In this document: positions 1 to 41,764 of the stretch, piece by piece
Numbering within the stretch: position 1 is the first letter of the stretch
Layout of the letters: each line of letters begins with the position of its first letter
NCBI GenBank assembly: GCA_013285735.1
Contig: JABDGZ010000013.1
Coordinates: forward strand, 136-41,899
DNA: 41,764 nt
Reading direction: 5' to 3'
From: Candidatus Omnitrophota bacterium
GTDB lineage: Bacteria; Omnitrophota; Gorgyraeia; Zapsychrales; Fredricksoniimonadaceae
Notes under the pieces: generated by a model
What the model saw: the letters and a program-made list of their open reading frames with translations, nothing else
Told to the model about the DNA's origin: nothing
The model's database searches: none
Translations under genes and position numbers: made by a program

Positions 1-20
1 CCGCAGTAGGAGTTAAAGAA

Positions 21-1907
21 ATGTGCGGCATTGCAGGATATTGTTTAAAAACAGAGACCTCACCATCCATTGAACTTATCAATGGCTTTCTGGCGTCCAT
101 CCGTCAACGAGGCCCAGATGATGAGGGTGTCAGTTTAATTTCCCGTCCCAGTGGAAAGATTCAAAGCTATAGGACTGATAATACCTATCCTGCCTTGAGC
201 GATCAAATACCGCATCTCCACGAGGCTAAACACAGGCACGATGTGGCATTGGCCCATTCGCGGTATGCTATTCTTGACCTTAGTGAAAAAGGCCATCAGC
301 CTTTTGTAAGCGCTGATAAATCAATCGTCGGGATTTTTAATGGTGAAATTTATAATTACATTGAACTGCGCAAAGAATTGCTGTCACTAGGTGTAAATTT
401 TCGTACTAATTGCGATACTGAAGTCTTGATCGAAGGTTATGCCCGGTGGAAGGATGATTTATGGGCAAAGATGAATGGCTTTTGGGCTATTGTGTTATAC
501 GACAACGCAAACCACTCGCTTATTTTTTCCCGCGACCGTATGGGTGTCGCACCACTTTACTATCGTCAAACAGCAAACGGGGTATATTTTTCCAGTTATA
601 TAGAGCCGCTAATCGAGATTGAAGGAGCAAAGGCTCAATCCAATGAAGATGCGGTTTTAGGTTTCGCCCAAACAGGATTTAAAGACATAGAGGAAGCAAC
701 GTTTTATAAAGAAATTAAATCGCTACCTGCAGGGTGTACCTTGCGCTTATCCCAAACGCAGAGTGTTTTATCTCAAGCCATCATGAAGCGGTATTGGAAT
801 CTTCCCACCCAACGGCTGCAAGAAAAAGATATTTCTTTTCCCCAAGCTATTAAGGAATTTAGGACCTTGTTTTTTGATGCCGTGGATATTCGTCTGCGGG
901 CAGATGTAAAAATAGGATTTGAATTAAGCGGAGGATTAGACAGCTCTTCCGTCGTAGCTGCGGCTGCGTTATTGAGTAAACTTAAGATCACCACCTATAC
1001 TGCTAAAATACAAGGGGCTGATGAAGAGCCTTTTGCGCGTTCTATTTTACAACAATACGATGTGGATTATCGGGTTTTGGAACATATGGAAGATAATTTT
1101 GCCCGTGATTATGCGCCATTTACAAAGCTCATGGAAGAACCTTTTGATAATCCTAATGCCTACACCCATTATCAAATGCTTAAAACCATGAAATCTCAAG
1201 GTGTGAAGGTGGTCATGACCGGTGCCGGTGGTGACGAGGTCTTAGCCGGGTATGAGTCAAGTTTTTGGCCCAAGGCGTATCAAGAGTGGAAGAAAGAAGA
1301 ATTCCCGTCCTCTTTAAAAGCTGATTGGTACGAAGTTTGCCGGCGGTATAAAACATTTGATAAGGCTAAAAGCACTTTTAGTAATTATTTTTCTGCTGCT
1401 TTCAGGAGATTTTTCAGAAAAGGGCAATCGCCTGAAAGACAGATACCAGCCATGGCGACTACCGCGTTAAATTACCGTGACCGATATGGCAAGTTATCTT
1501 TTGATGAGCAGCGTCGTTTTCATTTTTCAGTGGCCCTGCTTCCTTTTTATATGCGCAGCAGTGATCATTTTACGATGGGCATCCCCATAGAACACCGGTT
1601 TCCTTTATTAGATTATCGATTAGTTGAATTTGGATTAAGCTTACCGATCAGTTATTTATTCCGCAATGGTTGGACAAAATATATTTTACGCAAAGCCATG
1701 GAACCGTATCTGCCAGCCAAGATAATCTGGCGAAGGGAGAAAATGGGGTTTCAGTTTCCTTTTTATGAATATTTAAAAAATAATGAACAAGTCTTTGCGC
1801 CGCAACTAGGTTTTCCAGGGGCGTATCAAGATTTTCTTGATCATGATCCTATTTTATTATGGCGTTTGATTTCGATCGGGATATGGCAAAAAGGATTAAA
1901 GTCATGA
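21..1907 (+). CDS. asnB: asparagine synthase (glutamine-hydrolysing)
   Basis: N-terminal MCGIAGY (class II GATase Cys2), RGPDDEG, FNGEIYNY, ELSGGLDSSSV PP-loop. Confidence 0.95.
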   Translation: MCGIAGYCLKTETSPSIELINGFLASIRQRGPDDEGVSLISRPSGKIQSYRTDNTYPALSDQIPHLHEAKHRHDVALAHSRYAILDLSEKGHQPFVSADKSIVGIFNGEIYNYIELRKELLSLGVNFRTNCDTEVLIEGYARWKDDLWAKMNGFWAIVLYDNANHSLIFSRDRMGVAPLYYRQTANGVYFSSYIEPLIEIEGAKAQSNEDAVLGFAQTGFKDIEEATFYKEIKSLPAGCTLRLSQTQSVLSQAIMKRYWNLPTQRLQEKDISFPQAIKEFRTLFFDAVDIRLRADVKIGFELSGGLDSSSVVAAAALLSKLKITTYTAKIQGADEEPFARSILQQYDVDYRVLEHMEDNFARDYAPFTKLMEEPFDNPNAYTHYQMLKTMKSQGVKVVMTGAGGDEVLAGYESSFWPKAYQEWKKEEFPSSLKADWYEVCRRYKTFDKAKSTFSNYFSAAFRRFFRKGQSPERQIPAMATTALNYRDRYGKLSFDEQRRFHFSVALLPFYMRSSDHFTMGIPIEHRFPLLDYRLVEFGLSLPISYLFRNGWTKYILRKAMEPYLPAKIIWRREKMGFQFPFYEYLKNNEQVFAPQLGFPGAYQDFLDHDPILLWRLISIGIWQKGLKS

Positions 1908-3124
1908 CCTTTGTTTTTGTCGTCGATGCTTTTCCATCAGTTTCAGAGACATTTATCCTTAATCAAATTACAGGACTACTTGATTTGGGCCATGAAGTCG
2001 TTATTTTTTCTGCGGCCCGTCCGGAAGATCGTGATTTTCATGATGATATCCGTAAATACGATCTTTTAAGAAAGACGTATTATCATAACGACCGTGATAG
2101 CAATAAATTCAGCCGTATGTTTTGGGGTTTATTGTTAATTATCCGGTACGGTTATCGCAACCCGAAAGCAGTTTGGAATTCGTTGAACTTTTTTAAATAC
2201 GGTCGTGAAGCCTTATCGTTGAATTATCTGTATAAGGTGATGTTATTTTTAGCTATTGGAAAGATTGATATTATCCTTTGCCATTATGGTCCCAATGGAA
2301 ACTTTGCTGCGTTAATGAAAGAATTAGGTCTACAGGGAAAATTAGTGACCATGTTTCATGGCTATGATATCCGTCGAGGGATTGAGCAGGGAGGCGCCAT
2401 ATACGCTCCTCTTTTTAAAAGGGGAGATGCGTATTTAAGTATTAGTGAGTATAACTATAAAAATTTAGTGGCATTTGGGGCACCCGTTGAGAAGATCCAT
2501 CATCATCCGGTGGGTATTGATATGGAACGTTATACCTACTCAACACGAAGCAACCCGCTTAAAGGAGCTATTAAGATATTGACTGTCAGCCGTTTGGTAA
2601 AAGAAAAAGGTTTATTTTATGGTTTGGAAGCTATTCACAAACTCATTAATGAACGTTCCTTGGTGAATATTGAATATTATATTTTGGGGGATGGTCCTGA
2701 GCGTGAGGACCTGCAGGCCCAGGCCCAGAAGCTGCACATTAAAGATAGAGTTTATTTTATGGGTTCCCAAACCCAAGAGGCAGTGATCAGGGTATTAAGT
2801 GAATCGCATTTATTCTTTTTACCAAGTATTGCTGAAGCCCTTCCTGTTGTGCTGATGGAAGCGCAAGCCACAGGTCTGCCGGTTGTTGCTACTGATGTTG
2901 GTAGTGTCACGCAAGTGATGGTAGATAATAAATCTGGGTATATCGTTCCTGCAAGGGATAGCAGTGCGATGTGCGACAGATTAGAATATCTTATCCGTAA
3001 TCCTCAATTATGGGCTGCGATGGGTGAGGCGGGACGCCGGCATATAGAGGAGCGTTATGATATTAAAAAATTAAATCAGCGTTTGGTGAATTTGTGCCAG
3101 GAACTCTCGGGGCAGGCGGCATGA
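1904..3124 (+). CDS. GT4 family glycosyltransferase (GT-B fold)
   Basis: HGYDIRRG, VSRLVKEKG, LPSIAEALPVVLMEAQATGLPVVATDVGS motifs; ATG at 1904 preferred over the track start 1859, which lies inside asnB. Confidence 0.9.
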   Translation: MTFVFVVDAFPSVSETFILNQITGLLDLGHEVVIFSAARPEDRDFHDDIRKYDLLRKTYYHNDRDSNKFSRMFWGLLLIIRYGYRNPKAVWNSLNFFKYGREALSLNYLYKVMLFLAIGKIDIILCHYGPNGNFAALMKELGLQGKLVTMFHGYDIRRGIEQGGAIYAPLFKRGDAYLSISEYNYKNLVAFGAPVEKIHHHPVGIDMERYTYSTRSNPLKGAIKILTVSRLVKEKGLFYGLEAIHKLINERSLVNIEYYILGDGPEREDLQAQAQKLHIKDRVYFMGSQTQEAVIRVLSESHLFFLPSIAEALPVVLMEAQATGLPVVATDVGSVTQVMVDNKSGYIVPARDSSAMCDRLEYLIRNPQLWAAMGEAGRRHIEERYDIKKLNQRLVNLCQELSGQAA

Positions 3125-4020
3125 TACCTATTGTCAGTGTTATTATTCCAACCTATAACCGCAAAGCAATGCTCAAAAGAGCGCTGGGTAGTGTCCTTAA
3201 TCAAACATTTCAGGACATAGAGGTGATTATCGTGGACAATGCGTCGGTGGATGGTACAGAAGCATTTGTTCACAGCATTCAAGATCCGCGTATTTGTTAT
3301 ATCAGGCATGAAACAAATAAGGGCGGCCCAGCAGCACGCAATACGGGTATAAAAAGTGCCAAGGCTTCTTTAATTGCTTTATTAGACGATGATGATGAGT
3401 GGTTTCCGGAAAAATTAGCTCAACAGGTGGAAAAGTTTAATCAAGTTTCAGCTAATACGGGTCTCATTTATACTTCAGCTGAGATTTATGATGAATCCCG
3501 TCAGAAAATACTTAACATTAATCCCACTGGTTTTCGTGGTCAAGTATACACGAGGGTTTTATTAGGCACTATTTTTGGGAGTGCTACTGTTTTAATCAAG
3601 CGCGAGTGTTTTGATAAGGTAGGAGTGTTTGATGAAAATTTAAGTTCCTGTCAGGATTGGGACATGTGGCTGCGCATTGCGCGGTTTTTTGAATTTGATT
3701 ACGTTAATGAGGTTTTAGCGCGAGTCAATATGCACGGGGAACAGATTTCAACGGATTATGCCAAATTGATCCCAGGACGGACCCTCATGGTACAAAAGCA
3801 TGCCCAAGAGTTTAAGAAATATCCGGATATTTATGTCACTCATTTAAAAAGAATAGGTAAACTCTATTGCCTTAATGGCACATGGGCTAAGGGCATCAGA
3901 TGGTTTCAACAGGCGATTGCCATTAAACCGTTGGAAATAATTAAAATTACGGCATGGATTTTGTTGGAATGGCCTCGGGTGGTTTTATTCTCTAATCTTA
4001 AGAATTTTAAAAAATTATGA
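3121..4020 (+). CDS. GT2 family glycosyltransferase
   Basis: VSVIIPTYNRKAMLKRALGSVLNQTFQDIEVIIVDNAS, LLDDDDEW; start refined to 3121. Confidence 0.92.
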   Translation: MIPIVSVIIPTYNRKAMLKRALGSVLNQTFQDIEVIIVDNASVDGTEAFVHSIQDPRICYIRHETNKGGPAARNTGIKSAKASLIALLDDDDEWFPEKLAQQVEKFNQVSANTGLIYTSAEIYDESRQKILNINPTGFRGQVYTRVLLGTIFGSATVLIKRECFDKVGVFDENLSSCQDWDMWLRIARFFEFDYVNEVLARVNMHGEQISTDYAKLIPGRTLMVQKHAQEFKKYPDIYVTHLKRIGKLYCLNGTWAKGIRWFQQAIAIKPLEIIKITAWILLEWPRVVLFSNLKNFKKL

Positions 4021-5024
4021 AAGTCTTACTTGTTGGTTATCACAATCCGCATTTTGTAAATACCATAGTCCTTCGAGAGAAGGCCGTGGGTTATTTAGGA
4101 CATGAGGCAATCTTTTTTGATGATGCCAGGTATATTATTCCTGGAAGAATAAGATCGAAGTTTCCAGTGTTGCAGCAATGGGATTTGGCACAGTTGAATC
4201 ATTCGTTAGTGAAGATGGCCCAAGAACAGAAACCAGACTGTTGCCTGGTCGTGGGCGGGCAGAACATATGGCCTCAAACAGTTTCCAACATAAAAGAGAT
4301 GGGGATACCTATTGCTTTGTGGACCACGGATGTTCCTGTTGATTTTAAGAATATCCTTGATTCAGCGAGCGTTTATGATCATTTATTTTGCGCGGGAACA
4401 GAAGCATTAGATATTTTTCAGGCACGAGGTTTTAAAAATGTATCCTGGGTCCCTTTTGGATGTGACCCTCATTTTCATCAACGTCTTTCATTGAGTGAAA
4501 GCGAAAGAAAGCAGTACTCCAAAGACATTGTTTTTGTGGGATCTTATTATCCTAACCGTGCAAGCTTGCTTGAGAGTATTGCAGATCTTGATTTGGGCGT
4601 CTGGGGACCGTATTGGCAAAAGTTAGCCGCTGATTCTCCTTTAAAGGATAAGGCGGTCAGCATTAAGATGAATTATGATCAATGGGTGCGGATTTTTAAT
4701 GGTTCTAAAATTAATATCGTCATCCATTATCAGGACGGAAAAACACCTTGTCATCAGGCCAGCCCTAAATTATTTGAGGCCATGGCTTGCGGGAGTTTTG
4801 TCTTGACCGACCGGCAAAAAGACGTACAAGCCTTGTTTAAAGATAAGGAGCATCTGGTATTTTTTGATGGCCCAGAGGATTTACGTTCCAAAATTAAATA
4901 TTATCTTGATCATGAGGATGAGCGTAAGCGTATTGCCGACGCTGGATATGCAGAAGTCAGCGCCAAACACAGGTACCAAGATCGTCTAAAGAAGATACTA
5001 GTGCATTTTCAAATTAATTCTTAA
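4017..5024 (+). CDS. CgeB-like glycosyltransferase
   Basis: MKVLLVGYHNPHF, FVGSYYPNRASLLE, SPKLFEAMACGSFVLTDRQKD typical of CgeB/Glyco_trans_1_2 proteins. Confidence 0.8.
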   Translation: MKVLLVGYHNPHFVNTIVLREKAVGYLGHEAIFFDDARYIIPGRIRSKFPVLQQWDLAQLNHSLVKMAQEQKPDCCLVVGGQNIWPQTVSNIKEMGIPIALWTTDVPVDFKNILDSASVYDHLFCAGTEALDIFQARGFKNVSWVPFGCDPHFHQRLSLSESERKQYSKDIVFVGSYYPNRASLLESIADLDLGVWGPYWQKLAADSPLKDKAVSIKMNYDQWVRIFNGSKINIVIHYQDGKTPCHQASPKLFEAMACGSFVLTDRQKDVQALFKDKEHLVFFDGPEDLRSKIKYYLDHEDERKRIADAGYAEVSAKHRYQDRLKKILVHFQINS

Positions 5025-5026
5025 TA

Positions 5027-5054
5027 CTGGATTCCCGCTTTCGCGGGAATGACA
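5027..5054. repeat. 28-bp palindromic repeat CTGGATTCCCGCTTTCGCGGGAATGACA (dRS3-like), copy 1
   Basis: identical to 28364-28391; ATTCCCGC/GCGGGAAT palindrome. Confidence 0.85.
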
Positions 5055-5074
5055 ATAGTTTGTCTTTAAAAGCC

Positions 5075-6193
5075 ATGAATCGTAAATATAAAATTATACA
5101 TTTAGTCGAGTCTCTTAATGAAATAGGGGGAATGGAGCGGATTGTTGCCGAGATAGTCGCTCATTTAAACAAGGAAGAGTTCGAAGCGGAAATATGGTGT
5201 GTGCATCAGGGGGGAAAATTTGCTGAAGAATTACGCAAACAAGGTCTTAGTGTAAAGATTCTAAATATCTCCAATTATTATAATCTTTTGAATATCTTGA
5301 AATTAGCCTGGTACTTGAAGCGATCCAAGGCTGATATAGTGCATACCCATTTGTATTTTGCTTCAACCATTGGCCGCATTGCAGGCAGGATTGCTGGTGT
5401 TAAGGTTTTGATCAATCATGTGCATAGTTCGTATTGGCATTATTCCCCAAGAAATTTATCCATTGAACGCCTATTAAGCAAGATAACTGATAAGATCATT
5501 TGTGTTTCTGATCATACGAAAGATTTTGTCATTAACCATGAAAAAATAAAACCATCCAGGGTCAAGGTCATTTATAACGGGATTTCGTGTATTGATACTT
5601 GTTCCAGGCAAGAAGCTCGCCAATCGTTTAGCGTTGGCCCTCAAGAAATTATTATTATATCAGTGGCTAATTTGCTTGAGAATAAAGGGCATAAGGTGCT
5701 ATTAAAGGCTTTAAGTTTGCTTGGAATCCAAGAAAGGAAGGTCAAATGCTGGATCGTGGGTCAAGGGGCCATGGCAGAAGAGTTAAAAGAATATGCCCGG
5801 CAGTTGAATTTGGATTCACGGATTGTTTTCTGGGGAGAACGCCAGGATGTCCCTCAATTATTAACTGCCAGTGACATTTTTGTGTTGGCTTCCATTCACC
5901 GGGAAGGATTGTCTGTTTCGGTTTTAGAAGCCATGGCGTATCAAGTGCCTGTGATTGCGACCAAGGTGGGTGGGATACCGGAAGCTATTGAGGACGGGGT
6001 TAGTGGCCTTTTGATTGCGCCCAATGATCCGGTTGCTTTAGCTGCTGCCATCGAAGAACTCATCAGTAGTCAGGAGAAGAGGCTTGAATATGCCCAGGCA
6101 GGCGTGAAGAAGTTCAAAGAAAAGTTTGAATTTAAGAATATGATCGTACGGATTGAAAAATTATATAGAGAATGTTTAAAAAATTATGCCTAA
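5075..6193 (+). CDS. GT4 family glycosyltransferase
   Basis: VESLNEIGGMERIVAEIV, VHTHLYFAS, ASIHREGLSVSVLEAMAYQVPVIATKVGGIPEAI; ATG at 5075 preferred over TTG 5060. Confidence 0.92.
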   Translation: MNRKYKIIHLVESLNEIGGMERIVAEIVAHLNKEEFEAEIWCVHQGGKFAEELRKQGLSVKILNISNYYNLLNILKLAWYLKRSKADIVHTHLYFASTIGRIAGRIAGVKVLINHVHSSYWHYSPRNLSIERLLSKITDKIICVSDHTKDFVINHEKIKPSRVKVIYNGISCIDTCSRQEARQSFSVGPQEIIIISVANLLENKGHKVLLKALSLLGIQERKVKCWIVGQGAMAEELKEYARQLNLDSRIVFWGERQDVPQLLTASDIFVLASIHREGLSVSVLEAMAYQVPVIATKVGGIPEAIEDGVSGLLIAPNDPVALAAAIEELISSQEKRLEYAQAGVKKFKEKFEFKNMIVRIEKLYRECLKNYA

Positions 6194-7304
6194 GTACAAT
6201 ATTTTATATATCCATAATAAGAGTGAAATCAGCGGCGGGGAACGCAGCCTTTTGAGCTTATGGGAGAATTTGGATAAATGGATTTTTACTCCTTTTCTGA
6301 TACTGCCTTGTGAAGGAGATTTTTCCTATCAGGCCAGGGAATTGGGTCTCAAGGTTATTTGTCATTCTTTTCCAAAACTACGTCCCTGGAATATTATTGG
6401 TATTGTTCAAACCATGATTACTTTAAGAAAAGTCCTTTTAGAAAATCAAATTCGTCTGATTCACTCGTATACAGCGCGTAATAATGTCTTGGCGTCCCTG
6501 GTGGGTCGATTCATGCGTATTCCTGTCATTTGGCATGAGCGCAATGTTCTCATGAAAGGTGAAGTTGATACAACAAGAAAACTTTTATTTTTACCAGACG
6601 CGGTTATCTGTAATTCCAAGGCCGTGGCGGATCGTTTGGGTACATTACCTTCAAAAGTTAAAGTTATTTTAAATGGGGTTGATTTAAATAAATTTGTACC
6701 CATGGCTGCTGTTTCAGATTTAAAGAAAAAGTATGGCGGGGAGCATAAGCAGATAGTTGGCATTGTCACTAATTTGACGGTACGGCGCAGGGTGGAGTAT
6801 TTTATTGAGGCGGCAAAAATCATTCATGCTCAAGATCCTAATATTATTTTTCTTATTGTCGGCGGAGAGTTTGAAGAAGTCTCCCAAGGACGGTTAAAGC
6901 AATTAGAGCTTCTTTCACAGACTTTAGGGCTTGAAGATTGTCTTTTTTTTATTGGCAGGCAGGATGATGTCCGTCCATGGATCTCGATTTTTGACCTGTC
7001 TGTCCATGTGACGTCTCTTGATGCTTGCAGCCGCTCGATATTAGAGGCAATGGCCATGAAGCGCGCCATTGTGGCCATGAATGACGGCGGCAATCCGGAA
7101 TTAATTGAAAATAATCAAAGCGGGATTTTAGTTGAGCCTTTTGATCAAAAGGCTTTTGTTAACGCAGTGCTCTCCTTGCTTGGGGACAAAGAGAAAAGAG
7201 AGAGGCTTGGAAACGCGGCCAGGGTAAGGGTCCAAGAACATTTTGATGTCAAACAGAATGCCCAGGAAACCCAGGAATTATATTTACAATTACTTAAAGG
7301 GTAA
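6186..7304 (+). CDS. GT4 family glycosyltransferase
   Basis: SGGERSLLSLW, GVDLNKFVP, SILEAMAMKRAIVAMNDGGNPELI. Confidence 0.9.
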   Translation: MPKYNILYIHNKSEISGGERSLLSLWENLDKWIFTPFLILPCEGDFSYQARELGLKVICHSFPKLRPWNIIGIVQTMITLRKVLLENQIRLIHSYTARNNVLASLVGRFMRIPVIWHERNVLMKGEVDTTRKLLFLPDAVICNSKAVADRLGTLPSKVKVILNGVDLNKFVPMAAVSDLKKKYGGEHKQIVGIVTNLTVRRRVEYFIEAAKIIHAQDPNIIFLIVGGEFEEVSQGRLKQLELLSQTLGLEDCLFFIGRQDDVRPWISIFDLSVHVTSLDACSRSILEAMAMKRAIVAMNDGGNPELIENNQSGILVEPFDQKAFVNAVLSLLGDKEKRERLGNAARVRVQEHFDVKQNAQETQELYLQLLKG

Positions 7305-7308
7305 ATAA

Positions 7309-8034
7309 ATGCGTTACGCGATTATATCGGACATTCATGGAAATCTAGAAGGCCTGCAGGCCGTTCTTCGGGAGTGCAGTTTAGCCCAGGTGCAGGCCGT
7401 ATTATGTTCAGGGGATATCGTGGGGTATGGCGCGAATCCTAAAGAATGTTTAGAGATTATCCGTCAATTTAAGATTATTTCCGTTGCGGGTAATCATGAT
7501 TGGGCTGTTAGCGGCAGATTGGATTTTTCACATTTCACGGATGACGGCAGAAGAGCGGTGGAATGGACGCGGGGGCATATTGCGATGGAAGATATTGCCT
7601 ACCTTAACGCGCTGGAATTATCCATTAAGAATAAAGATTGTATCCTGGTCCACGCGTCATTGTATGAGCCGCAGCAGTTTAGATACATGACTAATTTGTC
7701 TAAGGCGAGTATAAGTTTTCCATTAATGGATGTTCCTGTTTGTTTTATAGGGCATACCCATGTGCCAGGAGTATTTGTTGAAGCGGATGGAAAAATTTAT
7801 AACATGGATAATTCGACCATAGAAATTCAGTTGAAGTATAAATATATCGTTAATGTAGGTAGTGTTGGTCAGCCCAGGGATGGCAATCCCATGGCCAGCT
7901 TTTGTATTTATGACACTCAATTACAGACCATCGAGTTAAGACGGGTGCCGTACAATATCCACGAGGCCCAAAGAAAAATTATTGAAGCAGGTTTGCCGCG
8001 TACCTTGGCATCACGGCTTGCGGTGGGGAGATAA
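7309..8034 (+). CDS. metallophosphoesterase (YfcE/MJ0936-like)
   Basis: ISDIHGNLEGLQAVL, SGDIVGYGANP, VAGNHDWA, FIGHTHVPG calcineurin-like motifs. Confidence 0.9.
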   Translation: MRYAIISDIHGNLEGLQAVLRECSLAQVQAVLCSGDIVGYGANPKECLEIIRQFKIISVAGNHDWAVSGRLDFSHFTDDGRRAVEWTRGHIAMEDIAYLNALELSIKNKDCILVHASLYEPQQFRYMTNLSKASISFPLMDVPVCFIGHTHVPGVFVEADGKIYNMDNSTIEIQLKYKYIVNVGSVGQPRDGNPMASFCIYDTQLQTIELRRVPYNIHEAQRKIIEAGLPRTLASRLAVGR

Positions 8035-9150
8035 ATGCGTTTAGGCATTGATGCACGTGAAATTCAAGACGGTGTTTATACAGGCATTGGCCGGCCTTTG
8101 GTCAATTTTTTGCGTTATTTTGCGGCCCAAGACAATAAGGATACCTGTATTTTATTTTCTTCTAAAGAAATTCCTATTGATTTTGGAACTAAGGTCAGCC
8201 GTGTGGTGATGCCTGAAGGTATCACCTTTATCTGGGACCAATGGTCTTTGCCACAAGCTATCAAAAAGGCCGAGATAGATATTTTTTATTCACCTTACTA
8301 CAAAATTCCTTTGCTTAAACCTTGTACAACGGTAAGTGCTATTTTGGATTTAATGTATATTGCTCATGAACCTACATATAAAAAAATGTCGCCGTTAGCA
8401 AAAATTTATTATGCCACCTTTGGAAGGCTTTTCGCCCATCGGTCGGATAAAATCCTGACATGTTCCCAATATTCGAAACAGGATATTAAGCGCATTTATG
8501 GGGTTGACGAAGCCAAGATTGTAATTATTCCTTTGAGCGTTGCTTCTATTTATTTTTCCCCGCATGACCCATCACAAGTAACAGCCATCAAAAGAAAATA
8601 CAATATCAATGGCCGGTATATTCTTTATATGGGTAATTTTAAAGCCCATAAGAATATTGCTCAATTGATCCATGCTTTTGCAGTCATTGTCCAGGAATTC
8701 CCTGATGTGAGTTTAGTCTTAGCCGGCCCTCTTGAGCATAGTTACTCAGAATTATTAGGAATTATTAAAAATAATCATCTTGAAGGTAGGGTTATTTTTA
8801 CCGGGAAGGTCATGGAATCCGATGGGCCGCAATACCTGTACCAAGGAGCTGAAGTGTTTGTGATGCCTACACTGTATGAAGGCTTTGGCATACCACCCCT
8901 TGAGGCGATGGCCTGTGGGGTGCCTGTGATAGCCTCAAGAGCGACGTCTATTCCAGAGATCGTGGGGGATGCGGGAATTTTATTTGATCCGCACAATGCA
9001 ACTGAATTGGCTCATGCGATCAAGAAAATCTTTCAGGATCCAGCATTAAAAAAGGAACTTATTGATAAAGGCTTCAAGCGCGCCCGTGTTTTTGAAACAG
9101 AGAAGAAAGCCCAAGAAATGTATGATTTTCTAAAACAAGGATTTAAATGA
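8035..9150 (+). CDS. GT4 family glycosyltransferase
   Basis: [55 protein letters not shown]. Confidence 0.92.
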
Positions 9151-10118
9151 ATATCTATTGTGCTGTAAGTATAGACACAGAGTGTGATCAGGGTGTGCAA
9201 TGGCGGACTTTATCGCCAATGAAATTCACTTCTGTCACAGACGTGATCCCTAATGTCCTTCAAAAGATTTTCTTAAAACATGGAGTTATGTCAACGTATT
9301 TATTAAGCCCGGAGGTTTTAGAAAATCCAGCATGCGTGGATGTTTTAAAATCATTACCGCATGTTGAGCTGGGGAGTCATTTGCATGGTGAGTTTGTAGA
9401 GCCTTTAAGAAAGCCCGTAGGTGCATCCATCAGTGATTTTCAAGCCATGTACCCTCCTGAAATTGAAGCAGCTAAAATGGCTAATTTAACCCGTCTTTTT
9501 GAAGAAAAAATGGGGTTTAAGCCAACCTCTTTTCGGGCAGGGCGTTGGGGGATTAGTCCGCATAGTTTTAAGATATTAGAAGATTTAGGTTATCTGGTTG
9601 ATTCCAGTGTGACGCCATATTTTACCTGGAAATTTCCCAATCATATCCTTGATTATAAAACAGCCCTTGATGTCCCGTATTTTACATCAGCAGAGAATTT
9701 GCTGGTCCAAGGGAAGATGCGATTACTTCAGGTTCCGGTCACCATCGTTTCGCATTACGGGCACATGTTTAATAAGAGTAGTCCTTATTTGCCAGGCTTT
9801 GCCAAAGAGATTTTAATCAAAATCCCGTTGTGGAGACCAATGTGGCTTCGGCCGACCTACAGTGATTTTAATCAGATGAAACACGTGATTGATACGTATA
9901 TTTCTTCTCACAGCGATGAGCAAGATATTGTTTTGAACATGATGTTCCATAGTGTTGAAATATTGCCCGAAGAGAATCCTTATAATTTTGATCAAAAAAG
10001 GATCGGCCTTTTTTTAAATAACATGGAAAAGACTTTTGAATATATGCATAAGCGCGGTGTTAAATTTTTAGGTTTGAGTGATATTCATCCTATTTTTGAA
10101 AATAGACTAGTATTATAA
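9147..10118 (+). CDS. polysaccharide deacetylase-like (WalW-type) protein
   Basis: VSIDTECDQGVQW, LGSHLHGEF, FRAGRWGISPHSFKILEDLGYLVDSSVTP, MMFHSVEI. Confidence 0.7.
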   Translation: MNIYCAVSIDTECDQGVQWRTLSPMKFTSVTDVIPNVLQKIFLKHGVMSTYLLSPEVLENPACVDVLKSLPHVELGSHLHGEFVEPLRKPVGASISDFQAMYPPEIEAAKMANLTRLFEEKMGFKPTSFRAGRWGISPHSFKILEDLGYLVDSSVTPYFTWKFPNHILDYKTALDVPYFTSAENLLVQGKMRLLQVPVTIVSHYGHMFNKSSPYLPGFAKEILIKIPLWRPMWLRPTYSDFNQMKHVIDTYISSHSDEQDIVLNMMFHSVEILPEENPYNFDQKRIGLFLNNMEKTFEYMHKRGVKFLGLSDIHPIFENRLVL

Positions 10119-10138
10119 GCTTTATGAAATACATGGAC

Positions 10139-10280
10139 GGATGACACTGGTATATTGTTCTGGCTAAAATCTTTGTTCACGCTGGTAACGTTGTTTCCCA
10201 AATTTGAGGTCACGCGTTAAGTCCAGCCGAATGCAACGGTCCAGATTTTTATACGCCAGAACAACATACCAGTATCATCC
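10139..10280. repeat. long imperfect palindrome, element A1 (142 bp)
   Basis: arms GGATGACACTGGTATATTGTTCTGGC and GCCAGAACAACATACCAGTATCATCC pair with 2 mismatches; inner stem GCTGGTAACG/CGTTAagtCCAGC. Confidence 0.8.
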
Positions 10281-10314
10281 TGCGCAAGAGTTGCATTGCA
10301 TGACAAGTTTGAGA

Positions 10315-10535
10315 AGGCTGATACCGATGTATTAGTTATGGCTAAGGTTATGGTATTGTTTCCGAAACATTCAGGGATTTTTGGCCAAATGTCTGCGAGG
10401 ATTTACAACAATTTTTTTCCAAATGAAGAGAATCTTTAGAAAAAAATTGTTGTAAACCGAAGCAGACGGCCAAAATATCCCGTTTCGGAAACAATACCAT
10501 AACCTTAGCCATCTACAACATATTGGTGTCAGCCT
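10315..10535. repeat. long palindromic element, family B copy 1 (221 bp)
   Basis: 31-bp exact arms ATGGCTAAGGTTATGGTATTGTTTCCGAAAC (10338-10368) / reverse complement (10482-10512); tip CCAAATGAAGAGAATCTTTAG. Confidence 0.9.
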
Positions 10536-10564
10536 ACGAAAGAAGAAGGGGCAGGGAAGAATTC

Positions 10565-11197
10565 ATGACAGAATGGTTAACTAAACTTGAACGGTTCATC
10601 CTAAGCTTACAATACGGATTTAAAGTGCCGGATTATGATGGGATGATGAATGCTAAAAAGTGCCAGTTCTTGTGGCAGATGGTGAACACGTATAAAGGTC
10701 CTAAGGGAATAATTTTGGAAATTGGTTCCTGGCGAGGATGTTCTACTTCTTGGCTTGCAGTGGCAGGCCAGCGGCTGGGGTTTAAACAAGTGATTGCCAT
10801 TGATCTTTTTACAGGGACGCCTTCATGGGGACTTGAGAACAAAAATACCTATGATGTCTTTATAAAACGGATGCAAAGCAATCATTTAGACTTCTTTGTG
10901 AAGGCGATCGTGGGGGATTCCAAGGAAGTCATAAAGTCGTTTCATTTGCCAGAAGGGATTTCTATCCTGCACATTGACGGCGACCACGAATATGTTGCTG
11001 TTAAAGCAGATATTGAAAATTATAGCCCTTTGTTAAATAAGGATGGAATTCTTATTATAGATGATTACGATTCCCAGCACCCTGATGTTGTTCGTGCGAC
11101 CAGGGAATTGTTAGATTCAGGTGGTTTTAAGAAAATAGCAGAAGTTGAGGAGATACCAGACAAAGGTTATGGCAGTATAGCTTTGAGGAAAATATGA
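10565..11197 (+). CDS. class I SAM-dependent methyltransferase (Methyltransf_24-like)
   Basis: GPKGIILEIGSWRGCSTSWLA, VIAIDLFTG, ILHIDGDHEYVAVKADIENY; ATG at 10565 preferred because the upstream extension lies in the palindrome arm. Confidence 0.85.
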   Translation: MTEWLTKLERFILSLQYGFKVPDYDGMMNAKKCQFLWQMVNTYKGPKGIILEIGSWRGCSTSWLAVAGQRLGFKQVIAIDLFTGTPSWGLENKNTYDVFIKRMQSNHLDFFVKAIVGDSKEVIKSFHLPEGISILHIDGDHEYVAVKADIENYSPLLNKDGILIIDDYDSQHPDVVRATRELLDSGGFKKIAEVEEIPDKGYGSIALRKI

Positions 11198-12225
11198 CAT
11201 TAATCAAAAAGGCCCAGGAGAGGATTTTAGAATTAGATGTTTTACGCGGCCTTGCTGCTTTTAGTGTTTTGTGTTTTCACTATACCACTGATTACACCGT
11301 CAATTATCTACCCGCGACACCGACCCTATTTCAATTCCCTTGGGGATGTTGGGGCGTTCAGCTCTTTTTTATGATCAGCGGCTTTGTTATTTTTATGACC
11401 TTAGAGAAAACAAAGACCCTGCTCGATTTTGTCGTTTCCAGGTTTTCCAGATTATATCCATGCTATTGGGCAGCAGTGATCCTGACATTTTCTGCTGTAA
11501 GTTTTTTTCATCTGCCAGGAAGAGAGATTTCATTTCATGATGCACTTATCAATACAAGCATGTTGCAGGACTGGTTTGGGGCTTCCCGGGTAGATAATGT
11601 GTATTGGACCCTGACAGTAGAGCTTTCTTTTTATATCGTTATGGGAATTCTTTTTAAAACGAAGATGTTGAAACATATAGAGATCTTAGGCTTGCTTTGG
11701 CTTGTTTTTATGGTTTGGAATATCCGTGTTTTTTTATTGATCATGCATTTTCATGTTCCTGTTTGGATCAAAACAACAGGTTTATTAAGGTATGGGAATT
11801 TATTCTTTGCGGGAATTCTATTTTATAATTTGAAGACCAAGGGAAGCACATGGTATAGGCATTTTGCTTTATTGATGTGTTTGGGTGTGCAATATATTTT
11901 CAGGGAAGAAATTAATCCTTTTGTAGTGCTTGGTTTTTTTGTTTCATTTTATCTTTTTATTTATGGCAAATTATCCTGGATTGTCAATAAACCAACGGTA
12001 TTTCTCGGCACGATTTCGTATAGTCTTTATTTAATTCATCAAAATATAGGGTTTATCATCATGCGTTATCTGTATTCTTTGCATCTAAATGCTTGGCTTA
12101 TTTTCATCATACCAACGTGCTGTTCAATCCTGATTGCCTCGGCCATTACCTTTGGTATTGAAAAGCCTGTGATGTATTTGATTAGGCAGAATTATAAACG
12201 TTTAATGGGGCCTCAAGGCGAATGA
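11194..12225 (+). CDS. acyltransferase 3 family (OafA/YrhL-like) membrane protein
   Basis: ELDVLRGLAAFSVLCFHY, GVQLFFMISGFVIFMT, FSRLYPCYW, multiple TM segments. Confidence 0.92.
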   Translation: MTLIKKAQERILELDVLRGLAAFSVLCFHYTTDYTVNYLPATPTLFQFPWGCWGVQLFFMISGFVIFMTLEKTKTLLDFVVSRFSRLYPCYWAAVILTFSAVSFFHLPGREISFHDALINTSMLQDWFGASRVDNVYWTLTVELSFYIVMGILFKTKMLKHIEILGLLWLVFMVWNIRVFLLIMHFHVPVWIKTTGLLRYGNLFFAGILFYNLKTKGSTWYRHFALLMCLGVQYIFREEINPFVVLGFFVSFYLFIYGKLSWIVNKPTVFLGTISYSLYLIHQNIGFIIMRYLYSLHLNAWLIFIIPTCCSILIASAITFGIEKPVMYLIRQNYKRLMGPQGE

Positions 12226-13364
12226 GATCACTTTTTATCATCAACGATTTTCCCCCGATTTTAGGGGGGCAGTCTAATTATTATTTCAATCTGTGCAATG
12301 CTTTTCCTGAGGGAGAATTGATTATTTTGGCTCCCCGATGTAAGGATTTTGAGGCTTTTGATGCGACACACAAGCTTCCTATCATCCGTCGGTCTTATTT
12401 GGTCAATATCCCGGGGTTTGAAAAGTTATGTAAGATCTTTTTGCCTCTTATTTATAGTTTACCCCTTATAAGAAAAGAAAAAATAGGCTGTATTCATTGC
12501 GGCCATGTTCTTTCAACAGGGATTATCGGCCTTATTTTAAAGAAGTGCTTTAAGATGCCGTATGTTATCTACACGCATTCAGCAGATATTTTAGAATTTC
12601 AAAAATATTGGCCGATTAAGAAATTACTTCAAAGCATCTTGAACAATGCGGCTCAAGTTTCTTGTAACAGCCAATTTACTTATGACAAATTGCTCGACCT
12701 GGGCGTTGACAGCAAAAAGATTAAATTGATTTATCCCAAAACGGATTTCTTGAAATTCGATCGTTCGATAGAAACTGAATCAATCATTGATCGCTACAAT
12801 CTTGCCGGCAAGAAAATTATTTTAAGTATTAACCGTTTGATCGAGCGCAAAGGCAATGACATGATGATCCGGTCATTGCCTGCCATCCTTAAAGAAATTC
12901 CTAATGCCGTTTATATCATCGGAGGCCAAGGCCGCTATGAAGATAAACTTCAGGAAATGGTCAAAGAGTTTCATGTTGAGACAGAAGTTATTTTTGTGAA
13001 AAACTTAAGCAATGACGAGGTGATCAAATTTTATAAATCCTGCGATGTATTTGTGATGCCAAGCCGTACACTCAGGCAGGAAGATACGGAAGGTTTTGGA
13101 GTTGTTTTTCTGGAGGCTAATGCCTGCGGCAAGCCGGTGATTGGCGGCCGTTCCGGCGGCATTCCTGAAGCAGTGGCAGAAGGATACTCGGGTCTATTGG
13201 TTGATCCTCTCAAGGTGGATGAAATTGCTAAGGCCGTGATTAGTTTATTAAAGGATAAAGAGTATGCCCTTCGTTTAGGGGCACAAGGTAAAAAGCGCGT
13301 TCAAGAGCAATTTGATTCGCGATTTTATGTTAAAGATATCAAAGATCTGATGGATGGGATTTGA
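12222..13364 (+). CDS. GT4 family glycosyltransferase
   Basis: FPPILGGQSNYYFNL, SINRLIERKG, TEGFGVVFLEANACGKPVIGGRSGGIPEAV. Confidence 0.92.
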   Translation: MRSLFIINDFPPILGGQSNYYFNLCNAFPEGELIILAPRCKDFEAFDATHKLPIIRRSYLVNIPGFEKLCKIFLPLIYSLPLIRKEKIGCIHCGHVLSTGIIGLILKKCFKMPYVIYTHSADILEFQKYWPIKKLLQSILNNAAQVSCNSQFTYDKLLDLGVDSKKIKLIYPKTDFLKFDRSIETESIIDRYNLAGKKIILSINRLIERKGNDMMIRSLPAILKEIPNAVYIIGGQGRYEDKLQEMVKEFHVETEVIFVKNLSNDEVIKFYKSCDVFVMPSRTLRQEDTEGFGVVFLEANACGKPVIGGRSGGIPEAVAEGYSGLLVDPLKVDEIAKAVISLLKDKEYALRLGAQGKKRVQEQFDSRFYVKDIKDLMDGI

Positions 13365-14533
13365 TGGATACGCCGTTAAAAAAACGTGTGTTACATATTA
13401 TCACTCGCCTGGATCCGGGAGGGTCGTCGACCAATACCATTGAAACAGTGGCGCGTCTTGATCCCCAACGGTTTGAGGTTTTTTTAATTAGCGGCCTCAC
13501 CAAGGATGTGGATGGCAGTATTGAGGCGTCATTAAGGTCACGGAATATCCAATATGTTTTTTTTAATGATCTTCAAAGAGAAATCCGTCCCTGGAAAGAC
13601 CTCAAGGCCTTTATTCAACTGTATCGCTTGATGAAACAGAAGCATTTTGATATTGTCCACACCCATACTTCTAAAGCAGGGATTCTAGGGCGCTGGGCAG
13701 CCAAATGTGCCGGGGTCCCGATGATCATTCATACCCCGCACGGCCATGTTTTTTATGGTTATTTTTCGAAATTCCTGACATCCATTTTTATTTGGATCGA
13801 ACGCCTTACAGCCCGGATCACGGATCGGATCATTACCCTGACTAATCGGGGCAAGGAAGAACATATTGCTTTTAAAATAGGGCCAGCAGAAAAATTTGTA
13901 ACCATTTATAGCGGGATTGATGTGAATCCTAAATCAATTCATTCAGATTTAAAGGAACATCTGAAGAAACAATGGACGCTTCATGAAGGGGATTTTATTT
14001 TCGGGTCCGTTGGACGGCTGGATCCGATCAAAGGGACGTCCTATCTGATTGATGCTATGAGTCAAGTCGTCCAGAGTCATCCTAAAACCCAATTGCTTTT
14101 AGTCGGTGATGGGAGTCAGCGAGAGAAACTACAGAAGCAATGCTTAGGTCTAGGATTACAAGCGCATGTGAAGTTTACAGGATTTCAAAAAGACCCAGCT
14201 CCTTTTATAGAAATGATGGATGTTTTTGTTTTAGCGTCGCTTAATGAAGGGATGGGACGCGTTATATTAGAGGCTATGGTGTATGGCAAGCCGGTGATTG
14301 CCACCAAGGTTGGAGGTATTCCGGAACTTGTGGGCAATGGCAAGAACGGGTTTTTAGTCCCTCCCCAAGACGCTCATGCATTAAGTACAGCCATGATGGC
14401 CATGATCGAGCATCGCGGGCTTCGTGAAGAGATGGCCAAACAGGCAAAAGCAATAGTAGGGGCTCAATTTGATTTAGATAAAATGGTCAAGGACATTGAA
14501 TGTCTCTACGAAAAGGGTAAGGAGATTAGATGA
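13364..14533 (+). CDS. GT4 family glycosyltransferase
   Basis: ITRLDPGGSSTNTIETV, VHTHTSKAGILGRWAAK, LNEGMGRVILEAMVYGKPVIATKVGGIPELV. Confidence 0.93.
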   Translation: MDTPLKKRVLHIITRLDPGGSSTNTIETVARLDPQRFEVFLISGLTKDVDGSIEASLRSRNIQYVFFNDLQREIRPWKDLKAFIQLYRLMKQKHFDIVHTHTSKAGILGRWAAKCAGVPMIIHTPHGHVFYGYFSKFLTSIFIWIERLTARITDRIITLTNRGKEEHIAFKIGPAEKFVTIYSGIDVNPKSIHSDLKEHLKKQWTLHEGDFIFGSVGRLDPIKGTSYLIDAMSQVVQSHPKTQLLLVGDGSQREKLQKQCLGLGLQAHVKFTGFQKDPAPFIEMMDVFVLASLNEGMGRVILEAMVYGKPVIATKVGGIPELVGNGKNGFLVPPQDAHALSTAMMAMIEHRGLREEMAKQAKAIVGAQFDLDKMVKDIECLYEKGKEIR

Positions 14534-15276
14534 TAAAAGAAAATATAAAGAGATTCTTAAGGACTTTTGGATACGATATCGTTCGAAAATTTCCTGATTT
14601 CCCCAGGGATTTTAAAAAAGATGAAATTGATATTATCCGTCAAGTAAAGGGGTACACTCTGACTAGTAACGAACGTTTATATACCTTGATCCACGCGGTA
14701 CGGTACTTGGTTAAGAAGGATATCCCCGGAGATATTGTTGAGTGCGGGGTTTGGAGGGGCGGTTCAATAATGGCCGCCATCAAGGTGCTTCAAGGTTTAA
14801 AGGATGAAAGAAGAAGCATGTATCTTTATGATACATTTGAAGGGATGGTTGCTCCTGGTGACCACGACACAAAAATTGATGGTACGAATGCCCAAGAAGC
14901 TTTTGAGAAATATAAAATCAACAAAGATAGTTCAACGTGGTGCCGGTCGGATATTGAGGAAGTCAAAGAAGCGCTGTACAGTACCGGTTATGATCGATCA
15001 AAAATACATTTTGTTAAAGGCAAGGTTGAGGAAACAATCCCTCAGATTATACCTGAGAAGATCGCCTTGCTTCGTTTGGATACGGATTGGTACGAATCCA
15101 CCAAACATGAGTTGGTCCATTTATTCCCGAGATTAGCTCCAGGAGGGGTATTGATTTTGGATGATTATGGCTCCTGGTTTGGGGCGCAAAAAGCAGTGAA
15201 TGAATATTTCTCAGAAAATAATATCAATATATTTTTGAGCCGGATCGATAATACCGGACGGGTGGCGATTAAATAA
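14530..15276 (+). CDS. TylF/MycF-family O-methyltransferase
   Basis: IPGDIVECGVWRGGSIMAAI, MYLYDTFEGMVAPGDHD, RLDTDWYESTKHELVHLFPRLAPGGVLILDDYG. Confidence 0.93.
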   Translation: MIKENIKRFLRTFGYDIVRKFPDFPRDFKKDEIDIIRQVKGYTLTSNERLYTLIHAVRYLVKKDIPGDIVECGVWRGGSIMAAIKVLQGLKDERRSMYLYDTFEGMVAPGDHDTKIDGTNAQEAFEKYKINKDSSTWCRSDIEEVKEALYSTGYDRSKIHFVKGKVEETIPQIIPEKIALLRLDTDWYESTKHELVHLFPRLAPGGVLILDDYGSWFGAQKAVNEYFSENNINIFLSRIDNTGRVAIK

Positions 15277-16359
15277 ATGGACATCTATGTAGAAGAAAAT
15301 ATTGATCGCATGGATCAAGACCAATGGAATGCCTTGGTCCAAAAGAACGCGGTTAATACCATTTTTCAAACCTACGCATTTAACCGTGCTGCCCAGGAAG
15401 TTTATGGCCGCAAGGATGGATCGTTTATTGTTTGTGTCAAGGATGGGGGTGAGTTAATAGCGATTTTTCCATTAATGCTCTCTGAGTTGAGAGGCAAACG
15501 TGTTTTGCAGTTTATAGCAGGAGAGAGGTCAGATTATGGCGATATATTATGCTCCCAACGACGGGAAGAGGTGCTCGAATTAATTTGGCAGTATCTTTTT
15601 TCCAGACGTAAAGAATGGGATGAGATTCATTTAAGCAATCTTCCTTTGGAGGCATCGTTTGCCACCTATATCAGCAAAAATGAAATTCTTAAACGCCTGT
15701 CCTTGCGCAGTTCTCAAGATGAAGCAGCCTATGTACGTCTAAAAGAGGATGAAGCTTATACGAAAAGTATTTTGAATAAAAAAAGGGTCAATACGTACAG
15801 GCATTCTCTTCAAAAGAATGGTTCTTACAAGGTGCTTCATTTAACTGACCCTCAAGATATTCAGCCTTATTTGGAAGATTTTTTTAGCCAGCATATAAAG
15901 CGTTGGCAAGGCACGGCGTATCCCAGTCTTTTCCATGACGAGAAGAATAAGCAGTTTTATCGTCGCCTTGTTCAAACTCTCCCTAAAGGCTGGATTACTT
16001 TTACTATTCTTCAGTGGGATAATCAGGCCTTGGCGTATCATTTTGGTTTTACGTATGGCAAGACCTTTATTTGGTATAAGCCTTCTTATAATGTGGCTTT
16101 TTTGAAGAGTTCTCCGGGGCAGGTGCTATTACAAGAATTGCTCGAATACGCCTGTGCCAAGGACTTTGATGAATTTGATTTTGGGGTAGGTAAGGAAGCG
16201 TTTAAATACCGTTTTTCAAATAAAATTCGCCGCAATAATTCTTTTAAGGTATTTTCTTCCCGTTCTGGGTATCTGTTACATTATGTTCCGCTAGCGCTTC
16301 AATGGCGATGGGGGAAATGCCTGTCCCCATTAGAAAAGTTTTTTGCGAAGCCGATCTAG
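15277..16359 (+). CDS. GNAT/FemAB-like acetyltransferase
   Basis: IFPLMLSELRGKRVLQFIAGERSDYGDIL, SLFHDEKNKQFYRRL, KEAFKYRFSNKIRRNNSF typical of FemAB/Acetyltransf_6 EPS proteins. Confidence 0.8.
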   Translation: MDIYVEENIDRMDQDQWNALVQKNAVNTIFQTYAFNRAAQEVYGRKDGSFIVCVKDGGELIAIFPLMLSELRGKRVLQFIAGERSDYGDILCSQRREEVLELIWQYLFSRRKEWDEIHLSNLPLEASFATYISKNEILKRLSLRSSQDEAAYVRLKEDEAYTKSILNKKRVNTYRHSLQKNGSYKVLHLTDPQDIQPYLEDFFSQHIKRWQGTAYPSLFHDEKNKQFYRRLVQTLPKGWITFTILQWDNQALAYHFGFTYGKTFIWYKPSYNVAFLKSSPGQVLLQELLEYACAKDFDEFDFGVGKEAFKYRFSNKIRRNNSFKVFSSRSGYLLHYVPLALQWRWGKCLSPLEKFFAKPI

Positions 16360-17340
16360 GGTCCTGCGGGAGTTAAGCAGTTTGTTTTCAAAATTATCCA
16401 TTCCAACCAAATTAGATGTGCCTAAACGTTTTAAAGTAAATAGATCTGTAAGAGCGTCATTCGTTCCTGTGATCGTTGTCAAGGCACAGCAGAAGCCTGC
16501 TTCTTGCACACATTTTTTAGTTTGCTCATTAAAAGAATCTTCGCCTCCATAGGGATAACAAAACAGAGGGCAGTTTTTATTTAATTTTTCTTCAATGATT
16601 TTTTTAGGTGTAGTGATTTCTTTATCCATCAATTCAGATGTGCACAGTGCCAGGATGGGGTGAGAACAGGTGTGCGCCCCAAAGGTAATTAAGTTGCTTT
16701 GAGACATCTCCTGAATTTGCGGCCAGCTTAAAGCGCGATGGGTCAAGGGTGTGGTTTCATTGAACATTAGTTTTTGTTCAAGAGATTTTTCCATCTCATC
16801 AACAAACTCAAGCCGTTGGGTATGATCCAGGGATTTAAGCAGGATCTTGATATCATTGATAGCTTTTTTCTTGGCTTCATCAGAATTTAGATCAAATACG
16901 AGTTCTTCATTTTTTATGGGCATCCGTAAGGAGCTGTGCCGTGTTGTAAGAATGGCATATTCAATACGGTTGGGCCAGATAAATTGTTTTTGTTCGATAA
17001 AGTCCGTGGTCAAAAAGATAGTCGCTGGTGCATTAAATTCTTTCAGGAGAGGAAACCCTAAGGTGAAATTGCTTTCATAGCCGTCGTCAAAGGTAAGAAC
17101 AACCGCATTTTTAGGCAGAGTTGTTTTTGTAAGGACGTGCTCAACAAAGGTATCGAGCGGTATGATGGAGTAGTATTTTTTGAGGTATTCTAAATGTTTT
17201 TTAAAAGTTTGGATATGAAGGTGTTTGCCGTGATAATTTTCTAATTGATCATCTTGGTCAGTCAGACCATGGTACATGATAATGGCTGTTTGATGGCTGA
17301 AGAAAATTTGGTCAAGCCATCGGTAAAAGGTGGTATTCAA
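16330..17340 (-). CDS. polysaccharide deacetylase (NodB homology)
   Basis: MYHGLTDQDDQ, VVLTFDDGYESNFTLGFPLLKEFNAPATIFLTTDFI, FGAHTCSHPIL, CYPYGG. Confidence 0.92.
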   Translation of the reverse strand: MNTTFYRWLDQIFFSHQTAIIMYHGLTDQDDQLENYHGKHLHIQTFKKHLEYLKKYYSIIPLDTFVEHVLTKTTLPKNAVVLTFDDGYESNFTLGFPLLKEFNAPATIFLTTDFIEQKQFIWPNRIEYAILTTRHSSLRMPIKNEELVFDLNSDEAKKKAINDIKILLKSLDHTQRLEFVDEMEKSLEQKLMFNETTPLTHRALSWPQIQEMSQSNLITFGAHTCSHPILALCTSELMDKEITTPKKIIEEKLNKNCPLFCYPYGGEDSFNEQTKKCVQEAGFCCALTTITGTNDALTDLFTLKRLGTSNLVGMDNFENKLLNSRRTLDRLRKKLF

Positions 17341-17417
17341 GGGAGTCTCCGCATTGGCTAAAATCTTTATGAATTATATATTATAATGCCGCAAATTTGA
17401 TAAATTATATATGGAAT

Positions 17418-18125
17418 ATGTTAATCACCATCCATCAACCCCAGTATCTTCCCTGGCTTGGGTATTTTGACAAGGCCCAGCAAGCGGATGTTTTTATTTT
17501 GCTTGATGATGTTCAATTTAAGAAAAATGAATGGCAAAACCGTAATCGCATACGCACCGCACAGGGCTGGCAGTGGTTGACCGTTCCGGTGTATCATGAA
17601 TTTGGTACCAAGATCAATGACATTAAAATTGATAATAAAATACCTTGGTGCCGCCATCATCAAAAAGCGATAGAATTAAATTATTGCAAGGCGCCGTATT
17701 TCGAGCAATATTTTCCTTATTTTCAAAAAGCCTGGGACCAGGAATGGGAAAATCTGTCGGATATAAATATTTATTTTGTCCGTATGATCATTGAGCTTTT
17801 AGGTATCAAGACCAAGGTCGTTTTATCTTCAGAGTATGAAGCAGCGGAACATAAAACAATACGCCTGGTTGATCTGTGTAAATATTTTGATGCAACAACG
17901 TATCTTTCCGGAGAAGGAGGGATGGCGTATCTGGATGAAGAACATTTTAAGGCCCATGATATCAAGATACTTATTCAACAATACCAGCATCCGGTGTATC
18001 CTCAAAGGTGGATGCATAAAGGTGCGGAAGGGTTTATTTCTCATTTATCAGTTGTAGACCTTATTTTTAATTGCGGGCCTGAAAGTTTGGCTGTTTTGTC
18101 TAATTTGGAAGGGAAAAATAATTGA
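17418..18125 (+). CDS. WbqC family protein
   Basis: ITIHQPQYLPWLGYFDKAQQADVFILLDDVQFKKNEWQNRNRI is the WbqC-like signature. Confidence 0.92.
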   Translation: MLITIHQPQYLPWLGYFDKAQQADVFILLDDVQFKKNEWQNRNRIRTAQGWQWLTVPVYHEFGTKINDIKIDNKIPWCRHHQKAIELNYCKAPYFEQYFPYFQKAWDQEWENLSDINIYFVRMIIELLGIKTKVVLSSEYEAAEHKTIRLVDLCKYFDATTYLSGEGGMAYLDEEHFKAHDIKILIQQYQHPVYPQRWMHKGAEGFISHLSVVDLIFNCGPESLAVLSNLEGKNN

Positions 18126-19171
18126 AAATCATCATTACCGGCGGGGCTGGTATGATCGGCTCCCATTGCGCCGAACATTTTGCCAAGAAAAAGAATAAAG
18201 TCGTTGTCATCGATAATTTATTGCGTTCGACCATCTTTGGATCAAAAGATAAAAGTGTGGAATATAATTGGCAGTATTTAAGTACGCTTCCTAATATAAA
18301 GCTTCTTAAAAAAGATGTCCGTGACCGCAGTGAAATGATGCGTGTTTTCGCCCGGGAAAAGCCGGACGTGGTCATTCATACAGCTGGGCAGCCGGGTGTT
18401 AAATATTCTTTGGAAAATCCTTTTATAGATTATGAGATCAATGCTTCAGGTACCATTAATGTCCTGGAAGCTTTACGTAAAGCTAATAAAAAAGGCATGT
18501 TTATTTATACCTCAACCAACAAGGTTTATGGGAATAATGTTAATGCGGTTCCTCTTAAATCTCAAGCTAAACGCTATGCGTTTAAATCCATCAAAGGTAT
18601 TAATGAACATTTTAGCATCGATCTAACGGGGCACACTCCCTACGGTGTTTCTAAATTGACCGGGGATTTATATACCCAGGATTATGCCCAAATTTTTGGC
18701 ATTAAAAGTGCTATTTTCCGTATGAGTTGTATTTACGGGACCCGGCAATTTGGTTTTGAGGACCAGGGGTGGCTGGCCTGGTTTGTCATACGTTTCTTTT
18801 TGGGAAAACCGGTCACCATTTATGGTGATGGGAAACAGGTGCGTGATATTTTGTGGGTCGGAGATTTGATCAAAGCCTTTGAGGCGTTTTTATCCCGTGA
18901 TTTTCGTTATAAAGGTGAAGTTTTTAATGTGGGTGGAGGACAGGAGAATACTATTTCTTTATTGGAATTGATTGATTTTTTAGAAAAATTGATGGGTCGT
19001 CGGGTCGCGGTTAAGTACGGCCCCTGGCGTAAATTTGATCAAAAAGTGTATGTTTCAGATATAAGCAAGGCAGAGAAATTATTGAAATGGAAACCTCAGG
19101 TTTCCCCTCATGAAGGTTTGGGAAGAATCTATGAATGGGTTTCACAAAATGAACATTTGTTTAAAAAATGA
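18122..19171 (+). CDS. NAD-dependent epimerase/dehydratase (extended SDR)
   Basis: IITGGAGMIGSHCAEHF, HTAGQPGVKYSLENP, YGVSKLTGD; TTG start overlapping the upstream stop. Confidence 0.92.
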   Translation: MKIIITGGAGMIGSHCAEHFAKKKNKVVVIDNLLRSTIFGSKDKSVEYNWQYLSTLPNIKLLKKDVRDRSEMMRVFAREKPDVVIHTAGQPGVKYSLENPFIDYEINASGTINVLEALRKANKKGMFIYTSTNKVYGNNVNAVPLKSQAKRYAFKSIKGINEHFSIDLTGHTPYGVSKLTGDLYTQDYAQIFGIKSAIFRMSCIYGTRQFGFEDQGWLAWFVIRFFLGKPVTIYGDGKQVRDILWVGDLIKAFEAFLSRDFRYKGEVFNVGGGQENTISLLELIDFLEKLMGRRVAVKYGPWRKFDQKVYVSDISKAEKLLKWKPQVSPHEGLGRIYEWVSQNEHLFKK

Positions 19172-19189
19172 CCTTGCTTGGAGAGAAAA

Positions 19190-19813
19190 ATGACAAAAAA
19201 TATTTTAGCCTTTGGTGCCCATCCCGATGATATTGAGTTAGGCTGTGCCGGTGCGTTAAGCAAACATGTTAAGGCTGGTCAAAATGTGTATTTATGCGTG
19301 CTCAGTGAAGGTCAGGAAGCGGGTGATCCGATTTTACGAAAAAAAGAACAGCAAGAAGCATGCCGCCGTCTGGGGGCCCGTGAATTAATTTGGGGCGGAT
19401 GGTCTGATACGAAATTTGAAGTCAGCAAGCAATCTATTGATTTTGTAGAAGCTGTCGTCGCCAAAGTCAAACCTTATGAAATATATGTCAATTATACCAA
19501 CGATTCCCATCAGGATCACCGGTCATTGGCCCAATGCGTCATTTCTGCCACCCGTTATAATAAACGTGTATTATTTTATGAAGACTATACGTCTTATAAT
19601 TTTCAGCCTGATATTTTTGTGGATATCGAAGATGTTCTCGATCAAAAAATACATATTATCAGTGCCTTTGAATCCCAGGTGGGACGCAATTTTCCTTCCG
19701 GACAAACGATGCTTGATGGTGTTAAATCCATGGCCCAATTCCGGGGTTTTCAGGCAAAGGTCAAATATGCGGAAGGATTTAAAGCTGTGCGTTATTTAAA
19801 ACTGGATTTCTGA
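19190..19813 (+). CDS. PIG-L/LmbE family deacetylase
   Basis: ILAFGAHPDDIELGCAGAL, NYTNDSHQDHRSL. Confidence 0.93.
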   Translation: MTKNILAFGAHPDDIELGCAGALSKHVKAGQNVYLCVLSEGQEAGDPILRKKEQQEACRRLGARELIWGGWSDTKFEVSKQSIDFVEAVVAKVKPYEIYVNYTNDSHQDHRSLAQCVISATRYNKRVLFYEDYTSYNFQPDIFVDIEDVLDQKIHIISAFESQVGRNFPSGQTMLDGVKSMAQFRGFQAKVKYAEGFKAVRYLKLDF

Positions 19814-20847
19814 TGAATTTTATCCCTCATTCAAAACCAACGCTTCATACGAAAGACATTGCAGCTGTCAGCGCTGTCCTTAAAAGCGGAGCATTGGTTC
19901 AAGGTAAAAAAGTCTTGGAATTTGAAGACAAGGTAAGCTCTTATTTAGGTGTGAAGGCAGGGGTGGCGGTCAATTCCGGTACAAGCGCCTTGCATTTAGC
20001 GTTATTGGCGTTGAATATTGGTCCTGGAGACCAGGTGATTGTACCATCCTTTGTTTGTACAGCACTTTTAAACGCGGTTTCTTACACGGGCGCCAGTGTG
20101 CGGATTGTTGATGTGAATGAGGATGATTTTAATATTTCATCGACGCAGGTAAAGAAGAATTTAAATAAGAAGGTCAAAGCCATCATTGTCCCGCATATGT
20201 TTGGCTGTCCTGCAGACTTAAAAGAGTTATCAATTTTTGGTGTACCCATTATTGAAGATTGCGCGCAAAGCATTGGCGCTGATTATGGGGGGCGTCAGGC
20301 AGGATCATTTGGCGTATTATCCATTTGTTCGTTTTATGCGACAAAGGTGATGACGACCGGAGAAGGCGGGATGGTGCTTTCTAATCAAACAAAATTGTTG
20401 GACCGCATCCGTGATTTTCGTCAATACGATCATGCGTCAAATTTTCAAAACAGATATAATTATAAAATGACGGATTTTCAAGCAGCGTTAGGAATATCTC
20501 AATGGCAAGAGCTTCCGCAATTCATTAAGCGGCGCAGGCAAATAGCACAAATATATGACCGTGCTTTTGCTGATGGCGATTTCATCATCCCGTCTAAAGA
20601 TAACAGCAGAGCGCCTATTTATTACCGCTATGTGATCAAAATCAAAAAAAGAGCAAAAGTTTTTATAGAACAATTAAAGAAAAAGGGGGTTGGAGCATCC
20701 CAACCTGTCTTTAAACCCTTGCATCACTATGTTAAGGGATTTCAATGCCCGGTTGCTGACCAGCTGATGGACCAAGGTGTCTCTATTCCTATTTATCCTG
20801 ATTTATCCGCTCATCAAATACGTCAAATCTGTAGTGCGTGCATGTGA
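19813..20847 (+). CDS. DegT/DnrJ/EryC1/StrS family PLP aminotransferase
   Basis: VNSGTSALHLALLALNIGPGDQVIVPSF, IIEDCAQSIGADYGG, FYATKVMTTGEGGM. Confidence 0.95.
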   Translation: MNFIPHSKPTLHTKDIAAVSAVLKSGALVQGKKVLEFEDKVSSYLGVKAGVAVNSGTSALHLALLALNIGPGDQVIVPSFVCTALLNAVSYTGASVRIVDVNEDDFNISSTQVKKNLNKKVKAIIVPHMFGCPADLKELSIFGVPIIEDCAQSIGADYGGRQAGSFGVLSICSFYATKVMTTGEGGMVLSNQTKLLDRIRDFRQYDHASNFQNRYNYKMTDFQAALGISQWQELPQFIKRRRQIAQIYDRAFADGDFIIPSKDNSRAPIYYRYVIKIKKRAKVFIEQLKKKGVGASQPVFKPLHHYVKGFQCPVADQLMDQGVSIPIYPDLSAHQIRQICSACM

Positions 20848-20872
20848 TCTCGACTCATGCTGGCCCATGTCA

Positions 20873-20902
20873 TTGGACATCCTTGGGGAAATCTGTTATA
20901 AA
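20873..20902 (+). promoter_or_regulatory. putative sigma70-type promoter
   Basis: TTGGAC (20873-20878) - 18 bp - TATAAA (20897-20902) upstream of the 20944 ORF. Confidence 0.5.
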
Positions 20903-20943
20903 TTAGAGCTATACAAGAAGGTTTATTTTAATGGGGGGTAAAG

Positions 20944-21201
20944 ATGATAGAAAATGATACGTTAGTTAAACATAAAATATTAGGCTATGAAGGCCTTATT
21001 GATGGGGTGACAAAGTTGAAAATGTTATACACCGGTGAAAGAGCGGTTGATTTTCAATACCGGATAAAAGTTTTAGGTCTAGATAAACGTTATGTTGCTC
21101 CTGAAGAAGATTTGGAAATCGGTAACAAAGATAAAGAAAAAGAAATGCAAAGCATGTTTAGAAAACTCAGGCTAAAGGCAAGGAAGAAGGTCGTAAAGTA
21201 A
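20944..21201 (+). CDS. hypothetical small basic protein (85 aa)
   Basis: ORF with promoter-like sequence upstream; coding-like composition. Confidence 0.6.
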   Translation: MIENDTLVKHKILGYEGLIDGVTKLKMLYTGERAVDFQYRIKVLGLDKRYVAPEEDLEIGNKDKEKEMQSMFRKLRLKARKKVVK

Positions 21202-21206
21202 ATTCT

Positions 21207-21280
21207 GCGCCTGTAGCTCAACTGGACAGAGCATCAGTCTTCGGAACTGAGGGTTGGGGGTTCGAGTCCACCCAGGCGCG
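21207..21280 (+). tRNA. tRNA-Arg (anticodon TCG)
   Basis: cloverleaf: acceptor GCGCCTG/CAGGCGC, D-arm GCTC..GAGC, anticodon arm TCAGT-CTTCGGA-ACTGA, T-loop TTCGAGT; one mismatch in T-stem; 74 nt. Confidence 0.92.
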
Positions 21281-21368
21281 TTGGGTATTCAAGGAAACCA
21301 TAGGATTGGAGTTAAGTAGTGTGTAAATTCTTCTTGTATTTTTAGAAAATAGATGGAGAATAAATATT

Positions 21369-21572
21369 ATGAATCACAATAAAAAACAATCCAAAGCTGA
21401 CCTTATCGAGCCATATGCTGGTGAGTGGGTGGCCCTCACATCAAACCAGACAGCGATTCTCGCCCATTCCAGAAATTTGAAAACGGCTTTAAAACAAGCT
21501 CATCAAAAGGGTGAACAATTTCCCCACATGGTTAAAGCTTCCAATGAATTGACAGCCTCAGTCATCTATTGA
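21369..21572 (+). CDS. DUF5678-like small protein
   Basis: LIEPYAGEWVALTSNQTAILAHSRNLKTALKQAHQKGEQFPHMVKAS. Confidence 0.65.
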   Translation: MNHNKKQSKADLIEPYAGEWVALTSNQTAILAHSRNLKTALKQAHQKGEQFPHMVKASNELTASVIY

Positions 21573-22005
21573 ACCCTACGTTTACTATCCCCTATAAAAA
21601 GATTCACATTCCCTCACGGGGAGATTTTCCAGCACAAATTAAATATTCTCCCATCGTTGCCACCGTTTTAGAGAGCAAGACAAACCGGCTTGATTTTTCT
21701 TTTGATTCCATTATTGATTCGGGGGCTGATTATTGTGTATTTCCATCACAGTTGGGAGAATTGATTGGGCTTAATGTTGAGCTGGGTAAGAGATTGCCAA
21801 ATATTTTCATCATATCAAGGTTGCTTTGATTATTGGAAAAGAGGCATGGGAGTTCCCTTGTTTCGCTGGCTTTTCAAGAAAGATGAATCACAAGGGAGTG
21901 GGATTGCTTGGCCGACAAGGATTCTTTAATTTGTTTAAAAGAATCGAATTTTTAGAAAATAAGCGGAAGTTAATATTGACAGCAGAAGCCGCTTCGTTGT
22001 TTTAA
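21569..22005 (+). pseudogene. frameshifted retropepsin-like aspartic protease
   Basis: frame 1 holds IPYKKIHIP..FDSIIDSGADYCVFPSQLGELIGLNV; a different frame continues HHIKVALIIGKEAWEFPCFAGFSRKMNHKGVGLLGRQGFFNLFKRIEF to a stop near 22005. Confidence 0.7.
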
Positions 22006-22044
22006 TATCAGCATAAAAATAATAATAACAACAAAAAATGAAAG

Positions 22045-22075
22045 GAGTAAGACTTATAAGAAGTAGTCTTTACTC
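22045..22075. other. stem-loop GAGTAAGACT...AGTCTTTACTC upstream of HNH-like gene
   Basis: inverted repeat with 1-nt bulge. Confidence 0.5.
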
Positions 22076-22123
22076 TTATGGAACAGAGCAAAAATTCTAA
22101 AAACCTAGTTAATTTTTATAACT

Positions 22124-23029
22124 ATGTCTAAAGTTTTTAAAAAGCGTGGCAAGAGATGCTGTATCTGCGGTAAGCCGGTTTTTTCCATCCATTCCATGTA
22201 TTGCCACACACACGCACGCTTGGCCTATCGCATGAAAGAAAGACGGTTTCCACCCGAGGCTGTTGAGGGGGTTTGGAATTATTTGCGTGCCAATGGTGAT
22301 AGGTGTTTTTACACCAAATTGCCACTTGAGATGGAGGACATCAGATCCCCTTGGTTTTGTGTTTTTGACCATTTGATACCCCTTGATCCCCGCAAGATCG
22401 TGTTGACCTGTGCCTTGATCAACGAGATGAAATCAGCCCTTTCCGTCAAGGAATTTTGGTATTATGTCCAACAGTTGGCTGATTATATAGATAACGGCAA
22501 GAAGATAAAAAAGATAAAGCTGGCCTATTGGCGGCAAAGCGTGTTGAGTGAGAAAAGGGGACACGTACCTGCCGCGTTCGATGTCATGAGGGGAAGGGGC
22601 AAAAAATGTTGCCTTTGCGGGCGTCCGGTCTTTAATGTCCGATCCAAGTACTGCCTGCGGTGTTCACACTTCGTTCATCGCCTGGAGATGCAAGGGTTTG
22701 ATAAAAGAGTCGTTGAGGATATTTTAGACCATGTGCGCACCCATGGCTTTACGTGTTTTTATACCGGCATGCCTTTGGATATGGCCAATGACCGAAGCCC
22801 ATGGTATGGCGTTTTTGATTATTTGACGCCCGGTGATCCCTCCAAGGTTGTGCTGACTTCCGCCTTATTTAATGAGATGAAATCAGACCTTTCCATCAAG
22901 GAATTCTGGTATTACATCAGGCAATTGGCCAATTATAAAAGGAATCATACAAGAATCAGGAAGAAAAAATTGGTTTACTGGTATAGGCTGACACCCCAAG
23001 AGCTGCGTGTAAAAAGTCTTCGGGACTAG
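22124..23029 (+). CDS. internally duplicated HNH-like zinc-binding protein
   Basis: two ~150-aa repeats, each with CCxCGxPVF..YCxxC/H and CFYTxxPLxMxxxRSPWxxVFDxLxPxDPxKxVLTxALxNEMKSxLSxKEFWYY. Confidence 0.7.
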   Translation: MSKVFKKRGKRCCICGKPVFSIHSMYCHTHARLAYRMKERRFPPEAVEGVWNYLRANGDRCFYTKLPLEMEDIRSPWFCVFDHLIPLDPRKIVLTCALINEMKSALSVKEFWYYVQQLADYIDNGKKIKKIKLAYWRQSVLSEKRGHVPAAFDVMRGRGKKCCLCGRPVFNVRSKYCLRCSHFVHRLEMQGFDKRVVEDILDHVRTHGFTCFYTGMPLDMANDRSPWYGVFDYLTPGDPSKVVLTSALFNEMKSDLSIKEFWYYIRQLANYKRNHTRIRKKKLVYWYRLTPQELRVKSLRD

Positions 23030-23111
23030 GTGTTGGGGTTTTAGGAAGGCCAAATGAGGAGTTTTTTTAAAGAGAAATATTATTTTAACTGTAAAATATG
23101 ATAAACTTAAA

Positions 23112-23426
23112 ATGATGAAAATTTATCGTGATTACCGGGGGCAAAGCATACGTTTAACAGAGGAGCGGCGGAAACATATACTTGAGCATCCTGAAATGAA
23201 AGGACTGATGCCTCGTATTCAAGAAACTTTGTCTGAACCACAGCGGGTCATTCAATCGTTGAGCGATAAGGAAGCCAATCTATATTATAAATTTTATGTC
23301 GGTACAAAAGTGGGGGATAAATATTTGTGTGTTGTGGTAAAGATGATTAAGAAAGATGCGTTTATTCTTACGGCTTATTTAACGGATGCGATTAAAAAAG
23401 GGGAAATTATATGGCTAAGAAAATAA
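23112..23426 (+). CDS. PBECR/barnase-EndoU-like small protein (possible toxin)
   Basis: RLTEERRKHILEHPEM...PQRVIQS...YYKFYVGTKVGDKYLCVVVKM...FILTAYLTDAIKKG pattern. Confidence 0.6.
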   Translation: MMKIYRDYRGQSIRLTEERRKHILEHPEMKGLMPRIQETLSEPQRVIQSLSDKEANLYYKFYVGTKVGDKYLCVVVKMIKKDAFILTAYLTDAIKKGEIIWLRK

Positions 23427-23614
23427 TCAAACTTTGGTATGATAAAGAAGGCGATTACCTTGAAGTTGCTTTTGAGAAGAAGGTAGGATTTTTCCGTCAG
23501 ACCAAAAATGATGCGGTCATGGAAAAAGTTGACAAAAAAGGAAATATTCTTGGCTTTTCTGTCTTACATGTCAGCAAACTTGCCCAAAAACCATTACAAG
23601 TGTCATTAGCTTAG
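23411..23614 (+). CDS. DUF2283 family protein (possible antitoxin)
   Basis: KLWYDKEGDYLEVAFE....VMEKVDKKGNILGFSVLHVSKL; overlaps the upstream ORF. Confidence 0.75.
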   Translation: MAKKIIKLWYDKEGDYLEVAFEKKVGFFRQTKNDAVMEKVDKKGNILGFSVLHVSKLAQKPLQVSLA

Positions 23615-24706
23615 ATGTCAGTACAGGTTCCTCTACATAACACTCCTTTAGCAGATGAGCATGTGGCTTTGGGTGCCAAAATGGTGGGCTTTGGCGGCTG
23701 GAACATGCCTTTGCAATATGAAAGTATCCTCGCTGAGTGGGATCATAACCGCAAAACTGTTTCCATTTTTGACTGTTCCCATATGGGTGAATTTTTAATT
23801 AAAGGTGATGCCAAGGCTTGCGGTTTGGACTCCATTGTGACGCAGACGATCGTGGACATGCCTGTGAATACTTGCCGTTATGGGGCGATGCTCAATGGTC
23901 AAGGCGGCATTATTGATGATCTGATTGTTTACCGTAAAGCGCCTGAAGATTGGATGATTGTAGTCAATGCGGCTAATATAGAGAAGAATGCGCAGCATTT
24001 TCGTGACTCTCTCAATGCCAATGCCCAGTTTGAAGATGCTTCTTTTAAAATAGCCAAGCTGGATCTGCAAGGTCCCCAATCACGTGATGTATTAAAAGTT
24101 TTAGCACCGGGCATAGAAAAATTATCTTATTATACTTTTGATCAATTTCAGATAAATGATATCCCTTGTTTGATCAGCCGTACCGGCTACACCGGCGAGT
24201 TAGGCTTCGAAATTTATTGCCCTTGGGAAAAGTGTAAAGAAATCTGGAAATCTTTTTTGGCCCATGCTACAGTAAAACCCACAGGCTTAGGGGTGCGTGA
24301 TGTCTTGCGGGTGGAGATGTGCTACAGCCTTTATGGCCACGAACTCGATGAAAGCATTTCTCCGCTGGAGGCAGGACTGGATAAATTTATCGACGGAAAA
24401 AAAGATTTTATCGGGCGCCAGGCAGCTTTGGCGCGGCCTCCAGAACGCAGCATCGGTTATTTTATCAGTGCCTCGCGTAAAAGCCCCAGGGCTGGAAACA
24501 AGATTTTTGATTCAGGGGAAAAAGAAATGGGAGTCGTTACAAGCGGCACTTTTTCACCAGCGTTACAGGTTGGTATTGGCATAGGATTCATGAGTCGTAC
24601 CAGCAAGGACGCTGGTACTGGTATTTTTTTCGGTGATGAAAAAAGTAAATCTGCGGCCACCGTTGCCAAAAGGCCTTTTTATAAAAACGGATCTTTAAAA
24701 TCATAA
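23615..24706 (+). CDS. gcvT: glycine cleavage system T protein (aminomethyltransferase)
   Basis: TPLADEHVALGAKMVGFGGWNMPLQY, ISRTGYTGELGFEIY, GLGVRDVLRVEMCYSLYGHELD. Confidence 0.97.
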   Translation: MSVQVPLHNTPLADEHVALGAKMVGFGGWNMPLQYESILAEWDHNRKTVSIFDCSHMGEFLIKGDAKACGLDSIVTQTIVDMPVNTCRYGAMLNGQGGIIDDLIVYRKAPEDWMIVVNAANIEKNAQHFRDSLNANAQFEDASFKIAKLDLQGPQSRDVLKVLAPGIEKLSYYTFDQFQINDIPCLISRTGYTGELGFEIYCPWEKCKEIWKSFLAHATVKPTGLGVRDVLRVEMCYSLYGHELDESISPLEAGLDKFIDGKKDFIGRQAALARPPERSIGYFISASRKSPRAGNKIFDSGEKEMGVVTSGTFSPALQVGIGIGFMSRTSKDAGTGIFFGDEKSKSAATVAKRPFYKNGSLKS

Positions 24707-24734
24707 TTTTTAGTTTTGAACACAGGAGATGGTT

Positions 24735-25121
24735 ATGGAAATCGAAGAAAATTTTCTTTACACCAAAGAGCATGAATGGGTTTCTATTGAAGATAATATA
24801 GCGACGATGGGCATTTCTGATTATGCCCAGGAAGCGCTGGGGGATGTGACCTATGTCGAGCTGCCCGAAGAAGAATCTGACGTAGAACAGTTTGAACAGT
24901 TTGTTTCCGTCGAGTCAGTCAAGGCTGCCAGCGATATATTCGCCCCGATGGCTGGTAAGGTCATCGAGGTCAATCGAAAGCTCGAGGACACTCCAGGCTT
25001 GATCAATAAGGATTGTTACGGTAAAGGCTGGATCGCCAAGATCGACGTGCGTGATATGGATGAAAGTACTAATCTGATGAGCGCGGAAGAATATCGGAAC
25101 TATTTGGAATCCTTGCATTGA
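24735..25121 (+). CDS. gcvH: glycine cleavage system H protein
   Basis: YTKEHEWVSIEDNIATMGISDYAQEALGDVTYVELPE, VESVKAASDIFAP lipoylation site; ATG 24735 gives better spacing from ACAGGAG. Confidence 0.97.
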   Translation: MEIEENFLYTKEHEWVSIEDNIATMGISDYAQEALGDVTYVELPEEESDVEQFEQFVSVESVKAASDIFAPMAGKVIEVNRKLEDTPGLINKDCYGKGWIAKIDVRDMDESTNLMSAEEYRNYLESLH

Positions 25122-26455
25122 ACCCGTATATCACCAATACCCCCCCAGAAGTTGAGCAAATGCTCAAGAGTATCGGCGTCAATACTATTGACGCCCTTTT
25201 TGCTGACATTAAACCCGAACACAGGCCTAAATCATTTGACCTGCCCTCAGGCCTTTCAGAATATGAAGTTGTCCGCCGTGTGACAGCCCTGTCTTTAAAA
25301 AACAATGTACATGTCACGCCATTTATCGGCGGAGGCTATTACGATCATTATATTCCCACCGCCGTATCATCATTGACTTCCAGGGGAGAATTTTATACCG
25401 CTTATACTCCCTATCAACCTGAATGTGCCCAGGGGACCTTGCAGGCCCTTTTTGAGTATCAAAGTTCCATGTGCGCCTTGACCGGTATGGAGGTTTCCAA
25501 TGCCTCTTTATACGACGGGGGAACAGCTCTGTACGAGGCCATGATGATGGCCATTCGGATCACTGGACGCAATAAAGTGATCATGGACGGCGGGGTCAGT
25601 CCTATTTACCGTAAAATTCTAAAAACATACACGCATCATCTGTCTTATCAATTTGAAGAAACACCGGTGGTTCATGGCCAAAGCAGCCGCGAAGAAATAT
25701 GCCGGCTTCTTGATAAGGACACCGCGGTTGTGATTTTGCAGAACCCTAATTTTTTCGGGGCCATTGATGATTTTACAGACATTATCCAAAAGGCCCATAG
25801 TGCCGGTGCGTTAGTTATTGTCAGTGTCTATCCCATATCTTTAGGATTATTAAAAACACCGGCGGAGATGGGTGCTGATATTGTGACCGGAGAGGGTCAA
25901 TCCTTGGGGTTACCCCTTAATTTCGGCGGCCCTTATTTAGGGTTTATCTGTGCCCGCAAAAAATATATCCGTAAAATGCCCGGACGTATCGTCGGTGAAA
26001 CCGTGGACTCCAAGGGGCAGCGATGTTTCGTTAATACCTTACAAGCGCGTGAACAGCATATCCGTCGGGAAAAAGCCACGTCTAATATTTGTACCAATGT
26101 CTCTTTATGCGCCTTACAGGCGGCGATTTTTATGGCAGTGATCGGTAAAAATGGACTGAAGGAAATGGCGCAGTTGAATTTGGATAAAGCTGAATACGCG
26201 AAGCAAGTGTTGGCCAAGATCAAGGGTGTTGAAGTCAAACGTTCCGCGCCGACATTTAATGAATTCACCGTGCATCTGCCCAAGGATGCTTCTCAGGTAG
26301 TTGCGGTCATGATGAAAAAAGGCTTCGCCGCAGGATTTGCGCTGGGCCGTTATTATCCAGGCATGGAGCGCTATTTATTAGTCGCTGTGACCGAGAAGCG
26401 GACCAAGGAAGAGATTGACCGTTACGCGAAGGCGTTGCAGGAAGTGTTAGAATAA
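25118..26455 (+). CDS. gcvPA: glycine dehydrogenase (decarboxylating) subunit 1
   Basis: FIGGGYYDHYIPTAVSSLTSRGEFYTAYTPYQPECAQGTLQALFEYQSSMCALTGM. Confidence 0.97.
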   Translation: MNPYITNTPPEVEQMLKSIGVNTIDALFADIKPEHRPKSFDLPSGLSEYEVVRRVTALSLKNNVHVTPFIGGGYYDHYIPTAVSSLTSRGEFYTAYTPYQPECAQGTLQALFEYQSSMCALTGMEVSNASLYDGGTALYEAMMMAIRITGRNKVIMDGGVSPIYRKILKTYTHHLSYQFEETPVVHGQSSREEICRLLDKDTAVVILQNPNFFGAIDDFTDIIQKAHSAGALVIVSVYPISLGLLKTPAEMGADIVTGEGQSLGLPLNFGGPYLGFICARKKYIRKMPGRIVGETVDSKGQRCFVNTLQAREQHIRREKATSNICTNVSLCALQAAIFMAVIGKNGLKEMAQLNLDKAEYAKQVLAKIKGVEVKRSAPTFNEFTVHLPKDASQVVAVMMKKGFAAGFALGRYYPGMERYLLVAVTEKRTKEEIDRYAKALQEVLE

Positions 26456-26463
26456 TACGCGTG

Positions 26464-26716
26464 CATTGTAAGTGATAAGTTTGTTCTTTTTGCGACTGGG
26501 CTCCGCCGCGTTTTTTCCTGCCTGCTTCTGCAGGCAGGACGCCAAAGGTCTCATTTTTTTCGGTGGCTGAACAACTCGCCTTGAAGTTCTCTGGAACTTC
26601 AAGGCTCGAACAGTTCAGCCATCCCTCGGCCAAAAGCCTCGGGATGCCCTCAAAAAATGAGCTGCTTTGGCTAAAAACGCACAGTCGCAAAAAGAACAAA
26701 CTTATCACTTACAATG
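26464..26716. repeat. structured palindromic element, family C copy 1 (253 bp)
   Basis: termini CATTGTAAGTGATAAGTTTGTTCTTTTTGCGACTG / CAGTCGCAAAAAGAACAAACTTATCACTTACAATG; nested internal hairpins; inverted copy at 31767-31994. Confidence 0.92.
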
Positions 26717-26851
26717 ATGCATGTATATAATTGCGGCGGGTGGATCGGCGTTGATGTTAAGGGGCGGACGGTGACGGTTCTCTGGGCTAGTGAAGGGAAA
26801 CCACCGTTCTATAAGGCTGTGACGTTCGCGTTTCAATTAGGAGCACCTTAA
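26714..26851 (+). CDS. possible 45-aa small ORF
   Basis: MMHVYNCGGWIGVDVKGRTVTVLWASEGKPPFYKAVTFAFQLGAP; start overlaps the end of element C1; below the track size cutoff. Confidence 0.25.
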   Translation: MMHVYNCGGWIGVDVKGRTVTVLWASEGKPPFYKAVTFAFQLGAP

Positions 26852-26885
26852 CAGCAAGGCCGAGACAGGACCCGCAGGGAAAAGA

Positions 26886-28361
26886 ATGGAATATATGGAA
26901 TTAATTTTTGAAAAATCTATAGCAGGGCGTAAGGGGTTTGATTTTGGGGCTTCGGATGTTCCTGTCCATGTGCACATCGCTTCCAAATATGCACGCACCC
27001 AGGATGCTCCTTTACCGGAAGTGTCAGAACTTGACGTTGTCCGCCATTATACCCGTTTGTCCCAAAAAAACTTTTCCATCGATACGCATTTTTATCCCTT
27101 GGGCTCATGCACCATGAAATATAATCCCAAGTTTACCGAAGCACTTGCACGCTTGTCGGGATTCACCGACCTGCATCCTTTGTTGGCCCAGTTGTCGGGC
27201 GGCGAGCAATGGACCCAGGGGGCGTTGCAGATTTTGTATGAGTTAGAAGAGTGGATGTGTGAAATGACCGGCTTTAGTTATTTTACCATGCAGCCTCTGG
27301 CTGGCGCTCACGGAGAATTGACCGGCATCATGCTCATGGCGGCGTATCACAAGTCTAAAGGCAACAGTAAGAAAAAATATGTCATCATTCCTGACTCTGC
27401 GCACGGTACCAACCCTGCTTCTGCCGCGGTGGCTGGTTATGAAACAATTTCTATTCCGTCTAATAAAGACGGCGGGATGGATTTAGAAGCGCTTAAAGCG
27501 GCTGTTAATGATGAGACAGCCGGCTTGATGATGACCGTGCCCAGTACCTATGGTGTATTTGAACCCAATATCAGCGAGATCGCCAAGATCATTCATGCGG
27601 TCGACGGTATTATGTATTATGATGGGGCCAATTTAAACGCGGTCTTGGGGCGCTCCCGTCCGGGTGATATCGGCTTTGATGTGATGCATATCAACACGCA
27701 TAAAACCTTTACAACACCTCATGGCGGCGGCGGACCTGGTGCCGGGCCTGTGGGTGTTAATCATAAACTTTTTAAATTCTTGCCGATCTCACGGGTGGTC
27801 AAGCGCAGCGACGGCATTTATATGCTGGATTATAATTATCCTGAATCCATCGGGTATATTTCTTCATTTTATGGTAACTTTGGTCTTTTGGTACGTGCCT
27901 ATGCTTATATGTTGATGTTGGGCAAGGAAGGTTTGAGGGCCACGACCGACCATGCGGTGCTGAACGCCAACTACATCATGAAAAAATTGGAGCCCTATTA
28001 TAAAATTTGCTTTGACCGTATCTGCATGCATGAAAGTGTTTTTTCAGCCTCACGGCAGGCGGAACGCGGGGTGCATGCCATTGATATTGCCAAATTCCTG
28101 ATCGATCAGCAGATCCATCCGCCGACGGTGTATTTCCCCATCAGTGTCCCTGAGGCGATCATGATTGAACCGACTGAAACTGAGTCCAAGCAGACCATGG
28201 ATCATTTTATTGAGAAAATGATCGAGGCTGATAAACTTTCTCAAACTGACCCCGCCGCATTTAAAGAATTTCCCAAGACCATGCCGGTGGCCCGGCCGGA
28301 TGAAGTTAAAGCAGCAAGGGATGTTAAAACTAGTTTCTTTTTAACCTCTGAAAAAGAATAG
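26886..28361 (+). CDS. gcvPB: glycine dehydrogenase (decarboxylating) subunit 2
   Basis: FYPLGSCTMKYNPK, QPLAGAHGELTGIMLM, PDSAHGTNPASAAVAGY, DVMHINTHKTFTTPHGGGGPGAGPVGV. Confidence 0.97.
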   Translation: MEYMELIFEKSIAGRKGFDFGASDVPVHVHIASKYARTQDAPLPEVSELDVVRHYTRLSQKNFSIDTHFYPLGSCTMKYNPKFTEALARLSGFTDLHPLLAQLSGGEQWTQGALQILYELEEWMCEMTGFSYFTMQPLAGAHGELTGIMLMAAYHKSKGNSKKKYVIIPDSAHGTNPASAAVAGYETISIPSNKDGGMDLEALKAAVNDETAGLMMTVPSTYGVFEPNISEIAKIIHAVDGIMYYDGANLNAVLGRSRPGDIGFDVMHINTHKTFTTPHGGGGPGAGPVGVNHKLFKFLPISRVVKRSDGIYMLDYNYPESIGYISSFYGNFGLLVRAYAYMLMLGKEGLRATTDHAVLNANYIMKKLEPYYKICFDRICMHESVFSASRQAERGVHAIDIAKFLIDQQIHPPTVYFPISVPEAIMIEPTETESKQTMDHFIEKMIEADKLSQTDPAAFKEFPKTMPVARPDEVKAARDVKTSFFLTSEKE

Positions 28362-28363
28362 TT

Positions 28364-28391
28364 CTGGATTCCCGCTTTCGCGGGAATGACA
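28364..28391. repeat. 28-bp palindromic repeat (dRS3-like), copy 2
   Basis: CTGGATTCCCGCTTTCGCGGGAATGACA identical to 5027-5054. Confidence 0.85.
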
Positions 28392-28402
28392 GGGTGTATG
28401 TC

Positions 28403-29089
28403 ATGCAGCTTAGAGATATTTCATTTCCCACCCCGCAGGAAAATATCGCTTTTGATGACGTTTTATTGTCCTTAGCCGAAAAGCACGATGCCGGGGAGTA
28501 TTTGCGTTTTTGGGAATCTTCTAAAATATTTGTTGTTCTGGGACGTATCGGCCGCGCGGAAATGGATGTTAATGATATCCATACCCAAGAAGACAATATT
28601 CCCGTATTAAGGCGTTCTTCGGGCGGAGGGACAGTTGTTCAGGGGCCTGGATGCCTGAACTACACCCTGGTTCTTTCGAAGCAAAAGTATCCGCAGCTTA
28701 ATGATTTGCGTAAATCATATGCATGGATCTCTGCCCGGGTCATTGAAGCCCTGCGTGTGGCAGGAGTGGAAGCTTATTTTAGGCCCACCTCAGATTTGGC
28801 TACAGGTCAGACTGAGAAAAAGTTTTCCGGCAACGCCCAACGCCGTGGGAAAAACTATATTTTGCATCATGGCACGATACTCTACAAGTTTGATCTGGCG
28901 CTTATCAGCCGATATTTGAAAATGCCCCAGGACATTCCCGAATACCGTAAAGCCCGCCCGCACACGGATTTTGTCACCAATATCCCCATTGACCCTCAAA
29001 TTTTTAAAGATGCCCTGGCCCAAAGCTTTCAGGCATCAGCTTTGCAAGCCCCGAGCGCGGAAGAACTTTCATTCCTGAAAAATTTTTAG
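28403..29089 (+). CDS. lipoate-protein ligase A-like (biotin/lipoate ligase fold)
   Basis: VLRRSSGGGTVVQGPGCLNYTLVL, KFSGNAQRRGKNYILHHGTILYKFDL; ATG at 28403 (track GTG at 28394). Confidence 0.9.
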   Translation: MQLRDISFPTPQENIAFDDVLLSLAEKHDAGEYLRFWESSKIFVVLGRIGRAEMDVNDIHTQEDNIPVLRRSSGGGTVVQGPGCLNYTLVLSKQKYPQLNDLRKSYAWISARVIEALRVAGVEAYFRPTSDLATGQTEKKFSGNAQRRGKNYILHHGTILYKFDLALISRYLKMPQDIPEYRKARPHTDFVTNIPIDPQIFKDALAQSFQASALQAPSAEELSFLKNF

Positions 29090-29130
29090 ATATTTAATGA
29101 TATTTTATATAAATTTGATAATATAACGGC

Positions 29131-30354
29131 ATGCCTGCCAAAATTGCATGTCTTTTTATCTTACTTATGAGTTTTTGCGCTATATCACGGCCTGTTGCAG
29201 CTGATCCTGATCCAGAGTACAAGCAATATACGGATTATTTTGAAAAGGTTTATAAGGTTTTCCAGGACAATTATTATCTGGCCCCTGACCGCGACATTTA
29301 CAATCATTTTCTGCAGAAATTTAATACCAACATTTACGCCCAGCTTAAAAGCGAAGGTAAAAGTAATGATTATGTCCGCTGGCGTTCTGCCTGGTATTTG
29401 GTGGACGCTTTACGGTCCAAGGATGATCGATTTACCCAATTTTATCCGCCTAAACCTGCTGTGAAATTCCAACATGAAGCCCTTGGTGAGAAAATTGATC
29501 TGGGTATTGAAGGTAAAAAGAATGATATCGGTTTTTTGGTGACCCGCATGGAGCCGCGTTCGGATGCGTATACGCAGGGTTTGCGTGAGGATGATATTAT
29601 TTTGCAGATTGACGGGGTGAGTGTAAGGTCAATGACTGAAGATGCGATTAATAGTCAGTTAACGCCGCTGGTCAACACGCAAGTTAAATTAACTTATTTA
29701 AGCAGCGAGACCAAGACGCAAAAAGTAATTGCCGCTGTCAGCAAAGAATATTTTAAACAGACGGTATTTTTGCATCCAGTACCGGTGCCTGGTATTTTTT
29801 GCCTGGAAGTTCCTAAATTTGACCGCATGACAGGGGAAGATATGTACCGTTATTTGCAATTCATCAAAGCACAGCAACCTAAAGGGTTGGTCTTGGACCT
29901 GCGGGGCAATCCCGGCGGTCCGCCGTTAGCCGCGAGGGAAATTTCCGCTTTTTTTCTCAAAGGTGGCGATGAATTGGTTTATTTTCAAAAACGCAATCAG
30001 CCTAAAATTGATCTGGATGTCCCGGCTATTGATCCCCAGTATCAATTTGCCGGCCCCATTGTTATTCTCGTCGATGCGGATACGGGTTCTGCGGCGGAAT
30101 TATTCAGCGGGATCATGCAATTTAGAGGCCGTGCGGTTGTCTTGGGGGTTAATACAGCAGGCCAGATTTTATTGAAGTCCATGTTCCCTATGGGCGATGG
30201 TTCTTCGATTGCCTTGGTAACAGCCCGCACACATTATCCGGATGGAACGGTTTTTGGTTTTGACGGTATTACTCCCAATAAAATAATCAGCGATGCTCCT
30301 AAGGATGGTTTGATCAATTTAGCGGCAGCCTTGATTGCGATGCAAAACAGATAG
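29131..30354 (+). CDS. S41 family (C-terminal processing) peptidase with PDZ domain, secreted
   Basis: signal peptide; DDIILQIDGVSV PDZ; GLVLDLRGNPGGPPLAAREIS; VDADTGSAAELFSGIMQFRGRAVVLGVNTAGQ. Confidence 0.92.
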   Translation: MPAKIACLFILLMSFCAISRPVAADPDPEYKQYTDYFEKVYKVFQDNYYLAPDRDIYNHFLQKFNTNIYAQLKSEGKSNDYVRWRSAWYLVDALRSKDDRFTQFYPPKPAVKFQHEALGEKIDLGIEGKKNDIGFLVTRMEPRSDAYTQGLREDDIILQIDGVSVRSMTEDAINSQLTPLVNTQVKLTYLSSETKTQKVIAAVSKEYFKQTVFLHPVPVPGIFCLEVPKFDRMTGEDMYRYLQFIKAQQPKGLVLDLRGNPGGPPLAAREISAFFLKGGDELVYFQKRNQPKIDLDVPAIDPQYQFAGPIVILVDADTGSAAELFSGIMQFRGRAVVLGVNTAGQILLKSMFPMGDGSSIALVTARTHYPDGTVFGFDGITPNKIISDAPKDGLINLAAALIAMQNR

Positions 30355-30359
30355 TAGAT

Positions 30360-30485
30360 ATGATCCTTTTTATTTTATTTTTTGTCCAATTCATTTCTAT
30401 TTTGGTTGCGATCCTTTTTTTAAAAAATTTGTGGGATAAAGAAAAAGCATCGCATGACACAAACCTAACGACTTCGAAAGAATAG
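30360..30485 (+). CDS. small single-TM protein (41 aa)
   Basis: MILFILFFVQFISILVAILFLKNLWDKEKASHDTNLTTSKE; sits between S41 and GT2 genes; below the track size cutoff. Confidence 0.5.
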   Translation: MILFILFFVQFISILVAILFLKNLWDKEKASHDTNLTTSKE

Positions 30486-30491
30486 CGAATA

Positions 30492-31214
30492 TTGATTCCT
30501 TCTAATAAAAAAATTCTTGTCATCGTCCCTGCTTTTAATGAGTGCGGTAATATCGGCCGTACGGTTGCAGAAATCCGCCGTTGGGCGCCGGATGTTGATA
30601 TTTTAGTGATTGATGACGGTTCAAGGGATGATACCGTGCAGGAAGCCCAACAAGCTGGCGGCATGGTGGTCTCATTGCCGTTTAATTTAGGTATCGGGGC
30701 CGCGGTACAGACCGGATTTCAATACGCCCAAAGGCATCAGTATGATATTGCTGTTCAGGTTGACGGCGATGGCCAGCATGATGCGTCATTTTTAGAAAAA
30801 ATTATTGAACCTATACGCCGTGATGAAGTGGATATGGTGGTGGGAAGTCGTTTTCTTGAAAAGTCCGGCGGTTTTCAATCGTCATTTAGCCGTCGGGTGG
30901 GGATTAATTTTTTCGTGCACCTGATCAATGTGCTGACCGGGGTGAAGGTCAATGATCCAACGTCAGGATTCCGGGCGTACAATAAAAAAATGATCGCTTT
31001 GTTTTCTGAATACTATCCTCATGATTTTCCTGAACCTGAAGCTATCGTCGTAGCTCAGCAGATCGGGGCACGCATTGTTGAAATATCTGTCGTGATGCGC
31101 GCCCGGGAGGCTGGCAATAGCTCCATCCGTTATTTTAAAACCTTGTACTACATGGTCAAGGTGACCTTGGCTATTCTTTTGCACATGATCCGTCAACGAA
31201 GAGGTAGGGTATGA
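30492..31214 (+). CDS. GT2 family glycosyltransferase (polyprenyl-phosphate glycosyltransferase type)
   Basis: ILVIVPAFNECGNIGRTVAEIRR, DILVIDDGSRDDT, AVQVDGDGQHD, DPTSGFRAYNKK. Confidence 0.93.
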   Translation: MIPSNKKILVIVPAFNECGNIGRTVAEIRRWAPDVDILVIDDGSRDDTVQEAQQAGGMVVSLPFNLGIGAAVQTGFQYAQRHQYDIAVQVDGDGQHDASFLEKIIEPIRRDEVDMVVGSRFLEKSGGFQSSFSRRVGINFFVHLINVLTGVKVNDPTSGFRAYNKKMIALFSEYYPHDFPEPEAIVVAQQIGARIVEISVVMRAREAGNSSIRYFKTLYYMVKVTLAILLHMIRQRRGRV

Positions 31215-31558
31215 ACATTCATGTGGTGGCGATCGTTGTTTCGGTAGTGATTTTTTTATTCGTCATTGATTTAGTGCGTCGGAGAAAATTAACTTTTAAG
31301 TATGCGATGGGCTGGCTCCTGGTTTCTGCCGGGGCCATTTTTTTTGCGGTATTTTACCATTTACTTTTTTTCTTTGCAGCCCTGCTAGGCTTTGAATTGC
31401 CCAGCAATTTTATTTTCTTCGCGTTATTTTGCGTCTTTGTTTTCTTAAGCCTTTTGCTGACAGTATTTTTGTGCCAGCAGAATAACCGCAACGACGCGAT
31501 GGCCCAAAAAATCGCCTTGTTAGAATTTGAATTGAAGGAATTGAAAAAGAAAAATTGA
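31211..31558 (+). CDS. DUF2304 family membrane protein
   Basis: IDLVRRRKLTFKYAMGWLLVSAGAIFFAVFY, LLTVFLCQQNNRNDAMAQKIALLE; follows a GT2 gene as usual. Confidence 0.8.
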   Translation: MNIHVVAIVVSVVIFLFVIDLVRRRKLTFKYAMGWLLVSAGAIFFAVFYHLLFFFAALLGFELPSNFIFFALFCVFVFLSLLLTVFLCQQNNRNDAMAQKIALLEFELKELKKKN

Positions 31559-31565
31559 ATAATAA

Positions 31566-31752
31566 GCGCGCATATGAGATGAGTTGATATTATTTTTTCA
31601 GCACGGGATATTTCCGCCGTCTGCTTCGGTTTACAACAAAAATGTTCTAAAGATTCTCTTTATTTGGAACATTTTTGTTGTAAATCCTCGCAGACATTTG
31701 GCGGAAAATCCCTTATTGTGCTGAAAAAACAATATCAACTCATCTCAAACGC
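31566..31752. repeat. long palindromic element, family B copy 2 (inverted relative to copy 1)
   Basis: shares GTCTGCTTCGGTTTACAACA, TGTTGTAAATCCTCGCAGACATTTGG and tip CTAAAGATTCTCTTTATTTGG with 10315-10535 in reverse orientation. Confidence 0.9.
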
Positions 31753-31766
31753 ATGAATTATTGCAT

Positions 31767-31994
31767 CATTGTAAGTGATAAATTTGTTCTTTGCAGCGAC
31801 TGTTCGTTTTTAGCCAAAAGTTTTTGTTGTTGAGGGAAGCCTGAGCCGAAGGGCGAAGGCTGGCTGAACATGTTCGAGACTGATCTGCCAGAGGCAGAGC
31901 AGGCGAGTTGTTCAGCCACCGAAACAACAGAGAAGCTTTTGGCGTTAAAAAAACGAAGCCAGGAGCAAAAAGAATAAATTTATCACTTACAATG
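31767..31994. repeat. structured palindromic element, family C copy 2 (inverted relative to copy 1)
   Basis: CATTGTAAGTGATAAATTTGTTCTTT ... ATAAATTTATCACTTACAATG; internal GGCTGAAC..GCGAGTTGTTCAGCCACCGAAA shared with C1. Confidence 0.92.
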
Positions 31995-32002
31995 CCTCGT
32001 GC

Positions 32003-32059
32003 CTGGATTCCCGGAGCAACTGCGAATGTCCGGCATGAGGACCTTTCGCGGGAATGACA
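32003..32059. repeat. interrupted copy of the 28-bp dRS3-like repeat
   Basis: CTGGATTCCCG + 29 extra bp + CTTTCGCGGGAATGACA. Confidence 0.7.
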
Positions 32060-32083
32060 TATTTTTTTATTAAAGAAAGTGAA

Positions 32084-33085
32084 ATGTCTGTAAACCCCAT
32101 CACCGTCAGTGTTATTGTTCCTGCTTACAATGCCGCAGCCACTATCGGCAAAACCCTTGAGGCTTTATCTAAGCAAAATTGTTTCCAGCCTTTTGAAGTG
32201 ATCGTGGTGGATGATGGTTCCAGCGATAATACGGCAGATATTGTATCTTCATTTGCCTTAGTACGATATGTGCGTCAGGATAATGCTGGCCCAGCTTCTG
32301 CCCGCAATCATGGGGCTCAATTAGCTCAAGGTGAGTACCTGGCTTTTACAGATTCTGATTGTATCCCGCATGAAAATTGGATTGCAGAATTGATGCAAGG
32401 ATTTGGAAAGAAAGAAGTTGGGGTTGTTGCAGGAAGCTATGGGATTGCTAATCCGGAGAGTCTTCTAGCGCGTTGTATTTACAAAGAAATCCTTTGGCGG
32501 CATATGAATTTAATGCCGGAGTATCCTAATGCCTTTGGCAGCTACAATTTTTGCGTCAAAAAAGAAGTTTTTAATGCGGTCGGGGGGTTTAATACAGCTT
32601 ACCGTAACGCCAGTGGAGAGGATAATGATCTTAGCTATAAGGCCATAGGGGCAGGCTGGCGGATTTATTTTCAGCCTAAAGCCCTGGTGGATCACTACCA
32701 TCCAACCCGGGTGGTTAAATATTTAAAAGAACAATTTCGGCATGGCTTCTGGCGGGTGAAGATGTATCAAGATCATCCGCGCATGATGCGTGGGGATGGG
32801 TATACTTTTTGGAAAGATATCATTGAAGTCCCTTGGGTTGGACTTTTGCTGGGAGGTCTGCTTTTAAGTGCTTGGCATGGTGTGACGTTTAGTCATGTTT
32901 TATTGTTTATATTATTTCCTTTTTTGATATTTGAAGTTTTATACGCTTTAATCATGACACGTTGTTTATTTGAAGGGATTTTCTACGGTTTTATATTTTT
33001 ATTTCGGGCCCTCAGCCGCACCTTTGGTTTCTCGACGGGAATTTTGCTGTTTTTGATTTTAAAAATAGCGAAAATTTTTCAATAA
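32084..33085 (+). CDS. GT2 family glycosyltransferase, membrane-associated C-terminus
   Basis: VSVIVPAYNAAATIGKTLEALSKQ, VVDDGSSDNT, GEYLAFTDSDCIPHENWI; start refined to 32084. Confidence 0.92.
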   Translation: MSVNPITVSVIVPAYNAAATIGKTLEALSKQNCFQPFEVIVVDDGSSDNTADIVSSFALVRYVRQDNAGPASARNHGAQLAQGEYLAFTDSDCIPHENWIAELMQGFGKKEVGVVAGSYGIANPESLLARCIYKEILWRHMNLMPEYPNAFGSYNFCVKKEVFNAVGGFNTAYRNASGEDNDLSYKAIGAGWRIYFQPKALVDHYHPTRVVKYLKEQFRHGFWRVKMYQDHPRMMRGDGYTFWKDIIEVPWVGLLLGGLLLSAWHGVTFSHVLLFILFPFLIFEVLYALIMTRCLFEGIFYGFIFLFRALSRTFGFSTGILLFLILKIAKIFQ

Positions 33086-33088
33086 TCC

Positions 33089-33116
33089 CTTGAAACACCT
33101 TTCCCCTATGTTAATA
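33089..33116 (+). promoter_or_regulatory. putative sigma70-type promoter for the secretin operon
   Basis: TTGAAA (33089-33094) - 16 bp - TAATAT (33111-33116). Confidence 0.35.
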
Positions 33117-33206
33117 TGATAAGGATAAATGAAAAAAGTTCTAAGCACTTGTCGTTATTATATTTAAAATCTAATTTCCTCGACGGAGAAATTAACACAG
33201 GTTTTT

Positions 33207-33791
33207 ATGGCCAAAGAATCCGCAGAAGAAAAGTTAATGAAGATGATGCAAAAGACGGCACCTTCCGTCGCTGCTAAGTCATCTTCTCCAGCTCTTCCCA
33301 AAAAGAAATTCAAATTTACTTTTAGCATTGGTGCCTTAAACGCGCTTTTATTTTTAGGGATCATGGCCTGTGCCCTCGCGTTGGGTTTTGAAATGCATGC
33401 CGGGTATTCCTTGCTCAACCAGGCAGTGGAATTCCCCCGTGAATCAAAGGCTGATCTTTCATTGTCGGATATCGCCTTGCCATCCACTCCCACAGCTGAC
33501 TATTATTTACAGAAAATCAATGAGCGTGATATTTTTAAACCGTATGTTCCCAAAGAAGCCAAAGCAGCAGCAATACAGGGTTTGGCGCAACAGATGTCCA
33601 AGTATAAACTCGTCGGTATTGCTTGGTTGGATTTGCCTGAAACAGCTTCTATCATGATCGAAGATAAAGATAAAAATAAAACTTACTTTCTTAAGCAAGG
33701 TGAACAATTAGAAGGCGTCACTGTCAAGACTATCTATACGGATAGAGCGGTCTTCAGTCACGAAAATGAGGAGATGACAATCAAGCTATGA
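33207..33791 (+). CDS. type II secretion GspC-like inner-membrane protein
   Basis: single N-terminal TM then INERDIFKP...YKLVGIAWLDLPETASIMIEDKDKNKTYFLKQGEQLEGVTVKTIYTDRAVF; overlaps the secretin gene. Confidence 0.65.
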   Translation: MAKESAEEKLMKMMQKTAPSVAAKSSSPALPKKKFKFTFSIGALNALLFLGIMACALALGFEMHAGYSLLNQAVEFPRESKADLSLSDIALPSTPTADYYLQKINERDIFKPYVPKEAKAAAIQGLAQQMSKYKLVGIAWLDLPETASIMIEDKDKNKTYFLKQGEQLEGVTVKTIYTDRAVFSHENEEMTIKL

Positions 33792-35458
33792 GCCCACACA
33801 TTCCTAAACTTAAGTTTCTGATACTCTTTTTGATTGGCCTTGCTGGCTCAATCGCTTTTTTGACCTTTGCAAAAGCGCAAACAGATGATGGGGAGGCCCA
33901 AGCGATACAGCCTATTATGATGACCGAGCCCAAAGAATCTTTGGATGACCGGATGGCTCGCAAAATCACACTCGATGTGCGCGACATGAACGTCGTGGAC
34001 GTGATTAAATTCCTGGCCGAAAAGGGGGAGTTTAACGTTATTATTTCTCCGTCGGTGGAAGGCAAGAGTACAGTGCTCTTGCATGATGTGGATATCAAGG
34101 ATGCTCTTGATATTGTCGTCATTTCCAACAAGTTGGCCTATCACATTGATGATGATATTGTCCAGATCATGTCCGCCAGCGAATACGAGGCGATGTACGG
34201 CAAACAGTTTAGCGATAAGACAGAAGTGAGCATTGTGCATTTACAATACGCTAAACCCAGTTATGTCCTGGCAGCGCTTGATAATATGCGCAGCAATCGC
34301 GGTAAAATTATTATTGATGAAGATACGGGTTCCGTGGTTTTGGTGGACACGCCCCAATCCATTGAATTGATGAAGAAAGCCATTGTAGAAATGGAACAGC
34401 CATTGGACACCATGGTTTTTGATTTGAAATACGCCAAGGCAGATGTGGTTGCTGAAAAGTTGCGCACCCGTATTGATGCCAAGGCCGTAGGTACGATTAC
34501 AGCCGATGAACGCTCTAATGAGATTTTAGTGAGGGTGTTTCCTGGTCGTCGGGATGAAGTGGAAAAAACCATTCATAGCCTGGATGTGCCTACCAAGGAA
34601 GTCTTGATTGAAGCCAGGGTTTTGCAGGTTGTTATAAACCCGACCTATGATATCGGGATGGATATAACAGCACCCATTACAAGTGCTGGAAAACAACAAT
34701 TTAATTTATCTAGCAGCGCTCTCGATGAACCTGCTTTGAATGCTGCTGCTGCATCCGGTTCTTCAGCGGATAATCTGGCCAATACTTTCGGCAGAATTTC
34801 TGTCGGGAATTTTAGCGCCAATCAATTCACGGCAGCCATTCGCGCTTTGCAGCAGGTCAGTGATACTAAGATCCTTTCCAGTCCTCAAATTTTGGTGACT
34901 AATAATGAAGAAGCCAAAATCCATATTGGAGACACTGTTCCCTATATAGTAGCCACCACCAATGGTACAGGAGAGAATGCGATTACCTCTGATGACGTTC
35001 GCTTCGTTGATGTTGGTTTGAAATTGGATGTTATTCCGACGATTAATGATGACGGGATGGTAACCATGAAACTGACACCAGAAATTTCCGAAGTGGTTGC
35101 GACCATTAAATCAGCCGAAGGCAGTACTATTCCTCAAGTGAATAAAACCGAAGTAGAAACTTCAGTCATGGTGAAGGATGGTCAAACCATTGTCATGGCG
35201 GGCTTGCGTAATCAAGATAAGGTGCATACGAAAAAAGGTATCCCAGGGCTTATGGACCTTCCTTTAATAGGCGGAGCTTTCAGCCGTACTACGGATACGC
35301 TTACCAATACTGAAATAGTTATTTTAATCACACCTCATATTGTTAAAGGTACTGATGATTTTGATAAAACAATTGGCACGATCAAAGGGGCCAAAACGTA
35401 TGACGATAGTATTAAAATGAACGATCCTGCTGCGCCGGCGGGTACCGAATCCAAATAA
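33788..35458 (+). CDS. secretin (GspD/PilQ superfamily)
   Basis: signal peptide; N0/STN-like VDVIKFLAEKGEFNVIISPSVEGK; MAGLRNQDKVHTKKGIPGLMDLPLIGGAFSRTTDTLTNTEIVILITPHIV secretin signature. Confidence 0.93.
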   Translation: MSPHIPKLKFLILFLIGLAGSIAFLTFAKAQTDDGEAQAIQPIMMTEPKESLDDRMARKITLDVRDMNVVDVIKFLAEKGEFNVIISPSVEGKSTVLLHDVDIKDALDIVVISNKLAYHIDDDIVQIMSASEYEAMYGKQFSDKTEVSIVHLQYAKPSYVLAALDNMRSNRGKIIIDEDTGSVVLVDTPQSIELMKKAIVEMEQPLDTMVFDLKYAKADVVAEKLRTRIDAKAVGTITADERSNEILVRVFPGRRDEVEKTIHSLDVPTKEVLIEARVLQVVINPTYDIGMDITAPITSAGKQQFNLSSSALDEPALNAAAASGSSADNLANTFGRISVGNFSANQFTAAIRALQQVSDTKILSSPQILVTNNEEAKIHIGDTVPYIVATTNGTGENAITSDDVRFVDVGLKLDVIPTINDDGMVTMKLTPEISEVVATIKSAEGSTIPQVNKTEVETSVMVKDGQTIVMAGLRNQDKVHTKKGIPGLMDLPLIGGAFSRTTDTLTNTEIVILITPHIVKGTDDFDKTIGTIKGAKTYDDSIKMNDPAAPAGTESK

Positions 35459-35481
35459 TTCCAAGGACGGAGATCAAACTT

Positions 35482-36279
35482 ATGGGTAAATTACGTAAAG
35501 AATTTTTAAGTAGACTTAAACCTGCAACGTTGAAGCGATGGGGTATTTTTACAGCAATGATTTTTATCGTTGCCCCATTAGGAGGCGTTTCTCGTGCGCA
35601 TGCCCAAGATGATACTGGTGTGACACCACCCCAGCAGACTGTGGGCAGCAGCGCTGACGAGTCACAGGCTGAACGCGAAGAATTTGTGAAAGAGATCCGT
35701 CGGGTGGAAAATCTTAATAAAAAATACACCCAGGAAATCCAGGATATCCGCGCCCTGTTGGCAGATAAAGATGCTGACTACCAAAAACGCATGCAGGATT
35801 TAGAAGACAGGCTGGCAGCTCAGCAAAGTGATAATACTAAAAAAGAAGTTGCCCAAGAGCAAAGCCAGCAAACTACCCAGGAATTAGAAGCCAAGACTAA
35901 TGAAATGCTTTCTAAAGGTGGTGACATGGACCCTACGGACCAAAATTTTAGGGCTGAACTGGCAAAAGCCCATTACAACATGGGCAATATTTATTTTGAA
36001 CGCGGTGAATATCAACGATCAGTGGTGGAATATTACCAGGCCGTGGATCTGATGCCTAATGATCCTGACACCCATTATAATTTAGCATTTGTCAGCGGTG
36101 AGTATTTGGGCGATCAGGAAACTGCTTTGAAGCATTATCAATGGTATTTGTATTTAAAACCTGATGCGTCTGATAAACCTGCGGTCAAGGAAAAAATCCT
36201 TCAGGCTAAACTTGCTTTGCGCAGCAAAATTGATTCCCCCTTGGATAAAAGCGACGGTAACTTTAACTTAACACGTTAG
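35482..36279 (+). CDS. secreted/periplasmic coiled-coil + TPR protein
   Basis: signal peptide ending AHA-QDD; KAHYNMGNIYFERGEYQRSVVEYYQAVDLMPNDPDTHYNLA TPR. Confidence 0.88.
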   Translation: MGKLRKEFLSRLKPATLKRWGIFTAMIFIVAPLGGVSRAHAQDDTGVTPPQQTVGSSADESQAEREEFVKEIRRVENLNKKYTQEIQDIRALLADKDADYQKRMQDLEDRLAAQQSDNTKKEVAQEQSQQTTQELEAKTNEMLSKGGDMDPTDQNFRAELAKAHYNMGNIYFERGEYQRSVVEYYQAVDLMPNDPDTHYNLAFVSGEYLGDQETALKHYQWYLYLKPDASDKPAVKEKILQAKLALRSKIDSPLDKSDGNFNLTR

Positions 36280-36290
36280 AATTGTTTTTT

Positions 36291-37868
36291 ATGACCGAAC
36301 ATTTCGGAAAAATTTTAATGGCAGTAGCGTTGGGAATCCTTTTTAGTACGCCAAGTTATGCGAACAATTTGTCAGTGACGAATGTAACGATAGGTACAAG
36401 GGATCCTGGTGCCAAGACCGTCGTTGTGACATTTAATGTCAGCTGGCAAAATTCCTGGCGGAATAAAATCAATTACGACGCTGCATGGCTGACGGTGCGT
36501 TTGAATAATGCCCAGGTCACACCAACGGACGCAATATTATGTCAAGTCACAGCGACAGGTTTGAATCCAGCTGGAACTTCGTCCGGAAATGGTTCTAATT
36601 TGCAAATTTATGTGCCTCAAGATGCAACAGGTGCTTTTTTACAACCTGCCAGCACGGGTTTTATTGGTAATGTCAACAGTCAAAATGTGCAATTGACGGT
36701 TAATTATCAAAGCTGCGGCTTCAGTGATACTGATCAAATTTACGCGAATGTTTTTGGGGTGGAAATGGTCTTTATTCCCCAAGGTTCTTTTTACGCGGGA
36801 GATTATAATACCAGTACCGCTTCCTTAAATAGCGGCTCCGCGGATACCACACCTTGGAATATTACCAGTGAAAATCCCATTCCTGTGACTAATGCGACCT
36901 CTGCCGGGTTTCAATATGTTTCTAATGGCAATCCCGGAGAATTCGCCACAGCGGCTACCTTTACGATTCCAGCTGCCTTCCCTAAAGGATACAATGCGTT
37001 TTATGCGATGAAATACGGGATTAACGAAGGTCAATGGGTGCAATTTATAAATTCTTTACCGGCAGCTGCCCGGTTAAATCGTGATTTAGCAGACACTAAT
37101 CATAAAAATTCTCAAAATGTGATTTATAGAAATACCATCAGCTGTTCTGGTACGCCTTTATTATGCTCCACTCAAAAACCATCACGGGCAGTTAGTTATT
37201 TAAGCTGGATGGATTTAGCAGCATTTTTAGCTTGGGATGCTTTACGCCCGATGACAGAGTTAGAATTTGAAAAAATGTCCCGTGGTCCGCTTGTTCCCAA
37301 TGCTGGCGAATATGTATGGGGAAATCAAACTATTGCAGCCGCCACAACGATTAGCGGAACAACGGAAGATGGTACAGAAACAATCACAGCACCCACCAAT
37401 GCCAATGCTAATTTCAGTAACACCACTTTTACAGGAGGGGATACATCCCTGGGTGCTGGATATAATCAGGGGCCTTTACGCGGGGGAATATTTGCGGTTT
37501 CTAATTCCACAAGAATGACCTCAGGTGCTTCTTATTATGGGGTCATGGATTTGAGCGGTAATTTGAAAGAACATGTCGTAACTATCGGCAATCCTTCGGG
37601 TTTGCTTTTTGTGGGAAGTGAAGGCAACGGAGTTCTTAATTCTACGACGGGGTATGCAGGTAATGCTGATAATACCGACTGGCCGGGGATAGACGCGCAA
37701 CCCCAAAATGGTGTTGATGGCGCAACAGGTTCAGGATTTCGCGGCGGCTCATGGGCAGATAGTGCTAATTATTTAAGAACATCAGATCGTACCGAAGCAG
37801 CATTAATGTCAACAGCTGCTCTTAATACTTTTGGGGGCCGTGGTGTCAGGACTTATGATGGTAATTAA
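36291..37868 (+). CDS. secreted FGE/SUMF1-fold protein (paralog 1)
   Basis: signal peptide; GVEMVFIPQGSFYAGD, AFYAMKYGINEGQWVQFINSL, RPMTELEFEKMSRG, YGVMDLSGNLKEHVV, GFRGGSW. Confidence 0.88.
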   Translation: MTEHFGKILMAVALGILFSTPSYANNLSVTNVTIGTRDPGAKTVVVTFNVSWQNSWRNKINYDAAWLTVRLNNAQVTPTDAILCQVTATGLNPAGTSSGNGSNLQIYVPQDATGAFLQPASTGFIGNVNSQNVQLTVNYQSCGFSDTDQIYANVFGVEMVFIPQGSFYAGDYNTSTASLNSGSADTTPWNITSENPIPVTNATSAGFQYVSNGNPGEFATAATFTIPAAFPKGYNAFYAMKYGINEGQWVQFINSLPAAARLNRDLADTNHKNSQNVIYRNTISCSGTPLLCSTQKPSRAVSYLSWMDLAAFLAWDALRPMTELEFEKMSRGPLVPNAGEYVWGNQTIAAATTISGTTEDGTETITAPTNANANFSNTTFTGGDTSLGAGYNQGPLRGGIFAVSNSTRMTSGASYYGVMDLSGNLKEHVVTIGNPSGLLFVGSEGNGVLNSTTGYAGNADNTDWPGIDAQPQNGVDGATGSGFRGGSWADSANYLRTSDRTEAALMSTAALNTFGGRGVRTYDGN

Positions 37869-39519
37869 AAATATTTTGCTTACAGTTGTTTTTGTCCTGG
37901 CTACATTTTCTACTGTGTGGGCTAGTAATTTGCAATTAAGTAATTTAGATGAGGTTAGTGCCAATACTGCTTCAGGCACGATCACATTTTCTTTTAATCT
38001 GACACAGGATAATAGCTGGCGTAATCAAACCAACTATGATGCTGTCTGGGTTTTTATGAAATACTCAACAGACGGTGGGGCAACGTGGAAGCATGCTTCT
38101 ATGGCCGGAAATGGAATTAATCCATCCGGGTTTTCTATTCCTACACAATTTCAGGATCAATTTGAAATCATGGTCCCTTCTGATCAAAAAGGATTTTTTG
38201 TGCAACGCTCAGGCCAAGCCACCGGAAGCATTGCCTTGACGGGTGTCCAATTTGTTTGGAACTATGGTTTGGATGGGGTTTCATCGACGGTTGCCCAAGC
38301 GGCTAATACCCTGCATACCATTTATGGTGTTGAAATGGTCTATATTCCCCAAGGGGCGTTTTATGCAGGTGACGGTTCTTCAAACAGTTCAACAGAATAT
38401 GCTTTCGCCCAAAGTTCAGCCAGTAATTCTCCGGGCTGGTATATACAAAATGAAAATGCCATTTCAACGACTAACAATACATCAGGTACAGGATATTATT
38501 ATCAAAATACAAGTGCCAAGGGTGATGAATTTCCAAGCGGGGCTACTTATTTAATCCCGGCGTCTTTTCCTAAAGGCTTTGGAGCTTTTTATCTAATGAA
38601 ATATCAATTAACTGAAGGCCAATGGGTGAGTTTTTTTAACACGCTGCCTGCAGCTGCCAAACCTTATCGGGATATTACCTATAGCGGCAGAATGGGTAGT
38701 ATTAATGTGGGCGGTAAAGGTTCCCAATCAGTTGTTAATCGCAATACGATTTCCTGGAATTCGGCGATACCCACATCATTAGCCACGACATTAAGACCGA
38801 TGCGTCCTGTCAGCTATGTGTCATGGCCGGATGTGGCAGCGTATGCCGAGTGGGCAGCTCTTCGGCCGATCACGGAATTGGAATATGAAAAAGCAGCGCG
38901 CGGTGCTAATAATTCAGCGATACCTGGTGAATTTGTTTGGGGATCAACGTCAATCACGCCACCCGGTCCCGGGGATATTAACCCTAATGCGGATGAAAAT
39001 GGATCTGAAATTTTGAGCGATGGAGCGAATCTTAATAGCAATTCATTAGCCTGGAGTTCTGGTGATGGCCGCAGCGGCGGAGTTGCCGCAGGACAAACAG
39101 GCCCCTTACGTATTGGTATTTTTGCGGCCAGTAGTAGTAATCCCACCCGCGTTAGCAGTGGTGCTGGGTTTTACGGCAATATGGAACTTTCCGGAAATTT
39201 GGCAGAACCAGTCGTCACCGTGGGCAGGGCAGAAGGTTTAACTTTTCAAGGTACGGATGGTACAGGGCAATTAACATCTTTTGGAACTGCGACCAATATT
39301 GATTGGCCGGGTATGGATGCTAACAACGCTAACGGGGTAGATGGCACTATTGGTATTGGTTATCGCGGCGGGGACTTTCAGTCGCCTAATTCAAGCATAT
39401 ACTCAACATCTTCGCGTTTTTATGCGGTGAAAGATCCAGATTCACAAACTTGCGCACAGCGTTATGATCCAAGTTGTGGAGTTTTTCAAGGCGGACGTTT
39501 AGGTCGTAATGCTTCATAA
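37855..39519 (+). CDS. secreted FGE/SUMF1-fold protein (paralog 2)
   Basis: same architecture as paralog 1: GVEMVYIPQGAFYAGD, FYLMKYQLTEGQWVSFFNTLPAAAKPYRD, RPITELEYEKAARG, YGNMELSGNLAEPVV, GYRGGDF. Confidence 0.88.
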   Translation: MMVIKNILLTVVFVLATFSTVWASNLQLSNLDEVSANTASGTITFSFNLTQDNSWRNQTNYDAVWVFMKYSTDGGATWKHASMAGNGINPSGFSIPTQFQDQFEIMVPSDQKGFFVQRSGQATGSIALTGVQFVWNYGLDGVSSTVAQAANTLHTIYGVEMVYIPQGAFYAGDGSSNSSTEYAFAQSSASNSPGWYIQNENAISTTNNTSGTGYYYQNTSAKGDEFPSGATYLIPASFPKGFGAFYLMKYQLTEGQWVSFFNTLPAAAKPYRDITYSGRMGSINVGGKGSQSVVNRNTISWNSAIPTSLATTLRPMRPVSYVSWPDVAAYAEWAALRPITELEYEKAARGANNSAIPGEFVWGSTSITPPGPGDINPNADENGSEILSDGANLNSNSLAWSSGDGRSGGVAAGQTGPLRIGIFAASSSNPTRVSSGAGFYGNMELSGNLAEPVVTVGRAEGLTFQGTDGTGQLTSFGTATNIDWPGMDANNANGVDGTIGIGYRGGDFQSPNSSIYSTSSRFYAVKDPDSQTCAQRYDPSCGVFQGGRLGRNAS

Positions 39520-39552
39520 TGATTAAGATTTGGAATTGTTAAATAAGATTGC

Positions 39553-41764
39553 ATGTCTAATAAAAAAAAGCGTTTAAAAATTGATTCGAGACCTGGCCTA
39601 AGGAAGAATTTTGCCATTTTGGCATTTTTCTTGACGGGCGTCTTTGTCTCTGCGGCCTGTACTTCAGCCTATGCGCAATTTAGCGGCGGCGATGAAAGTT
39701 CTGGTGACGCCCAGTCTTCCATTGGTAGTGATATCTATGGCGGTGGTGCGCAAAATAATTCTCCTTATTCTACCTCTGGTTCCACCGGAACCTTGTCTTA
39801 TGGAACAGCAACTAAACTTGTTTTTACAGTCAGCCCTTCAGACACCAATCACTCATTTCCATTTACTCGCCAACCTGTCGTAGCCGTTGAAGATGCGTAT
39901 GGCAATGTGGTTGCCAATGATAATACGGATCAAGTGACTATTGCTATTCTTAGTAATCCTGGTAATGGTACTCTGATGGGGACAACCACTGTTACAGTTG
40001 TCAATGGTTTAGCTCAATTTACCAATTTGGCTGTTAATGCGGCCGGTCAACTATATTCTCTTCAAGCTACCTCCGGAAGCCTTACTCCTGGAACATCGGC
40101 TACTTTTAATATTAATCCTGGTACAGGTCCAGTAGCTTCAGCTGTCTGGGATGCCTCTGGCTCTACTCCTGGTTATTACATCTATATATGGTCTGCCAAT
40201 GATAATCAAAAAGAACCGTTTGATGCCTCTCTTGATTCTTGTAGTATAACGGTTTTTAATCCGGATGGGACAACCAATACGAGCGGTAGTTCCCTTTCTT
40301 TTTCAGTTGATACGACCAATAACTGGTGTAAGTCAACTACTACATGGACACCATCTAGTTTAACTCAAGGAAGTTTTACAGCTACTGTAACAATCACTGA
40401 TCCAGGCGGAGATCCTTGCGGCGGCCCAACGTCATGTAATGCTACAGTCACTCTTGGTTTAACTGGCGGAGGCACTGTCACCCAAGATTCTTTCGGAACC
40501 ACCATTAACTGGGAAGACATCGGAGTCATCAAACAAAAAACCGATACTATCAACTGGCAGGATATCGGAGTCATTAAAGCAAATACAGCAGGTGAAAATT
40601 GGCAAGATATTGGCGTTTTAAAGTCTAATGTCAGTACAATTTTAGCTTTTACGACGCAACAAAACAGCTTCGGCATCAATTGGCAGGATTTCGCCGTGGA
40701 ATCAAAAATTGGTGTTAATTGGCAAGATATTGCTTCTTTGACTACTAAGGGCATCAACTGGAATGATCTTAACGTCCTTTCGAATGTTGGTATTAACTGG
40801 AATGATTTTAGTGTTTTAACTAAGCAGGGGATCAACTGGCAAGATGTGCAAAAACTTTATAGCGCAGGTGTAAATTGGAATGATTTGGTGGTGTTGGGTC
40901 GTGCTGGTATCAACTGGGATGATTTGGCGATTTCGTCTAAAACAGGCATTAATTGGTACGATATGGCGGTTATGTCTGGTGTAGGGATCAACTGGGGTTC
41001 AGGAACTACTGGGATCAATTGGTATGATTTGGTTACCATGACCCGTGCAGGTGTTAATTGGTATAATTTAGACATTATGGCCTCTAATAATATTAACTGG
41101 TCTGATTTTCATGTTTTGAGTGATGTGGGAATTAATTGGTATGATTTTAATGTTTTAAGTAATGCTGGCATTAATTGGAGTGATTTAGGTGTTTTAGGTA
41201 AGACAGGGATTAACTGGAGCGATTTTGGGGTCTTGAGCAAAACCGGAATCAACTGGAGTGATTTGGGAGTGTTAAGCAAGACAGGCATTAATTGGAATGA
41301 CATGAATGTCTTGACCCGTACCGGAATTAACTGGAGCGATTTTGGGGTATTAAGCAAGTCTGGAATCAATTGGAGCGATTTTGGAGTATTGAGTAAGGCA
41401 GGCATTAATTGGAATGATATGGGAGTTTTAACTAAGACAGGGATTAACTGGAGTGACTTTGGAGTATTGAGTAAGACTGGAATTAATTGGAATGATCTTG
41501 GAGTTTTAACAAAAGCGGGAATCAACTGGAATGATTTGAGTGTGCTCAGCGATGCTTCGATAAATTGGAGCGGTTTAAATGTGTTAAGTGATGCGGGGAT
41601 TAATTGGAATGATTTTGGAATTTTATCGAAAGCGGGAATTAATTGGAATGATTTTACTGTACTTAGCCGTACAGGAATTAATTGGAATGATTTCAATGTC
41701 TTAAGCCGCACGGGCATTAATTGGAATGATTTTGGTGTTTTAACTAAAGCAGGAGTCAATTGGA
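39553..41764 (+). CDS. large secreted repeat protein (3' end beyond window): signal peptide, Ig-like domain(s), then [IV]NWxDhxVL tandem repeats
   Basis: uninterrupted frame from ATG 39553 to the window end (absent from the ORF track, no stop): MSNKKKRLKIDSRPGLRKNFAILAFFLTGVFVSAACTSAYAQFSGG...; Ig-like PVVAVEDAYGNVVANDNTDQVTIAILSNPGNGTLMGTTTVTVVNGLAQFTNLAVN. Confidence 0.93.
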   Translation, partial: MSNKKKRLKIDSRPGLRKNFAILAFFLTGVFVSAACTSAYAQFSGGDESSGDAQSSIGSDIYGGGAQNNSPYSTSGSTGTLSYGTATKLVFTVSPSDTNHSFPFTRQPVVAVEDAYGNVVANDNTDQVTIAILSNPGNGTLMGTTTVTVVNGLAQFTNLAVNAAGQLYSLQATSGSLTPGTSATFNINPGTGPVASAVWDASGSTPGYYIYIWSANDNQKEPFDASLDSCSITVFNPDGTTNTSGSSLSFSVDTTNNWCKSTTTWTPSSLTQGSFTATVTITDPGGDPCGGPTSCNATVTLGLTGGGTVTQDSFGTTINWEDIGVIKQKTDTINWQDIGVIKANTAGENWQDIGVLKSNVSTILAFTTQQNSFGINWQDFAVESKIGVNWQDIASLTTKGINWNDLNVLSNVGINWNDFSVLTKQGINWQDVQKLYSAGVNWNDLVVLGRAGINWDDLAISSKTGINWYDMAVMSGVGINWGSGTTGINWYDLVTMTRAGVNWYNLDIMASNNINWSDFHVLSDVGINWYDFNVLSNAGINWSDLGVLGKTGINWSDFGVLSKTGINWSDLGVLSKTGINWNDMNVLTRTGINWSDFGVLSKSGINWSDFGVLSKAGINWNDMGVLTKTGINWSDFGVLSKTGINWNDLGVLTKAGINWNDLSVLSDASINWSGLNVLSDAGINWNDFGILSKAGINWNDFTVLSRTGINWNDFNVLSRTGINWNDFGVLTKAGVNW
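40501..41764 (+). repeat. coding tandem repeat, ~32 NW-motif units, mostly 39 bp/13 aa (consensus GINWNDFGVLSKT)
   Basis: Ile/Val codon of the motif recurs every 39 bp from 41014 through 41755 and 40753-40987; one 27-bp unit at 40987-41013; first three units spaced 48 bp. Confidence 0.95.

Follow-up and report, generated by a model that had tools for sequence, protein, structure and literature searches.

A family of non-autonomous hairpin elements with constant internal bulges and covarying stems in Candidatus Omnitrophota

Introduction

Palindromic interspersed repeats of 100–200 bp that lie between or in genes include ERIC, Correia/NEMIS, and the Rickettsia palindromic elements, all of which have been described mainly by their conserved sequence. 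The attC sites of integrons are recognized as single-strand hairpins through extrahelical bases, and the sequence of their stems is variable. REP sequences and REPINs are 20–50 nt long, carry a GTAG or CGTC tag, and are often accompanied by a RAYT gene; in Escherichia coli, a mismatch bulge in REP is required for recognition (PMC3116915, PMC8266576, PMC3733652). Apart from mobile elements, template switching between inverted repeats has two products, homogenized arms and inverted spacers (PMC8604942), and multiple compensated changes occur together with inverted loops (PMC8794818).

In this study, we analyzed a 41,764-nucleotide stretch of DNA (the window; GenBank assembly GCA_013285735.1, contig JABDGZ010000013.1, positions 136 to 41,899), which is contig 13 of the 1.84-Mb, 71%-complete draft genome of a Candidatus Omnitrophota bacterium, and the palindromic B family of elements represented in it. 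Like REPs and REPINs with RAYT, the B elements are intergenic, lie downstream of genes, form hairpins, and have no gene. Unlike them, each B element is a single rod of 165–220 bp with neither a tag nor a link to Y1 transposases, and its constant part consists of internal bulges, whereas that of REP/REPIN is a fixed stem. ERIC, Correia/NEMIS, and the Rickettsia elements as described differ from the B family, in which the stems vary and the unpaired positions are kept, and which has been detected in Omnitrophota alone. In contrast to integron attC sites, B copies are dispersed singly in spacers, and the RYYYAAC/GTTRRRY box pair was found in none of 75 copies. The template-switch mutation of quasipalindromes (PMC8794818, PMC8604942) shares with the B family arm homogenization, multi-base compensated changes, and loop inversion. 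It is a mutational process, whereas B is a family of elements; here template switching seems to have affected a dispersed repeat many times over, and its results can be seen when copies within a single genome are compared. Interspersed palindromic repeats are a known kind of sequence, but one that unites internal bulges that are constant, stems that are free to vary, and clear marks of arm copying is apparently new.

Results

Two B elements, B1 (221 bp by repeat search, positions 10315–10535) and B2, were located in the window (Table 1), and these were the sole copies in the source draft genome. An earlier sequence-only reading had assigned to B1 perfect 31-bp arms, a core with a GAGGA/CCGAA loop and an AAAT bulge, and a tip; each of these was present in the sequence as described, and the arms were confirmed by the repeat search as well. 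The perfect arms lie within 54-nt arms that are 85% complementary. Absent from that reading were the 5-nt bulge ATTCA and a bulged T on the opposite strand. The predicted folding energy of B1 as RNA was −130.1 kcal/mol, compared with −44.1 kcal/mol for dinucleotide shuffles (z = −19.1), and as single-stranded DNA its z value against shuffles was −18.4. The B element is predicted to fold as one long asymmetric hairpin. A methyltransferase gene lies downstream of B1. B2, flanked by a DUF2304 gene and a family 2 glycosyltransferase gene, repeats the core in the reverse orientation with other outer arms and another inner stem that are nevertheless self-complementary, in agreement with the earlier description. 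Its 35-nt arms are 91% complementary, its core shows 87% identity with that of B1 across 117 nt, and its fold as RNA gave a z value of −19.6 against dinucleotide shuffles.

Table 1. Positions of the parts of B1 and B2 in the window
Feature	Position	Strand	Remarks
B1 left outer arm	10315–10368	+	10338–10368 perfectly complementary to 10482–10512
B1 5-nt bulge ATTCA	10369–10373	+	Fold and tally; most copies ATTCA, ATTAA, AATAA, or AATCA
B1 lower core stem GGGATTTTTGGCC	10374–10386	+	Partner 10468–10481, T10476 bulged; fold
B1 4-nt bulge AAAT	10387–10390	+	Fold and tally; AAAT or AAAA in 67 of 75 copies
B1 middle stem GTCTGC	10391–10396	+	Partner GCAGAC 10462–10467; fold
B1 asymmetric internal loop, 5' side, GAGGA	10397–10401	+	GA mismatched, GG base-paired, A bulged out
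B1 inner stem, 5' side	10402–10420	+	Covaries with its partner among copies
B1 tip	10421–10438	+	Several unrelated tips in the family
B1 inner stem, 3' side	10439–10456	+	Fold
B1 internal loop, 3' side, CCGAA	10457–10461	+	Fold and tally
B1 middle and lower core stems, 3' sides	10462–10481	+	Fold
B1 right outer arm	10482–10535	+	Sequence and repeat search
B2, second copy	31566–31752	−	Outer arms 31570–31604 and 31718–31752
B2 loop (plus-strand letters)	TTCGG 31625–31629, TCCTC 31685–31689	−	Element on minus strand
B2 bulges (plus-strand letters)	ATTT 31696–31699, TTATT 31713–31717	−	Element on minus strand

The B core was found in six of the seven genomes of the genus, with about 60 copies in total and up to approximately 28 matches per genome; G005, a 94%-complete genome of the same genus, contained no copy. 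Of 83 genomes from the order, 19 contained the family according to a covariance model of 181 positions built from 51 copies; most of these 19 belong to a single family, and one (G056) belongs to another. A search of the GTDB species genomes with the two-sided loop pattern gave 42 stretches, and all but one were from Candidatus Omnitrophota. The lone exception, from Eubacterium (L097), lay in apparent coding sequence and formed no hairpin, and was rejected as a chance match. A viral origin was also rejected, since IMG/VR gave zero B matches. In the collections searched, the family is restricted to Omnitrophota. No description of it was found in the partial literature library that we searched, and the family is apparently undescribed.

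Along the core strand, the variable outer arm is followed by the 5-nt bulge, a 13-bp lower stem with the bulged T opposite, a 4-nt bulge (AAAT or AAAA), a 6-bp stem, a GA/GAA mismatch beside GG-CC pairs with a bulged base, the inner stem, and the tip. The elements are approximately 165–220 bp in size and contain no gene, and the paired span in the trimmed fold is 164–178 bp. The outer arms are wholly different between subfamilies, each being self-complementary, and have no common terminal repeat. In distant relatives, the bulges occurred in an unchanged order on stems that were largely different, and extra internal loops and longer tips were present in some. Several copies were reduced to the lower stem by internal deletion; in L061:1498-1533, L065–L067, and L072:2836-2941, the lower stem and arms were left, and at some of the deletions short direct repeats, for example GGCCAAA, are joined. 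A protein-coding core was rejected on inspection: although one frame is readable in some copies, the variant stems alter the residues freely.

The loops had been regarded as fixed, and this was true of the AAAT/AAAA bulge and the ATTCA-type 5-nt bulge, both of which were near constant, whereas the GAGG/CCGAA loop varied. CAAGG/CCGTA was a common variant of the latter, and the loop was lost in a few copies. The letters GAGGA and CCGAA were read correctly, but the earlier reading did not recognize in them a GA/GAA mismatch flanked by GG-CC pairs. A replaced internal loop is common to L055, L056, L057, and L059, four copies from a single genome that were yet amplified or preserved, which indicated that the GA/GAA loop is not strictly required. 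The conservation of the bulges suggested a role in recognition, for which these unpaired positions are presumably conserved.

In the 51 copies, 96.5% of the pair cells were paired, compared with 77.9% after shuffling, and 42 of the 63 pairs showed changes on both sides. The covariation score was 0.474, which none of 500 shuffles reached, against 0.143 for shuffled copies, and there were 584 two-sided cells against 168 in the shuffles. When the partner columns were slid by one to three positions, pairing fell to 41–49%. The stems change and stay self-complementary across the 51 copies, as had been proposed from B1 and B2 alone, and no copy with the full conserved core had non-complementary arms. 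Strong support for a repeated element whose stems covary and whose loops are constant came from the genus search, the covariance model, and these pairing statistics.

G-U pairs accounted for 2.1% of pairs, compared with 11.7% in folds of shuffled copies. There was no excess of G-U on the modelled strand, and G-U asymmetry was discarded as a pointer to a functional strand because the modelled strand has fewer such pairs, not more. Changes were counted on a nearest-neighbour tree of similar copies (41 edges, at most 30 differences), which across diverged copies is a rough stand-in for the real genealogy; its edges carried 163 two-sided Watson-Crick changes, where 28.8 were expected with independent arms, and also 69 changes that passed through G-U on one side and 102 that broke a pair. 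Transversions made up 77 of the 163 two-sided changes. A stepwise compensatory route through G-U gives transitions only, so these 77 changes cannot have arisen by that route. The G-U intermediate has been discussed together with template switching as the alternative (PMC8794818). The small number of G-U pairs and the finding that nearly half of the compensated changes were transversions pointed to template switching between the arms as the process by which, at the DNA level, the stems are probably kept paired.

The family bears marks, visible in the sequence, of local conversion from arm to arm, of inverted tips, and of flipped cores. In L026, the exact complement of the opposite arm stands in place of the mismatch loop, which is thus healed to TTCGG, and the AAAT bulge is retained; in L060 the tip was exactly inverted. 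Where the outer ends of a copy (X and Y) could be recognized, the core was oriented one way nine times and the other way four times. With the two-sided transversions, these cases show that both arm homogenization and spacer inversion are represented in the B family.

Comparison of related genomes at matching gene junctions showed a copy in one genome and a short spacer in its relative for L101/L090, L107/L083, and L077/L114, and two L096 copies showed the same present/absent pattern against the window. The arms were missing from the short spacers, which indicated that they arrived with the element; local target duplication was rejected as their source for the same reason, since the arms were not found in the empty sites. 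The possibility that the arms are mere local inverted duplications, which the first description had itself raised, is likewise contradicted by their subfamily specificity and by their absence from empty sites. No target duplication was seen in these comparisons, in which the empty sites come from other species and the spacers are too diverged to place the junction. L080 and L087, two genomes' copies at one shared gene junction, were left out as an age-matched pair, as their tips differ.

The copies occupied tight spacers, at a median of 28 nt past the upstream stop codon. With gene calls taken as mechanical open reading frames, 68 of 74 copies lay between co-directional genes, a share (92%) similar to that of control gene pairs (87%, p = 0.32), and their orientation relative to these genes was antisense in 50 and sense in 18 (p about 0.0001). 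This bias may come from replication direction or from an effect on transcripts; arm copying itself gives no account of it. Motifs of the CACGC, ACGCA, and GCATG types were enriched directly outside the arms (CACGC, 23 against 2 in the more distant flank), for example at L054, L048, L104, L090, and window 31566–31752, and might mark the true ends of the element.

Discussion

The B elements are a real, well-defined family in Omnitrophota and, being non-autonomous hairpin repeats, are best classed as a new family of that type. We favour, with moderate confidence, the explanation that B is a non-autonomous interspersed element of intergenic spacers whose stems are re-copied from arm to arm and whose bulges serve as recognition marks. 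During replication, the nascent strand would switch template between the arms (quasipalindrome correction), leaving the stems complementary. A mutation in one arm would thereby be copied to the other, and selection would not need to fix two separate mutations. Template switching would also tend to erase the bulges, which may persist because copies without them spread less; the constant bulges would then be likely recognition marks for a putative trans-acting enzyme on the folded single strand. The template-switch reading is drawn from the pattern of changes, and strong selection for the folded form could yield part of that pattern.

Such selection would be expected if B were a structured RNA in operon transcripts, such as an mRNA stabilizer, an RNase III site, or an attenuator, in which selection on RNA folding keeps the stems. 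The location of most copies between co-directional genes shortly after a stop codon, the orientation bias, and the strongly conserved structure with non-canonical GA mismatches would all suit an RNA, but the co-directional share does not exceed that of controls, there are hardly any G-U pairs and no surplus of them on the modelled strand, and transversions are frequent among the compensated changes. The depletion of G-U and the transversions favour template switching over selection. In addition, tips are replaced or inverted, a copy can be missing from the same gene junction in related genomes, and no Rfam family was matched at the gathering score, at which the window gave only a tRNA. We consider a structured RNA unlikely, though it deserves some weight. 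A retron or other reverse-transcribed RNA was rejected because most copy-bearing genomes have no reverse transcriptase; no RVT_1 match was found in the copy-bearing G000, G001, G002, G004, and G006. That the hairpins are ordinary terminators or local inverted duplications, alike by chance, has a negligible probability. Terminators typically occupy short spacers after stop codons, but a 117-nt core is common to dozens of loci with BLAST and model E-values to 1e-40 and below, the family occurs in many genera, and the arms are absent from empty sites; the shared core refutes a chance resemblance.

The mobile element itself could be of a more familiar type. Multiple copies without a gene, sites with and without the element, and the motifs enriched just beyond the arms are also expected of a MITE or of another non-autonomous element that derives from a conventional insertion sequence, in which double-stranded ends are recognized and the bulges are incidental. 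The outer arms nevertheless differ completely among subfamilies, the constant parts are internal and unpaired, no target duplication was seen in spacers too diverged to place the junction, and no gene-bearing relative with B ends, or partner element with a gene between the halves, was found in full or partial matches from 33 genomes, many of them incomplete drafts; this derivation therefore has only a small chance of being correct. We regard as improbable a REPIN-like element mobilized by a Y1 (RAYT/TnpA-REP) transposase, even though REPINs, too, lie between genes, form hairpins, and show compensatory changes in their spacers (PMC3116915) and, in the genus, five of six copy-bearing genomes had Y1 genes (the exception being the window's own genome, which is incomplete) and G005, which has no copies, had none. 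Across the order, Y1 genes occurred in 13 of 19 genomes with the B family and in 50 of 64 without it, and were lacking in four copy-bearing genomes that are each over 90% complete (G015, G017, G024, and G056). No B element lay near any of the seven Y1 loci in the genus, GTAG was not enriched at the hairpin feet (12 of 150, against 25 in shuffles) and CGTC was found at 8 feet against 9 in shuffles, and the length of B far exceeds that of REPs. Y1/RAYT was thus rejected as a partner for lack of association with the family, and the transposase link suggested by the sequence-only reading was not borne out, neither by a coding element with B ends nor by the distribution of Y1 transposases.

If arm-to-arm copying maintains the stems of the B family, strong covariation, usually read as proof of a functional RNA, can come from arm copying at the DNA level. 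The dozens of similar hairpins in single genomes are a natural set in which the contributions of selection and template switching to the upkeep of pairing can be measured. An enzyme that read the bulges alone would provide a new example of mobile DNA being recognized by its shape. It is conceivable, but more doubtful than the explanation favoured above, that B belongs to a class of mobile elements read almost purely by the shape of the folded strand, with constant bulges and distances and drifting stems, that the palindrome family C is a sister, and that several such families share one putative enzyme.

Family C (window 26464–26716 and 31767–31994) has a branched fold with variable, self-complementary arms and contains a GAGG ... 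CCGAA-like motif. It is multicopy and was matched in each of the seven genomes in the genus, among them G005, the genome without B. The B and C families may have a common origin, which is so far only a lead. Two genomes carry, in the same order, first a B copy and then one of C type, at L091 4857–5265 and window 31578–31956, at apparently unrelated loci, and in L062 (G004:C154:26516-27559) a C-type palindrome adjoins a B remnant without its left half, possibly through nested insertion. Directly upstream of B1 lies palindrome A (10139–10280), with 26-nt arms and a folding z value of about −7 to −8 against shuffles. The window also contains short spacer repeats based on GGATTCCCGCTTTCGCGGGAATGACA at 5022–5054, 28359–28391, and 32043–32074, and a long array of 39-nt units (13 codons, approximately AGINWNDLGVLTK on the plus strand) at 40591–41764 that runs off the window end.

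Follow-up and report, generated by a model that had tools for sequence, protein, structure and literature searches.

We regard family C, a set of dispersed, multi-branched intergenic repeats of about 230-260 nt, as on balance a REPIN-like non-autonomous mobile element that is selected as a folded single strand. Its stems covary, one strand is distinguished from the other by its mismatches, its copies are dispersed with empty orthologous sites, and those copies that have another structured repeat as a partner stand head to head with it.

Results

The window, that is, the whole stretch of 41,764 nucleotides analysed here, from an assembly of a Candidatus Omnitrophota bacterium, contains two copies of the family, C1 and C2 (Table 1). 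The initial annotation had aligned C1, reverse-complemented, with C2 and proposed a multi-branched fold, and every motif that it listed for the two is present at its place. The reverse complement of C1 and C2 share one branched shape, composed of an outer stem (35 bp in C1, 26 bp in C2), internal loops, a three-way junction, an arm P4 with tandem GA mismatches and an arm P5 that combines an internal loop with a hairpin tip, and the folding energies lie far below those of shuffled sequences (RNA minimum free energy -153.7 kcal/mol, z -16.9, for C1 and -116.1 kcal/mol, z -14.0, for C2; C1 folded as DNA, -101.7, z -16.9). The conserved purine loops are on the minus strand in C1 and on the plus strand in C2. 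In other family C copies, different hairpins occupy the internal-loop position that holds an extra hairpin in C1. Elsewhere in the window, positions 40500-41764 hold protein-coding 39-bp tandem repeats (~13 aa, consensus near GINWNDF) that continue past the window end.

Table 1. Positions of the family C elements, their parts and the neighbouring structured repeats in the window
Feature	Position	Strand	Context and basis
Element C1	26464..26716	folded strand minus	between gcvPA and gcvPB; R1 core match 146.4 bits, E 2e-37; fold
C1 outer stem P1, 3' arm of folded strand	26464..26498	-	pairs with 26682-26716; fold
C1 outer stem P1, 5' arm of folded strand	26682..26716	-	pairs with 26464-26498; fold
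C1 extra hairpin in one internal loop	26516..26539	-	absent from C2
C1 arm P5, internal loop TGTTCGAG/CGAGTT, tip loop CAGA	26565..26620	-	alignment; fold
C1 arm P4, hairpin with tandem GA mismatches	26620..26646	-	alignment; fold
Element C2	31767..31994	folded strand plus	R1 core match 128.9 bits, E 2e-32; fold
C2 arm P4 (AGCCT-GA-GCC / GGC-GA-AGGCT)	31838..31861	+	fold
C2 arm P5	31862..31917	+	alignment; fold
Element E, head-to-head partner of C1	26732..26876	+ (folded strand)	profile match 26736-26875; inverted repeat I7
Element B2, head-to-head partner of C2	31570..31752	- (folded strand)	profile match E 1e-34; inverted repeat I3
Element H, head-to-head partner of B1	10139..10280	-	more than 10 places in this genome; inverted repeat I8
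Element B1	10315..10535	+ (folded strand)	profile match 10365-10487 plus; inverted repeat I1

A DNA search found family C in all 7 genomes of the window's genus, with 1-12 copies per genome, and a covariance model, R1, built from the alignment of 21 cores from the genus gave 40 matches across the same 7 genomes. In a sample of the class, R1 matched 35 of 296 genomes and 27 of 231 genera of Omnitrophota; the spread is patchy, and outside the window's own genus a single genome of its family was matched. Candidatus Omnitrophota is named in titles of records with pattern matches, and one Elusimicrobia contig holds 2 copies. None of 10 pattern matches in viral contigs was upheld by the covariance model, nor were those in Gammaproteobacteria, Bauldia, Sulfuricella and Nitrospirales, while those in Saccharibacteria and Uliginosibacterium scored only ~15 bits. 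An Rfam search returned no family that reached its gathering threshold. The Streptococcus sRNA SSRC8_2 (RF02616) gave a weak full-length match to the folded strand of both C1 and C2 (E 0.0044 and 1.4; 18.9 bits, where the gathering score is 72), which probably reflects no more than a common long-hairpin shape, and weak matches of element B to miRNA hairpins were likewise judged to reflect long-hairpin similarity. Our literature search found no paper joining Omnitrophota with structured RNA, and the papers retrieved on Omnitrophota and transposable elements concern other subjects, as far as their titles and abstracts tell.

The compensatory stem changes proposed from C1 and C2 extend to the wider family and exceed chance. 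Among the 21 genus-level cores, 94% of cells are paired and two-sided changes affect 98 pair cells; shuffles gave 26.6 +/- 4.2, and sliding the partners by 1-3 columns gave no more than 30. In 56 cores, whose alignment was fitted to the structure model and thus leans towards structure, 411 base-pair cells are altered on both sides, against 110.8 +/- 7.2 in shuffles and at most 96 with slid partners. Relatedness among the copies is disregarded by the shuffles but not by the slid control, which likewise stays below the observed values. One-sided changes amount to about 10 cells in the 56-core set, so that two-sided changes outnumber them by about 40:1, a scarcity that is unusual for an RNA evolving via wobble pairs. 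Loops and junctions are nearly fixed across copies. The covariance model built from wider copies, as the initial annotation had suggested, fits these copies, and the stems stay complementary both genus- and class-wide, so that copies with non-complementary stems, named there as a refuting outcome, did not turn up.

The mismatches tolerated in the stems distinguish the two strands. The outer stems contain 1870 Watson-Crick pairs, 72 G-U and 13 A-C (p 5e-11), with AG 51 against CT 24, counted over copies that are not phylogenetically independent and from arm alignments scored with G-T and A-C treated alike. A strand-blind process is expected to yield equal numbers of G-U and A-C, and their inequality therefore indicates polarity, with one particular strand selected to fold; together with the conserved loops, this supports the earlier suggestion of selection through a folded single strand. 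AG also prevails over CT in B elements (18:0) and E elements (28:1), in agreement with their assigned folded strands, and the folded strand of H was assigned because it gives 29 G-U and no A-C, with a G-U share of 7%, comparable to five tRNAs from these loci (7/105). The P5 tip has 733 Watson-Crick pairs, 1 G-U and no A-C, a lower G-U share than in these tRNAs (p 3e-6), and in some copies (L024, L032, L022) P4 has become a perfect hairpin, with the correction going one way or the other. We infer that template switching corrects the two arms of short hairpins against each other, and this would also account for the perfect P4 arms, whereas the long-range stems show selection on one strand.

Family C copies are intergenic, often within operons and near stop or start codons, and, with the folded strand as reference, 51 of 82 right-hand neighbours are oriented towards C, many of them with their end no more than about 30 nt away. 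Two genomes (G001 and G003) have no element at the C1 site, and gcvPA directly adjoins gcvPB there. At the C2 locus, the window's genome has B and C, G006 has an oppositely oriented C with no partner, G001 has D alone, and G002, G003 and G004 are empty; two further pairs of orthologous loci have matching flanks and an inverted element (L002/L024, L124/L142). The intergenic copies and the filled and empty orthologous sites thus support mobility of family C, in keeping with the non-autonomous mobile element that had been offered as one option. The accompanying proposal to look for target-site duplications (TSDs) and empty sites was borne out for the latter, while no TSD and no precise empty site could be resolved in the family. 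The flanks adjacent to the stem in 79 copies show a bias to A only, and no unpaired GTAG or CGTC tag stood out at one end. The terminal arms vary between copies, even within one genome, as opposed to the conserved internal loops.

Several copies are themselves nested or carry nested hairpins. Four copies in one genome (G327, loci L127-L130) lie within a MITE with TIR GGTTCATTCGT and terminal repeats of about 23 bp, flanked in at least 2 of the four by 8-bp duplications such as TAAATTAT, indicating that C has been carried by another element; the ends of this MITE resemble those of ISL3. The C-carrying MITE at these loci was also recorded with TIR GGTTCATTCGTAAATAATGTGGA and 8-bp TSDs. Several copies harbour small hairpins within P4 or within an internal loop, among them CCCTGTTGCTGAGCAAAAAACAGGG, present in C elements of two genomes (L049, L050, L052, L047). 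At L048 the flanks are palindromic but border a contig end, and they were excluded as a likely assembly artefact.

Head-to-head heterodimers of C with other structured families are new beyond what the initial annotation observed. In a profile search, 23 of 85 copies had an unrelated structured repeat (B, D or E) within 300 nt, in all 23 cases on the 5' side of C and with the folded strand opposite; the other 62 had no such partner. A family-free scan for inverted repeats beside C found 7 upstream and 0 downstream, a comparison of flanks revealed recurring non-genic repeats upstream of C, and G002 holds a C|C pair (G002:C37:60326/60531). The arrangement recurs for H, with E four times and with B once, and the six strongest long-armed inverted repeats of the window form three adjacent head-to-head pairs, H|B1, C1|E and B2|C2. 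The H (minus) and B1 (plus) pair, at 10139-10535, is separated by a 34 nt gap. At one locus (L115), an ORF of ~164 aa with no Pfam family lies between E and C, upstream of the core. C and H, otherwise unrelated, have in common an asymmetric internal-loop module, GGC-GTWA-AAAAA opposite TTTTT-A-GCC. A short REP-like hairpin, CTGGATTCCCGCTTTCGCGGGAATGACA, occurs in the window at 5022-5054, 28359-28391 and 32043-32060, and lies directly 3' of C2 and of several H copies.

A cognate TnpA_REP/Y1 enzyme, which the initial annotation had proposed to seek, did not emerge: there was no consistent nearby gene and no significant association at the genome level. Y1_Tnp, common throughout the class, occurs in 31 of the 35 genomes that carry C and in 199 of 261 genomes of the class that have no C (p 0.13), and it is missing from a few C-bearing genomes, including one that is 92% complete (G136). 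A Y1 gene adjoins a C copy in one case only (G225); a tblastn search with its protein found no other at the C loci examined, and we take this case as chance.

Discussion

Compensatory changes in hairpins have been described for REPINs (PMC3116915), and REP dimers are mostly head to head and often heterodimers (PMC3733652). REP, BIME and REPIN sequences mobilised with TnpA_REP (RAYT) resemble family C in being intergenic and non-autonomous, in acting as a folded single strand with compensatory changes and conserved stem mismatches, and in forming head-to-head dimers; REPs are, however, simple hairpins of 20-50 nt that carry a GTAG or CGTC tag, with a transposase gene near the GTAG REPs, whereas C is 5-10 times larger than REP/REPIN units and built around a three-way junction, no tag was noticed in it, and it has no consistent neighbouring transposase (PMC3116915, PMC8266576, PMC3733652). 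Family C thus agrees with REP/REPIN in its inverted dimers and departs from them in size, tag and linked transposase. The folded strand comprises a long outer stem, a three-way junction, the GA-mismatch arm and the arm whose internal loop and tip are conserved. Recognition probably relies on the loops and junctions, which would leave the stems free in sequence provided they pair. Such a unit would spread into intergenic gaps, in many cases directly downstream of a stop codon, and would often come to lie head to head with a further structured repeat (B, D, E or another C), in the manner of REP/REPIN heterodimers. It would be mobilised in trans, with a single-strand (HUH/Y1-type) enzyme as the likeliest agent, and the paired changes may be supplied by arm-to-arm copying in hairpins, since two-sided changes so greatly outnumber one-sided ones. 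Integron attC sites are likewise recognised as a folded strand, with free stem sequence and conserved extra-helical bases, features that C shares; their core site RYYYAAC/GTTRRRY was not noticed in C, where no systematic search was made for it, and C has no cassette array.

The level of G-U pairs and the GA tandems would also fit selection on RNA, and it is conceivable, if doubtful, that C is a structured non-coding RNA with its own transcript, dispersed by or hitch-hiking on mobile elements, and either functional in its own right or an RNA parasite. The RNA-like covariation with conserved non-canonical motifs, the polarity of G-U over A-C, the tRNA-like G-U share of H and the four copies carried inside a TSD-flanked MITE all agree with this. 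However, antisense orientation of the folded strand relative to neighbouring genes prevails over co-orientation (37 against 17), the near absence of G-U from the P5 tip is unlike tRNA, and a reverse transcriptase (PF00078, RVT_1) occurs in only 9 of the 35 genomes with C, compared with 49 of the 261 without it, a rarity and lack of enrichment that count against RNA-mediated spread. A cis-regulatory RNA of the neighbouring genes (an attenuator, riboswitch or mRNA stabiliser) might be imagined from the position of C between genes, often inside operons and beside stop or start codons; this is very improbable, as the neighbours are unrelated, the orientation goes either way, and orthologous sites are empty or differently filled. 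Exaptation of C at single loci is possible.

MITEs such as ERIC, RUP, NEMIS/Correia and the ISL3-type have ends conserved in sequence and make target duplications. They resemble C in size, terminal inverted repeats, intergenic dispersal and mosaic nesting, and C could be an ordinary MITE moved by a double-strand DNA transposase, its arms complementary only through template switching in hairpins. The hairpin tips nearly devoid of wobble pairs and the P4 arms made perfect in either direction are as template switching would leave them. We nonetheless consider this origin unlikely, because the terminal repeats differ among copies while the internal loops are conserved, the opposite of a DDE element, and no TSD was seen except around the outer MITE of G327; symmetric correction, moreover, cannot yield the observed excess of G-U over A-C, and neither the GA mismatches nor the internal loops, both conserved, would survive it.

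As a REPIN-like element, family C would be a mobile repeat in which selection maintains shape and not sequence across class-wide distances, with strand-specific covariation of a kind usually reserved for RNAs. With it, the head-to-head heterodimer arrangement of small REPs is extended to elements 5-10 times their size. The family also offers a concrete system in which to study the origin of paired compensatory changes, and it directs attention to a putative structure-recognising enzyme in a poorly studied phylum. More tentatively, B, C, D, E and H might be unrelated large multi-branched families using one common machinery, by which RNA-like folded modules are assembled or inserted as head-to-head heterodimers, possibly through an RNA intermediate; if so, Omnitrophota and their neighbours would harbour a novel class of mobile element that is coded in structure.
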